From: Eubacterium sp.
GTDB taxonomy: Bacteria; Bacillota; Clostridia; Lachnospirales; Lachnospiraceae
Assembly: GCA_024681515.1 (NCBI GenBank)
Contig: JAILAR010000189.1
Location: 1 to 52,879, forward strand
Direction of reading: 5' to 3'
Length of the DNA: 52,879 nt
A program made the position numbers and the translations under genes. Under the pieces are notes generated by a model. That model did no database searches, was not told the origin of the DNA, and was given only the letters and a program-made list of their open reading frames with translations. Positions 1 to 52,879 of the stretch are shown in pieces (position 1 is the first letter of the stretch; each line of letters opens with the position of its first letter).

Positions 1-100
1 TTCATACCGGAGATCATTTGCCTTACACCCGGTTTTCAGTCTCTCGCACTTCACACTGATGCCCGCTCAGATTTTTTGTGTCTTACTCTCAAGTACGCAC

Positions 101-778
101 TCACGCATCATGGTGGATGAGTTTGTAGCCAAGTCCCCGGATCGTTACGATCTCATAATCCGGAAGATCACGGAATCGTTCCCGGAGACGGTTGATATGC
201 ACATCCACGGTCCGGACATCACTGGGGGAATCCGTGCCCCAGATCTCATCCATCAGCTGCTGCCGGGTAAAGGTCTTGCCCGGAGAATTCAGGAGCTTAT
301 AAAGCAGCATGAATTCCTTCTGCGGAAGCACCTGTGATTCTTCTCCCACCGTGATGGTCATGGAATCCAGTTCCATGGTCAGCGGCCCGAAGGTCTGCCG
401 GCGTTCATTCTGCATCCGGCTTCGGCGGATCAGCGCCTGAACCCGGAGCACCAGTTCATTCATATTCACCGGCTTTACCATGTAGTCATCGGTTCCGAGG
501 GAAAATCCCTTCCGCATGTCATCAAAGCCTTCCTTTGCGGTAATAAGCAGGATCGGCGTCTTCTGACCTGCGTCACGAAGTGCCGTGATCAGCTGGTATC
601 CGTCCATGTTCGGCATCATGATATCCGAAATGATAAGATCCACATATTCCCGGTTCAGATACTCCAGTGCCTTCGCACCGTCCTCCACCGGGATCACTTC
701 ATAGCCTTCTTTTCGGAGCACTGTCTGAAATATCTTCAGAAGATCCGCGTCATCTTCCGCGATCAGGATTTTTTCCAT
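101..778 (-). CDS. OmpR/PhoB-family response regulator
   Basis: DNA-binding response regulator of a two-component system, 225 residues, a full-length family member. The receiver domain (about residues 1-120) has the acidic pocket AEDD at 7-10, the phosphoacceptor Asp52 in the segment SDIMMP and the conserved Lys in MVKPVNMNEL. The C-terminal winged helix (about 130-222) carries the typical end RTVDVHINRLRERF and TIRGLGYKL. The ATG follows a purine-rich stretch (GCGAGAGGTAGATATC). A cognate sensor kinase would be expected next on the same strand. The first 100 bases contain a possible start (ATG at 15-17, minus strand) after GTAAGG, but the window ends there. The target genes cannot be read from the sequence. 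The upstream leader contains a copy of the hairpin repeat described at 877-898. Confidence 0.93.
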   Translation of the reverse strand: MEKILIAEDDADLLKIFQTVLRKEGYEVIPVEDGAKALEYLNREYVDLIISDIMMPNMDGYQLITALRDAGQKTPILLITAKEGFDDMRKGFSLGTDDYMVKPVNMNELVLRVQALIRRSRMQNERRQTFGPLTMELDSMTITVGEESQVLPQKEFMLLYKLLNSPGKTFTRQQLMDEIWGTDSPSDVRTVDVHINRLRERFRDLPDYEIVTIRGLGYKLIHHDA

Positions 779-876
779 GATATCTACCTCTCGCTACGGT
801 CTGTATGTGTATTTCTCACGAATCCACACACAATTCCGTTGCCAATCAATACCCCGCACCAAAAGTGCTTATTCAA

Positions 877-898
877 CACTTCGCACCAGGTGCTCCGT
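877..898 (-). repeat. Short hairpin copy of the SD-proximal repeat family (divergent)
   Basis: On the minus strand this reads ACGGAGCACC then TGGTGCGAAGTG. It keeps the flanks ACGGAGC and GCGAAGTG of the copies near 21.2, 22.1 and 52.6 kb, but the stem is GCAC/GTGC and the loop is CTG. It lies in the leader of the response-regulator gene, about 100 bases before its start codon, and in the direction of transcription. Only the short hairpin is recognisable; the long stem is not clear. Confidence 0.5.
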
Positions 899-914
899 TA
901 CAAATACCTCTATA

Positions 915-1385
915 TCATTCTACTTTGTGCAGTTTCGGACAGATCTCCCTGGAATCCAGCCAGATGGTAAACGGGCCGTCATTCAGAAGATCACATTTCA
1001 TCTCTGCTCCGAAAATGCCTGTCTGTACGGCATATCCCTGTTCTCTGCACTGATCGCAGATATACCGGTACATGGGCTCCGACATCTCCGGCCGTCCCGC
1101 ATGCACATAGGACGGGCGGTTTCCGCGGCTGGCATCCGCACAAAGCGTAAACTGGGAGATCAGGAGAAGCTCGCCTCCTACATCCGCGAGTGCCAGATTG
1201 CTTTTTCCGTTTTCGTCCTCGAAGATCCGGAGTCCCAGCAGTTTGCTGATCATTTTATCGGCAATCTCTTTCGTATCCACATCCTCCACACCGATCAGAA
1301 CAAAGAAACCGAGACCGATCCGTCCGGTTTCATTTCCGTCGATGGTTACGGATGCACGCGTTACACGTTGAACCAGAAAACGCAC
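915..1385 (-). CDS. dtd: D-aminoacyl-tRNA deacylase
   Basis: Dtd hydrolyses D-amino acids (and glycine) mischarged on tRNA, a chirality proofreading step in the cytoplasm. The product starts with RFLVQRVTRASV and contains the SQFTLCAD segment (the family SQFTL motif) and, near the C-terminus, the block NDGPFTIWLDS that corresponds to the family's NxGPVT region. The reading frame stays open to an ATG at 1419-1421. I chose the GTG at 1383-1385 because it gives the family N-terminus, follows AGGAAG by six bases, and yields 156 residues, close to the usual 145-150. It is probably transcribed with, or just ahead of, the response regulator on the same strand. Confidence 0.93.
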   Translation of the reverse strand: MRFLVQRVTRASVTIDGNETGRIGLGFFVLIGVEDVDTKEIADKMISKLLGLRIFEDENGKSNLALADVGGELLLISQFTLCADASRGNRPSYVHAGRPEMSEPMYRYICDQCREQGYAVQTGIFGAEMKCDLLNDGPFTIWLDSREICPKLHKVE

Positions 1386-1740
1386 TGTTTCTTCCTCTTT
1401 TCCACATTCTTCCACACCCATAAACAGGATTTTACGTCTGTCTGGGCATACTCCTACATAGTTTACCTAATTCCCTCCCATAACGCAAGCGATTTTGAAA
1501 TGGATTTGTCAACGTTCATCGATTCCAAAGCCCCTGAACAGGAACATTGATTTTCAGTCCCATCCATGCTAACATGAATCTTCCGGATAACCGATTTCCA
1601 AAGAACCGGATACGCAAATCTGCGAACTATTTCCGGAATCTTACACATGATCGTTCTGAAAAGTCATCCGGCGATTCAGGTTACGTGATCATACTACGCA
1701 CTCAAGCTCAAACGCGAAGATTGACAGGAGCTACAAAAAC
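1386..1740. other. Intergenic region without a recognised gene
   Basis: This gap separates the divergently oriented dtd and exporter genes and presumably holds both promoters. A TTGACA-like hexamer is visible on the minus strand at 1507-1512 but has no well-spaced -10 element, so no promoter is called. The short open frames here have no recognisable protein features and no convincing ribosome-binding sites. The exporter's own SD (AGGAG) lies close before its ATG at 1741. Confidence 0.4.
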
Positions 1741-2718
1741 ATGAATGATACAAAGAAAAAAAATCCCGGCCACTGTGCTCTCCTCTTTCTGGCTGCGGTG
1801 ATCTGGGGGGCTGCCTTCGTGGCGCAGTCCGCAGGCATGGAGAAGGTGGGGCCATTTACCTTCAGTACCATTCGGTTCTTCCTCGGGTCTTTGGTACTGA
1901 TCCCGGTGCTTACCTTTCGGATGAAACGTCGGGTGGTCAGTGATATAGCAGGGGATGCAACGGTAACCCTGAATGGAACTGACAGCAATCAGAGTTTTCG
2001 AAAGAACCTCCGCACCACCGGCAAAGCCGGTCTGGTTTGTGGCTGTATCCTTGCAGTGGCAGCCAACCTCCAGCAGATTGCCATGCTGGATGCACCTGCC
2101 GGAAAAGCAGGATTTCTTACCGCTCTGTACATCGTACTGGTTCCCATCGTTGGGATCTTCATGAAAAAGAAAACCTCCGTCTTGACGTGGTGCGGAGTGT
2201 TTCTTGCGGTAATAGGATTATATTTTCTGTGTATCGGATGGGGCGGGGAATTCCTTTTCCAGGCCTCTGATCTTCTGCTCCTCGGATGCGCACTGGTCTT
2301 CTCCTTCCACATCATTGCAGTCGATCATTTCAACGAAAAGGGAGCCGACGGCATCGGTCTCTCCTGCGTGCAGTTCTTCACAGCCGGGGTCCTCAGCCTG
2401 CCCGGAATGCTGCTTTTGGATTCCAATGTGTTCCATAAAGCCGTATCTTTTACCGCTATCTGGGACGCTAAATGGCCGATCCTTTATGCAGGCGTCCTCT
2501 CCTGCGGCGTGGCCTACACTCTGCAGGTCATCGGGCAGAAGGATGTTCATCCGACCCTTGCTTCCATGATCATGAGTCTGGAATCTGTCACCTCCGTTAT
2601 CGCAGGATTCCTGATCCTGTCCCAGAAGCTGACCTCCGACGAGCTCATCGGATGTGGGCTGATGTTCGCAGCCATCGTGCTGGCGCAGATTCCGGTAAGA
2701 TCGAAATCGGAATCGTAA
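1741..2718 (+). CDS. DMT-superfamily (EamA) transporter
   Basis: Integral membrane protein of the drug/metabolite transporter superfamily, 325 residues with about ten hydrophobic helices in two EamA halves. The first half opens with LAAVIWGAAFVAQSAGMEKVGPF-type sequence, typical of the family. The second half ends in LASMIMSLESVTSVIAGFL, the usual glutamate-containing segment of the last repeat. A hydrophilic insertion (about residues 62-92, MKRRVVSDIAGDAT through RKNLRTTGK) sits between helices 2 and 3 and is longer than usual. The ATG follows ACAGGAGCTACAAAAAC. Substrate is unknown; such proteins export amino acids, sugars or metabolites. It is monocistronic, facing a convergent gene across a bidirectional terminator. 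Confidence 0.9.
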   Translation: MNDTKKKNPGHCALLFLAAVIWGAAFVAQSAGMEKVGPFTFSTIRFFLGSLVLIPVLTFRMKRRVVSDIAGDATVTLNGTDSNQSFRKNLRTTGKAGLVCGCILAVAANLQQIAMLDAPAGKAGFLTALYIVLVPIVGIFMKKKTSVLTWCGVFLAVIGLYFLCIGWGGEFLFQASDLLLLGCALVFSFHIIAVDHFNEKGADGIGLSCVQFFTAGVLSLPGMLLLDSNVFHKAVSFTAIWDAKWPILYAGVLSCGVAYTLQVIGQKDVHPTLASMIMSLESVTSVIAGFLILSQKLTSDELIGCGLMFAAIVLAQIPVRSKSES

Positions 2719-2741
2719 AACCATTTCTTTTAGAAAAAGAA

Positions 2742-2773
2742 GAACTGACCACTTTTCAATAGGTGATCAGTTC
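2742..2773. terminator. Bidirectional intrinsic terminator
   Basis: Inverted repeat with arms GAACTGACCAC and GTGATCAGTTC around a loop of about ten bases. It is followed on the plus strand by a T-rich tract (2774-2792) and on the minus strand by TTCTTTTTCT. It lies between the convergent exporter and wall-binding genes and could terminate both transcripts. Confidence 0.85.
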
Positions 2774-2841
2774 TTTCATCTTTTATTTTTTTGTCGTCAT
2801 CTAAATGGCATTGGGAAATCTCCCGCACTTTTACAGTTCTG

Positions 2842-3786
2842 TCATTCTGCAAGATAGCCATTTTCATCGAAGGTATATGACACGCCGTTGATCTTCACGG
2901 TTTCATCCTTCGGATACCAGCCGCGCTCGTCCTCGTACCACCAACCTTTACTGTTCCGTCTCCATCTTCCTTTCGGTTGATACTTCCATGCACCGCTTGC
3001 AGACAGCCAGTAGCCGTTGATCCATTCATTCGAAGCCATGGATCCATCCTTTTGGAAATAATACCAGGTACCGTCTATCTCATGCCAGCCTCTGTACATC
3101 TTTCCAAAACTACCATCCCAAGAAGTTTTCGGCTCGAAATAATACCAGTTTGAAATTCCATTATAGGATAGATTCTGCCAACCGGTCTGCATAACTCCGT
3201 TCGAATCAGAGTAACGCCAATGTCCGTCAAGCAAAAACCATCCCCGAGCCAGATTTCCGTTTTTCAGAATATAATATGGTTCCCCAAAGCAAAAAGTCAA
3301 TCCTCTGATTTTCTCTCCATATATATCGGTATCCACAACAGTAACCTCAAATTCATCGACAAGTTCTCCGTCAATGAATGCTCTGATTATCATTTGTCCG
3401 GTCATTTCAAATGGCGTTATAAAAACTGCATTTCCATTTTTATCTACACTATATGGTTCAACAAGCGTGCCATCCGGCAAGATTGCATCCCATTCGACAT
3501 CATTGATTTTTCTTGCATACTCACTATAATAAATGTCCGGATCTTTCAGATTCACATCATCCGAATCAGCTTCAACCTCTGCAAGTGAAAAAAAGCATTC
3601 GTGTCCGATACCGATTATAGCAATCCCATAATCAGCATAACTATTGAGATCAACACCACTCGAAAGCGAAAAAGCCGGCATATAGATCCCATATTTTTTA
3701 TACTCCCGAAGATCCCGCGCAAAAGACGGAAAATCAAACAAAATCAGAACAAACACAAGTAATACACCGACTATTCGTTTCCCCAT
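2842..3786 (-). CDS. Secreted protein with choline-binding-type cell-wall repeats
   Basis: The 314-residue product has a signal peptide (residues 1-23, ending FPSFA), a unique region of about 150 residues with an Ig-like or beta-rich look, and from about residue 175 a series of aromatic-Gly repeats such as GWFLLDGHWRYSDSNGVMQTGW and GWHEIDGTWYYFQKDGSMASN. These belong to the CW_binding_1 (choline-binding) family. The last module (GWWYEDERGWYPKDE to the C-terminus) is a variant wall-binding repeat. It is expected to sit non-covalently on the cell wall. The ATG follows GGAGGCAGAATT and lies 13 bases after the stop of the upstream peptidase gene, so the two are almost surely cotranscribed. No enzymatic motif is visible in the unique region. 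Confidence 0.85.
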   Translation of the reverse strand: MGKRIVGVLLVFVLILFDFPSFARDLREYKKYGIYMPAFSLSSGVDLNSYADYGIAIIGIGHECFFSLAEVEADSDDVNLKDPDIYYSEYARKINDVEWDAILPDGTLVEPYSVDKNGNAVFITPFEMTGQMIIRAFIDGELVDEFEVTVVDTDIYGEKIRGLTFCFGEPYYILKNGNLARGWFLLDGHWRYSDSNGVMQTGWQNLSYNGISNWYYFEPKTSWDGSFGKMYRGWHEIDGTWYYFQKDGSMASNEWINGYWLSASGAWKYQPKGRWRRNSKGWWYEDERGWYPKDETVKINGVSYTFDENGYLAE

Positions 3787-3799
3787 AATTCTGCCTCCA

Positions 3800-5380
3800 T
3801 CAATTCATTCTTGCAAAAATCGTAAAATTACTATCAGACGAAGCTACAACAACATGTTGAACAACATTTTCAAGATTTACATAGCTTGGCACTCCATCTG
3901 TCAAATGATTTTCTGAATAATCAGACAATTCGGTCAACGTTACTATTGAGTTATTATTAGCATCCGCATGCATCTGCTCAGACATATCATTATGAATATC
4001 CCAACCGCCACCCAGTGTCCAACAGCGAGTTGCAAATTGAATTATATCCACTGCATTATCGTACCAATAATTATAACCAAAACTCTGTTCAGATAATTGG
4101 GACGAGCAAAGAACAATATATTTATCATCAACTAATTCACCGGAACGTGTTTTATCAATAAAAGCTTCCAAAAATACATCTTCCGGTCCGGATTCTCCTC
4201 TATTGATTATATTCCCGGCATAACAAGCATTTATAAAAAGAACAATTTTTCCTTTTATTAATTTAAGTTTATCCTTTAACATTTGTCCCGTAAAGTTCAC
4301 ATCACTGCAGAACCGTAAAGCACCATTAGTTGAACCATGACAGGATAAGCACAAATATAAAATATCACCATCTTTCGAAGTAGACCTCACATCATCAAGC
4401 ATAGAACAGAATTCATTATAGGTAGGTGCCGAGGCCGTTTCAATTCTATCGCCAAACGTACTGCCATCAGCAAATGACATATTATTTAAAGAATGTTCCC
4501 ACGCATCTAATTCCATTGAATTAGGTGTTCTAATATTTGCCACTACAATTGCCCTTCTGGTAGTTTCCTGAAGTTGCCCTAGATTTGAGTCAGCTTCGCT
4601 GAAATAATATGAATATCCGGAAACGGTTTTCCACCCGGTCATCATCGCCCCATTCGGTCTGAAAAAATACCACTTGTTTTGGATCTGTTTCCATCCGGTT
4701 ACCATTGCTCCGTCACTCGGCCTGAAAAAATACCAATACTCATTCACCTGATACCAACCGGTTACCATTACACCGTTCGATTTCAGATAATACCTGTGGC
4801 CATTATTATTCAGCCATCCGGTACGCATGATACCGTTGCCACCAAAAAAATACCAGTTCGACACCCCGTTATATGAAATATACTTCCAACCGGTAGCCAT
4901 TATACCATGTTCGTTAAAGTAATACCAGTTCGTACTTGAATTAACAGTGATTTGCTTCCAGCCTATAACCATTTGTCCCTGACCGGAAGTTCCCTCATTT
5001 AAATAATAAACACAACCGTTTTGCTCCAACCAACCTGTGAGCATATAACCATTCGAATCAAAGTAATACCAGTATCCACTGATTTCCACCCATTGATTCG
5101 TCGCATAAGTCTCATCATCAAACAAATACTTCCATAATCCATTTCCACAGTTCACCCAATGTCCACCGATTCTTAAAGCTTCAACTCTGGCAGCATCAAT
5201 TACATGATATATACCTAAATCCTCAAAGTAGGCATAATCAACAGGAACCTCCGAGCCATCCCTATCCACCCGGCTGGCATTATCATCCGTTTTTCCACTT
5301 CCCTTTGCATAAGCTTTTTCTGTACTCACAAAACAAAAAGCAAACACGAACACTATAAGCATCACAGTCAACTTCTTCAT
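3800..5380 (-). CDS. Secreted caspase-fold peptidase with choline-binding-type repeats
   Basis: 526 residues. A signal peptide (1-25, ending KAYA) is followed by about nine wall-binding repeats (about 65-285, for example GWYQVNEYWYFFRPSDGAMV). The C-terminal domain (about 290-526) has a clan CD cysteine-peptidase appearance: beta strand DGDILYLCLSCHGST with the candidate catalytic His, then GKIVLFINACYAGN with the candidate catalytic Cys. A later EF-hand-like loop (DANNNSIVTLTEL) resembles a calcium site seen in prokaryotic C13/caspase-like proteins. The expected location is the outer wall surface, and the expected cleavage specificity is unknown. The ATG follows GGAGGATAATT, 15 bases after the stop of the AgrD-like frame, so it is probably in an autoinducer-linked operon. 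Fold assignment is from motifs only; clostripain-like C11 is the main alternative. Confidence 0.8.
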   Translation of the reverse strand: MKKLTVMLIVFVFAFCFVSTEKAYAKGSGKTDDNASRVDRDGSEVPVDYAYFEDLGIYHVIDAARVEALRIGGHWVNCGNGLWKYLFDDETYATNQWVEISGYWYYFDSNGYMLTGWLEQNGCVYYLNEGTSGQGQMVIGWKQITVNSSTNWYYFNEHGIMATGWKYISYNGVSNWYFFGGNGIMRTGWLNNNGHRYYLKSNGVMVTGWYQVNEYWYFFRPSDGAMVTGWKQIQNKWYFFRPNGAMMTGWKTVSGYSYYFSEADSNLGQLQETTRRAIVVANIRTPNSMELDAWEHSLNNMSFADGSTFGDRIETASAPTYNEFCSMLDDVRSTSKDGDILYLCLSCHGSTNGALRFCSDVNFTGQMLKDKLKLIKGKIVLFINACYAGNIINRGESGPEDVFLEAFIDKTRSGELVDDKYIVLCSSQLSEQSFGYNYWYDNAVDIIQFATRCWTLGGGWDIHNDMSEQMHADANNNSIVTLTELSDYSENHLTDGVPSYVNLENVVQHVVVASSDSNFTIFARMN

Positions 5381-5395
5381 AATTATCCTCCGATT

Positions 5396-5558
5396 TTACC
5401 GATACTTCTTATGTTTTCCGAATTCCAATAGTCCATCCGGCTCCTTCGGCTGATACCATTGTTTCTTACAACCATTCGCCGCGACCGTAGAAATCATCGC
5501 AACAAAGGCTACAATAATATGCCCATTTTTTCCTTACGAACCGTTCTAATCTTTTCAT
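5396..5558 (-). pseudogene. agrD: AgrD-like cyclic (thio)lactone autoinducer precursor, reading frame broken in an A6 tract
   Basis: An ATG at 5556-5558 follows AAGGAG by nine bases and encodes MKRLERFVRK. An AAAAAA run (5526-5531 on the plus strand as T6) follows, and the frame then ends after 30 codons. Dropping one A restores a 53-residue peptide with the AgrD plan: a basic amphipathic start, a hydrophobic segment IIVAFVAMISTVAANG, then C-K-K-Q-W and the strongly conserved tail YQPKEPDGLLEF. The total length (163 bases) is three times 54 plus one, as expected for one extra base. In the family, AgrB cuts the tail and cyclises through the Cys. The break may be an assembly indel, a real mutation, or a phase-variable site. 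The gene lies 15 bases before the peptidase gene and is divergent from agrB. Confidence 0.78.
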
Positions 5559-5615
5559 GTTTGTTATCTCCTTACTTTTTTATTTTCCCGCCTTTATTCA
5601 TGAAACGGTATAAAC

Positions 5616-5672
5616 AAAATAACAGAAACTCCTGAAGCCGAACGAAATTTGTGACAAAACGTGCATTTTGTG
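5616..5672 (-). promoter_or_regulatory. Candidate promoter and paired boxes for the agrD-peptidase operon
   Basis: Two copies of a CACAAA-type box read on the minus strand at 5648-5653 and 5667-5672 (start-to-start 19 bp, about two helical turns). On the plus strand they are TTTGTG within ATTTGTGACAA and TTTTGTGTGAA. A TATTTT hexamer at 5616-5621 (minus) lies 27 bases downstream of the nearer box, and there is no good -35 element. Direct repeats two turns apart next to a weak -35 are the usual layout for LytTR-family activators such as AgrA. The assignment is inferred from layout. Confidence 0.55.
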
Positions 5673-5698
5673 TGAAAAACTGCAAATAATCTGTTATT

Positions 5699-5755
5699 CA
5701 CAAATATTTACCTCTTATCACAAATCAGATTTTTTTCGAAAAAAACTGATATGAT
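5699..5755 (+). promoter_or_regulatory. Candidate promoter and paired boxes for agrB-agrA-agrC
   Basis: Mirror image of the pair to its left: CACAAA boxes at 5699-5704 (within TTATTCACAAAT) and 5719-5724 (within TTATCACAAAT), 20 bp apart. A TATGAT -10 at 5750-5755 lies 26 bases beyond the nearer box and lacks a good -35. The symmetry with the left promoter suggests that one activator drives both divergent operons, giving positive feedback. The leader 5756-5847 ends with CAGGAG before the agrB ATG. Confidence 0.6.
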
Positions 5756-5847
5756 TTATTCTGATTTATTCTATTTTCCGAATTGCAAGTTTAACAAATA
5801 AACAATGTGAAAACATCGGAAGCCGATTATCAACAGGAGATTCGATC

Positions 5848-6462
5848 ATGAAAAAAAGCAACACATCATTTACAGATTGCCTAGTTCAGCAACTCATAAG
5901 GAGCGAATATATTCGGTCATCAGAAGAAGCCGTTGTCAGATATACCCTTGACTACATCTTTCAATCTCTTCTATACCATGCCATCCTCTTGCTGATTGGT
6001 ATCCTGACCGGACATTTTCTTTTCTCCATCCTTTACATCCTCACCATGGGGTGTTTAAAATACTTCACCGGAGGAGCTCACGCACCAAACGCCCATATCT
6101 GTTCACTCTTGTCATACGGCATCTTTATTGTTACTATGTGTATGGCAGATCACCTGCTTCTAATTTCCAGTGCAGTAATTCTGGTAATCCTATGCCTGAA
6201 TATCTTTATCACGCTGTTACTATCTCCTGTAGATTGCAAAAACAAGCGCTTCAGTATGGTACAGAGATATCGGCTTAAACGCAGATCTGCCATCACCCTC
6301 ATAGTATTATGCATTTTCGTTAGGATATTTTTTGTCTATAACAAATACTATTGCTTAACCGTAGTACTATGTTGCCTGTCCATCAACTCTGTCAATCTGA
6401 TGGTCGGCTTCCTAATTAATAAAAAGGAGTCCTCCCATGTTTCTGAACATTGCAATCTGTGA
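5848..6462 (+). CDS. agrB: AgrB-family autoinducer-processing membrane peptidase
   Basis: 204 residues with several hydrophobic helices. AgrB is a membrane cysteine endopeptidase that removes the AgrD C-terminal tail and forms the (thio)lactone ring. The catalytic pair is visible in KYFTGGAHAPNAHICSL: His78 and Cys85, matching the spacing of His77 and Cys84 in the Staphylococcus protein. The ATG follows CAACAGGAGATTCGATC. It is the first gene of a plus-strand operon with the LytTR regulator (overlapping by 26 bases) and the kinase. No agrD lies downstream as in classical agrBDCA; the likely substrate is encoded divergently at 5396-5558. Confidence 0.92.
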   Translation: MKKSNTSFTDCLVQQLIRSEYIRSSEEAVVRYTLDYIFQSLLYHAILLLIGILTGHFLFSILYILTMGCLKYFTGGAHAPNAHICSLLSYGIFIVTMCMADHLLLISSAVILVILCLNIFITLLLSPVDCKNKRFSMVQRYRLKRRSAITLIVLCIFVRIFFVYNKYYCLTVVLCCLSINSVNLMVGFLINKKESSHVSEHCNL

Positions 6463-7165
6463 CGATGATATCGAAATCAGAGAACATATTAAATCCTACA
6501 TCGAGAATTACCAAATCGCATTTGATCACGACTTCCACATAGATCTTTTTGTTGATGGCGTGACATTGCTTTCCTCAGAAATCCTATCAAGATACAACAT
6601 CCTCTTTTTGGATGTTGAGATGCCAATGCTCTCCGGAATCGAAACAGCGAAGGTCTTACGTGAAGAGATTGCTCCTGCTGCAAAAATCATATTCATCAGC
6701 AATTATCCGGAATATATGCAAAGCAGTTTTTCTGTCCATCCCTATCATTATCTGCAGAAACCGATCACTCGAGAAATCCTGTTTGATGTGCTAAACGGCG
6801 CCATTCGTGACATTGAAAAAGAGCACGTTTTTATCACATTCACACTCCCCGATCTGTCAGTAAAAACCATGAGCATCCATGATCTGATCTATATTGAGTC
6901 CGATGATTCCCGAAAAAGGATTGTATCCGTTCACAGTATTGGTCTTGAATTTTCCGCGAAAGGAATTCTGACCGAATATGAAGAAAAATTACGCGGAAAA
7001 AGTTTCATTCGTTGTCATAAAAGCTTTCTGGTGAACATATTTCATATTCATTATCTGAAAAAAAGTGAAATCATTCTTGACACCGGCGAAGCTGTTCCAA
7101 CCGGGCGCTCTTATGCTTCCGAACTACGCGCTCGATTATCAAGAATGGTATTTCAATCAGAGTAA
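6437..7165 (+). CDS. agrA: AgrA-like response regulator with LytTR DNA-binding domain
   Basis: 242 residues. The receiver domain (1-125) has the acidic pocket CDDD at 8-11, phosphoacceptor Asp59 in LFLDVEMP and the conserved Lys in YLQKPI. The C-terminal half (about 140-240) is a LytTR domain: IYIESDDSRKR, then GKSFIRCHKSFLVN and a Tyr/Arg-rich tail (GRSYASELR). LytTR proteins bind short direct repeats about two helical turns apart and activate transcription. The ATG lies inside the 3' end of agrB after AAAAGGAGTCCTCCC, indicating translational coupling. The gene order agrB-agrA-agrC differs from the usual agrC before agrA. The paired boxes upstream of agrB and agrD are the natural candidate targets. 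Confidence 0.92.
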   Translation: MFLNIAICDDDIEIREHIKSYIENYQIAFDHDFHIDLFVDGVTLLSSEILSRYNILFLDVEMPMLSGIETAKVLREEIAPAAKIIFISNYPEYMQSSFSVHPYHYLQKPITREILFDVLNGAIRDIEKEHVFITFTLPDLSVKTMSIHDLIYIESDDSRKRIVSVHSIGLEFSAKGILTEYEEKLRGKSFIRCHKSFLVNIFHIHYLKKSEIILDTGEAVPTGRSYASELRARLSRMVFQSE

Positions 7166-7184
7166 AAAGGAAGGATTATTCATC

Positions 7185-8489
7185 ATGGAAATCATTCTTC
7201 ATCTGTCATCAGACCTGCTGGACATTTATTCCGGAATCACGTTCATGAATGTTCTTCTGAACAATCGAAAAAAGACTCCAACATCCATCATTATCCTGTG
7301 TTTTTCAATCTATATGGGTGTTCTCTGGGGACTGGAATATATACCTTCTGTTCCTGTAACAATATTAGCCTCCTCTGCCATGTTATTTTCACTTACACTT
7401 CTTTACAACGGAAAATGGATTGTTCGAATTCTTACCGTTCTTTTCCTTTCCCTGTCCACCAGTCTCGGTGAAACTCTGTTTACCCTTATTGCACGTCCTT
7501 TCATTCCGGATTTATATACAACCGATGATTATCGTGTATTTCTTCTGATGATGTTCGGAAGTTCCATCTGCGAATATCTGATCACCAGAATCATTCTTGT
7601 TTTTTGGAGAATTGCGTTTCACAGGGAACGCATTAATTTTTCCTTACTTGCGCTTCTATCTCCAATCCTATCAATCTTTATGTTGGATGCATTTGCTGTC
7701 TATAATGTAGAGCGCAGTGTTAGCGATGGTTTTCTGATCTCTTTTTTCATATTCAACGTTGTGATCAATATCGTAAACTACTGGCTGGTCAACTATGTCA
7801 TCCGCTACAACAATCTGACCGAAAAAATGTCACTCATGAAACAGCAAAACCTCCTTCAGGAAGCAAAGTATGACCAACTATCCTCCGCTTATCGAAATAC
7901 GAGAAGCATTGTCCATGATGTAAAAAAACACTATTTAACTCAGAAAGCCTATTTGGACAAAGGTGAATACGATACATTATCCGAATATCTCGACAAATGC
8001 ATGGACACCCTGGAACACAAATATATCCAGTTCAATACCGGAAATCTTGTTCTCGATACATTTATCAGCAACCATAAAACGATGGCAGAAGAAAGAGGAA
8101 TCCGATTTATCACAAAAATCCGGATTGATAAAGACCGTATCCCCGTTGATGATTATCAACTCAGCATTATCATTGGAAATCTCCTGGATAATGCTCTGAA
8201 TGAATGCAGATTGATTCCTGCAGAGCAGGACCCTTTCATACGTCTTTTGATCACGATGGATGATCATGATCATTTCATCATCCAGATTGCCAACTCTAAA
8301 AATCGGACACATCCAATCGAACCAAAAGAACCCCTATATCATGGATATGGATTACAGAACATTGAAATGATTACTGAAAAAATGAATGGAATGATGGTAC
8401 TGGAAAAAGACAACCCTGACATCTTTTCAGTTAATATCTCGATTCCTATTACTAACCCTGCAAAGCGCCAGTATCTGACCTTAAAATAA
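7185..8489 (+). CDS. agrC: AgrC-like GHKL sensor histidine kinase
   Basis: 434 residues. About six hydrophobic segments fill residues 1-205, the usual peptide-sensing membrane domain. A linker follows, then the dimerisation helix with the phospho-acceptor segment SIVHDVKKHYLTQ. The GHKL ATPase domain has NLLDNALNEC (N box) and GYGLQNI (G box), with an absent or weak F box as in AgrC and ComD proteins. The frame is open upstream to 7065, overlapping the regulator by 100 bases. I chose the ATG at 7185 because AAAAGGAAGGATTATTCATC precedes it and it starts directly with the first membrane segment. It is presumed to sense the mature cyclic peptide and phosphorylate Asp59 of the adjacent regulator. 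Confidence 0.9.
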   Translation: MEIILHLSSDLLDIYSGITFMNVLLNNRKKTPTSIIILCFSIYMGVLWGLEYIPSVPVTILASSAMLFSLTLLYNGKWIVRILTVLFLSLSTSLGETLFTLIARPFIPDLYTTDDYRVFLLMMFGSSICEYLITRIILVFWRIAFHRERINFSLLALLSPILSIFMLDAFAVYNVERSVSDGFLISFFIFNVVINIVNYWLVNYVIRYNNLTEKMSLMKQQNLLQEAKYDQLSSAYRNTRSIVHDVKKHYLTQKAYLDKGEYDTLSEYLDKCMDTLEHKYIQFNTGNLVLDTFISNHKTMAEERGIRFITKIRIDKDRIPVDDYQLSIIIGNLLDNALNECRLIPAEQDPFIRLLITMDDHDHFIIQIANSKNRTHPIEPKEPLYHGYGLQNIEMITEKMNGMMVLEKDNPDIFSVNISIPITNPAKRQYLTLK

Positions 8490-8560
8490 CCAATATTCTG
8501 CAATTCTTCTCATTCAAACACAAATCAGAAACATCTATAATTATCAGCCACAACAAAAAC

Positions 8561-8604
8561 GCCTCCCGACGAGTGATCTTAAAGAGATCATTCTGTCGGG
8601 AGGC
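8561..8604. terminator. Intrinsic terminator between convergent genes
   Basis: A 10-bp perfect stem (GCCTCCCGAC / GTCGGGAGGC) encloses a second stem (TGATCT / AGATCA). It lies between the end of the kinase gene and the end of the adhesin gene. The flanks are A-rich on the left and T-rich (ACTTCTTTG) on the right, so it can act in both directions. Confidence 0.8.
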
Positions 8605-8681
8605 ACTTCTTTGTCCGTTCGCAGACCATCGATCGAAAGTCTATAAAAAACTCATCAACAGCCTGCGAACCGGATATTAAA

Positions 8682-11600
8682 TTACTTCTTGCTACTCTTC
8701 TTCAGTTTCCTCTTCTTCGTTCCGACCACCGTAGCGCCTGCCAGGGACAGTGCCATAAGGCCTGCCACCGGAAGGAGCGGTGTGTCATCGCTTGTCTTCG
8801 GAACATCCGGAGGTGTCTCCGGCGGAAGTTCTTCGTCGATCATGGAAACCTTGATCACGCGGCCTTCATCCGGTCCGACTTCGTCATTCGATACCGTGAA
8901 GCTTACGGGACCTGCCAGTGCATAGCCTGCCGGCGCCTTCACTTCTACCAGACGATAGGTATGTCCTACGATCAGCTTACCGCTGATCTCCGTCTCTGCT
9001 TCTCCGGTCACCCACTCGGGGATGATAACATTTCCGTCCTCATCTTCCACACGAAGGGTTGCGCCTGCCAGCAGCTTGCCGTCCTTGGTGATCTTGGTGA
9101 TCTTTGCAACGACTACCGGCTCCAGCCAGGTTACATTGCCGTTTGCATCGATCGTCACGGTACCGTCGCCGTTATCCACCGAAGCGTTATCGATAATCAC
9201 AACAGGTTCTCCCTGTTCGTCTGTATCCACCTTGAAGGTGATACGTACGGTGTTCTTTGATACATAGTAGCCGTCCGGTGAGGTCATCTCCTTAAGGCTG
9301 TATTTCTTGCCCGGAAGCACGCCCTCGAACTTCACCTTACCGTCTTTGCCCGTGGTCCTCTGAGCGATCATCGTTACGCTTCCGTCGCCGGATTCCACAA
9401 AGAGTGCATAGGTGGAGCCTTCCAGCGTCCGGGTCGGCTCATCCTCACTCACCTTGGTGAATTCCAGATCCGCGCGCAGCGGCTCATTGATGATCCGGTT
9501 CTTTTCCAGCGGCGTTCCGTCTTCGGTCGTGATCTCGGATACCGTTCCGTTTGCGATGGTCACGTAGTATACCGTGTCATCCAATACATACTCCTCCGGG
9601 CAGTGCACTTCCCATATCTTATAGGTGCCGGCCGGCATCGGCAGGAATTCTACCAAACCGTTCTCATTGCTCTGTGCATAGTAGACCACATTGTCATAGA
9701 CGACATTTTCTGCCTGGAAGACCACGCCCTTCAGCGGTCGGATCTCGTCTGCCAGCGGACTGCAAAGCTCATTTACATAGCCATACTTGGTGAAATGAAC
9801 CACACCCTCATCAGCTTTGTAATCATCCGCAAAGTCCACTCTGGTCTGCTCGGTACTGCTGATCACAATGTTCGTTGCGGTCGCGCCCTCTTCTTCCGGA
9901 CCCGCCATGATCTGATGGGTTACGGTTTCCAGAATCGCTCCGTCCACATCGTAATCGGTCTCGGTCACTGTGTAGATGTCACCCGGTCTTGCTTCGATCT
10001 CATAGCTGTATACGCCTGTGGTCTGATCGAAATCAAATTGTGTCAGGTTGACAACCACACTGTCACCTGTGGTTTCATTTGTGATGGTGAACTCCAGCTG
10101 TCCTGCTGCTTCTTCCGGTGTCACATCACCCTTGATGGTCTTGGTGATCAGCAGGCTGCCCTTCTTATAGGTATCCTCGTAAGCGGCTACGGTCTCCTGA
10201 CCGACGGCCACTTCCTCTGTGAGCATGGAGTAAACTCCGTTTGTCTTGTCCAGTGCGACTGCATTTGCTGTTACGCTTTCCAGGATCGCGCCGTCCACAT
10301 CGTAGATCACTTCGGATACCACATACTTCTGTCCTGCCGGAACTGTCAGTTCCAGCTCATAGATATCCCCATTCTTTGTGAAATCATTCGCAAGGATCAG
10401 GTTCTCCATGCGCTTGCCGTCAATTACCAGTACATCTCCGGCCTCGTCCGTGATGGTGAACTGCAGCTGACCCGCAGCCTCCTCCGGTGTCACATCGCCT
10501 TTGATGGTCTTGGTGATCTTCAGGGTGCCTTCATTCTTCGTGTTCGTGAACTCGGCTTCTGCCTGGTCTACGCTGATGGCTCCGGTATCGCCGGATGCCG
10601 TCGTGATGAATTCAGCATCATCCTGCTCCGTAACCGTATACTGCACGGTTGTCGGAAGTCCGGTTGCTGTCTTTGACTCTCCGTCCTTCAGTGTGAACGT
10701 AGCCACACCGTTTGTAAAGGTCATGTCTCCGTAGGTTCCGCTGATGGTAGTATCACTCAGTGTAACCGTAAATGTAAAGTTCTTCTGCTTATCCGCAGCC
10801 ACGTTACTTACAACCGTCTTGGAAACCTTCAGATCTCCTGTGTCGCGGGTATTTGTAAATTCTGCCTCTGACTTCTGCGTCTCACTGATGGTTCCGGTAT
10901 CACCGGTCTTTCCGGTATTGGTAAAGCCGGTTACCGATACTTCCGTTACCGTATAGCCAACGCCCACCGGCAGACCAACGGCCGTCTTCTGTTCGCCGCC
11001 CTTCAGAACTATGGTGGCAACACCCTGATCAAAGGTCATCTCACCGTAGGTTCCGGTAATGGTCGCATCATCCAATGTGACTGTAAAGGTGAATTCCTGA
11101 TCTGCATCTGCTGCCAGATCCGAAATGAGTTCCTTGGAAACCTCCAGGTCACCGGTCTTCCGGGTGTTTGTAAATGCTGCCGTCTGGGCCGTATCTCCGA
11201 TAGTCCCGGTCTCACCGGTCTTCGTTGTCACAAAGAGATTATCCGCATCCTCTGTTACGGTATAGCCGATACCCTTGGCAAGTCCGGTTGCGGTCTTTGA
11301 CTCTCCGTCCTTCAATGTGAACGTAGCCACACCGTTCGTAAAGGTCATATCGCCATAGGTTCCGTTTACGGTATTGTCGTCCAGTGTTACCGTGAAGCGG
11401 AACTCTTTCAGATGATCTGCCGAAGCATCCGATACCACCGTCTTCGAAACGATCAGTCCGCCTTCATCCTTCGTGTTTGTGAATTCCGCTTCGGCCTCTG
11501 TCGTTGAAATATCTCCCGTACTTCCGGTGGACGCAGTAACGAATGCTGCATCCGCCTGTTCCGTAACCGTATACTGCACGGTTGTCGGAAGTCCCTCCGC

Positions 11601-14600
11601 GGTCCTGGATTCCCCGTCCTTCAGTGTGAACGTAGCCACACCGTTTGTAAAGGTCATTTCTCCATAGGTTCCGCTGATAGTTGTATCACTCAGTGTAACC
11701 GTGAAAGTAAAGTTAATTTGCTTATCCGAAGCAGTACTGCTGACAACCGTCTTGGAAACCTTCAGATTTCCGGTTTCACGGGTATTCGTAAAGACTGCCT
11801 CTGACCTTTGGGCCTCGCTGATGATTCCGGCTTCACCGGTCTTGCCTGTGTTGACGAATCCGTCTGCCGAGGCCTCTGTTATCGTATAGCCGACGCCCTC
11901 CGGAAGTCCGACAGCCGTCTTCTGCTCGCCGCCCTTCAGAACTACGGTAGCAACGCCCTGATCAAAGGTCATATCACCGTAAGTTCCGCTGATGGCCGCA
12001 TCATCCAATGTAACCGTAAAGGTAAATACCTGATCCGCATCTGCTGCCAGATCCGATACGAGTACCTTGGAAAGCTTCAGATCTCCCTTTTTCTCTTTAA
12101 TGTTATTAAATGTGATTCCCACACCGTTTGCATAGGGCACGGTCTCCGTACCTGCGGCTGTGGTCTTCTCCACCTTCGTCACATTTGCAACGAGCTTGGA
12201 AGCGTCATTTGTATCCTGCGCCACGGTTACGGTCACGGTAAACTCCGTTCCGTCCGTTGCGATCTCCGGCATACCCACTACCGCACCCTCAGTGATCTTG
12301 TAGGTATGTACCGCAGGCTCCGTGTAGGAAATGGTATCGAAGCTGACTGCATTTGCCGCATTGGTCTTCGTCTGTGCTGCCGTCAGCTTATCCGCCACAT
12401 TGCCGGTCGTGGTCTCTTCCAGCGTAAATGAGAACTTGGAATCATAGTCGCTGCCTGCGGTTACCGCAGTTCCGTTCACGTTCTTGAAAGCCTTGAGGGC
12501 GATGCCGCCTTCCAGCTTCTTATAGGTATTGGTCAGTGTAACCTCTGCGGTTCCTCCCTTTGTAACCGCCACATTCTCCTTTGTGATCGTGGAGTTTGCC
12601 TCATCGATCACCAGATTGTAGGTGGCAAAAAGTCCGTCCGCATTCGTTTCCGTTATCTTGTAATCATTAGCCAGTGGGAGTCCGGAAACCGTATAGCCCT
12701 GATGTCCCGTAGAGAGCTTAATGTACAAATCCTTCCAGGTAAAGGTCGCGTAAACCGTATCCCCACGCTTTACCTGGAACGTCAGGTCAAATTTCGCGTT
12801 GTTCGGAATCGACACATCGCTCGGAACGACAAAGTCCTTCTTTACCAGAATGGAACCCGTCTTCAGGGTGTTCGTAATGGTATAGGCCGCATCCACAGTG
12901 GTATCCTGCGCCGCTGCCGGATTACCTGCGGTGTAGTTTACCTGGATCGCCGTCTTTGTAGCGGTGGTCTCTTCCACACTGTAGGTAATAGCATTCAGAT
13001 CCGCGTCATATTTGTCCAGACCTGTCCATGTGTAGGTCCAGCTGTTGGCATCGTTTAAGGTTACAGCCGCACCCACATTCGATGCTGCGGCTGCGCCGGT
13101 CGCCTTGCCCTTCAGCTGAACATCCACACTTGCCGGGCGAAGGCTGTACTTATCGTCCTGGTCATCCCAGATCTTCGTTACCTTCAGGCTGGTCTTCGGC
13201 ATATCATAGCTGTTGGTTACCGTTACCTTCGTTGTACCGTCATTGGCCAGGGTTCCGCTGTATCCGGGTGAAACTGCCGCATTGTCATATGTAAAGCCCT
13301 TTGCGATCAGCGTTCGGTTCTCGGTCTCCGTTACCAGATACTCGGTTCCACGGGGCAGACCGCTGATCTTTGCGGATTCACCGTCTGCCAGAGAAATGGT
13401 TCCTGCATCATTTGTCAGATTGATCACACGGTTTTCCGTGGTGCCGTCTGCCTTGGTTATAGCAGCCGTAACGGAAGCCGGAATCGTCTTTCCTGTCGGT
13501 GCCGACAGCACGAAGTCGATGGGGAAGGTCTGTGCCTTCACAGTCGCTTCCACAGCCGTACCTGCAACCGCTGTAGTATCCAGCTTCTTCTCAAACGTAA
13601 AGCTTGTCTTCGGCTCGTCCTTGGTATTCGGGAAACGCGCCGGAATATCACTGGATTTTTCAATGATATTGCCTTCCGCATCATGGGTGAAAACGACCTT
13701 ATAGTAATTGTCGTCGATCACGTACTGCGGATCCGGAACTGCCGTCTCCTTGATGTAGAACGTGGTATCTCCGGTCGGTGCAACCGTCAGATCTGCAAAG
13801 GATACGATACCCTGCGCGTCAGAGGTTGCCGTAATGCCGAGAGAAGTCTTGCTTTCATCGTAAAGCGTAAACTCCGCACCTGCCAGAGGCTCATCATTTT
13901 CATTTACCTTTGTAAAGTAAATGTTCGGTTTATAGTTACGGATCTTCAGGATATCGCCGTCCACATACTCAAACCGGGTATAGTCCGGATCGGTTCCTTC
14001 GATCAGCATGAACTGATACCAGGTCTCATCGATCATGTAGCCTGCCGGAGCTTTCACTTCCTTCAGGTAGTACACGTTCTTATAGGTATCATCCGACGAC
14101 ATGAAATCCACATCGTACTGACTGATCACTGCGATACCGTTCTGATTCGTGGTGATCACCACATCCTCTGTGGAGGCGCCCATTGATGAGCCTTCCTTCC
14201 ACTTCATCGGGTTCTTATTTGCATCATACATCTTGAAGGATGCACCCTGCAGTTTCTTCTGCAGGTTGCCGTCTTCATATTTGAAGATGTTCAGGTGCCG
14301 GATGGAACCGGTTCCGCCGGCATCCGCCTTCACTTTAAAGCTCTTTGTGGAAACCGCCAGATGTCCTGCGGTCTCAAATTCGTTGCGTACAGTCAGCTTG
14401 CCGTCTGAACCTGCTTCACCGGAAACCCGGGAACTGTAGGTCATGGTCACCGGAGTAGCATCCGGGATATTATAAATTGTCAGTACATTTCCTTTTGCAT
14501 CGCTGGTGATCCCTGCATCCGCCGGATCAAAGCTGATGGTGGTATAGTTGATGGCCAGATTCGTGAAGGTATCCGTAGCCGTCATGGGATCACCGTTATT

Positions 14601-16994
14601 CAGCGTAAGACCAAGAGGATTGATCACCACCTGATACTGTGCGGTTGCGGAATGCAGGCTCACGCCTTCTCCCGTCTCCGGGAACTGTTCCGGATTCGTC
14701 AGTGTCTTTGTGATCGGTGCGTACTCGAAATCAAAATCCAGATCATCCGATACTTCACCCACCTTTGCGGTGTTCTTCAGCGTGATCTTATCATGACCGG
14801 TATCCGCCACACGCTGTGCCAGACGTCGATATGCGCCGGTACTCTTTACTTTCAGTGCGTATGTGATCCTGTAATGGGTGTTCGAACCATAGATATAACT
14901 CTGATCCAGAGACATACGGAAAGAACCCCCTCCGGTGGAAATATCACCGGGCAGGATGGCTGTCTCGTTATCGCCCTGATAATACTGACTTCCGCTGTAA
15001 ATGCGAGGTGCATATGCATAGCTTGTGTCTGTGGTAACCAGTTCCAGTTCCGGATCAAAGGTATCCTCCAGGATCAGCGGAACCGTGGGGTTTGCAACAA
15101 TGACCTCAAACTTGTAGACCGGATAACCGGAGCCGTCCGCTGCTTTGCCTGCCGATTTCTTCTCGATGGTAGGCGGAACCACCTTTGCGGTTGCTGAAGT
15201 CCGTCCGGTCTGATTTCCGGATCTGATCTCCGCGGTATTGTTGTGATCCTGCATCCACGTTTCGGTAGCGGATTTTGCCACCCATTCATCGCTGATCACG
15301 GTCTTATACTCGAACTCGACAGTCTGATCCGTGCCTGTGGTATTTGCAATACCGTCCGGGAATGAAATAACGAACTTCTTCTGATCCGCATCCTCAGCCA
15401 CCGAATAATTCAGCGCTCCGCCGGTGGAATTTGAAAGCAATGAGAGGCTTCCGGGAACCAGATGTTCCACAACCTCGGTGCCGTCTATCCAGTTCGTCGG
15501 AACGGAATCCGTAATCGTTGTATTGACTCCCAGGCCTGCCTTCGGAACCGCAACGATCAGCTTCCAGGTGATCTCCTTATTGACAGTATCTACGTCTGAT
15601 GCAGATTTCGTCAGGCTGAGCGCCTCCGGCCCTACCGTGATACCGGTGGTCCCTTTGTGACCTCTGCCATCTTCGATGGTATTATTAATCGTCTTGTTCG
15701 CTGTCATCTCTGTAGCAGGGACAGTTACTTCATAGGTAATGACATACTTGTACGGAGTGGTATCATTCAGCTGATAGGTCCACTTTGTATCGGAAAGCGT
15801 TGCAGGAGACACCTCTTCTTCGGAAACAAGTGCTCCGTTTTTTCCGTACCTTGCGATATTCAGCTTCAGATCTGCCGGATAGGTGATCCCTGTTCCGTCG
15901 ATGATATCCGTCAGCGTCACTCCGTTCATGGGAACGATGCAGTAATCGTTGTAATTTACCGTATAAGTGATGGTCTTGCTTCCGTCCGCATTCAGACTGG
16001 AGGAAGACGCACTCTTCCCAAGGTTCGCATAGGTGATCTTGTTCTGCAGATTGTACGGAACCGGATCCGGGTCCGGATCTTCATTACTGGTCACATCAAC
16101 CGTATTTCCGGTCTCTGTACCGGTACCCTCTCCGGAAACCTGAGAATAATCGATATCCACGGAATAATTAATGACCACACTCTGCCCGTCCGTCATGGTG
16201 GGGATGGTGATATCAAAACCGCCCGCCGTCACATTCGAAGTAACGGAGCCTGAATAGTCCGCTCCGCCGGATGTGATGGAATCAATGGTAAGCCCGGTAA
16301 ATGCCGTGCCCGTCAGGGTGTCCTTCACCTTTACATTGTTGTTGGTCCGCTTGGAATTCACGGTTACGGTGAAATGTGCCTTGCCGTCATCCGTAGAATA
16401 GAAACCGGTCTTTGCAACCGTCACCTTGGATTCGGTATCGTACTGTACCGGAATCTTCACGTTATTTCCGAAGTCCAGTTCATTCAGGCCTTCGTCAAAC
16501 TGCACGTCAAAATCCAGATAAAACTTCACATTTCGGGAATCCCGAAGGGAAGCATCCTCTGCGAAGGTTCCGGTGATCTCATAATGATCACCCACAAGTG
16601 TCGGTGCATATGTGGTGCCGTCGATACTCTGACTGTCATTGATCAGGATCGTGAGCGGAGAATGCACCTGGGTGATCTTTACACCCGCCGGAAATGCATA
16701 AGTAAAGGTGCGGTTGTCCGGATCCATGTGGAACTGAACATTTCCCGCATCACTTTCCGCAAAATTCACATGCATTCCATAGGTCTTCTCCGAGTCGATC
16801 AGCCACGCCACATCCTTCGGCGTGCTGCTGCCGGCCTCATACAGATCGACCCCTCTCAGAAAACTCGTGATGTCATTGTCCGCTGCATATACATCATTCC
16901 GGGAGATGGAACCCGTCCCCGGAAGGATCAGCGAAATGACCATCAGAGCCGCGAGTATGATTGCCAATACCCGCCTTTCTCGCTTTCTCTCCAT
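8682..16994 (-). CDS. Giant sortase-anchored multidomain surface adhesin
   Basis: About 2770 residues. Signal peptide (LAIILAALMVISLILPGTGS), N-terminal adhesin-like beta domains, then repeated isopeptide-type modules. SpaA/Cna-B-like domains include LNIFKYEDGNLQKKLQGASF and NENDEPLAGAEFTLYD; a Cna-B unit starts SLKVTKIWDDQDDKYSLRP. A pilin-type domain begins near GGIALKAFKNVNGTAV. Five units of about 103 residues (DNA about 12.09 to 10.53 kb) start G-x-L-x-V-S-K and end EFTNT, followed by two related longer units and three more SpaA-like domains. The C-terminus has the sorting signal VPKTSDD, a hydrophobic helix and KKRKLKK. The frame extends to 17012, but AGGAGG before the ATG at 16994 favours that start. 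The role is presumably adhesion to host or partner cells; no ligand can be inferred and no sortase lies nearby. Confidence 0.9.
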   Translation of the reverse strand: MERKRERRVLAIILAALMVISLILPGTGSISRNDVYAADNDITSFLRGVDLYEAGSSTPKDVAWLIDSEKTYGMHVNFAESDAGNVQFHMDPDNRTFTYAFPAGVKITQVHSPLTILINDSQSIDGTTYAPTLVGDHYEITGTFAEDASLRDSRNVKFYLDFDVQFDEGLNELDFGNNVKIPVQYDTESKVTVAKTGFYSTDDGKAHFTVTVNSKRTNNNVKVKDTLTGTAFTGLTIDSITSGGADYSGSVTSNVTAGGFDITIPTMTDGQSVVINYSVDIDYSQVSGEGTGTETGNTVDVTSNEDPDPDPVPYNLQNKITYANLGKSASSSSLNADGSKTITYTVNYNDYCIVPMNGVTLTDIIDGTGITYPADLKLNIARYGKNGALVSEEEVSPATLSDTKWTYQLNDTTPYKYVITYEVTVPATEMTANKTINNTIEDGRGHKGTTGITVGPEALSLTKSASDVDTVNKEITWKLIVAVPKAGLGVNTTITDSVPTNWIDGTEVVEHLVPGSLSLLSNSTGGALNYSVAEDADQKKFVISFPDGIANTTGTDQTVEFEYKTVISDEWVAKSATETWMQDHNNTAEIRSGNQTGRTSATAKVVPPTIEKKSAGKAADGSGYPVYKFEVIVANPTVPLILEDTFDPELELVTTDTSYAYAPRIYSGSQYYQGDNETAILPGDISTGGGSFRMSLDQSYIYGSNTHYRITYALKVKSTGAYRRLAQRVADTGHDKITLKNTAKVGEVSDDLDFDFEYAPITKTLTNPEQFPETGEGVSLHSATAQYQVVINPLGLTLNNGDPMTATDTFTNLAINYTTISFDPADAGITSDAKGNVLTIYNIPDATPVTMTYSSRVSGEAGSDGKLTVRNEFETAGHLAVSTKSFKVKADAGGTGSIRHLNIFKYEDGNLQKKLQGASFKMYDANKNPMKWKEGSSMGASTEDVVITTNQNGIAVISQYDVDFMSSDDTYKNVYYLKEVKAPAGYMIDETWYQFMLIEGTDPDYTRFEYVDGDILKIRNYKPNIYFTKVNENDEPLAGAEFTLYDESKTSLGITATSDAQGIVSFADLTVAPTGDTTFYIKETAVPDPQYVIDDNYYKVVFTHDAEGNIIEKSSDIPARFPNTKDEPKTSFTFEKKLDTTAVAGTAVEATVKAQTFPIDFVLSAPTGKTIPASVTAAITKADGTTENRVINLTNDAGTISLADGESAKISGLPRGTEYLVTETENRTLIAKGFTYDNAAVSPGYSGTLANDGTTKVTVTNSYDMPKTSLKVTKIWDDQDDKYSLRPASVDVQLKGKATGAAAASNVGAAVTLNDANSWTYTWTGLDKYDADLNAITYSVEETTATKTAIQVNYTAGNPAAAQDTTVDAAYTITNTLKTGSILVKKDFVVPSDVSIPNNAKFDLTFQVKRGDTVYATFTWKDLYIKLSTGHQGYTVSGLPLANDYKITETNADGLFATYNLVIDEANSTITKENVAVTKGGTAEVTLTNTYKKLEGGIALKAFKNVNGTAVTAGSDYDSKFSFTLEETTTGNVADKLTAAQTKTNAANAVSFDTISYTEPAVHTYKITEGAVVGMPEIATDGTEFTVTVTVAQDTNDASKLVANVTKVEKTTAAGTETVPYANGVGITFNNIKEKKGDLKLSKVLVSDLAADADQVFTFTVTLDDAAISGTYGDMTFDQGVATVVLKGGEQKTAVGLPEGVGYTITEASADGFVNTGKTGEAGIISEAQRSEAVFTNTRETGNLKVSKTVVSSTASDKQINFTFTVTLSDTTISGTYGEMTFTNGVATFTLKDGESRTAEGLPTTVQYTVTEQADAAFVTASTGSTGDISTTEAEAEFTNTKDEGGLIVSKTVVSDASADHLKEFRFTVTLDDNTVNGTYGDMTFTNGVATFTLKDGESKTATGLAKGIGYTVTEDADNLFVTTKTGETGTIGDTAQTAAFTNTRKTGDLEVSKELISDLAADADQEFTFTVTLDDATITGTYGEMTFDQGVATIVLKGGEQKTAVGLPVGVGYTVTEVSVTGFTNTGKTGDTGTISETQKSEAEFTNTRDTGDLKVSKTVVSNVAADKQKNFTFTVTLSDTTISGTYGDMTFTNGVATFTLKDGESKTATGLPTTVQYTVTEQDDAEFITTASGDTGAISVDQAEAEFTNTKNEGTLKITKTIKGDVTPEEAAGQLQFTITDEAGDVLVIDGKRMENLILANDFTKNGDIYELELTVPAGQKYVVSEVIYDVDGAILESVTANAVALDKTNGVYSMLTEEVAVGQETVAAYEDTYKKGSLLITKTIKGDVTPEEAAGQLEFTITNETTGDSVVVNLTQFDFDQTTGVYSYEIEARPGDIYTVTETDYDVDGAILETVTHQIMAGPEEEGATATNIVISSTEQTRVDFADDYKADEGVVHFTKYGYVNELCSPLADEIRPLKGVVFQAENVVYDNVVYYAQSNENGLVEFLPMPAGTYKIWEVHCPEEYVLDDTVYYVTIANGTVSEITTEDGTPLEKNRIINEPLRADLEFTKVSEDEPTRTLEGSTYALFVESGDGSVTMIAQRTTGKDGKVKFEGVLPGKKYSLKEMTSPDGYYVSKNTVRITFKVDTDEQGEPVVIIDNASVDNGDGTVTIDANGNVTWLEPVVVAKITKITKDGKLLAGATLRVEDEDGNVIIPEWVTGEAETEISGKLIVGHTYRLVEVKAPAGYALAGPVSFTVSNDEVGPDEGRVIKVSMIDEELPPETPPDVPKTSDDTPLLPVAGLMALSLAGATVVGTKKRKLKKSSKK

Positions 16995-17035
16995 ACTTTC
17001 TTTCCTCCTCATTTACAAAAGGATATAGATAAATT

Positions 17036-17064
17036 ATTGTATCATAATTTGAATTGTCAGGCAA
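17036..17064 (-). promoter_or_regulatory. Sigma-A-type promoter of the adhesin gene
   Basis: On the minus strand TTGCCT (17059-17064), a 17-base spacer and TACAAT (17036-17041), 42 bases before the ATG at 16994. The spacing is optimal and both hexamers match the consensus well. The CACAAA-type boxes of the agr region were not seen here. Confidence 0.65.
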
Positions 17065-17140
17065 CCGATTTTATGTAAATCTTTGTTGACATTTTATGAT
17101 TGTCTCCCTCGTTCTGATGCAACGGATTTTATTTTTCGAA

Positions 17141-17189
17141 ACAATACGGGAGACGGCCGTCACGTAGTAACTGCCGTCTCCCGTATTGT
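17141..17189 (-). terminator. Strong hairpin downstream of the LURP-one-like gene
   Basis: A 17-bp perfect inverted repeat (ACAATACGGGAGACGGC and its complement) with a 15-base loop. It lies between the end of the 17226-17726 gene and the adhesin promoter on the same strand, so it should end the upstream transcript. The following tract (TTTCGAAAAATAAAAT on the minus strand) is only moderately T-rich. Confidence 0.75.
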
Positions 17190-17225
17190 TTCTTAATAGT
17201 CTCCCGGCTCAGAACACCCGATATC

Positions 17226-17726
17226 TTAGTACCGATATTTGTTCAGTGCATAGACCGCCAGGGCAAATGTCAGGCCGATCAATATCTCGGAATCGTTGTC
17301 AAATTCCAGAATGTAGGTATCTGCCATGGACAGTGCCTGGCCCGGAATGATGTACTTCTCACAGCGAACCCGCATGATGGGAAGCGCTCCGCGGTATACG
17401 ATGTAATTCCACATCACCGCGTCTCCGACGATCTCCCAGCTCTCCTCAAAGTCAACGATGTATCGCTGCTGACGGGACATGGGATCTCTCTCGATGGTTC
17501 CGAACTTATCTCTGGATGCAAATTCAAACCGCTTGGAACCCAGGCGATCATACTTCTCCTGCACATATGCACACTCACTGATGGTTTCCGCCATGAAGAT
17601 CTTGATCCGGTGGCCGGTGGCGATAAAATCGTCCTTTGTGTAGTAAACCTGCTTGCCGCGGTCATTGAACACCTTGACGGTATCGTACTCTTCCAGGTCC
17701 TGTGCTTTGATAAAAAGTCTTGCCAT
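17226..17726 (-). CDS. LURP-one-related / tubby-like beta-barrel protein
   Basis: 166 residues. The start MARLFIKAQ, followed by F-N-D-R-G-K-Q-V-Y-Y and repeated beta-hairpins (IKIFMAETISECAYVQEKY, YIVDFEESWEIVGDA), resembles the LURP-one-related (LOR) family, related to the tubby C-terminal and phospholipid-scramblase folds. Bacterial members are small cytosolic proteins without known function, possibly membrane-lipid associated. There is no signal peptide; a weakly hydrophobic stretch near the C-terminus (LIGLTFALAVYAL) could contact a membrane. The ATG follows GGGGAGATTACT. It is the last gene before the strong hairpin and may be the distal gene of the LicD cluster or have its own promoter in the 157-base gap. 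Confidence 0.65.
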   Translation of the reverse strand: MARLFIKAQDLEEYDTVKVFNDRGKQVYYTKDDFIATGHRIKIFMAETISECAYVQEKYDRLGSKRFEFASRDKFGTIERDPMSRQQRYIVDFEESWEIVGDAVMWNYIVYRGALPIMRVRCEKYIIPGQALSMADTYILEFDNDSEILIGLTFALAVYALNKYRY

Positions 17727-17883
17727 AGTAATCTCCCCAAATATTTATGATCTGCGGTCTTCTCCGAAACCGCACCTGCTATTGTTCCCAACCTATATTC
17801 TAACAAGTGCACCTGTTTTTTTCAATTCCTTTTCTCCGGTTACACTTTATTTTTCCTGAATCAATGAGAAACCATTGACTGCA

Positions 17884-18807
17884 TCATCGATTTGTCCGCG
17901 GACCTTCGTACTCGTCATAGGGAACATCCGGCTCAAAGACAAAATCATGCCATGCCCCCCTCTCTTCCACCGGCGGGAATTCCATGTAATCTTCTCCGTA
18001 GCTGTCCTTCAGGAACTGATCGTACCCTGCCGGAGCCGGCATCTTCATGAACTCATAATCCAGCCATACCGTTTCATCGAAAAGATGCTTGTCACTGATA
18101 TATTCCGCCCCGTACTTAAACGGGAAGCAGGTGAGTCCCACATAATCGCAGTCCTTCCATTTGTAGTGAGCCGCCAGTCCGTTTACCTTCTTGTAAGTCT
18201 TCACCGGATCATAGGGCACAAAAGGAAGATGCAGGATCTTATGTGCCGTATGGGTCAGCTTGCTTGGATTTACATTGAAGACGTACGCATGTGCAAGGAC
18301 ATTTCGTGTCTGGTTCGTAAAGAGAAGCACTTTCCGTTTCAGTCCCGGCTTCGGCGCTCCGTCCAGCGGGTAGATGTCGATGTAGATCCCGTTATTGCAC
18401 TGATTATCCGGAGATACCAGGATCCCCGTGGTCCGGCTGTTCCGAAGACGTGCAAAGGAGCTGTAATAATCCGTATCATTCTGTGTCGTCTGCAGGAAAT
18501 ACGGCTCTTCAAACTCCTTCTGCAGACGGATCAGCTTCTGATAATCTGCCCGGGGCATCATGATATCAAAATCATCATCCCAGGGGATATAGCCCTTATG
18601 GCGCACGGCTCCAAGCAGGGTTCCGTAGGTGATCCAGTAGCGGAGATGATGTTTTTCACACACCTCGCTGACCGCCCGGAACAGGTCCATTTCGATGGCC
18701 CAGACCTTCTTCATCGAGGTCGGGATCTCATAATCACAGCGAACCTCCGGTTCCAGAAACCCTTCCGGAAGGAAGCCATTTGCCTGTAGTCTTTCACATT
18801 CTGTCAT
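17884..18807 (-). CDS. licD: LicD-family phosphotransferase
   Basis: 307 residues. The family signature is clear: YWITYGTLLGAVRHKGYIPW followed by DDDFDIMMPR. LicD proteins transfer phosphocholine or related phosphodiesters to teichoic acids, capsules or glycans, using a nucleotidyltransferase-like fold with the Asp cluster binding metal. The frame is open to 18942, but that extension runs through an intergenic repeat. The ATG at 18807 follows AAAGGACATAAAGAC and is preferred. It is the fifth gene of a same-strand cluster with GT2, MBL-fold, ATP-grasp and SDR proteins. Choline-binding-type proteins elsewhere in the window make phosphocholine a reasonable, unproven, substrate moiety; ribitol-phosphate or another group is possible. 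Confidence 0.9.
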   Translation of the reverse strand: MTECERLQANGFLPEGFLEPEVRCDYEIPTSMKKVWAIEMDLFRAVSEVCEKHHLRYWITYGTLLGAVRHKGYIPWDDDFDIMMPRADYQKLIRLQKEFEEPYFLQTTQNDTDYYSSFARLRNSRTTGILVSPDNQCNNGIYIDIYPLDGAPKPGLKRKVLLFTNQTRNVLAHAYVFNVNPSKLTHTAHKILHLPFVPYDPVKTYKKVNGLAAHYKWKDCDYVGLTCFPFKYGAEYISDKHLFDETVWLDYEFMKMPAPAGYDQFLKDSYGEDYMEFPPVEERGAWHDFVFEPDVPYDEYEGPRTNR

Positions 18808-18830
18808 GTCTTTATGTCCTTTCTGTTTCA

Positions 18831-18975
18831 CACTTCGCGCCTCAACGCTCCGTTTATACACCATGCCGGCTTGGTCGATTCGGCGCATAACGCGTGATCG
18901 TGCCTGCCGGCTTGGTCGATTCGAAACGCGAGCGTTGCACACCGTGCTGCAGCGTCCACCGGCACGCTGCGCCTG
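18831..18975 (-). repeat. Mosaic intergenic repeat upstream of licD
   Basis: It contains a divergent short hairpin of the SD-proximal family (minus strand ACGGAGCG TTGA GGCGCGAAGTG, from plus-strand 18831-18853) and two copies of TGCCGGCTTGGTCGATTCG (plus strand, 18864-18882 and 18905-18923). The same motif recurs at about 49614-49633. Additional GC-rich dyads (GCGTGCCGGTG / CACGC-like) occupy the rest. The element ends about ten bases before the licD SD. Confidence 0.7.
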
Positions 18976-19746
18976 TCAGATATACTCTCCTGCCGTAATC
19001 CGGAACGTGGAGCCTGTCATCATGGAGCTGGCATCACTGAAGAGATACACCAGTGCCTCCACATAATCACTCCGCTCGCACATACGTCCCATGGGAAGTA
19101 CCTCCGCTGCCCTCTGGCGCAGCTCCGCTTCACTCTCTCCCAGCGAATTCCGGAGCGCCACCTCTCCTTCCGTGGGGGTCCAGCCCAGCGTCAGGTAGTT
19201 GCAACGGATCATCTCCGATGCATACTGGTGGGCGATATGCTCCATCAGCGTGCGGAGCACACCCTTGCTGCAGGCATAAGCCGCACGGTCCTTCTGTCCG
19301 CCCCAGGCATGCGCTGAGCCGGTGAGAACGATACTCCCTCCTCCGGTCATCCGCATATATTTGATTGCCTGCTGACAACAGAAAAAAGCGGCCTTGAAGT
19401 TTACATCCATCACCCAGTCAAAGGTCTCTTCGTCGCAGGTGTCCAGCGGCGATACCGGCGTCACACCGGCATAGTTAAAGAAACCATCAATCCGTCCGTA
19501 TTTCTTATATGCTTCATCGAAAAGATTTCGGCAGTCATCCACCTTCAGCAGATCCGTATGCACGAAAATGGCATCCGATCCATACGTCTTAATGGTACGG
19601 GCGATCTTCTTTCCGGCCTTCTCATCCCGGCCGCCGATAACGACCTTCGCTCCCTCCTGGCCGCAGACTTCTGCCACGGCACGTCCGACACCCTTGGTAC
19701 CACCGGAGATCACGATGACTTTCTCTTTTAATCTATTTTCTGACAT
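18976..19746 (-). CDS. SDR-family oxidoreductase
   Basis: 256 residues, a classical-length short-chain dehydrogenase/reductase. The Rossmann cofactor loop is GGTKGVG (15-21), followed by an Arg in GGRDE that suggests NADP preference. The NYAG block, Ser in LTGSAHAWGG and the catalytic YACSK (Tyr-x3-Lys) are present. Substrate is unknown; in this setting it may build or modify a sugar or polyol precursor for a surface polymer. The start ATG is preceded by GAGGGTATC. It lies between the ATP-grasp and LicD genes on the same strand with intergenic repeats on both sides, which suggests one interrupted operon. Confidence 0.9.
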   Translation of the reverse strand: MSENRLKEKVIVISGGTKGVGRAVAEVCGQEGAKVVIGGRDEKAGKKIARTIKTYGSDAIFVHTDLLKVDDCRNLFDEAYKKYGRIDGFFNYAGVTPVSPLDTCDEETFDWVMDVNFKAAFFCCQQAIKYMRMTGGGSIVLTGSAHAWGGQKDRAAYACSKGVLRTLMEHIAHQYASEMIRCNYLTLGWTPTEGEVALRNSLGESEAELRQRAAEVLPMGRMCERSDYVEALVYLFSDASSMMTGSTFRITAGEYI

Positions 19747-19776
19747 ATGATACCCTCATATATTTATTCGTTCAAG

Positions 19777-19868
19777 TGAAGGGATACTTCGCCGTCAAAG
19801 ACGGCTCAGAATGACAAACTGATCTGTCATTTCGTGTCACACGAAGTGTGACAAAGAATCCCTTTACT
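19777..19868 (-). repeat. Copy of the GTCATTCTGAG...GAAG-ATCC dispersed repeat
   Basis: On the minus strand GTCATTCTGAGCCGTC, TTTGACGGCGAAG and TATCCC, with outer arms AAGGGAT / ATCCCTT and an extra dyad GTCACACTTCG / CGAAGTGTGAC-like (plus-strand 19839-19853). It resembles the elements at 26868-26935 and 35879-35960. It is a palindromic intergenic element without coding signs, located between the ATP-grasp and SDR genes. Confidence 0.65.
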
Positions 19869-19890
19869 CGCAAGCGTTTCATACAACAGG

Positions 19891-21180
19891 TCACAGTTCC
19901 AGCGCTTTGTCTACGTCAAATCCCTTCAGACAGAGATCCTCTCCGGCCTCATTATATACATGCACCGTGGCCATATAATGCTTCAGACGTTCAGCCAGCT
20001 GTTCCTTCGTATCACATACCAGATACATCCGTGTCAGAACCTGCTTTTCATTTCCGATCCACTCATGTAATACCGTGTCGCCTTCATGCAGGCGCTGGAT
20101 ATTTGCGATGGCGCAGGGATCCTGCTCCCAGGCATCCAGGCCCTCGATCTTCGCGATCTTCCCTTCCTTCAGCAGGAACCAGAGGGTTGCCGCACTCTTT
20201 CCGCGCAGATAGGTATCGTCATCCTTCGCCAGATCCACATCTCCCTCCGAACCGGTGAGCGCAAAACGGATCAGCATTTCTCTCTGATCAAATCCGTGGA
20301 TCTCCTTCATCAGCAGATGAGGTGCCTCACCCTGCAGACGGAAGCCGGTGTCATACACATAGAACTCTCCGTTTTCAAAAAATCCGGACAGCATCAGGAT
20401 ACCGTTCTTGATTCCGATCTCTTTGAACATGCGGACCGCATTTTCATGCATCCGGCTGAAATATTCGTCCAAATGCTTTGACGGATAGGTTCCGCCCAGG
20501 CAGACACGGGACAGACCCGGCTGCTCATCCGTGGTGTACCGGTCATAGATACAGGATGCGGAGCAGTATCCGTCCTTAAATGTATAATACATGCCCATGT
20601 CCTCACACTGCATGTATTTCTCTACGATAAAACGCTTTTTGTGGGAAGCATCCAGCGCCACGCGAACGCCTTCCCGAAGCTCCTCTTCGTTATAAGCCAC
20701 GGTCATGCCTACGCCGCCGCCGTTGTCCACCGGCTTCACCATGACAGGATAAACGATCTTATCCAGATCTTCCCGCTTCATGTCCGCATCCAGATAGAAT
20801 TCCGGAATGCCGTGCACACCGTAACGCTCACAGGTGGTCTTGAACACATCCTTGAAGGCAAATACATCCACGATCTGCTGCGTCGCATAGCAGGGCAGAT
20901 TCAGGGCCTCACAGACCTTACAGTAGGACGGAACCAGAATATCCGCAACGCCCACCAGGACGCCGTCCACCTTCTCTTCGTTTGCCAGAGCCACCAGACC
21001 CGGCACATCCATACCATCCACATCGTAGGCCTTCCATGCAGCCTTCTTCGCCGGGTCGGTATGCCGCCCCGATGAGACGATGGTCTTCACTCCCATGCTG
21101 TTGGCGATCTCAACCAGCGGGGTCGTCTCGGGGTTTCCTCCGAGGATCAGAAGTTTCTTTCCTTCAAATTCGCGTTCCAT
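19891..21180 (-). CDS. ATP-grasp domain ligase
   Basis: 429 residues with the carbamoyl-phosphate-synthase-like ATP-grasp layout: an N-terminal preATP-grasp domain (KKLLILGGNPETTPLVEIA), lid and ATP-binding region (YPVMVKPVDNGGGVGMTVAY, then FIVEKYMQ) and a metal-binding region (YVYDTGFRLQGEAPHLL). These enzymes activate a carboxylate as acyl phosphate and join it to an amine or other nucleophile. The exact acid is not predictable. Related ATP-grasp genes are common in capsule and teichoic-acid clusters. The ATG follows AGGAGGAATAT directly after a copy of the structured repeat (21193-21335). Neighbours are the MBL-fold gene upstream and the SDR gene downstream. Confidence 0.87.
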   Translation of the reverse strand: MEREFEGKKLLILGGNPETTPLVEIANSMGVKTIVSSGRHTDPAKKAAWKAYDVDGMDVPGLVALANEEKVDGVLVGVADILVPSYCKVCEALNLPCYATQQIVDVFAFKDVFKTTCERYGVHGIPEFYLDADMKREDLDKIVYPVMVKPVDNGGGVGMTVAYNEEELREGVRVALDASHKKRFIVEKYMQCEDMGMYYTFKDGYCSASCIYDRYTTDEQPGLSRVCLGGTYPSKHLDEYFSRMHENAVRMFKEIGIKNGILMLSGFFENGEFYVYDTGFRLQGEAPHLLMKEIHGFDQREMLIRFALTGSEGDVDLAKDDDTYLRGKSAATLWFLLKEGKIAKIEGLDAWEQDPCAIANIQRLHEGDTVLHEWIGNEKQVLTRMYLVCDTKEQLAERLKHYMATVHVYNEAGEDLCLKGFDVDKALEL

Positions 21181-21192
21181 ATATTCCTCCTA

Positions 21193-21335
21193 TTCCATAC
21201 TTCGCGCCTTCCGGCGCTCCGTAACGAATCATGTCGCACGTATTTTTCTGATCATTTGCTTTATTTCACGTTATCAGTCCGTGCTCCATGATTCTTGTTT
21301 CCATACTTCGCGCCTTCCGGCGCTCCGTGTAAACA
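21193..21335 (-). repeat. SD-proximal structured repeat, about 1.3 units
   Basis: Unit start points at 21193 and 21299 are 106 bp apart (TTCCATACTTCG on the plus strand). On the minus strand one full unit shows arms AATCATG-GA-GCACG and CGTGC-GA-CATGATT enclosing a variable loop region. A short hairpin follows: GGAGCGCC, GGAA loop, GGCGCGAAG. The element ends five bases before the AGGAGG of the ATP-grasp gene. Confidence 0.85.
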
Positions 21336-22100
21336 TTACAAAATGATTCCTTCGCCCTGCTGCATCAGGTAGCAGGACAGATTCTTCTCCTGCATGATGT
21401 CATAGAACTTTCCGACATCGCCGTGATGGCTGGCAAACATGCCATAATGACAGGGGATGGTCATTCGCGGACGGATCAGTTCCGCCAGCTGCGGAAGATC
21501 TTCTTCATTCATATTTCCGTAGGCTCCGTTGATGGGGCCGATCAGCACATCCAGATCTCTGGGCAGAGAAATGGCCCGATCCAGCCGGAGGCAGGTATCA
21601 CCGGCCTCATAGACCTTCTTTCCGTCAACGGTAACGATAACACCCACCGCGTCCGGTGCACCTGTGCCGTGGTCACAGTCCACGAAGTCGATCCGGAAGC
21701 TTCCCACATTTACAGAATCCTTCGGAGCCACATAGGTGATCTGCTCGTTATAATATTCCAGACCGAGCTTTTGAACCAGTTTCTCACAGTCAACGGAACA
21801 TAGCAGTTTCGTCCTGTGATTCGCGATCAGTGCCGGAACTGCATCCACGTCAAAATGATCCAGATGGGGATGCGTACAGATCACGGCGTCAAATTCCAGT
21901 TCATCCGGAAGAAGGATCTGCGGAAGCAATCGGCGAAATCCACGGTTTCCTTCCAGGCGTTCCACGCACTCCGAAAGATACAGGTCGATGGCCAGCAGTT
22001 CACCCGCTGCGCTCTTCAGGATAAAGCCCGCCTGTCCGGCGGAGAATAAATGTGTTTTCCCCAAAGGGGCCGTAAGGACCTTCTGTGCAAGTCGTAGCAT
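21336..22100 (-). CDS. Metallo-beta-lactamase-fold hydrolase (UlaG-like)
   Basis: 254 residues. The signature THPHLDHFD gives the HxHxDH metal motif, and later metal ligands appear in DCDHGTGAP, YEAGDTCL and PCHYGMF. The architecture is like UlaG (L-ascorbate-6-phosphate lactonase) and related phosphosugar or phosphodiester hydrolases. The frame is open to 22151, but the ATG at 22100 follows GGAGGAAGAAAT, while the longer version would read through an intergenic repeat. It sits second in the GT2-MBL-ATP-grasp-SDR-LicD series. A role in opening a lactone or trimming a precursor of the surface polymer is possible but not shown. Confidence 0.88.
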   Translation of the reverse strand: MLRLAQKVLTAPLGKTHLFSAGQAGFILKSAAGELLAIDLYLSECVERLEGNRGFRRLLPQILLPDELEFDAVICTHPHLDHFDVDAVPALIANHRTKLLCSVDCEKLVQKLGLEYYNEQITYVAPKDSVNVGSFRIDFVDCDHGTGAPDAVGVIVTVDGKKVYEAGDTCLRLDRAISLPRDLDVLIGPINGAYGNMNEEDLPQLAELIRPRMTIPCHYGMFASHHGDVGKFYDIMQEKNLSCYLMQQGEGIIL

Positions 22101-22113
22101 ATTTCTTCCTCCA

Positions 22114-22316
22114 TTCCATACTTCGCGCTTACGCGCTCCGTAACGAATCATGTCGCACGTAATTCCTGACCATCTGCTTTACACTTTCAATACAGTCCGT
22201 GCTCCATGATTCTTGTTTCCATACTTCGCGCTTACGCGCTCCGTAACGAATCATGTCGCACGTAATTCCTGACCATCTGCTTTACACTTTCGATACAGTC
22301 CGTGCTCCTTAATTTC
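22114..22316 (-). repeat. SD-proximal structured repeat, two tandem 103-bp units
   Basis: Two units begin at 22114 and 22217. The complete overlap differs by a single base in the compared inner part (TTTCAATAC against TTTCGATAC). On the minus strand each shows AATCATG-GA-GCACG (the first unit read has AAGGA-GCACG) pairing with CGTGC-GA-CATGATT, then the hairpin GGAGCGC-GTAA-GCGCGAAG and TATGGAA. The downstream end abuts the SD (GGAGG) of the MBL-fold gene. Confidence 0.88.
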
Positions 22317-23723
22317 TCACGCATGAGAATTGGCTCCGTACAAAAAACGACGGATCAGTTTTCGTCTGGCTTCTTCCGATGCGGGAACCGAAACCGTAAG
22401 GATCCTTCTCCTGCTTACTCCGAATTCCGCCAGTCTGCGGATCATCCGGCCGGAGAAATCCGTATCCACGGAAGCGATCAGCACATAATCAAATTCCATC
22501 TCCCGGATCTGCTCGATGGGATCCACATTCATACAGCAGCGTCGATATTCCCAGTAATCGTCATCCAGCCAGCCAACAACCTTGCAGTGTCCGGTCTCTC
22601 GAAAACGATTTACCAGCTGCTGCCCGAAGGTACCTGCGCTGCAGATCACAACCCTCTTTCCAAAGTATGCCTTGTCATAAGTTGAATAATCATCCTCCGG
22701 TAGCCGTCCGCCGGATCTCATGATGCAGATGGACAGTACAAAGTCCGTGATCTGTTCCTCAAGGTGAAGAGCCGCCATTGCCGCCGGTTCCGAAAGCGAG
22801 TGTATATCCTGCCCGGAATCGTTACCTGCGGTTGACTGTCTTAACGCAGCATTTCCATACTTGCGCGGTTTTGCAGGCGTCCCATAACTGTCCGGCCGCA
22901 CATTCTGCGTTTCATTCGCTGACAGATTCCCGGAGTGTGCTCCGCTTTGCACGGGCAGTCCCATCGCCCTGTCCTTCCAACTCATCAGATAATCATACAG
23001 CACTCTCAGCTTCCCAAGTTCGTTCGAGAAGCCCGCCGTCTGCTTCAGCATGCTGTCTTCTCTCTGCCGATAATGATAATCCGTATGTTCCGTCACAACC
23101 ACCCGACTGCATTTGAGCAGTGCCGGATACGTGACTGCTGCGTCCTCCCCGATGGAGATCCGCTCATCCACCGCCATCTGTACATCATACAGGATCTCCC
23201 GTCGGAACAGCTTGTTCCATACATAGGTGGTGATCCCCGGCCGGTAATACGATCCGAAGGACAGCATCTCGCTCCGAAGTTTTTCCAGGCGCTCGCCCTC
23301 ATAGACTCCGGCCGGGATCGCATTTACCAGCCGAACCGACTGATCAAACAGAACGCGCGTCTGGCCGGCACAGACCATGTCCGCCCCGGCTGACTCCATT
23401 GAAGCATACATTTTTTCTATAAATTCCGGGCCGACCCAATCGTCTCCGTCCACACAGGAAATGATACTTCCCATAGACGCCGCAAGGCCGGCCTTACGTG
23501 CCGACACCAATCCACCGTTTTCCTTATGGATCACCTTGATCCGCGGATCCTTCGATGCATACAGATCACAGATTTCGGAAGACCTGTCCTTCGAACCATC
23601 ATCCACAAGCACGACCTCCAGATTCCGATACGTCTGGTTCAGGATGCTCTCGATGCAGATTCCTATGTACCGGTCGATTCCGTAAACCGGAACAACGACA
23701 CTGATTAATGGGTTCTTTTCCAT
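22317..23723 (-). CDS. Family 2 glycosyltransferase with C-terminal Rossmann domain
   Basis: About 468 residues. The N-terminal GT-A domain starts NPLISVVVPVYGIDRYIG, with EVVLVDDGSKDRS and the metal-binding DxD-like CVDGDDWVGPEF. It transfers a sugar from a nucleotide sugar onto a lipid-linked or protein acceptor at the inner membrane face. A linker follows, then a C-terminal nucleotide-binding domain (about 345-455: KRVVICSAGTFGQQLVN, KVVGWLDDDYWEYR, FDYVLIASVD) of the kind found fused to surface-polysaccharide enzymes. Start is ambiguous: GTG at 23729 with five-base spacing from AAGGAC, or the ATG at 23723. It is the first gene of the LicD cluster. Confidence 0.88.
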   Translation of the reverse strand: MEKNPLISVVVPVYGIDRYIGICIESILNQTYRNLEVVLVDDGSKDRSSEICDLYASKDPRIKVIHKENGGLVSARKAGLAASMGSIISCVDGDDWVGPEFIEKMYASMESAGADMVCAGQTRVLFDQSVRLVNAIPAGVYEGERLEKLRSEMLSFGSYYRPGITTYVWNKLFRREILYDVQMAVDERISIGEDAAVTYPALLKCSRVVVTEHTDYHYRQREDSMLKQTAGFSNELGKLRVLYDYLMSWKDRAMGLPVQSGAHSGNLSANETQNVRPDSYGTPAKPRKYGNAALRQSTAGNDSGQDIHSLSEPAAMAALHLEEQITDFVLSICIMRSGGRLPEDDYSTYDKAYFGKRVVICSAGTFGQQLVNRFRETGHCKVVGWLDDDYWEYRRCCMNVDPIEQIREMEFDYVLIASVDTDFSGRMIRRLAEFGVSRRRILTVSVPASEEARRKLIRRFLYGANSHA

Positions 23724-23912
23724 GATCACTACTGTCCTTAATCATCCTCAAGCTCTGAGATATATGAGATGAACAAACCTCCAGACACACAGATCAAACG
23801 CACAGATCATTCTGTGGAATCCGTCCATCACACACAACTTTTATTATATAGTACGGCAACCCGAAATACAATTCTTTTTATGTCCGCCCAAACGCTTTTT
23901 AATCATAATAAA

Positions 23913-23938
23913 GCGTGAGGGAGAAAACTCCCTCACGC
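23913..23938 (-). terminator. Terminator-like hairpin downstream of ppdK
   Basis: Perfect 11-bp stem (GCGTGAGGGAG / CTCCCTCACGC) with a four-base loop AAAA on the plus strand (TTTT on the minus). On the minus strand it is followed by TTTATTATGATTAAAAAG. It lies about 47 bases after the ppdK stop. Confidence 0.8.
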
Positions 23939-23984
23939 CGAACATTCATATGATATGAATCTTAATGGAACTCAGGTTCCTCGA

Positions 23985-26624
23985 TTATTTCTCCTCAGCG
24001 ATTGCTGCCTGAGCTGCTGCCAGACGAGCTACCGGTACACGGAACGGTGAGCAGGATACATAGTCAAGGCCGATCTTGTGGCAGAACTCTACGGAAGACG
24101 GATCTCCACCATGCTCACCACAGATACCTACGTGAAGCTTCGGATTAACCGGCTTACCAAGCTTGATAGCCATCTCCATCAGCTTACCTACACCTGTCTG
24201 ATCCAGCTTTGCGAACGGATCATTCTCGAAGATCTTGGTATCATAGTATGCATCCAGGAACTTACCGGCGTCATCACGGGAGAAACCGAATGTCATCTGA
24301 GTCAGATCGTTGGTACCGAAGCAGAAGAAGTCTGCCTCTGCAGCGATCTCATCAGCAGTCAGAGCTGCACGCGGGATCTCGATCATGGTACCAACCTCAT
24401 ACTCAAGGTTAGCGCCTGCTGCTGCGATCTCAGCATCTGCGGTCTCAACGACTACCTTCTTAACGAACTTCAGCTCCTTAACTTCGCAGGTCAGCGGGAT
24501 CATGATCTCCGGCTTTACATTCCAATCCGGATGAGCCTTCTGAACCTCGATAGCTGCACGGATAACTGCCTTGGTCTGCATCTTGGCGATCTCCGGATAA
24601 GTTACAGCCAGACGGCATCCACGATGACCCATCATCGGATTGAACTCCTTCAGGGATTCAACGATAGCCTTAACCTCATCCAGGGTCTTGCCAAGGTCAT
24701 TTGCAAGCTTGATCTGCTCAGCTTCCTCGTGAGGAACGAACTCATGAAGCGGGGGATCCAGGAAACGGATGGTTACCGGATTGCCCTCAAGTGCCTCATA
24801 CAGAGCCTTGAAGTCTCCCTGCTGATACGGCAGGATCTTCTCCAGAGCTTTCTCTCTTGCTTCAACAGTATCAGCACAGATCATCTCACGGAATGCAGCA
24901 ATTCTGTCTTCCTCGAAGAACATATGCTCTGTACGGCAAAGACCGATACCCTCAGCACCCAGCTCACGAGCCTTCTTAGCGTCGGCCGGTGTATCTGCAT
25001 TTGTACGAACTTTCAGCTTGCGATACTTGTCAGCCCAAGCCATGATACGGCCGAACTCACCTGCGATCTGAGCGTCAACAGTCGGGATCAGGCCCTCATA
25101 GATGTTACCTGTTGTACCATCGATGGAGATCGGATCGCCCTCATTGAAGGTCTTTCCGCCGAGAGTGAACTTCTTGTTCTCCTCATCCATAACGATGTCG
25201 CCGCAACCGGATACGCAGCATGTACCCATACCACGGGCAACTACGGCTGCGTGAGAGGTCATACCACCACGAACTGTCAGGATACCCTGAGCAGCCTTCA
25301 TACCTGTGATATCTTCCGGAGAGGTCTCCAGACGAACCAGAACGACCTTCTCGCCACGAGCTGCCCATGCAACTGCATCGTCAGCCGTGAAGACTGCCTT
25401 ACCACATGCAGCACCCGGAGAAGCGCCAAGACCCTTGCCCAGCGGTGTAGCTGCCTTCAGAGCCTTTGCATCGAACTGCGGGTGAAGCAGTGTATCCAGG
25501 TTACGCGGATCGATCATTGCAACGGCTTCCTTCTCGGTCTTGTGGCCTTCATCAACCAGGTCGCAGGCGATCTTCAGAGCTGCCGGAGCAGTTCTCTTGC
25601 CGTTACGGCACTGCAGCATGTAGAGTTTCTTGTTCTCAACAGTGAACTCCATATCCTGCATATCATGATAATGATTCTCAAGGATCTCACAAACCTTGAT
25701 GAACTCAGCATATGCCTCCGGGAACTCCTGCTCCATCTGAGCGATCGGCATCGGTGTACGAACACCGGCAACAACGTCTTCGCCCTGTGCGTTCTTCAGG
25801 AACTCACCCATCAGCTTGTTCTCGCCTGTAGCAGGATCACGTGTAAATGCAACGCCGGTACCGGACTCATCATTCAGGTTACCGAATACCATCGGCATTA
25901 CGTTTACAGCAGTACCCCAGGAATACGGGATATCGTTGTCACGACGGTATACGTTTGCACGCGGGTTATCCCATGAACGGAATACAGCCTCGATAGCCAG
26001 CTTCAGCTGAACAACCGGATCAGACGGGAAGTCCTCACCCAGCTGTGCCTTGTACTCTGCCTTGAACTGCTCAGCAAGTGTCTTCAAATCAGAAGCGGTC
26101 AGATCTACGTCATACTGAACGCCCTTCTCTTCCTTCATCTTGTCGATCAGCTGCTCGAAATACTTCTTGCCGACTTCCATAACGACGTCAGAGAACATCT
26201 GGATGAAACGACGATAAGAGTCATATACGAAACGCTCGAACTTCGGATCCGGGTTGCCTGCGATCATGGCAGCAACAACCTCGTCATTCAGACCCAGGTT
26301 CAGGATGGTATCCATCATACCGGGCATGGATGCTCTCGCACCGGAACGAACGGATACAAGCAGCGGGTTGTTAAGATCACCGAACTTCTTACCGTTGATC
26401 TCTTCCATCTTTGCAACGCCTTCCATAGCCTGAGCCATGATCTCGTCGTTGATCTTACGGCCATCCTCATAGTACTGAGTACAAGCCTCGGTTGTGATTG
26501 TGAATCCCTGGGGAACCGGAAGACCGATCCCTGTCATTTCAGCAAGGTTCGCACCCTTACCGCCAAGCAGATTCCGCATCGTCATGTCGCCTTCACTGAA
26601 CATGTAGACCCATTTCTTTGCCAT
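23985..26624 (-). CDS. ppdK: Pyruvate, phosphate dikinase
   Basis: 879 residues, full length. PPDK interconverts pyruvate, ATP and phosphate with PEP, AMP and pyrophosphate, and in anaerobes often runs in glycolysis. Domains in order: N-terminal nucleotide-binding domain (KWVYMFSEGDMTMRNLLGGK), central phosphohistidine domain with the catalytic His in GGMTSHAAVVARGMG, and C-terminal TIM-barrel PEP-binding domain with the catalytic Cys in GICGEHGGDP. The ATG follows GTAGGAGGTATCTATTAAC. It is apparently monocistronic, with its own extended -10 promoter and a terminator hairpin. Strong codon bias toward a few codons leaves a very long antisense open frame, which I do not count as a gene. Confidence 0.97.
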   Translation of the reverse strand: MAKKWVYMFSEGDMTMRNLLGGKGANLAEMTGIGLPVPQGFTITTEACTQYYEDGRKINDEIMAQAMEGVAKMEEINGKKFGDLNNPLLVSVRSGARASMPGMMDTILNLGLNDEVVAAMIAGNPDPKFERFVYDSYRRFIQMFSDVVMEVGKKYFEQLIDKMKEEKGVQYDVDLTASDLKTLAEQFKAEYKAQLGEDFPSDPVVQLKLAIEAVFRSWDNPRANVYRRDNDIPYSWGTAVNVMPMVFGNLNDESGTGVAFTRDPATGENKLMGEFLKNAQGEDVVAGVRTPMPIAQMEQEFPEAYAEFIKVCEILENHYHDMQDMEFTVENKKLYMLQCRNGKRTAPAALKIACDLVDEGHKTEKEAVAMIDPRNLDTLLHPQFDAKALKAATPLGKGLGASPGAACGKAVFTADDAVAWAARGEKVVLVRLETSPEDITGMKAAQGILTVRGGMTSHAAVVARGMGTCCVSGCGDIVMDEENKKFTLGGKTFNEGDPISIDGTTGNIYEGLIPTVDAQIAGEFGRIMAWADKYRKLKVRTNADTPADAKKARELGAEGIGLCRTEHMFFEEDRIAAFREMICADTVEAREKALEKILPYQQGDFKALYEALEGNPVTIRFLDPPLHEFVPHEEAEQIKLANDLGKTLDEVKAIVESLKEFNPMMGHRGCRLAVTYPEIAKMQTKAVIRAAIEVQKAHPDWNVKPEIMIPLTCEVKELKFVKKVVVETADAEIAAAGANLEYEVGTMIEIPRAALTADEIAAEADFFCFGTNDLTQMTFGFSRDDAGKFLDAYYDTKIFENDPFAKLDQTGVGKLMEMAIKLGKPVNPKLHVGICGEHGGDPSSVEFCHKIGLDYVSCSPFRVPVARLAAAQAAIAEEK

Positions 26625-26739
26625 GTTAATAGATACCTCCTACGTAAATGTAATTGTTTTCTGCGGGTTTATACGGATTTTACGGTCCAAACATACCAAA
26701 AAATGCCGTAAATGTCTTTTGACCCCGCGACTGTTTAAT

Positions 26740-26745
26740 AGTATA
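26740..26745 (-). promoter_or_regulatory. Extended -10 promoter element of ppdK
   Basis: On the minus strand ATGCTATACT: a TATACT hexamer preceded by TGC, the extended -10 form. The corresponding -35 (TTTCAT) is weak. It is placed about 116 bases before the ATG. A dyad TTAACATAAT-x-ATTATGTAAA lies further upstream (about 26811-26832) and might be an operator. Confidence 0.5.
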
Positions 26746-26867
26746 GCATATTGAGAGAATAAATGAAACATGATTTTCTCCAAAGTTGAAGCGAATTTTT
26801 TTACATTTACATAATCTAAATTATGTTAACCGTGTCGTAAAACATTATAAAAAAACAAACTAAAAAA

Positions 26868-26935
26868 GGATTCTCCGCCTCGCTCAGGATGACAGCGATC
26901 GTCATACCGGGCTGAAGGCGAAGGATCCTTCTTTT
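26868..26935 (-). terminator. Repeat-derived hairpin downstream of glyS
   Basis: Large imperfect palindrome: AGGATTCTCCGCC / GGCGAAGGATCCTT outer arms and CAGGATGAC / GTCATACCGGGCTG-like inner arms. Poly-A and poly-T are on the two sides, so the minus transcript ends in TTTTTT. It belongs to the CTCAGGATGACA repeat group seen at 19777 and 35879 and may have been recruited as terminator for glyS. Confidence 0.65.
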
Positions 26936-26944
26936 TTCTCCCTG

Positions 26945-26984
26945 CATGAAAGGAAACTATCTATCATGAAAGGAAACTATCTAT
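26945..26984. repeat. Perfect 20-bp tandem duplication
   Basis: CATGAAAGGAAACTATCTAT occurs twice in direct succession (26945-26964 and 26965-26984), immediately downstream of the glyS stop codon. No coding role is apparent. Confidence 0.9.
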
Positions 26985-27000
26985 GAATTTTCATATACTT

Positions 27001-28398
27001 TTAATACTCAAACTTCTTTGCAAAATATGCCGGCAGGTCTGCGATGGCCACTCTCTCCTGCTCCATGGAATCACGGTCACGAACCGTAACCGCACCGTCG
27101 GTCTCGGAGTCGAAATCATAGGTTACGCAGAACGGTGTACCGATCTCGTCCTGTCTTCTGTAACGCTTGCCGATGGCTCCGCGGTCATCGTACTCGCAGT
27201 TATAGGTCTTGGACAGGTCTGCGAAGATCTTCTCCGCACCCTCCGCCAGCTTCTTGGACAGCGGCAGCACACCGATCTTCACAGGTGCGATGGCCGGATG
27301 GAAATGCAGTACCGTACGGACATCATTTTTCTCTGCATCCAGCACTTCCTCATCATAAGCTTCGCAAAGGAATGCCAGGGTTACACGGTCAGCACCCAGC
27401 GACGGCTCAACCACGTAGGGGATGTACTTCTCCTTGGTCTCATCGTCGAAGTAATCCATGGGTTCACCGGAAGTATTCTGATGCTGTGTCAGGTCATAGT
27501 CGGTTCTGGATGCGATACCCCAGAGCTCGCCCCAGTCCGTGAACGGGAACGCATACTCGATATCTGTCGTATGATCGGAATAGAAGGACAGTTCCTCAGG
27601 ATCATGATCCCGGAGACGGAGGTTCTCCTCCTTTATGCCCAGCTCCAGCAGCCAGTTGTAGCAGAAGCTTCTCCAATAGTTAAACCACTCGGTCTGTGTG
27701 CCCGGCTTGCAAAAGAACTCCAGCTCCATCTGCTCGAACTCGCGGGTACGGAAGGTGAAGTTGCCCGGTGTGATCTCATTCCGGAAGGACTTACCGATCT
27801 GGCCGATTCCGAAGGGAACCTTCTTACGGGAGGTTCTCTGTACATTCTTAAAGTTAACGAAGATACCCTGTGCTGTCTCCGGACGAAGGTATACCACGTT
27901 CTTTGCATCCTCGGTAACGCCCTGGAAGGTCTTGAACATCAGGTTGAACTCTCGGATATCCGTGAAGTTATGCTTGCCGCAGGACGGGCAGGGAACACTA
28001 TTCTCGCGGATGAAATCCTGCATCTTCTCATGGGACCATCCGTCTACGGAACTCTCCAGCACGATCCCCTTCTCTGCTGCGAAATCCTCGATCAGCTTAT
28101 CCGCTCTGTGGCGCTCGTGGCACTCCTTGCAGTCCATCAGCGGATCGGAGAAGCTTCCCAGATGTCCGGATGCGATCCATGTCTGGGGATTCATCAGGAT
28201 GGCGCAGTCAACACCTACGTTGTACGGATTCTCCTGGATGAATTTCTTCCACCATGCCTTCTTGACATTGTTCTTCAGCTCCACACCGATGTTCCCGTAA
28301 TCCCAGGTATTTGCCAGACCTCCGTAGATCTCGGAACCCGGATATACAAATCCGCGGGACTTTGCCAGTGCTACGATTTTTTCCATTGTTTTTTCCAT
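27001..28398 (-). CDS. glyS: Glycyl-tRNA synthetase (alpha2 type)
   Basis: 465 residues. Single-polypeptide class II GlyRS of the archaeal/eukaryotic type used by many Firmicutes, charging tRNA-Gly. The N-terminus [20 protein letters not shown], motif 2 region ([21 protein letters not shown]) and motif 3 ([10 protein letters not shown]) are clear. A zinc-finger-like CPSCGKHNF lies near residue 137, as in this subgroup. The C-terminal anticodon-binding domain covers about 365-460. The ATG is preceded by TAGGACGAAACAC. It is probably cotranscribed with or just downstream of the lipoprotein gene. No T-box leader is visible in the 59-base upstream gap. Confidence 0.96.
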
Positions 28399-28457
28399 GT
28401 GTTTCGTCCTACCCTTATAATTTATATTTTTAATTATTTATTTCGTTTTTCCTGTCA

Positions 28458-29264
28458 TCAGATTCCCAGGAACAGCACGACGATCGCTTCGCCTTCTCCG
28501 TCGGTTCTTGCGATGCCTTCGCTGATCACGGCATGGCTGTTTGTGTAAAGAAGTTTTCCGTCGGAAGCTTCTACCGCCAGTTTTTCCTTCGTTATGATCA
28601 TCATATTTTCATTTGCGCTGATGGCATCGGAATTAACGGTATTTCCGTTTCCGTCAGAGAATACGGCAACCACTGCCTTTTCCTCTACCGCCGCCTGAAT
28701 ATCATCTTCCTCCATCATGGAAGGGTCATAACCCGCTTCCGCAAGTTCAGCCTCTGAAAGCTCATGTTTTTCCTCATCCGGATTCGCCTGTGCCCGCTGT
28801 TTTTCTTCCTCTGCAGCGATCCGGTTTGCTGTCTCCGCGCTGTAAACCGAGAGTTTCACATCCATTCGATTAAAGTCATTGAAGGCTTCCATATCCGTAT
28901 AGGAGATCGCTGTCTTGACCACAGTACCTTCTTCACGGATCTGCAGGAAGGACACCTTGTCAATGCCCTTTTCCCGGTTATAGGCCTTTACTTCGTCACG
29001 AATGTATTTTTCCAGGTCTTTGAGGTTATACTGCACATCGGAATAGTCTTCCACCGCGATCTCCGTGATTTTCCCGTTTCTGTCGATCCGGATCGTATTC
29101 GTCGCCGCTTTCCCGATGTATTCCTGTTCCACGATCACCTCAGATGTGGCTTCTTCCTCTTTTCCGCAGCCGACCAGCGAAACGGAAATGAGCGCCGCAA
29201 GAAAAAGCGTAAAAAACTGTATTCTGAACCGTATTCTTTTTACTCTCCTGTTTTTCTTCATCAT
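28458..29264 (-). CDS. Lipoprotein of unknown function
   Basis: About 268 residues. A basic start (MMKKNRRVKR) is followed by a hydrophobic helix and the lipobox LVGC, giving a lipid-anchored Cys near residue 33. The mature part begins with an acidic spacer (GKEEEATSE) and a folded region with several beta strands (TNTIRIDRNGKITEIAVEDY), then a charged Glu-rich linker (AAEEEKQRAQANPDEEKHEL) and a C-terminal domain. No family could be named. The frame extends two codons to a GTG at 29270; the ATG pair at 29264/29261 is more likely. It lies between glyS and recO on the same strand and would face the outside of the membrane. Confidence 0.75.
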   Translation of the reverse strand: MMKKNRRVKRIRFRIQFFTLFLAALISVSLVGCGKEEEATSEVIVEQEYIGKAATNTIRIDRNGKITEIAVEDYSDVQYNLKDLEKYIRDEVKAYNREKGIDKVSFLQIREEGTVVKTAISYTDMEAFNDFNRMDVKLSVYSAETANRIAAEEEKQRAQANPDEEKHELSEAELAEAGYDPSMMEEDDIQAAVEEKAVVAVFSDGNGNTVNSDAISANENMMIITKEKLAVEASDGKLLYTNSHAVISEGIARTDGEGEAIVVLFLGI

Positions 29265-29424
29265 GAGCACATTCTTCTTTTCTTAATGCTTTTATTAATG
29301 CTGTTCTTAGTGTTTTTCTGATGTTTATTGCAAAATGCTTAACAAACAAATGGTATTGTACATTCTATTACAAAGGATTTCAAGAGATAATTATATTGAT
29401 ATTCAGACAGGATCCGGGCGAGAT

Positions 29425-30060
29425 TCATTTCAGGCTGTTGATCTCACTCAGGATCGCCTCGGATTTCAGGGGATAATCCAGCACCCGGTCCAACGCTTTT
29501 TTAGCAACCGTTTCCAGCCACGATGTGCTTTCTTCTCCTGCCTGAAACCGAAAAGTTCGAATGATGGGACAGGACAGCACGTATTGAACCGCCGCTATGT
29601 CCGTCTCTGCCGGCATCTCTCCTTCGATATCCAGAAGTTTGATCGCAAATGCCGCGCGTACCGCTGCCGGACCGGGCGTTCCTTCCAGCAAAGCCAGGAA
29701 GGACATATAGAGCAGGTTCAATTCATCCTTTCCTCCCACGCCTTCTCTGGTGAAATAGTCCGTCAGTTCACAGCAGTAGGAAGCGGACGCGTACTGCTCC
29801 ATATCCTGCGTCAGATCCAGAAACACACGCTCGATCTTTGCATCCGTCAGGGTATAGGTATTCTTGCCCGGCCGCACATGAAAGCTCCCCATGGTGAAGA
29901 CCTGGGTCACCGCCGCAAACCGGCTGTTTTTACGTCTGGCACCGTTTGCAAATATCGTGACCTTCCCCAGCTGCTCCGTCAAAACCACCAGTCGTTTATC
30001 GTATTCTCCCAGCAGGGTAACCTGAAGGACGATCCCCCTGACAGTAATCTCATCCTGCAT
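29425..30060 (-). CDS. recO: DNA repair protein RecO
   Basis: 211 residues. RecO anneals single strands and loads RecA with RecR in the RecFOR pathway. The N-terminal OB-fold reads TVRGIVLQVTLLGEYDKRLVVL, then GKVTIFANGARRKNSRFAA, a typical RecO start. The helical C-terminal part is shorter than in most homologues (usually about 240-260), and the Cys cluster that forms a zinc site in many RecO proteins is not visible. The ATG follows GGAGGAAGC. It lies 26 bases after era on the same strand, a common era-recO order in Firmicutes. Confidence 0.9.
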   Translation of the reverse strand: MQDEITVRGIVLQVTLLGEYDKRLVVLTEQLGKVTIFANGARRKNSRFAAVTQVFTMGSFHVRPGKNTYTLTDAKIERVFLDLTQDMEQYASASYCCELTDYFTREGVGGKDELNLLYMSFLALLEGTPGPAAVRAAFAIKLLDIEGEMPAETDIAAVQYVLSCPIIRTFRFQAGEESTSWLETVAKKALDRVLDYPLKSEAILSEINSLK

Positions 30061-30086
30061 GCTTCCTCCGTCTGTATCTCGCAGAT

Positions 30087-30998
30087 TTATTTCTTTGTAT
30101 TCAGATAACCATACTCCTTCAGCAACATGGCATTATCACGCCAGTCCGGACGGACCTTCACAAAAAGTTTCAGGTTTACCTGCTGTTCCAGCATATCTTC
30201 GATCTCACGCCGCGCCGCAGTTCCGATCTTTCGGAGCATGGCGCCCTTCTTTCCGATAATGATCCCCTTGTGGGAGTCCCGCTCGCAGACGATGGTGGCG
30301 TCAATGTCCGTCAGGCTTCCGTCTTCACGCTCGCTGAACCGGTCGATCAGGACCGCGATACCGTGTGGAACCTCTTTGTCCAGATGTTTTAATGCCTGCT
30401 CCCGGATCAGTTCTGCCGCGATATCCCGCATCCGTTCATCTGTAACCGTATCAGCATCATAGAACATGGGGCCCTCCGGCAGTTTTGCAAAAAGAACTTT
30501 CAGCAGTTCGTCCAGATTTTTCTCCTGCACGGCAGAAACCGGGACCACATCCGAGAATTCCATTTCCGCACGATACGTATCAATGCATTTCGCAAGCTGC
30601 TCCGTCGTCACCGTGTCCGTTTTGTTAATGCAGAGAACCACCGGGATCCTCACCTTCTGCAGTCTCTCCAGGATGTTTCGTTCGCCGGCTCCGATAAATG
30701 TAGTCGGTTCCACCAGCCAGAGGATCACATCCACCTCAGACATGGCGTTGCCGGAGACCTCCAGCATATAATCTCCCAGCTTGTTCTTAGCCCGTGTAAT
30801 GCCCGGTGTGTCCAGAAATACAATCTGCCCTTCGTCCGAGGTATAGACTGTCTGGATTCTCTTTCGCGTTGTCTGGGCGCGATTCGATACCGCCGCGATC
30901 TTCTGCCCGATCAGGGCGTTCATAAGCGTTGATTTTCCGACATTCGGGCGCCCGATCAGCGCCACGAATCCGGAATGAATTTTTGTACTGTTTTCCAT
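30087..30998 (-). CDS. era: GTPase Era
   Basis: 303 residues. Era binds 16S rRNA near the 3' end and supports 30S maturation. G motifs are complete: GRPNVGKSTLMNALIG (G1), the TTRKR region (G2), DTPGI (G3), NKTD (G4) and VSA (G5). The C-terminal KH domain contains CERDSHKGIIIGKKGAMLRK. It lies between the M16 peptidase and recO on the same strand, with 24 and 26 base gaps. Confidence 0.97.
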   Translation of the reverse strand: MENSTKIHSGFVALIGRPNVGKSTLMNALIGQKIAAVSNRAQTTRKRIQTVYTSDEGQIVFLDTPGITRAKNKLGDYMLEVSGNAMSEVDVILWLVEPTTFIGAGERNILERLQKVRIPVVLCINKTDTVTTEQLAKCIDTYRAEMEFSDVVPVSAVQEKNLDELLKVLFAKLPEGPMFYDADTVTDERMRDIAAELIREQALKHLDKEVPHGIAVLIDRFSEREDGSLTDIDATIVCERDSHKGIIIGKKGAMLRKIGTAARREIEDMLEQQVNLKLFVKVRPDWRDNAMLLKEYGYLNTKK

Positions 30999-31022
30999 AT
31001 CTGATCTCTGATCCTCTCTCGA

Positions 31023-33938
31023 TCACAGCAGGTTTTCCACGGTTCCGAAGACGTCTCCGGCACCCTCGACTTTTGACTTAGAGCCCACGACTGCGATGGC
31101 ATTTTCCCTCGCCATTCCGGCAAGATACGGAGCCAGCCCGCGGATGACGGTCTGATCCACCGCAAGCACTTCATCCCGGCTCTTCTGCCTGTCCGCATCC
31201 GTCCGCCCATTCAGATATGCATAGAAGCTTACCAGTCCTTCCGTAGCCGGATTCATCGGTGTATCGATCTTACTGATGGTTCCGATGATATATTTCAGCA
31301 TATCCCGGTCGGAGCAGTCAAATTCTCTGACATAGTCCTCTGCATGCTTATAGATCTCCAATGTTTCCGTCAGGTTCGGATCCCGGTAGGAGGTCAGAAA
31401 TGCGATCCCGTCCCGTGTAAAGTCACACATGGCACCGTAAGCGCCTCCCTTCACACGGACATTGATCCAAAGATAATCATAGGAGAAAATGATCTGCAGC
31501 ACATGAAGTGCTCCTGTAAAGGGAAGACCTTCCTTTCCGAAATCCCAGGCCGCTGCCACATACTGCACCTGTCCGGCTGTGATCATACCTTCATTCTTCT
31601 TTACAGGCTCCGGATAAGCCGCCTTCTCTCCCATCTCCGCATCGGAAAGTGTTCCCAAAAACTGCCTGATCGACTGCTCCACGTTTTCCTTCGGCATCTC
31701 CTTATGCGTATAGGAGATCTTCACTCTGGAACGCTGCAGGATCTTCTCCTGCAAAGCATTCAGCTGCTCTGCCAGTTTCTCATACCGGTTCTCAAAATCC
31801 GAATTCAATCCGCTGATAAAGCGATAATATCCGAGCCCTTCCATCTCATCCTTCAGACAATAGGTTCCGGCGATATAAGACCTTGCGCGCAGTGCACTGG
31901 TGATATGTCCTGAGCTGGGCAGATCCGAGCGAAGGCCCGAATACAGTTCCGCGATGATCTCACCCAGACGTTTTTTATCCGAGATCTTCGAGCGTTCCAG
32001 AACTTCGGTGAGAAGTTCGATACCACCCGGCATCTCCCCTTCCAGTGTCTTCACCCGGGCCAGCATATAGCGAAGAGAATCGCTGTCCTGTACGGCATTG
32101 GGGATAAAACCGGTAGTAACGGAGATTCCTCCGGTACGGAGGTTCATTTCCGTGGTCAGTTCCTCCAACGTGAAATGCTCGGTCGGAACGGACTTATACA
32201 GTTCTGCAAGCAGAGCTGCCAGTCGGATCTCTTCCGTGGTAAGATCCGACAGATCAAAGAAGAAATCCAGATACTCGATCCCATTGGTAAAGAGCGGATG
32301 CGTAACCAGCTCGGTTCCGTCGATCTCCGAGAACCGGTTGCAGAGTTTTCTCTCTTCCCGGTCGATGTCTTCCCGTGCCAGCAGCGGGATCTTCTCCAGA
32401 TCCTCCGCAGGGGACGGCTCGCCCTGGTACTCCTTCAGATGCTCTGTCTCGCGAACGATGGCCTCCTTTTCCTCTGCCAAAAGAGAATCCTTCTTTTCGG
32501 CGAGGGCACTTTGTACCTCCGCTTCTTCCAGGCTGTCTCTTCCGATCTCCGGAATCCCTGTGATAAAAGCAACATGATGGTTGTCCAACAGGTATGTTTT
32601 GATCAGCTGTTCAAAGTAACCGGTATCAACCGCCGCCGTAAGTGCCTCATACACCTCATTCATGGAGAAGAGCTCCAACGCCTTCTCGTCATCATACAAC
32701 CAGGTCTCAAAAGCATCCAGACCCAACATAAGTCCCTTCGGGTAACGTCCGAAATCCCCCTCCTTGTGGGAGAACTCAAACCTCCGGATAGCCGCGCGGA
32801 GACTTGTTCGGTCCAGTCCCTCCTCTGCCAGTTTTGCAAGCGTGTCCGTCAGCAGGCTGCGGAATTCGTCCTTCCGCTCCGCATCGGCATTATGTGCCAC
32901 AATGGAGAACACCGGCTGCAGCATGCTGGTATCATAGGAGCTTTCCACATCTGCCGCAAGTCCGGCATCAATGATGGCCTTGGTCACCGGCGCACCCTCT
33001 GCATCCAGAAGTACATAGGCAAGCACATCAAATGCCACGCGGAGTTTTTTATCCAGAGAGGTTCCGATCACGGCATTGTATGTCAGGAATGCGTTCTCCG
33101 AAGGCTCTTCTCCTTCTGCCAGTGCAAAGGGAACTTCCGCCGCGATCACCTGATCCGGTGCCTGCTGCAGGGCGATGGAGGAGTCCAGTTCCAAATGATC
33201 ATACTGAGACAGATATTCCCGGTCCAGGTACTCCAGCTGCTCGGCGATATCCACATTTCCGTACAGATAAATGTAACTGTTGGAGGGGTGATAATACTTC
33301 GAGTGATAATCCAGATATTCCTCACGCGTCAGTGCAGGGATATCCTTCGGATCTCCGCCGGAATCATGACGATAGACGGAATCCGGGAAGAGACATTTTC
33401 CAACAGAACGGGAGATCACGGAATCGGGCGAGGAATACACGCCCTTCATCTCGTTGAATACCACGCCGTTATAGATCAGGGGGCTGTCTGCATCCGCCAG
33501 CTCATAGTGCCAGCCCTCCTGCATGAAGATCTCTTCCTTGTCGTAAATATTCGGGTGGAACACTGCATCCAGATAGACATCCGTCAGATTCCGGAAGTCC
33601 TTGTCATTGCAGGATGCCACGGGATAGACGGTCTTGTCCGAATAGGTCATGGCATTCAGAAATGTGTTGAGAGAACCTTTAGCAAGTTCCACAAAGGGAT
33701 CCTTTGCGGGGTATTTTTTTGAGCCACAGAGGACCGTATGTTCAATGATATGCTGGATGCCCTTGGAATTTGTGGGCGGAGTGCGAAAGCCGATGGCAAA
33801 TACCTTGTTGATGTCATCGTTTTGGATCACAAGGATGCGAGCTTTCGTTTTATTGTGGCGAAACACATAGCCGGTGCCGTTCACTTCGGGGAGGGCCTGC
33901 TCCTGTTCCAGTGTGTATGCGTTGATATTCTGTATCAT
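31023..33938 (-). CDS. M16-family zinc metallopeptidase (PreP/Cym1-like)
   Basis: 971 residues, the two-halved architecture of the PreP subfamily. The inverted zinc motif HIIEH is at 63-67 (His63, Glu66, His67), followed by the PreP-type context TVLCGSKKYPAKDPFVEL. The third ligand Glu is expected in the downstream helix near GVVFNEMKGVYSSPD. No signal peptide is present, so it is presumably cytosolic and degrades short peptides. The ATG follows GGAAGGAGCATCTT. It leads the same-strand series M16-era-recO, and the upstream 280-base gap holds the groEL terminator. Confidence 0.95.
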   Translation of the reverse strand: MIQNINAYTLEQEQALPEVNGTGYVFRHNKTKARILVIQNDDINKVFAIGFRTPPTNSKGIQHIIEHTVLCGSKKYPAKDPFVELAKGSLNTFLNAMTYSDKTVYPVASCNDKDFRNLTDVYLDAVFHPNIYDKEEIFMQEGWHYELADADSPLIYNGVVFNEMKGVYSSPDSVISRSVGKCLFPDSVYRHDSGGDPKDIPALTREEYLDYHSKYYHPSNSYIYLYGNVDIAEQLEYLDREYLSQYDHLELDSSIALQQAPDQVIAAEVPFALAEGEEPSENAFLTYNAVIGTSLDKKLRVAFDVLAYVLLDAEGAPVTKAIIDAGLAADVESSYDTSMLQPVFSIVAHNADAERKDEFRSLLTDTLAKLAEEGLDRTSLRAAIRRFEFSHKEGDFGRYPKGLMLGLDAFETWLYDDEKALELFSMNEVYEALTAAVDTGYFEQLIKTYLLDNHHVAFITGIPEIGRDSLEEAEVQSALAEKKDSLLAEEKEAIVRETEHLKEYQGEPSPAEDLEKIPLLAREDIDREERKLCNRFSEIDGTELVTHPLFTNGIEYLDFFFDLSDLTTEEIRLAALLAELYKSVPTEHFTLEELTTEMNLRTGGISVTTGFIPNAVQDSDSLRYMLARVKTLEGEMPGGIELLTEVLERSKISDKKRLGEIIAELYSGLRSDLPSSGHITSALRARSYIAGTYCLKDEMEGLGYYRFISGLNSDFENRYEKLAEQLNALQEKILQRSRVKISYTHKEMPKENVEQSIRQFLGTLSDAEMGEKAAYPEPVKKNEGMITAGQVQYVAAAWDFGKEGLPFTGALHVLQIIFSYDYLWINVRVKGGAYGAMCDFTRDGIAFLTSYRDPNLTETLEIYKHAEDYVREFDCSDRDMLKYIIGTISKIDTPMNPATEGLVSFYAYLNGRTDADRQKSRDEVLAVDQTVIRGLAPYLAGMARENAIAVVGSKSKVEGAGDVFGTVENLL

Positions 33939-34147
33939 AAGATGCTCCTTCCGGTTGCATAAGATTCGTGGGGGTTAACCCTGTCAGTATAGCATGTTTC
34001 AGGCGGATTGGCCATAGCTTTCATCTAACGCGATTATTCCAAGTGCTGAACAAACTCCGATGATGAACCCGTCTGCTTCGCAGCCGGTCGCCGCTCCGCG
34101 GCTTTCCGTTCGTCATGGTTTGTTCAGCTCTTGCTTCGCAAGTACGC

Positions 34148-34200
34148 ACAACAAAAAAGGAACGGCTTTCGAGCAAGCTCGAGCCGTTCCTTTTTGTTGT
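34148..34200 (-). terminator. Intrinsic terminator of groESL
   Basis: A long near-perfect hairpin: arms ACAACAAAAAAGGAACGGCT and AGCCGTTCCTTTTTGTTGT with inner CGAG / CTCG around the loop. It starts 18 bases after the groEL stop on the minus strand, and its own A/T-rich base provides the T tract. A further imperfect dyad at 34045-34135 (TGAACAAAC ... GTTTGTTCA) follows. Confidence 0.88.
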
Positions 34201-34218
34201 GCTACTTGGAATAATCAC

Positions 34219-35862
<1,644 letters not shown>

Positions 35863-35878
35863 TTACTGTTATTATTGT

Positions 35879-35960
35879 CAGGATCCTTCGTCGTGCTTCG
35901 CACTCCTCAGGATGACATGAAAATCCTTCATCGTGTTGTTCACGTCTCAGGATGACATTG
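35879..35960 (-). repeat. Two copies of the CTCAGGATGACA repeat between groES and groEL
   Basis: Plus-strand CAGGATCCTTCGTCGTGCTTCGCACTCCTCAGGATGACA-type unit (35879-35917), followed by a shorter diverged copy TCCTTCATCGTG...CTCAGGATGACA (35925-35959). Internal dyad CGTGC / GCACT-like. It lies inside the groESL operon transcript and could form a hairpin affecting relative GroES/GroEL levels. Confidence 0.75.
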
Positions 35961-36000
35961 TATCGATGAAATTGCAGTTATATAACTGCAGATGATCGAA

Positions 36001-36309
<309 letters not shown>

Positions 36310-36329
36310 CTACGACTTGATCTTTATTT

Positions 36330-36356
36330 TTAGCACTCATGCATATTGAGTGCTAA
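36330..36356 (-). promoter_or_regulatory. CIRCE operator (HrcA site)
   Basis: A perfect TTAGCACTC-N9-GAGTGCTAA inverted repeat, the full consensus bound by the heat-shock repressor HrcA. It lies between the promoter and the groES start. hrcA itself is not in the window. Confidence 0.98.
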
Positions 36357-36366
36357 CATAAAATAC

Positions 36367-36394
36367 ATTGTACCCTTTTTTTCAAAAAAATCAA
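36367..36394 (-). promoter_or_regulatory. Sigma-A-type promoter of groESL
   Basis: On the minus strand TTGATT (36389-36394), a 16-base spacer and TACAAT (36367-36372), just upstream of the CIRCE element, the arrangement expected for HrcA repression. Confidence 0.8.
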
Positions 36395-36467
36395 CCCCTA
36401 AATTATACTTTTTCATTTTTAAAAATCAAAAATCAACCTAAGATCCGGATCCTGAAAAACATGCAAA

Positions 36468-36566
36468 AACCCATCGAAACCTCCTTGTCCGGAAATGATC
36501 TGAATATGATCCGAATATGATCCGATCATAATACTAATGGATCCACAAGGAAATGTTCGATGGGTT
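36468..36566 (-). terminator. Long imperfect inverted repeat after the NlpC/P60-like gene
   Basis: Outer arms CCCATCGAA / TTCGATGGG and CTCCTTGT / ACAAGGA enclose a loop region containing tandem copies of GAATATGATCC and a small dyad TGATCCGATCA. It begins directly at the stop codon of the minus-strand gene. It probably forms a long stem that ends or stabilises the transcript. Confidence 0.6.
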
Positions 36567-37763
36567 CTATACTGTCGTTGCAGAATCATCCGTTCCGTCT
36601 GATGATGCGCCTTCCAGAAGCTGTCTCTCCTGCTTTCGTTCCAACTGCTGCCGGTCGATCTCTGCCTGTTTCTTTCGGATCGCTCTGTGCTGTGCCCGGA
36701 TCAGAGTATGCTGCTCTGCACGCTGCTGCTCATTCAGTTCCAGCTGCTGGCCCAGCATCTGTTCACGCAGTTCCTGCTGCTGTTCCTTCTGCTGGTCACG
36801 CAGTTCTTTTTGCTGTTCCTTCTGCTGAGCACGAAGGAATTTCTGCTGCTCCTTATGATGCTTTTGCTGTTCCTTCTGCTGTATCTTCAGCAGCTTCCGC
36901 TGGTCCTTCAGTTCCTTCTTCTCGCTCTTCCGGAGACTCTTCTCTTCTGCATCCAGATGCAGAGAACCAAGCCAGTTCCGATAGTTCACCAGAAGGCCCT
37001 CATAAAAATGTTCCAGTTTATCGCTGGTCCGATAATCATCCGGTGTAACCAGTCCGGGTTTCTTCCCGAACAGATCGATACCACTCATCTGCAGGACCTT
37101 ATCCACGAACTGAGTACAGAAGTAATTGTATTTCCGTTCGATGGCAATGTGAGCTCTTGCAGCAAAAACGCCGAGATAATTGTATCCGTAACGTCTCCTG
37201 TGCTCCTTGAACTTCTCCACATTTTCATGTACCCTGCCGTACTCCTCTTCAGTAACCGGCAGCCGGAGCACCAGGCATTTGGTGGTCTTCTTCTTCGCAA
37301 AGACGCCCTTATCGATATCCTCGTCGATCAGGCCGCAGTAGAAAGGATAATGCACCTTTTTCCGTGCAAAACTGTACATTTCCGTCAGATTCTCATCGAA
37401 AGCGATGGAAGCATGGGCATACGGCATGGGTTTTAGGAACCGGATCACCTTGGACGGAACCGTTCCCGTCCTGGAAAGAAGAATATAGATGTTCTTCATC
37501 CCCGGATGATCTTCCTGCTCCGTATACTCATGATCGGAGGCCGATGACGCAGGCTCATCCTCCTGCTTATGAAGCTCCGAAGAAGCCGTGCCTGCCTCCG
37601 CATCTGTCCGAAGCACGGTATCTGTCACCGACTCCTGCGCGGACTCGGTCTCCGGTGCAGACGAAGCAGGCAGAGAACTCCCGCCTGCAGCCGAACCGGC
37701 TTCAACGGGAGTATACTCTGCCACATCCGAAATGATTCTGTTTTTCAGTTTCTTCTTCCTCAT
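36567..37763 (-). CDS. Permuted NlpC/P60 (YiiX-like) papain-fold protein with Gln-rich coiled coil
   Basis: 398 residues in three parts. Residues 1-88 are low complexity (Ser/Ala/Glu). Residues about 90-270 form a domain with MKNIYILLSRTGTVPSKVIR, PYAHASIAFD (candidate catalytic His) and later KYNYFCTQFVDKVLQ (candidate Cys). The His-before-Cys order is that of circularly permuted NlpC/P60 enzymes, which act as peptidases, amidases or acyl transferases. Residues about 285-385 are a Gln/Lys/Glu-rich coiled coil with LRDQQKEQQ-type heptads. There is no signal peptide, so it is presumably cytosolic. The SD before the ATG is weak (GATAGAGTAGACGC). It is followed by a long inverted repeat and stands alone between glnS and groES. 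Function is unknown. Confidence 0.75.
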   Translation of the reverse strand: MRKKKLKNRIISDVAEYTPVEAGSAAGGSSLPASSAPETESAQESVTDTVLRTDAEAGTASSELHKQEDEPASSASDHEYTEQEDHPGMKNIYILLSRTGTVPSKVIRFLKPMPYAHASIAFDENLTEMYSFARKKVHYPFYCGLIDEDIDKGVFAKKKTTKCLVLRLPVTEEEYGRVHENVEKFKEHRRRYGYNYLGVFAARAHIAIERKYNYFCTQFVDKVLQMSGIDLFGKKPGLVTPDDYRTSDKLEHFYEGLLVNYRNWLGSLHLDAEEKSLRKSEKKELKDQRKLLKIQQKEQQKHHKEQQKFLRAQQKEQQKELRDQQKEQQQELREQMLGQQLELNEQQRAEQHTLIRAQHRAIRKKQAEIDRQQLERKQERQLLEGASSDGTDDSATTV

Positions 37764-37831
37764 GCGTCTACTCTATCACACCGAATCCGGTCTGTAAATC
37801 CTTAAAACTCTACAAAACCGCTTGTAGAAAA

Positions 37832-39598
37832 CTATACGCCCGGCTTGTAGGAACTCTTCAGTCCGACAATACGATTCAGTACAAGATGTTCCTCTGTGGA
37901 ATCCTTGGGATCCACGGAGAAATATCCGTTACGGATCAGCTGTACCTTCGTCTCGGGTTTCGCGCCCGCCATGCAGGCCTCCAGCTTCGCATCCGTCAGC
38001 ACGGTCAGGGAATTCGGATTAAAGTTGAGGGTTCCGTCCTCGTTCAGTTTCCCCTTTTCTTCGTCGATCAGGTTCTCGTACAGACGGACCTCTGCATTAA
38101 CGGCGTCAGCCGCATTTACCCAGTGGATGGTGCCCTTTACCTTCCGTGCACCCTCTTTTTCTTCATAGCCGCTTCCGGATCTGGTCTCCGGATCATAGGT
38201 TCCATGGATCACGGTCACCTTTCCGTCTGCATCCTTCTCACAGCCGGTACAGCGAACGAAATAGGCTCCCTTCAGGCGCACTTCATTTCCGGGGAAGAGC
38301 CGGAAATACTTCTTCGGCGGTTCCTCCATAAAGTCATCTCGCTCCACATAAAGCTCTCTGGAGAAAGACACCTTTCTCTTTCCGGCATCCTGTCCGATGG
38401 ATGCGGCATCCGGATTGTTCTCGATCTCAAACTCTTCCGTCTGACCCTCCGGATAATTGTCGATCACCAGCTTTACCGGATCCAGTACACCCATGAGACG
38501 GGGCGCCTTCGGCTTCAGATCCTCACGGATGCAGTACTCCAGCATCGGATACTCCACGGAACTCTGGGACTTGGAGATACCCACCAGCTTCATGAACATC
38601 TTCAGGGATTCCGGAGTAAAACCACGACGGCGCAGCGCTGCCAGAGTAACCAGACGCGGATCATCCCATCCGTCAACCACACCGTCTTCCACCAGCTTTT
38701 TGATATAACGCTTGCCAGTAACCACGTCAGTCAGATACAGCTTTGCAAACTCGATCTGCTTCGGCGGATGCGGGTACTCCAGTTCTTCCACTACCCAGTT
38801 ATACAGCGGACGGTGATCCTCAAATTCCAGCGTACAGAGGGAATGGGTCACGCCCTCGATAGCGTCCTCAATGGGATGTGCAAAATCATACATCGGATAG
38901 ATGCACCATTTGTCTCCCGTATTATGATGCGTCATACGCGCGATCCGGTAAATGATGGGATCCCGCATATTGATATTCGGAGAGGCCATATCGATCTTTG
39001 CCCGGAGAACCTTTGCACCGTCCGGGAATTCACCGTTCTTCATAGCCTCAAACAACGCCAGATTCTCTTCAACTGAGCGGTCGCGATACGGACTGTTCTT
39101 TCCCGGTTCGGTCAGAGTCCCGCGGTATTCCCGGATCTCCTCCGGAGTCAGATCACAGACGTAAGCCTTGCGCTTTTTGATCAGTTTTACTGCTGCTTCA
39201 TACATCTGTTCAAAATAGTTGGAGGCATAAAGCACCTCCCCACGGAAATCCGCGCCCAGCCACTCTACGTCCGCCACGATGGAATTTACAAATTCCTCTT
39301 TTTCCTTCGTGGGATTCGTATCATCAAAGCGCAGATTGAACTGTCCGCCGTATTCCTCTGCCATTCCATAGTTCAAAAGGATGGACTTTGCATGGCCGAT
39401 GTGAAGATATCCGTTGGGCTCCGGCGGGAACCGGGTGATGATCTTCTCATACTTCCCTTCCGCCAGATCCTGATCGATGATCTGCTCGATAAAATGTCTG
39501 GATCTTACTTCTTCTGATCCTGATTCATTATTCGTTTTTGCATTTGCTTCTGCACCGGTATTCTCTTCCGGCTTTACACCTGTCATCTCGTCAGACAT
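37832..39598 (-). CDS. glnS: Glutaminyl-tRNA synthetase
   Basis: 588 residues; class I synthetase charging tRNA-Gln. [16 protein letters not shown] carries the HIGH motif, and GLRRRG-like ([15 protein letters not shown]) plus the C-terminal beta-barrel anticodon domains ([17 protein letters not shown]) are typical. The position of the KMSKS loop reads [11 protein letters not shown], a divergent form. The N-terminus has a hydrophilic extension of about 35 residues ([20 protein letters not shown]). The open frame reaches a GTG at 39619, but the ATG at 39598 is preceded by TTGGAGGCAGAC and preferred. It lies 57 bases after the acidic membrane protein on the same strand. Confidence 0.96.
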
Positions 39599-39655
39599 GT
39601 CTGCCTCCAAATCTGTCACCGATCCCGCCAGCCTCAGCAGCGACTCCGGCTATAA

Positions 39656-41461
39656 TTATTCATCTTCCAGATCGTCATCCCCCGGAAGTGCCACTTTCTG
39701 CGGCTTGTTCGATTTTACACGAGTATCCGCATCACTGTCAACCACATCAAAAGCTGAATCAATGCCATACGGACGATCCTTCATGGCATCTGCCACTTTG
39801 TCCCTCTTTTTATCATGGACCGGCGGAACATTTACGGATCGATTGTTATCCTCTGCTTCCTCCAGGATGATCTCGATGGTCTCTCCGGAAACCGGCCGGC
39901 CGTCTGCTGCCCGACGGTCACGCGCCATGTCATCCTCATCTTCCTCGTCTTCGTCGTCCTCATCTTCCTCGTCATCTTTATAGCGACTCTTGCCGTTGGC
40001 AACGACTCGTTCTACATCCTTCGCGGATCTGGCCCGCCTTTTTCTCATTTCATCTCTGCGGTCGCTCTCCAACTCATCCAGGCGATTCTGCAGCTTGGAA
40101 TTCTGGATCAGCAGCACCATGGCAAAGATCGCCATCAGAAGGAACAACGCAACCGCTCCGATCAGCATTTTCCCAAGATTATCTTTATTAAAAATGCCTT
40201 CGTCCTCCGTCTGACTGTTCGCAACTTCCTCACCGGTATCTGCCGTAGTTGCGGCGGTTGCTTTCTGCTGTTCATCCTCAATCTTCACCGGCAGGTAACG
40301 AATAAAGGTTTTCTCTATGGTATCAAAATAGTAGAATCCTTCCACACCTGTCGGTGTTACACCGTAGATCAGAACGATCTTATCCAGCCGCGGATCCTGG
40401 TATACCGTCAGCGCACCGTGTCCCAGATCCATGGTGACTTTACTGAATCCTTCCGGGATCTCCACATTGGAAGGCTTATCCATAGGAACGAATTTCAGCT
40501 CCGCAGAATATTCCACAAAAGGAGTCAGCGTGTTGTCCCTGTCATTGAAGCGATACCACGCAAAAGGCGCTTCTTCAAGCCCCGTTTCTTCGGCGTCATC
40601 GGTTTCCTCTGTATCTTCAGTTTTTTCCGTATCTTCCGTTGCTTCTGTCGCCTGCTCCTGCGATCCGTCCTCAGCTTCGTCTGCCGGTTTTATCTTTGTG
40701 GCATCCGTCAGCGCTACGATCGTGAGTACCTGATTCTTCGAAATATAAGCGGGCACCATCCAGTTCAGATATCGGATGGAGGTCAGTGTAAAGTCCTTCG
40801 GAATCTGCTCCGGATCCTCCGGCTGACGGAAGACGTAGGTCACCCCGTCGATCTCTGCTCTTGCATCCTTCAGGTCCACCTGGCTCTCCGTACTCTGTTC
40901 CGTATTCTCCTCTGACGCACCTTCCGAGCCCTCTTCTGAAGTCTTTTCAGAGGCTTCCTCTGTCTTCTTCTCGGTTGCTTCCTCCGACTTCTTCTCTGTC
41001 TCGGTCTTCTTTTCCGTTACTTCTTCTTTCTTTCCGATGGTCACGGAATCACTTGCGTGTTCGATCTCCAATGTATTTCCCTCGGAATCATACGCACCAG
41101 ATCCACTGGTAGAGATCCGTGCAGTCCCGTTTGCGATTGCCTTAAAGGACAAACTTGCCGCACTCTCTCCGTCGATATGCAGGGATACGGATCCTCCGGA
41201 GCCACTTGAACATTCCAGAATATCCGTCGGATAGGATACGGTAACCGTGGTATCCCACACAAGTTCCCCTCGTACCGTGATCGTAGCGGTAACCGTATCA
41301 CCCACAGAGATCTCTCCCTCCGGAGAAATGTGAATGATCACATTTACATCAGCAGCTTCCGCCGTTTTTGAAGGCCCCAGGACACCCAGTCCAAGCACCA
41401 GCAGTAATACCAGCACAAGACATATCTTTTTTTGAATCTGTGTTCTCGTACGTTGCAACAT
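39656..41461 (-). CDS. Membrane-anchored protein with cohesin-like ectodomain and acidic tail
   Basis: 601 residues. Signal peptide (to about residue 37, TAEAAD), a beta domain (about 38-143) beginning VNVIIHISPEGEISVGDTVT with DTTVTVSYPTDILECSS, similar to cohesin or bacterial Ig-like folds, then a Lys/Glu/Thr-rich linker (EEVTEKKTETEKKSEEATEK). A second folded region (about 195-400) is interrupted by an acidic Glu/Thr spacer. One transmembrane helix follows (about 440-462, MLIGAVALFLLMAIFAMVLLI), then a coiled segment and a very acidic tail (DDEEDEDDEDEEDEDD). The tail would be cytoplasmic. The ATG follows AAAAGGTGGATTGAC. Function is unknown; it could sense or organise something at the envelope. 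Confidence 0.75.
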   Translation of the reverse strand: MLQRTRTQIQKKICLVLVLLLVLGLGVLGPSKTAEAADVNVIIHISPEGEISVGDTVTATITVRGELVWDTTVTVSYPTDILECSSGSGGSVSLHIDGESAASLSFKAIANGTARISTSGSGAYDSEGNTLEIEHASDSVTIGKKEEVTEKKTETEKKSEEATEKKTEEASEKTSEEGSEGASEENTEQSTESQVDLKDARAEIDGVTYVFRQPEDPEQIPKDFTLTSIRYLNWMVPAYISKNQVLTIVALTDATKIKPADEAEDGSQEQATEATEDTEKTEDTEETDDAEETGLEEAPFAWYRFNDRDNTLTPFVEYSAELKFVPMDKPSNVEIPEGFSKVTMDLGHGALTVYQDPRLDKIVLIYGVTPTGVEGFYYFDTIEKTFIRYLPVKIEDEQQKATAATTADTGEEVANSQTEDEGIFNKDNLGKMLIGAVALFLLMAIFAMVLLIQNSKLQNRLDELESDRRDEMRKRRARSAKDVERVVANGKSRYKDDEEDEDDEDEEDEDDMARDRRAADGRPVSGETIEIILEEAEDNNRSVNVPPVHDKKRDKVADAMKDRPYGIDSAFDVVDSDADTRVKSNKPQKVALPGDDDLEDE

Positions 41462-41625
41462 GTCAATCCACCTTTTTGCTTTTTTGATCCGCTTTTGATC
41501 TGCTGATTCCGCAAAATCTATGGTCTCTCAACCTGAAAAAGCGCATATCTGGTAGGATTATAGCACATCCGCGCCGAAATACAAAGAAAAAAAAGGAAAT
41601 CTGTTTTTTAATTTGCATTTTCCGG

Positions 41626-41654
41626 TTGACAAACCGATAAATATTTATTATTAT
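41626..41654 (+). promoter_or_regulatory. Promoter of tRNA-Thr
   Basis: TTGACA (41626-41631), 17-base spacer, TATTAT (41649-41654), 16 bases before the tRNA. The -35 is a perfect consensus and the -10 matches 5 of 6 positions. Confidence 0.85.
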
Positions 41655-41670
41655 AGCAACTGTAATTTTT

Positions 41671-41743
41671 GCCGCCATAGCTCAGTAGGTAGAGCGCAGC
41701 ATTGGTAGTGCTGAGGTCGCCGGTTCGACTCCGGTTGACGGCT
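41671..41743 (+). tRNA. tRNA-Thr (anticodon GGU)
   Basis: Cloverleaf read by hand: acceptor GCCGCCA, D arm GCTC-AGTAGGTA-GAGC, anticodon stem CAGCA/TGCTG with loop TTGGTAG (anticodon GGT), five-base variable loop AGGTC, T arm GCCGG-TTCGACT-CCGGT and 3' acceptor strand TGACGGC with discriminator T. CCA is not encoded. The acceptor pair C5-A68 is mismatched; a G at 68 would be expected. Confidence 0.95.
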
Positions 41744-41748
41744 CACAA

Positions 41749-41787
41749 AAATACTGCAGACCGTTTTCATAGCAGTCTGCAGTATTT
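41749..41787. terminator. Intrinsic terminator of tRNA-Thr, shared with the sigma factor gene
   Basis: A 13-bp perfect stem AAATACTGCAGAC / GTCTGCAGTATTT with a 13-base loop and a T7 tract on the plus strand. On the minus strand it lies just after the stop codon of the sigma factor and has an A-run/T-run base, so it may serve both convergent transcripts. Confidence 0.92.
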
Positions 41788-41793
41788 TTTTCT

Positions 41794-42468
41794 TTATTCG
41801 TTATGATCCGGATCCTTCTTATCTCTTTTTTTTAATGAATCCCAAATCTTCTTCCGGCTTCTGGTAAGAGCATTTTCCACGGACCGCTGAGGCCTTCCCA
41901 GTCTGACAGCAATTTCCGCCGAACCGTATCCTTCCAGATATTCTTTTACCACCGCCCATTCGAAGGCGCTGAGGATTTCCTCTATGGATCTGAGCCGGTT
42001 CTCGGCATCTTCCTTTCGGATCAGAACAGTCTCGGGTCCCTCCATCCAAAGTTCCTTCAGGTATTCATCCGGATCCGGTTCGTCCGGATGCTCCGAATCC
42101 GGATATATGGAAATATAATTCTTCATCGGAAGATGCTTTTTTCGATTTGCCGCACGGATTGCTGACAAGATCTGATTCTGAACACATGTTGTTGCAAACG
42201 TCCGAAAAGCAGCTTCTCCACCGGGCTGATAATTACGAACAGCTTTCATAAGGCCGATCATTCCTTCCTGGATCAGATCATCCCTTTCCACGCCGTCCAG
42301 ATTATCTCCACCTACCAGAAATACAACTCTCGTTTCCCTCTTTACGATATCTCCGTATTTTTTCAGGAGTTGTTCTTCTGCATCGTTGTCACCGGCGCGG
42401 CTTCTGCTTACCAGCTCGTCATCCTCAGCCAAGAGGTTCTTCACTTTGCCCTTTGTATCCTCTCCCAT
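41794..42468 (-). CDS. sigH: RNA polymerase sigma factor, SigH-like
   Basis: 224 residues, a sigma-70 family member of group 3/ECF size. Region 2: DLIQEGMIGLMKAVRNYQPG with FRTFATTCVQNQILSAIRAANRKKH, which closely resembles SigH (Spo0H) of Firmicutes. Region 4: YLEGYGSAEIAVRLGRPQRSVENALTR, a helix-turn-helix for the -35. The ATG follows AGGGGGCGTAA. It lies downstream of rlmB, mrnC and cysS on the same strand, a conserved neighbourhood of sigH in Firmicutes, which supports the assignment. In this group SigH can govern early sporulation or competence-type genes; no sporulation gene is visible in the window. Confidence 0.87.
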   Translation of the reverse strand: MGEDTKGKVKNLLAEDDELVSRSRAGDNDAEEQLLKKYGDIVKRETRVVFLVGGDNLDGVERDDLIQEGMIGLMKAVRNYQPGGEAAFRTFATTCVQNQILSAIRAANRKKHLPMKNYISIYPDSEHPDEPDPDEYLKELWMEGPETVLIRKEDAENRLRSIEEILSAFEWAVVKEYLEGYGSAEIAVRLGRPQRSVENALTRSRKKIWDSLKKRDKKDPDHNE

Positions 42469-42521
42469 TTACGCCCCCTAACTTCACGCTTTACAACACT
42501 TATGCAGTACATGCCCGGCAC

Positions 42522-43376
42522 TTATTTTTGCTTCAACATCCGTTGCCGTACGATCTCGTACGCCAGCACACCGGCGGCCACCGATGCATTCAGAGAATCG
42601 ATATCTCCCTTCATGGGAACCGAAACCACATAATCACATTTCTCGCGGACCAGCCTGGATACACCGGAGCCTTCATTTCCGATCACCAATCCGATGGGAC
42701 CGGTAAGATTGCAGTTATACATCACTTCGCCGCCCATATCGGCGCAGGCAAACCACATTCCCCGTTCCTTCAGTTCGTCGATCGTCTTGGCGATATTTGT
42801 CACCTTCACCACGGGCGTATAATTGATCGCTCCGGCCGAAGCTTTTACCACCGTGGCTGTCAGTCCGACTGCACGATGTTTCGGAATGATCACACCGTGG
42901 GCCCCACACAGGTTCGCGGTCCGGATGATGGCACCCAGATTATGGGGATCCTCGATCTCATCCAGCAGAAAAACAAACGGTGCTTCCCCTTTCTCCTCTG
43001 CTGCACGGAAGATTTCCTCCATATCCGCATACTCATATGCGGAACATTGCAGGATCACTCCCTGATGGCGTCCGGTTTCCGACATCTGATCCAACTGCTG
43101 CTTTTTCACAAAGCTGACGCTTGCGCCCTGTTTCTTCACCTTCGATACGATCTGTCCGATCGCAGGATCCCGAAGCCCGTCCTGGATATAGAGACGGTCT
43201 GCCGTTTTTCCTGCACGAAGTGCCTCCTGCACCGCGTTTCGTCCTTCCACGATACCGGAGCGGGCATGATTCTTGTTCTTTTCTTCCATCTGCTGACCCG
43301 GAAGCGGCCGAAGTTCCTCCTCCGGTTCCTCCGGCAAAAGCTCCGTCATTTCCGTACTGTACTTATCCTGTGACAT
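42522..43376 (-). CDS. rlmB: 23S rRNA 2'-O-methyltransferase RlmB (TrmH/SpoU family)
   Basis: 284 residues. An N-terminal substrate-binding domain (GIVEGRNAVQEALRAGKTADR) is followed by the SPOUT knot: FVFLLDEIEDPHNLGAIIRT, LVIGNEGSGVSRLV and VPMKGDIDSLNASVAAGVLA, the three canonical SpoU motifs. It methylates the ribose of G2251 (E. coli numbering) in the peptidyl-transferase region. The frame extends to 43412, overlapping the upstream mrnC stop. The ATG at 43376 has GGGAGAACAGA before it and leaves a 19-base gap, so it is preferred. A 30-residue acidic segment follows the start (TELLPEEPEEELRPLPG). Confidence 0.93.
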   Translation of the reverse strand: MSQDKYSTEMTELLPEEPEEELRPLPGQQMEEKNKNHARSGIVEGRNAVQEALRAGKTADRLYIQDGLRDPAIGQIVSKVKKQGASVSFVKKQQLDQMSETGRHQGVILQCSAYEYADMEEIFRAAEEKGEAPFVFLLDEIEDPHNLGAIIRTANLCGAHGVIIPKHRAVGLTATVVKASAGAINYTPVVKVTNIAKTIDELKERGMWFACADMGGEVMYNCNLTGPIGLVIGNEGSGVSRLVREKCDYVVSVPMKGDIDSLNASVAAGVLAYEIVRQRMLKQK

Positions 43377-43395
43377 TCTGTTCTCCCTAAACCTG

Positions 43396-43854
43396 TTACC
43401 TGTTTTCTCCATGCGCTTCCAGTAGTTTCCGGATCAGTTCCGCCAGCCTTTCCTGCTTTCCGGAAAGATACAGGAACCCCAGCAGCGCCTCAAGCCCGGT
43501 GGCTTTCTTATATTCTGCCATCGTTGCATGCTTTGCCTTCGTATGAACGGACGCGTTTCGTCCGCGGTGATAAATGTCCCGTTCCTCCTCCGTCAGTTCA
43601 CTCTCTATGGAATCCGCAAAGGTTGCCTGACTGATGGCAGACACAACACCCGTCACTTCTTTATGATATTTTTGCGCCTGCTTATTTGCTTTTCGGACAT
43701 AATGATCTCTTACCGCCAGTTCCAGAACGGCATCACCGAGATACGCAAGTGCAAGAGGTGAATATTGTTCGGGATGCGAATGTACTGTCTGCGTGTATAT
43801 CAGGCTCTGTTCCTCCGGTACCATATCTGTTTTTCCGTTTATATCCTCTGCCAC
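43396..43854 (-). CDS. mrnC: Mini-ribonuclease 3
   Basis: 152 residues. Dimeric RNase III catalytic domain without the dsRNA-binding domain; processes 23S rRNA precursor ends in Firmicutes. The signature YSPLALAYLGDAVLELAVRDH includes the catalytic Asp, and the second acidic patch lies near ATGLEALLGFLYLSGK. The start is a GTG at 43852-43854, with GGAAGG six bases upstream, overlapping the end of cysS by 16 bases and indicating coupling. The order cysS-mrnC-rlmB is conserved in Bacilli and Clostridia. Confidence 0.93.
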   Translation of the reverse strand: MAEDINGKTDMVPEEQSLIYTQTVHSHPEQYSPLALAYLGDAVLELAVRDHYVRKANKQAQKYHKEVTGVVSAISQATFADSIESELTEEERDIYHRGRNASVHTKAKHATMAEYKKATGLEALLGFLYLSGKQERLAELIRKLLEAHGENR

Positions 43855-45275
43855 TTAACACCTTCCCGCGTATCCTTGATCTCGATCCCCATAGCTTTCA
43901 GTTCTTCCCGGATCTCGTCAGCCCGTGCAAAATTCTTCTCTTTCTTTGCCGCGGTACGCTCTGCGATCAGAGCCTCGATCTTTGCCACCTCATCCTCGGA
44001 GATCTCCGCCTTACTGCGTGTCAGATGGATGCCCAGCACCGTATCCGAAAGGGTGAAAAGCGTCTCATACAGCTTCTTTGCAAATGCAGAAGAAGATGTC
44101 TCATTCGTGCTCGCATTCGTAAAACGAACCAGTTCAAAGAGAACGGAAATGGCATCCGCCGTATTCAGGTCATCGTCCATGGCCGCATCAAACTTCTCCA
44201 CGAATTTCGGAAGCTCTTCATCCAACAGTCTTTGTTCTTCGGCCGATATCTCTTTTCCGTTTTCTTTTGCAATGATCTCCGCCAGTTTTTCCGCGCCGTT
44301 CAGGATCCGTTCCAGACTTACCCTGGAGGTTTCGATCAGATCCGCCGAGAAATTAAGGGGACTCCGGTACTGTGCGGACAGCATGAAGAACCGGATCACC
44401 TGAGGATCGTACTTCTCGCAGATTTCACGTACCGTAAAGAAATTCCCCAGTGATTTCGACATCTTTTCGTTATCGATCTTCAGGAATCCGTTATGCATCC
44501 AGTAATTGGAAAATGTCGCATCATTTGCCGCTTCGCTCTGCGCGATCTCATTTTCATGATGCGGGAAGATCAGATCCTCACCGCCGGCATGAATATCCAG
44601 GGTACCGCCGATGTATTTGCGGGACATGACCGAGCACTCCAGATGCCAGCCCGGACGGCCCTTGCCCCAGGGGGATTCCCAGAACGGTTCTCCCGGTTTC
44701 ATGGGCTTCCAGAGCACGAAATCCAGCGAATCTTCCTTCTCATCTTCGCCGCTCACCTTCAACTGATGTGCCTCATCGCGGTGACCGCTTTCGAGATCGT
44801 CAATGTTCTTATGGGACAGCTTCCCATACCCCGGAAAACTCCGTGTCCGGAAATAAACCGTTCCGTTCACTTCATAGGCATGTCCTTTGTCGATCAGCTG
44901 CTGCACCATCTCGATCATGTCAGGGATCTCCTGTGTAGCCTGCGGATGCGTGGTCGCCGGGCGAACATTCAGTGCCTCCATATCCCGGCGGCATTCTTTG
45001 ATAAACCGCTCAGAGATCTCGATGGATTCCTTGCCCTCCTCATTTGCGCGGCGGATGATCTTGTCATCCACATCCGTAAAATTCGAAACATAGTTCACAT
45101 CATAGCCCCTGAATTCCAGATACCTGCGCAGTGTATCAAACACGATCATGGGACGCGCATTTCCTATATGAATAAAATCGTAGACCGTCGGTCCGCAGAC
45201 ATAAATTCCTGCCTTACCCGGCACAACCGGCTTAAATTCTTCCTTCTGCCTGGTCAGTGTATTGAATATCCTCAT
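43839..45275 (-). CDS. cysS: Cysteinyl-tRNA synthetase
   Basis: 478 residues; class I synthetase. CGPTVYDFIHIGNARP contains the zinc-binding Cys and the HIGH-type motif; KMSKSLGNFFTV is the intact KMSKS loop, and other zinc ligands lie in WHLECSVMS and HHENE. The C-terminal helical DALR/anticodon region ends KDTREGVKWQRI. The ATG follows GGAGGTTTCATATT. It heads the cysS-mrnC-rlmB-sigH run. Confidence 0.97.
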   Translation of the reverse strand: MRIFNTLTRQKEEFKPVVPGKAGIYVCGPTVYDFIHIGNARPMIVFDTLRRYLEFRGYDVNYVSNFTDVDDKIIRRANEEGKESIEISERFIKECRRDMEALNVRPATTHPQATQEIPDMIEMVQQLIDKGHAYEVNGTVYFRTRSFPGYGKLSHKNIDDLESGHRDEAHQLKVSGEDEKEDSLDFVLWKPMKPGEPFWESPWGKGRPGWHLECSVMSRKYIGGTLDIHAGGEDLIFPHHENEIAQSEAANDATFSNYWMHNGFLKIDNEKMSKSLGNFFTVREICEKYDPQVIRFFMLSAQYRSPLNFSADLIETSRVSLERILNGAEKLAEIIAKENGKEISAEEQRLLDEELPKFVEKFDAAMDDDLNTADAISVLFELVRFTNASTNETSSSAFAKKLYETLFTLSDTVLGIHLTRSKAEISEDEVAKIEALIAERTAAKKEKNFARADEIREELKAMGIEIKDTREGVKWQRI

Positions 45276-45378
45276 AATATGAAACCTCCGTTTCGAAGAT
45301 AAATAATTATAATGAAAAATCAGTGATATAAATCATTCTTCTGATCGAATGATACAAACAGGCCCGTCAGTTACGGAT

Positions 45379-45825
45379 CTACAATGCTGCAGGTCCGTCT
45401 TCTTCATGAAGATACATGATCATTCCGGGGCCGAGCTCCGGCGTCGGCCGCGCGATAAACCCGTTCTTTTCGTAGAAACGCTCCCGTCCCTTTGCACACA
45501 TCAGCGTGAACATCAGCTCCTCACCGGGTTCCAGTGCCTCCGCCGCCTTCTCCCGAAGATGACGGATCAGCTCCGATCCGATCCCACGTCCATGATAGTC
45601 CGGACGGACGATCAGATCCTGGATATTCATGATCACCAGTTCGTCACCGACCAGCCGTCCCATACCGACCACCTGGCCGGTCTCCGTATCCCATGCGGTG
45701 ATCATGGCTTTGCAGCCGCCAAGCGCCGCCTCTACCTGCCGGTCAGACAGGTGCTTCCACCCTACGGAAGCCCGAAGGCCAAGGTACAGTTCCTTCGGAA
45801 GCCGCAGGAATTTATATTCGATCAT
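45379..45825 (-). CDS. GNAT-family N-acetyltransferase
   Basis: 148 residues, one GNAT domain. The acetyl-CoA-binding motif A reads VRPDYHGRGIGSELIRHLREKA, preceded by GQVVGMGRLVGDELVIMNIQD (strands 2-4). The segment EKNGFIARP near the C-terminus is the usual motif B ending. The acceptor is unknown; small standalone GNATs act on amines of proteins or metabolites. The ATG follows GAGGAGCATAAGATT. It lies between hisF and cysS on the same strand, 28 bases after hisF in transcription order. Confidence 0.88.
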   Translation of the reverse strand: MIEYKFLRLPKELYLGLRASVGWKHLSDRQVEAALGGCKAMITAWDTETGQVVGMGRLVGDELVIMNIQDLIVRPDYHGRGIGSELIRHLREKAAEALEPGEELMFTLMCAKGRERFYEKNGFIARPTPELGPGMIMYLHEEDGPAAL

Positions 45826-45853
45826 AATCTTATGCTCCTCTTAACGAATCATC

Positions 45854-46615
45854 TTACAGCCGCACGGAAACTCCACGTGCCCGTAGCACCTCCTTCACTT
45901 CGCGGATCTCCAGTTCCTTAAAATGGAACAATGAAGCCGCCAGTGCGGCATCCGCTTTCCCATCCGTCACAGCTTCATAAAAATGCTCCGGCGTTCCGGC
46001 GCCGCCGGAAGCAATGACCGGAATGGAGACCGCCTCCGAGACGGCTCTTGTCAGTTCAATATCATAGCCGTTTTTCGTTCCATCGCAATCCATGCTTGTA
46101 AGAAGGATCTCCCCTGCGCCCAAACGATCCGCTTTCGCCGCCCATTCCACTGCATCGATCCCGCAATCCAGACGGCCGCCGTGCTTGTAGATCGTCCAGC
46201 CGCTGCCGTCTGCCCTGCGCTTGGCATCAATGGCCACCACGACGCACTGACTTCCGAACTTGTCCGCCGCATCCGAGATCAGCTGCGGATGATCGATTGC
46301 TGCGGAGTTCACTGCGATCTTATCCGCCCCTTCTCTGAGGATCTCACGAAAATCTTCTACCGTGCGGATCCCGCCCCCTACCGTAAAGGGAATGAAGACA
46401 GTCTCCGCCACACGACGTACCATGTCCGCCACGATCGCTCTCCTGTCACTGGATGCCGTGATATCCAGGAAAACAAGTTCATCCGCGCCGGCCGCATCGT
46501 AAGCTTTCCCGCACTCCACCGGATCGCCGGCATCGATCAGATTTACAAAATTGATTCCTTTTACCACCCGGCCGTCCTTTACGTCCAGGCAGGGAATGAT
46601 TCGTTTTGTATGCAT
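45854..46615 (-). CDS. hisF: Imidazole glycerol phosphate synthase, cyclase subunit
   Basis: 253 residues, a TIM barrel. With HisH it converts PRFAR and ammonia to imidazole-glycerol phosphate and AICAR in histidine synthesis. The catalytic Asp residues appear in [16 protein letters not shown] (Asp11-type) and VVAIDAKR (Asp130-type). The phosphate-binding loops [13 protein letters not shown] and [13 protein letters not shown] are intact. The frame opens upstream at a TTG (46639), but the ATG at 46615 with TAGGAGCCTACTT is preferred. It lies ten bases after hisH. No other histidine genes are in the window. Confidence 0.96.
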
Positions 46616-46625
46616 AAGTAGGCTC

Positions 46626-47243
46626 CTATAATTCAACAAAATTCTTCAGGATCTGCAGTCCGACCTCGGAGCTTTTCTCCGGATGGAACTGGCATGCGAA
46701 GATATTACCTGCCTCCACAGCTGCATCGATCCGCACACCGTACTCGGTCGTCGCCGCAACTTCACTTCGATCCTCCGCCTCAAGGTAATAGGAATGGACG
46801 AAATAAACATAGCTGTGATCCGGCACGCCGGTAAAAAGCCGAGAAGTCGGATTCAGCGTAATATCATTCCATCCGATCTGCGGAACCTTCCGTCCTTCCC
46901 CTTCAGGGATCCTCCGGATCTTTCCTTTGAGCAGTCCCAATCCGCGAACTCCCGGACTCTCCTCACTCTCTTCAAACAGCAGCTGCAAGCCGAGACAGAT
47001 TCCCAGGAAAGGCTTCCCGGACTCCGTATATTCACGTATCACGGACTCCAATCCGTATCCTCGAAGTTTCTCCATGGCATCCCCGAAGGATCCGACTCCC
47101 GGAAGGATCACATGGTCAGCTGACAGGATCACATCTCTGTCCCTGGTCAAAGTAACTTCACTGACATCCTGTTTCAGAAGATACTGCAGTGCCTTCTCAA
47201 CACTTTTAATATTTCCTGCATCATAATCAATTATCGCTATCAT
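46626..47243 (-). CDS. hisH: Imidazole glycerol phosphate synthase, glutaminase subunit
   Basis: 205 residues. Class I glutamine amidotransferase supplying ammonia to HisF. The nucleophilic Cys lies in [16 protein letters not shown], and the His/Glu pair in [16 protein letters not shown]. The N-terminus [19 protein letters not shown] is typical. It is the first gene of the hisHF pair; the ATG follows GCGGGATAGAAT. The 270-base upstream region contains a dyad near 47315-47340 (CAGACA ... TGTCTG), whose function is unclear. Confidence 0.95.
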
Positions 47244-47470
47244 ATTCTATCCCGCTTTTGTTTATATCATATTTTTCGGCTCTGATTCCCGGCCGTCATT
47301 TCTGCATGTCCGAGCCTGTCCAGACAGGCCTGTATGTCTGGTTTCATACACAATTCACTTTTTAAAGATATATTCTATCATATAATCTTTCCGATTTCTA
47401 CCGTAACAAACACCAAATCAAACGAAATCACAATAACGTATTTCTGTCATATTTCCCGTGCACAAATTAA

Positions 47471-47505
47471 AAATCGCCTCACCTGGCTCGCAGGCGAGGC
47501 GATTT
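47471..47505 (-). terminator. Intrinsic terminator of the DUF6465-like gene
   Basis: A perfect stem AAATCGCCTC / GAGGCGATTT with a 15-base loop, eight bases after the stop on the minus strand, ending in a T-rich tract (TTTTAATTTG). Confidence 0.88.
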
Positions 47506-47513
47506 CCTGATTT

Positions 47514-47732
47514 TTAGAAATCGTTCTGTGTGTTGATGATATGGAAGGATCCGGCCTCATCTCCGTTGAATACGTAATATGCCTTATCCTCCTCCGGTTT
47601 TACATAGAGATCAATGCTCTTCAGATCGGAAGCCTTCTTTCCGCTTGCTTCCCAGATCTTCTTCGCCTCAGCCACCAGTTCATCCTGGCTGACCTGCTCT
47701 CCGTAAAACTCAACATATACGGATGTCTTCAT
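47514..47732 (-). CDS. Small DUF6465-like protein
   Basis: 72 residues. MKTSVYVEFYGEQVSQDELVAEAKKIW begins an alpha/beta fold, ending with strands IDLYVKPEEDKAYYVFNG and a GSFHI tail. It resembles the short DUF6465 proteins common in Lachnospiraceae, where members often follow a basic low-complexity extension that is absent here. The ATG at 47732 follows AGGAGGAAGCAA; the longer frame to 47753 lacks support. It is monocistronic, with a near-consensus promoter at 47813-47840 and a strong terminator. Function is unknown. Confidence 0.8.
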   Translation of the reverse strand: MKTSVYVEFYGEQVSQDELVAEAKKIWEASGKKASDLKSIDLYVKPEEDKAYYVFNGDEAGSFHIINTQNDF

Positions 47733-47812
47733 TTGCTTCCTCCTAACTATCACTGAATAACACTCTGAACGGTGTATACCAAAACTGATATAACCTTCAA
47801 ACTAACAGCACT

Positions 47813-47840
47813 ATATTACCATGTTACAAAAAAATGTCAA
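47813..47840 (-). promoter_or_regulatory. Sigma-A-type promoter of the DUF6465-like gene
   Basis: On the minus strand TTGACA (47835-47840), 16-base T-rich spacer, TAATAT (47813-47818). Strong consensus match suggests constitutive expression. Confidence 0.75.
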
Positions 47841-47873
47841 GTCTCTGTCTCTTCCACACCTTCTTCGAGGTGA

Positions 47874-49052
47874 TCATTTCAGCGCTCCGGAAAGTGCCTC
47901 ATAGTTTTTCTGCATCAGGTCCAGATAGGTGATACCGGATTCGACATCCTTTATTGTTATACTCTGCATGGAGTTAAGTTCCACGATCTCCTGATCCCGG
48001 GATTTGGTGCTGTTCTTTACGGTTTCGGCAATTTTATGGTTGGAGCCTTCCAGAACAAATATATTTTTTAATTGCAGCTCATCTACTTTTCCGGCAAGGA
48101 ACGTGATGGTCTCAAAGCTGGCCTCTGTCTCCGCAGAACAACCTATAAATGCAGCATAATAGGACAAGCCGTAATCCTCGATCATATACCGGAACGGGAA
48201 CCGGTCCCCGAAAAGTAATGTCTTCGTTCCTGCATTTTTGAAGAGCTCACTGTACTGACCGTCCAGTTGTTCCAATTTCCCTGCGTAGGTTTCCGCATTC
48301 TTCCGATAGGTATCCGCATGTGCCGGATCCAACGCAGCAAGCTTTTCCGAGAGTGTATTCACATACAGCTTTGCATTCCTCAGGGAAAGCCATACATGCT
48401 CGTCATATTCGATCTCCCGGCTGTCTCTGTGATGATCGTCGTCATGATCCACATCTTCATGATCTGCGTCTTCGTGATCATGGTCATGGTCTGCGTCTGC
48501 GTCTTCATGATCCGCATCTCCATGGTCATGATCGTGATCATGATCTTCCTGCATGCCTTCCACAACTTCCTCCTGCTTTGCGGTATCTCCCAACACATCC
48601 AACAGATCCACAACGACCATATTCTTGTTCGTTGCTTCCTTCAGCGCATCGTCCACCCATTCGTCAGATTCACCTCCGACATAGACAAAAAGGTCACAGG
48701 TACTGATCCGTGCGATATCCTCCGCCGTAGGCTGATAACTGTGCAGATCCGCACCGTTATCCAAAAGCAGTGTCAGTTCCACTCCTTCCGGATTCTCTCC
48801 CAGGATCTGACGGATCCAGTCATATTCCGGAAAAATGGTGGTGACCACCTGCAATTTTCCAGCGCCGGCCGATGCAGCGCCCGTTGTCGTTCCCGTTGCG
48901 CCTGCCGTACTTCCGCCATTTCCGCCGCACGCTGCCATGGAAATCGGCAGACACGCCGCAAGAAGTCCGACCAAAATGTGTCTTACCTTATGTTTCAGTT
49001 TCTTTACGCCCATGATATGTTTCATTTCTTTATTACCCGTCTTCTTAATCAT
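47874..49052 (-). CDS. znuA: Zinc-type metal ABC transporter substrate-binding lipoprotein (ZnuA-like)
   Basis: 392 residues. The basic start is followed by a signal and lipobox-like segment ISMAACGG, so the mature protein is lipid-anchored outside the membrane. The cluster A-I fold is evident: LQVVTTIFPEYDWIRQIL, then NGADLHSYQPTAEDI (metal His), EHVWLSLRNAK (second His) and a late ligand region. A long Asp/His/Glu-rich insertion (about residues 180-220, HDHDHDHGDADHEDADADHD) is typical of zinc-specific members. The frame is open to 49151, but the ATG at 49052 follows AAAAGGATTTAT. It lies 80 bases after the fur-family gene. Permease and ATPase genes are not adjacent. Confidence 0.88.
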   Translation of the reverse strand: MIKKTGNKEMKHIMGVKKLKHKVRHILVGLLAACLPISMAACGGNGGSTAGATGTTTGAASAGAGKLQVVTTIFPEYDWIRQILGENPEGVELTLLLDNGADLHSYQPTAEDIARISTCDLFVYVGGESDEWVDDALKEATNKNMVVVDLLDVLGDTAKQEEVVEGMQEDHDHDHDHGDADHEDADADHDHDHEDADHEDVDHDDDHHRDSREIEYDEHVWLSLRNAKLYVNTLSEKLAALDPAHADTYRKNAETYAGKLEQLDGQYSELFKNAGTKTLLFGDRFPFRYMIEDYGLSYYAAFIGCSAETEASFETITFLAGKVDELQLKNIFVLEGSNHKIAETVKNSTKSRDQEIVELNSMQSITIKDVESGITYLDLMQKNYEALSGALK

Positions 49053-49132
49053 ATAAATCCTTTTGTTTCGATTATACGTTTTGTTAACAACGTCTTTCTT
49101 TTTCCTCCGGAATAGCGCCGACCGTTCGGATA

Positions 49133-49552
49133 CTACGCCGTCTGACGGCAAGCCTCACAGATCCCGTAAAAAACGGTACGGAGCGGATCCAGCTGAAAAC
49201 CATGATGTTCCATCAGATGCTCCCGGATCCCGGCAAGCGCCTCGCAGTTCATGTGGATCAGTTTTCCGCATTTCTCACATTTACAGTGGAAACAGGTTCC
49301 CTGCAAATGGCTTTCCTCCGGTACATATTCAAAACAGGCCGGGCTGTTCGCGTCGATGACATACTTCTGCACCAGACCTTCATCCACCATACGCTCCATC
49401 TGCCGATATACCGTAGTCTGCCCGATGGATACGCCCTGCCGATGCAGATAATCGCACACATCGGTCACAGTGATATGCTTTCCCGGCACGGTCTTCATAT
49501 AGTCCAGCAGCTGCGTTCGCTGCTTTGTCTTATAATTCGGTTTTGCTGTCAT
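49133..49552 (-). CDS. Fur-family metalloregulator
   Basis: 139 residues. The winged-helix DNA-binding part reads RTQLLDYMKTVPGKHITVTDV and QTTVYRQMERMVDEGLVQKY. The dimerisation domain has two CxxC pairs (CEKC and CEAC) for structural zinc, and HHGF near the C-terminus. It is a repressor using Fe, Zn or Mn. Coupling to a zinc-type binding protein favours a Zur role, but Fur or PerR cannot be excluded. An upstream start (ATG at 49582 or 49573 after GGAGAGGGAGG) would add a few residues; 49552 has GGAG six bases before. Three 7-1-7 palindromes 230-310 bases upstream suggest autoregulation. Confidence 0.9.
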   Translation of the reverse strand: MTAKPNYKTKQRTQLLDYMKTVPGKHITVTDVCDYLHRQGVSIGQTTVYRQMERMVDEGLVQKYVIDANSPACFEYVPEESHLQGTCFHCKCEKCGKLIHMNCEALAGIREHLMEHHGFQLDPLRTVFYGICEACRQTA

Positions 49553-49596
49553 GGTACTCTCCACCCCTTTCATATGAGCCATGCCTCCCTCTCCGG

Positions 49597-49760
49597 ATAC
49601 TTCGTTTCGCGCCTGCCGGCTTGGTCGACTCGGCGCTTGACGCACGCCACCGGCGTGCAGCGCACCGGAGATGTCGCGGCATTCGCCGTATATATCCGCA
49701 TCGATATTGCTGTGCTCGGGAGCAAGCTCCCGCACAGCAAATCTCGCGTCTATGCACGGC
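49597..49760 (-). repeat. Mosaic GC-rich hairpin repeats in the fur leader
   Basis: In minus-strand order: a hairpin TGCTGTGC-G-GGAGC / GCTCCC-GA-GCACAGCA; the dyad GCACGCC-GGT-GGCGTGC; and AGCGCC / GGCGCGAA arms around TCGACCAAGCCGGC, followed by GAAGTATCC and the SD. The CGACCAAGCCGGC module also occurs twice upstream of licD. It is a divergent copy of the SD-proximal repeat family. Confidence 0.65.
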
Positions 49761-49778
49761 TCATTACTCGCGCAAAAT

Positions 49779-49866
49779 GAAAACCGTTTTCATTTTTAAT
49801 CTGAAAACGGTTTTCATTTTATACTCTTCTGATTCAATTGTCAATAGAAAATGAAAATAATTTTCA
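49779..49866 (-). promoter_or_regulatory. Three Fur-type palindromes flanking the fur-znuA promoter
   Basis: TGAAAACCGTTTTCA (about 49779-49793), TGAAAACGGTTTTCA (about 49802-49816) and TGAAAATAATTTTCA (49852-49866), all 7-1-7 palindromes of the Fur-box class with extended AAAATGAAAA flanks. A promoter on the minus strand lies between: TTGACA (49839-49844), 17 bases, TAAAAT (49816-49821). One box lies at or just upstream of the -35 and two at or beyond the -10, the geometry of tight metal-dependent repression. Confidence 0.85.
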
Positions 49867-49890
49867 TTTTTGTTTTATCTTCATTTCCGC

Positions 49891-51330
49891 TTATGCTTCC
49901 GTCGGATGGGAGCCCGGAACCAAACCTTCCACGATCTCATCAAAATGCATACCGTGAGAAGCTTTCACCACAACCATATCCTCCGGTGCAAGGTTCTCTT
50001 TCAGAAATGAAACTGCTTCCGCATTTGTATCGAATGCCCGATACTGAAGTCCCGAAAGTGCATTGGCCGCGTGTTCTCCCAGCGTCTTTGCCATAGTACC
50101 TACCGTCACCAGACAGTCGACCTTTTTTCCTGCAAAGAAATCTCCTACCTCTGCATGACGCTCCAGTTCATTGGAGCCCAGTTCAAACATATCTCCGAGA
50201 ACAGCCCAGCGTTTTCCCGTAACCTCAGACTCTGACAGAACGTCCAGAAGAGCCTTCATGGAATCCGGACTCGCATTATACACATCATCGATCACTCTGG
50301 TTCCCGACGTCATCTGCCGGTTGATCTGTCGCATGGGAACAAAATCCGCAAGTGCCTTGGCCGCAGCTGTAAGATCCAGTCCGAGATAATCGCAGATAGC
50401 CATGGCCACCGTCGCATTCAGAACGTTATGGCGTCCTGCAACCGGTAGTTCGACCGGAACTCTGGTTTCTCTGTGACAATATGTGAAATGTGCTCCGTCC
50501 CCCGTAAGTTCAGCGTTCTCCGCACGATAATCTGCCTCATCGCGGAATCCGTAATACCAGGTTTCCCGGGTTCCGGTCTTTCCCTTCATCTCCCAGAGCA
50601 TGGGATCATCCGCATTCAGGAACAGTACTGTATCCTGGGTTGCACAGCGCAGTTTCTGCTCCCGTATCTTTTCCTGTGATCCAAAATATTCCATATGGCA
50701 GGTTCCGATCATCGTTACCACCGCGATCTCCGGTCTTACAACCGAGCGGAGCCGGTCCATCTCTCCGATCCGATCGATCCCAAGTTCCAGAACCGCCACT
50801 TCCGAAGGCTCATCCAGCATCCGGCTGGTTGCGATCGGCACACCGATCCAGGAGTTGAAATTCTTCGGCGTTTCATATACCTCCCGGCTGCTGCCGAGGG
50901 CTGTGGATATCATCCTGCGGGTCGTAGTCTTCCCCACACTGCCTGTCACGCTGATCACAGCTCTCTCATACTGCATACGGATCCCTGCCCCGATGGCCAG
51001 ATGTGCTGCCGAAGTATCCTCTACAAGGATCAGTACGTCTCCGCGTTTTTTTGCGTTCTCCAAGGATTCCTGTGAGGTATAGATCTCTTCCGGCTTACGG
51101 TCCACCACGGCAGCTGCCGCCGTCTCCATCGCCTTCGGGACAAAACGATGCCCGTCCGTATTTTCCCCGGGCAGTGCCACGAAAAGGTCCCCTTCCCCGA
51201 TCACCCGGGTATCAACGCAAAGATCCGACACCGATCGTTCGGCGACCTCGCCTTCATCCTCCTGTTCATTCATGCAGATGAGAGTTCCGCCCGTCATCTT
51301 TACAATGTCACGTATCGTGATATTCTTCAT
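49891..51330 (-). CDS. murF: UDP-N-acetylmuramoyl-tripeptide--D-alanyl-D-alanine ligase
   Basis: 479 residues. MurF adds D-Ala-D-Ala to the peptidoglycan precursor in the cytoplasm. The ATP P-loop is SVTGSVGKTTTRRM, followed by the Mur-ligase central motifs LELGIDRIGEMDRL and HNVLNATVAMAI, and the C-terminal domain DDVYNASPDSMKALLDVL. The ATG follows AAAGGTTATATAA, preceded by a short copy of the structured repeat (51346-51377). It is followed by the metalloregulator promoter on the same strand. No mur neighbours are present. Confidence 0.96.
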   Translation of the reverse strand: MKNITIRDIVKMTGGTLICMNEQEDEGEVAERSVSDLCVDTRVIGEGDLFVALPGENTDGHRFVPKAMETAAAAVVDRKPEEIYTSQESLENAKKRGDVLILVEDTSAAHLAIGAGIRMQYERAVISVTGSVGKTTTRRMISTALGSSREVYETPKNFNSWIGVPIATSRMLDEPSEVAVLELGIDRIGEMDRLRSVVRPEIAVVTMIGTCHMEYFGSQEKIREQKLRCATQDTVLFLNADDPMLWEMKGKTGTRETWYYGFRDEADYRAENAELTGDGAHFTYCHRETRVPVELPVAGRHNVLNATVAMAICDYLGLDLTAAAKALADFVPMRQINRQMTSGTRVIDDVYNASPDSMKALLDVLSESEVTGKRWAVLGDMFELGSNELERHAEVGDFFAGKKVDCLVTVGTMAKTLGEHAANALSGLQYRAFDTNAEAVSFLKENLAPEDMVVVKASHGMHFDEIVEGLVPGSHPTEA

Positions 51331-51345
51331 TTATATAACCTTTCT

Positions 51346-51386
51346 ATTCCACACTTCGCGACCAAAGGCGCTCCGTGAAATCATCA
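51346..51386 (-). repeat. SD-proximal repeat copy between the DJ-1-like gene and murF
   Basis: Minus strand: TGCGCGAAGTGATGATTTC then ACGGAGCGCC, TTT, GGTCGCGAAGTGTGGAATAG. The first part matches the end of the long stem of the 52.6-kb copies (GTGCGAAGCGATAATCT) and includes the last codons and stop of the DJ-1-like gene. The short hairpin is imperfect here. It ends five bases before the murF SD. Confidence 0.65.
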
Positions 51387-51944
51387 CTTCGCGCAGGGAT
51401 ACAAAATCTGATTTGCGATCTCCTGCGCTTTTTCATCGGAAATGAGCAGCTCGATCATCTTTAGCGCAAAATCGATGGAGGTTCCCATGCCACGGCTGGT
51501 GACAAACTGACCGTCCACTGCCACCGTCTGAACCGCACCGGTCCACTGCGCGCCGGTCAGTTCCGGTTCCTTGCCCGGATAGCAGGTTGCCTTCTTCCCT
51601 TCCAACAGTCCCATCTGACCGTACACCGTGGGTGCCGCGCAGATGGCAGACAGAATCTTTCCTACTTCCTTGTGACGCAGGATCTCAGCAGCCACCGCTT
51701 CACTGGCTTTCAGATTTGCAGTTCCTTTCAGGCCACCCGGAAGGAAAATGGCGTCCGCCACCTCCGTCAGCGTTCCGATGGTGGTATCCGCGGTAACCGG
51801 TATTCCGTGGGAACTTACCACGACCGGATCCCCGGTAATGGATACCGTTACGACTTCCAGGCGCGCCCTGCGCATCAGATCGATAGGTACGACCGCCTCA
51901 CTCTCTTCAAAGCCTTCTGCCAGAAATACATATACCTTGCTCAT
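51384..51944 (-). CDS. DJ-1/PfpI family protein
   Basis: 186 residues. Flavodoxin-like fold with MSKVYVFLAEGFEESEAVVPIDLMRR carrying the conserved Glu, and the nucleophile elbow ILSAICAAPTVYGQ with the reactive Cys. Close in type to YajL/ThiJ proteins, which are proposed deglycases or stress chaperones. Length is normal. The ATG is preceded by AGGGGGATGTGAAGA. The last residues (LYPCAK) are encoded by sequence that aligns with an intergenic repeat unit (51384-51390 region), so the C-terminus may have been reshaped by that element. Confidence 0.92.
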   Translation of the reverse strand: MSKVYVFLAEGFEESEAVVPIDLMRRARLEVVTVSITGDPVVVSSHGIPVTADTTIGTLTEVADAIFLPGGLKGTANLKASEAVAAEILRHKEVGKILSAICAAPTVYGQMGLLEGKKATCYPGKEPELTGAQWTGAVQTVAVDGQFVTSRGMGTSIDFALKMIELLISDEKAQEIANQILYPCAK

Positions 51945-51998
51945 TCTTCACATCCCCCTTTTTCATCATGGTTCTTTCATTAATATTATATGGTTTCT

Positions 51999-52538
51999 TT
52001 ATTTATGTGTTTTTTCAAGAAAAGCTTTCAGTTCCTCCGGTTTCATCCGGCTGAGTGCAGCATTTGTATAGGAGCCATCCTCCGTAACCTCCTGCCCAAA
52101 CCAGGGTAATGGCTGAAATGCCTTTGCCGCTTCCACGGAAGGAAATTCTACTTCAACATACACCAGTCCCTCCAAATCTCCGTGAAAGATATCCAGCTCT
52201 GCTACCAGATTTCGCATCTCATTCGGTTGACTTGTCTCCGTCTCCACGTCTGAGGTTGCGTCAGCATCGGAAATCGGGATCAGATAACGCGTCTTGCGGA
52301 TCAGGATTCCTTCCACCTTCTTTGACAGGGATTCGTACTGCTCCGCTGTCAGCATGGTCTCAAATTCTTCCCTTGCGAGAAGCCCGCCGCTCTTTACGGT
52401 CAGAATATAGTTCTCGTTACTCTGCCGGATCCGGATCACCGGATCCGTGGAGATATATCCCTGAGACATCTCCTTTTTTTGATATACGGTCAGATCCAAT
52501 CCTTTGGGATCCGCCAGAAATTTACGTTCGATCTCCAT
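51999..52538 (-). CDS. CYTH-domain (triphosphate tunnel) protein
   Basis: 179 residues. Starts with the ExExK signature MEIERKFLADP, followed by alternating charged beta strands (PVIRIRQSNENYILTVKSGG, EFETMLTAEQYESLSK, IRKTRYLIPIS, VAELDIFHGDLEGLVYVEVEFPS) that build the tunnel. CYTH proteins bind triphosphates and act as tripolyphosphatases, adenylyl cyclases or thiamine triphosphatases; bacterial standalone forms are often tripolyphosphatases. An internal hydrophilic loop (DADATSDVETETSQPNEMR) is longer than usual. The frame is open to 52652, but the ATG at 52538 follows GAGAGGTATTATAT, and the extension reads through repeats. A leader hairpin GCCCGCCA / TGGGCGGGC precedes the SD. Confidence 0.93.
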   Translation of the reverse strand: MEIERKFLADPKGLDLTVYQKKEMSQGYISTDPVIRIRQSNENYILTVKSGGLLAREEFETMLTAEQYESLSKKVEGILIRKTRYLIPISDADATSDVETETSQPNEMRNLVAELDIFHGDLEGLVYVEVEFPSVEAAKAFQPLPWFGQEVTEDGSYTNAALSRMKPEELKAFLEKTHK

Positions 52539-52602
52539 ATATAATACCTCTCCAGCCTTCGCTGCCTTTGCGCCCGCCCATTGATGGCGGGCACAAACCA
52601 TC

Positions 52603-52812
52603 CCATTCCATACTTCGCGCCTTTCGGCGCTCCGTAGATTATCGCTTCGCACGTGAATTCCAATTTCACGCTTTTATCTTTCGTTCGAGTCCGTGCTTTG
52701 CGATAATCCATTCCATACTTCGCGCCTTTCGGCGCTCCGTAGATTATCGCTTCGCACGTGAATTCCAATTTCACGCTTTTATCTTTCGTTCGAGTCCGTG
52801 CTTTGCGATAAT
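52603..52812 (-). repeat. SD-proximal structured repeat, two identical 105-bp units
   Basis: Units at 52603-52707 and 52708-52812 are identical on inspection. On the minus strand: ATTATCGC-AAA-GCACG pairs with CGTGC-GAA-GCGATAAT across an A-rich loop region; then CTACGGAGCGCC-GAAA-GGCGCGAAG and TATGG. The outer arms differ from those of the 21.2 and 22.1 kb copies but stay complementary. The 105-base length keeps a frame open through both copies. Confidence 0.92.
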
Positions 52813-52825
52813 CCTCCCGGTCGGG

Positions 52826-52848
52826 CACCAACACCTTCGGTGTTGGTG
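52826..52848. terminator. Short hairpin at the window edge
   Basis: A nine-bp stem CACCAACAC / GTGTTGGTG with a five-base loop CTTCG. It may terminate a gene beyond the window or be part of the neighbouring repeat; there is no clear T tract on either strand. Confidence 0.4.
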
Positions 52849-52879
52849 GGCGTGTACGGAATCGATTCTCCTGATGGAG

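Follow-up and report, generated by a model that had tools for sequence, protein, structure and literature searches.

A modular hairpin repeat lying mostly flush with Shine-Dalgarno sequences in a gut Eubacterium

Hairpin repeats in the window

The 52,879-nucleotide stretch of DNA analysed here, called the window throughout, is contig C5 of a gut bacterium of the genus Eubacterium whose genome (G000) comprises 3.13 Mb in 197 contigs. Upstream of several of its genes lies a repeat which, read in gene orientation on the minus strand of the window, consists of a long hairpin (LH), a short hairpin (SH), a tail and, as a rule, the Shine-Dalgarno sequence (SD). The LH runs in the order arm, GA or AGA, GCACG or GCGCG, apical part, CGUGC or CGCGC, GA or GAA, arm; its apical part of about 38 nt is variable and holds a conserved GACU and AAAG. 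The SH runs in the order UAC or CAC, GGA, GCGC, a stable loop, GCGC, GAA, GUA or GUG, with a purine 3x3 internal loop (GGA.GAA), and on its 3' side stands a conserved, almost invariant and unpaired UGGAAU tail, followed by the gene's own SD. GGA motifs are repeated and conserved within the element. The modules are optional: there may be one or two units of about 100 nt, each an LH of the same design placed 5' of the SH, and the units are set apart by the tail, which serves as a direct repeat. The GA/GA and 3x3 purine internal loops reported in the preliminary description of this DNA are as described there.

Two models were searched, one of the full unit (R1) and one of the short hairpin (R2); both contain the SD columns as well as the structure, which biases selection toward intact, SD-adjacent copies. 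The window holds five full units by R1 (E values from 3.6e-27 to 2.8e-18) and, by R2, seven strong (5e-15 to 2.4e-10) and two weak short hairpins, all on the minus strand. The main features are the following.

861..905, minus: degenerate SH some 80 nt 5' of a response-regulator gene, away from its SD (R2, 22.9 bits, E 0.0005)
18815..18860, minus: degenerate SH before licD (R2, 25.7 bits, E 8.5e-05)
21185..21300, minus: full unit (LH and SH) directly 5' of the SD of the ATP-grasp gene (R1, 115.7 bits, E 3.6e-27)
21186..21196, minus: tail GGAAT (21192-21196) and SD AGGAGG (21186-21191); the ATP-grasp gene that they precede has its start codon at 21180 (read from the sequence)
21288..21335, minus: extra SH upstream of the ATP-grasp unit (R2, 45.9 bits, E 2.4e-10)
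22106..22218, minus: gene-proximal unit before the beta-lactamase-superfamily gene (R1, 112.6 bits, E 2.1e-26)
22108..22117, minus: tail GGAAT (22113-22117) and SD GGAGG (22108-22112) of the beta-lactamase-superfamily gene, start codon at 22100 (read from the sequence)
22219..22316, minus: distal unit of the tandem pair of the beta-lactamase-superfamily gene (R1, 80.1 bits, E 2.8e-18)
51336..51383, minus: SH with a non-GNRA loop before the Mur ligase gene (R2, 51.5 bits, E 6.4e-12; gene by Pfam)
52598..52712, minus: gene-proximal unit upstream of the CYTH gene, about 60 nt from its start codon (R1, 114.6 bits, E 6.7e-27)
52713..52812, minus: second unit of the CYTH tandem pair (R1, 96.1 bits, E 2.9e-22)

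The elements previously placed at 21.19, 22.11 (two units), 51.35 and 52.60 kb (two units) were all recovered by the models, and those at 18.83 and 0.88 kb were found too, both as weak matches. A further copy had been proposed at 49.6 kb; that stretch scored E 1.3 with R1, was absent from the R2 matches up to E 5, and was rejected as a member of the family. It carries a different repeat, GTCGACCAAGCCGGCA, which accounts for the false copy. The genes downstream of the window copies encode, by Pfam, LicD, ATP-grasp-type, beta-lactamase-superfamily, Mur ligase and CYTH proteins, in agreement with the genes first named, except that fur adjoins only the rejected stretch. The distance of about 60 bases first given for the CYTH copy holds when measured to the start codon. 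The two units before the beta-lactamase-superfamily gene are 97% identical over 98 nt, and the CYTH tandem pair is an exact 105-bp repeat (100% identity, 52603-52812), a sign of very recent unit gain.

Several other features of the window were recorded in passing. The GTCGACCAAGCCGGCA repeat lies at 18864-18973 and at about 49600-49650, and several genomes of the same genus contain matches to the 18.86-18.97 kb stretch. Three near-perfect palindromes, ATGAAAANNNTTTTCAT, lie at 49777-49867, immediately 5' of the FUR-family gene (minus strand, 49133-49735; Pfam); the mean in shuffled sequence is 0.34 and one of 100 shuffles reaches three. The palindromes are likely to be the operator of the FUR-family regulator. 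A 2776-aa open frame at 8682-17012 has internal repeats of about 300 nt at 10580-11812 and perhaps encodes a large repetitive surface protein. At about 19.8 kb (19780-19860) there is a further hairpin repeat, CATTCTGAGCC..GGCGAAGTATCC, which belongs to a repeat of this genus that can be described as CATTCTGAGC..GCGAAGAATCC. It has the core GAGC....GCGAAG (GA opposite GA beside a GC stem) in common with the present family and differs from that family in its arms; a long related copy, L126:9301-9409, is matched many times in the same-genus genome G035. We found no family record for the GAGC..GCGAAG repeat, nor was it found in print when searched by its letters.

Structure and covariation

In order to assess the predicted fold, 25 copies from the own genome were aligned and analysed with RNAalifold, which gave 19 pairs, nine of them with double changes. 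In the full structure 95.0% of stem cells were paired, compared with 84.5% (sd 0.9) in shuffles, and 57 cells were double-changed, compared with 20.4 (sd 3.3). The covariation score of 0.300 (shuffles 0.122, sd 0.012) was reached in none of 500 shuffles, and versions of the structure slid along the alignment had at most 52.8% of cells paired and 10 double-changed. The outer arm of the LH showed double changes in seven of its eight pairs; this arm lies outside the regular expression that picked the copies, while the BLAST search leading to the stretches used the whole element. The covariation first proposed is therefore real in these 25 copies.

A second set of 50 short hairpins, 13 of them from four other genomes, had 97.1% of cells paired (shuffled 90.1, sd 0.7), and the pair at the foot of the SH was C-G in 24 and U-A in 21. 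Two of the five measures did not rise above the shuffles in this set: the number of pairs with a double change was reached in 171 of 500 shuffles, and that of further pair types in 204. A structure formed on the sense strand would predict an excess of G-U over A-C. Full units displayed such an excess (40 versus 21, p=0.02, 71 distinct rows) and the SH did not (15 versus 16, 119 rows).

The loop of the SH had been said always to fit GNRA, which is wrong: only 56 of 104 own-genome copies (of 115, see below) have a GNRA loop, the next most common being UUA (16) and CUUG (4). Two window copies also depart from GNRA, the one at 51.35 kb and, judged by eye, the one at 18.83 kb. A subfamily on C191 (L015:1931-2145) has an LH right arm, ATACTTC, complementary to the SH arm GAAGTAT, and an alternative pairing is possible there.

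Copy number, placement and history

Across the own genome, R1 gave 149 full-unit matches at E<=0.01 among the best 150 candidates scored, a number that is not due to chance, and R2 gave at least 150 SH matches. Twenty places that we read occur among the R2 matches only; the two sets thus differ and the true copy number is higher. Outside this genome, four genomes of the same genus carry a few copies each. Five of 61 genomes matched R1 (own, G019, G017, G002 and G036, with two to eight matches in each of the other four), and four of 40 matched R2 (own, G019 with 14, G017 with 7 and G002 with 4, G036 being outside the 40). No R2 match at E<=1e-4 was found in 391 other genomes of the order, under strict filters that scored the best 15 candidates from each. 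When 84,980 species genomes were scanned for an exact pattern, a scan possibly blind to records of the own genome, the pattern matched only an uncultured Lachnospiraceae metagenome-assembled genome, CAMPAX01 (three contigs), which is not additional to G019. The exact pattern did not match any viral contig, and a distant blastn search with one tandem copy as query returned no phage or plasmid. A phage or plasmid vehicle was rejected on these results.

Gene context was read for 120 of the 149 R1 matches, the other 29 falling outside the examined stretches. The next gene was on the same strand in 113 and on the opposite strand in four; two copies lay inside a called ORF and one had no gene. By arrangement, 99 were tandem sense, one tandem antisense, 11 divergent and three convergent, and the rest lay inside an ORF or without a neighbor. 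The distance from the end of the model, SD columns included, to the start codon was most often 2-10 nt, and in some copies it exceeded 100 nt; start codons were taken from a simple purpose-made caller with visible errors. Five of the 120 copies lacked an SH detectable by the regular expression. In the remaining 115, an SD motif stood within 14 nt of GGAAT in 94; among 91 copies in which the offset was measured, 53 had the motif directly after GGAAT (offset 0). Several of the 21 copies without a motif in that range have an SD slightly farther away, an immediate start codon, or another unit. An ORF of at least 91 aa started within 24 nt after 19 of 20 SH hand-picked from the at least 150 R2 matches as occurring in that set only (longest frame taken, no control). 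The repeat had been described as lying near the SD of the next gene, which stands for most copies; the copy at 861..905 is an exception. The copies are nearly all in one orientation, and they lie mostly flush with gene starts. An apparent excess of downstream genes of about 530 aa was rejected as an artefact of stretch length.

Some individual copies bear on where the element sits in the transcript. The copy at C42:9895 lies between a TTAGCACTC-N9-GAGTGCTAA palindrome, which we take to be a CIRCE operator, and the SD, so that this copy at least should be in a 5' untranslated region. A copy at C66:3258 (L117) precedes a gene with a non-ATG start, presumably infC from its appearance; translation of infC depends on initiation conditions.

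The same sites were then compared with relatives. Read by eye in eight to 10 relatives per site, the counterparts of the sites at 18.8, 21.2 and 22.1 kb contain no element, and the orthologs of the ATP-grasp gene have a purine-rich SD region and no element. For six genes (panD, a second gene on C46, an ABC gene, a gene on C42, tgt and queF, of which panD, tgt and queF are presumed names from the look of their sequences) and eight relatives, all 27 usable orthologous upstream regions lack the element, and in the same 27 a purine-rich ribosome-binding region still precedes the same start codon; one own leader and its counterpart in a relative read GTATGGAATAGGAGGATAAAACCATGG and AGAAAAAGGAGGACAAAACCATGG. 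These 27 are what remains of 30 relative rows after removal of L246, L266 and L269, which were misplaced because a contig end truncated the locus. The loci of the putative aat gene, C142:29101 and the putative rnhB gene (both names presumed from the look of the sequence) gave no relative row, and the rnhB part has weaker matches. Since element-free relatives keep the ribosome-binding region, the SD was most likely there first.

Whole units come and go. Compared with G019, the own genome carries an additional 104-bp unit at C182, with a copy of AGGCGCGAAGTATGGAA on either side of it and flanks that are 91% and 97% identical by BLAST; G019 may represent the state before an insertion or after a deletion. 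At two further sites the LH parts are lost or degenerate and the SH is retained, and G019 has tandem arrays of the SH alone. One dispersed pair, C44:2115 and C34:50802, is 99.1% identical over 114 bp within unrelated flanks. The other dispersed pairs listed reach at most about 90% over the element, which indicates that activity was not one recent burst. Three loci that share the element between two carriers are mostly 91-98% identical, with one piece at 83%, which is above the identity of these two relatives over the window region (78-87%, apart from two pieces of less than 50 bp at 92% and 95%). Interspecies recombination may therefore have carried some of the copies. At least one pair has dispersed recently and both copies and units turn over, and by these comparisons the family is young. 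Dispersal, as proposed earlier, is supported by the lineage restriction, the element-free sites, the 99.1% pair and the presence or absence of whole units.

Explanations and related repeat families

The structure with its covariation and the sense placement, mostly at SD sites that are element-free in relatives, are the observations to be explained. We consider it somewhat better than an even chance that the repeat is a structured leader or intercistronic module that was seeded by copying, is kept in sense at SD sites, and probably helps expression modestly. A copying process would seed new copies in leaders or intercistronic regions, and those retained would mainly be sense copies whose end abuts the SD. 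Transcribed within the leader or intercistronic RNA, the element would act as a hairpin complete in itself, with the SD left free; hairpin and tail would be compatible with the initiation of translation or with protection of the mRNA that follows, and would probably help one or the other modestly. The predicted probability that the SD is unpaired, a thermodynamic estimate for 85 of the 115 copies, was 0.609 in the native sequence, 0.597 with the hairpin shuffled and 0.608 with it deleted. Masking or opening of the SD by simple folding was rejected on this prediction and we make no claim of either, which leaves a modest influence on initiation or on 5'-side decay, or else a neutral element that is strictly purged at other places. 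Antisense copies are nearly absent from tandem gene pairs, where a neutral repeat would be expected to be tolerated, and this is our main reason for preferring retention at the RNA level or targeted arrival. The first reading of the element was that it is mobile, cis-acting, or both, and most of the findings named in advance as refuting this did not turn up: the stems covary, four of 120 copies face a gene on the other strand, most copies lie at gene starts, and Rfam gave no match. Dispersal has support, while an effect on translation or stability is something we infer, with predicted SD accessibility unchanged.

A bolder possibility, on which we are doubtful, is that the element homes to ribosome-binding sites, being copied one-way 5' of the existing SDs of scores of unrelated genes through recognition of initiation sites or mRNA and not of a DNA target alone. 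If so, the leaders of a large part of the genome would have been rewired with a portable RNA hairpin.

On the whole unlikely is a selfish MITE- or REP-like DNA element whose machinery favors GGAG-type targets, the SD placement being a by-product combined with loss of harmful insertions and the RNA having no function. Recent dispersal, lineage restriction and tandem units with direct repeats would fit such an element, as would the GGAAT tail lying flush with a GGAG-type motif in many copies. However, only 138 of 350 intergenic GGAG motifs outside elements are a called SD, whereas 55 of 64 element-adjacent ones have a called start nearby (Fisher p=2.3e-12), and inspection of the other nine, among them one before an infC-like gene, showed a plausible start codon for each; sequence alone therefore does not explain placement. 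Nor did the expected machinery come to light. Reverse transcriptase (PF00078) is absent from G000, G017, G019 and G036 and present in five of 12 genomes, including the carrier G002; a retroelement product was rejected on its absence from the own genome. Clustering of 428 called genes from 81 stretches gave no transposase-like cluster among the neighbors, the largest cluster having five members that look like response regulators, and an autonomous copy or a transposase beside the copies was rejected accordingly. The ends, too, are direct and not inverted repeats: the C182 unit has AGGCGCGAAGTATGGAA at both ends, this direct repeat is the element's own, and the inverted repeats are the internal hairpins. 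At the sites compared with relatives no target duplication was seen by eye, the upstream flanks being too diverged to fix the 5' end.

A cis-regulatory RNA, such as a riboswitch or protein-binding leader, that makes the approximately 150 genes one regulon under a trans-acting factor appears improbable. Structure, sense orientation and SD adjacency speak for such a leader, as do the repeated GGA motifs and the almost invariant unpaired UGGAAU tail. The downstream proteins look functionally unrelated by eye (Pfam was applied to the window genes only), though, the orthologs of close relatives do without the element, and no SD masking is predicted. CsrA, the obvious candidate for GGA binding, is absent from 12 genomes (PF02599, positive in three of 14 control genomes), and a CsrA regulon was rejected. 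Rfam returned only a tRNA for the window at gathering scores and no match for six loci with copies at E up to 1, so a known Rfam RNA or riboswitch was rejected as well.

REP-type palindromes mobilized by a RAYT are disfavored and most improbable, as the variable outer arms, mismatched internal loop, GC inner stem and high copy number that resemble them are set against a RAYT (Y1_Tnp) content of a single truncated 33-aa fragment at a contig end in G000, none in the carriers G017, G019 and G036, and 11 in G002, which has only four SH copies, and against a consensus without a GTAG tag at the hairpin foot, where UGGAAU after the 3' arm is conserved instead. Of the marks of a known REP or MITE, the GTAG tag and terminal inverted repeats are absent.

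Repetitive elements are not usually placed directly before an SD, and from this position the repeat could tune the translation of the genes that follow. With about 150 or more leaders carrying the same module in one genome and element-free orthologs in sister species, the genome amounts to a natural library in which the co-option of repeats as expression modules is directly testable. It also raises the question of how copying to translation start sites proceeds where inverted termini, a complete RAYT or a reverse transcriptase were not found. Our literature search, with subscription journals mostly outside its reach, returned no paper on an SD-flush, sense-only repeat family.

Its kin are the small structured interspersed repeats, although by the tests above it is not filed as a REP, a MITE, a known riboswitch or a CsrA target. 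In the parts of the sources that we draw on, the nearest functional analogue is BOX of Streptococcus pneumoniae, which is modular with variable internal units, is predicted to form RNA stem-loops, and can sit in transcribed leaders and affect the next gene (PMC3049150). The likeness, in architecture only, is that of a small, modular, RNA-folding, leader-compatible element. BOX, RUP and SPRITE are reported there as over-represented between convergent genes, and the distance from BOX to the nearest gene as a decaying distribution (PMC3049150), whereas the present repeat is rarely convergent (three of 120) and mostly SD-flush in sense. The bcr repeats of the Bacillus cereus group are likewise lineage-specific and intergenic, some MITE-like and some with conserved secondary structure; some are transcribed in 5' untranslated regions or inside operons, and also in 3' untranslated regions and gene-free transcripts, and bcr3 correlates with longer mRNA half-life (PMC3446304). 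They resemble our family as lineage-specific structured intergenic repeats and differ in that the parts of that paper drawn on here describe no SD-flush, sense-only rule. The GTAG and CGTC REP palindromes associated with RAYTs are, as far as the portion of PMC3733652 used here goes, high-copy small palindromes of several families; the hairpin repeat differs from them in that it lacks a GTAG tag, three of its four other carriers are without a RAYT, its tandem units run in the same direction, and it is placed at the SD.
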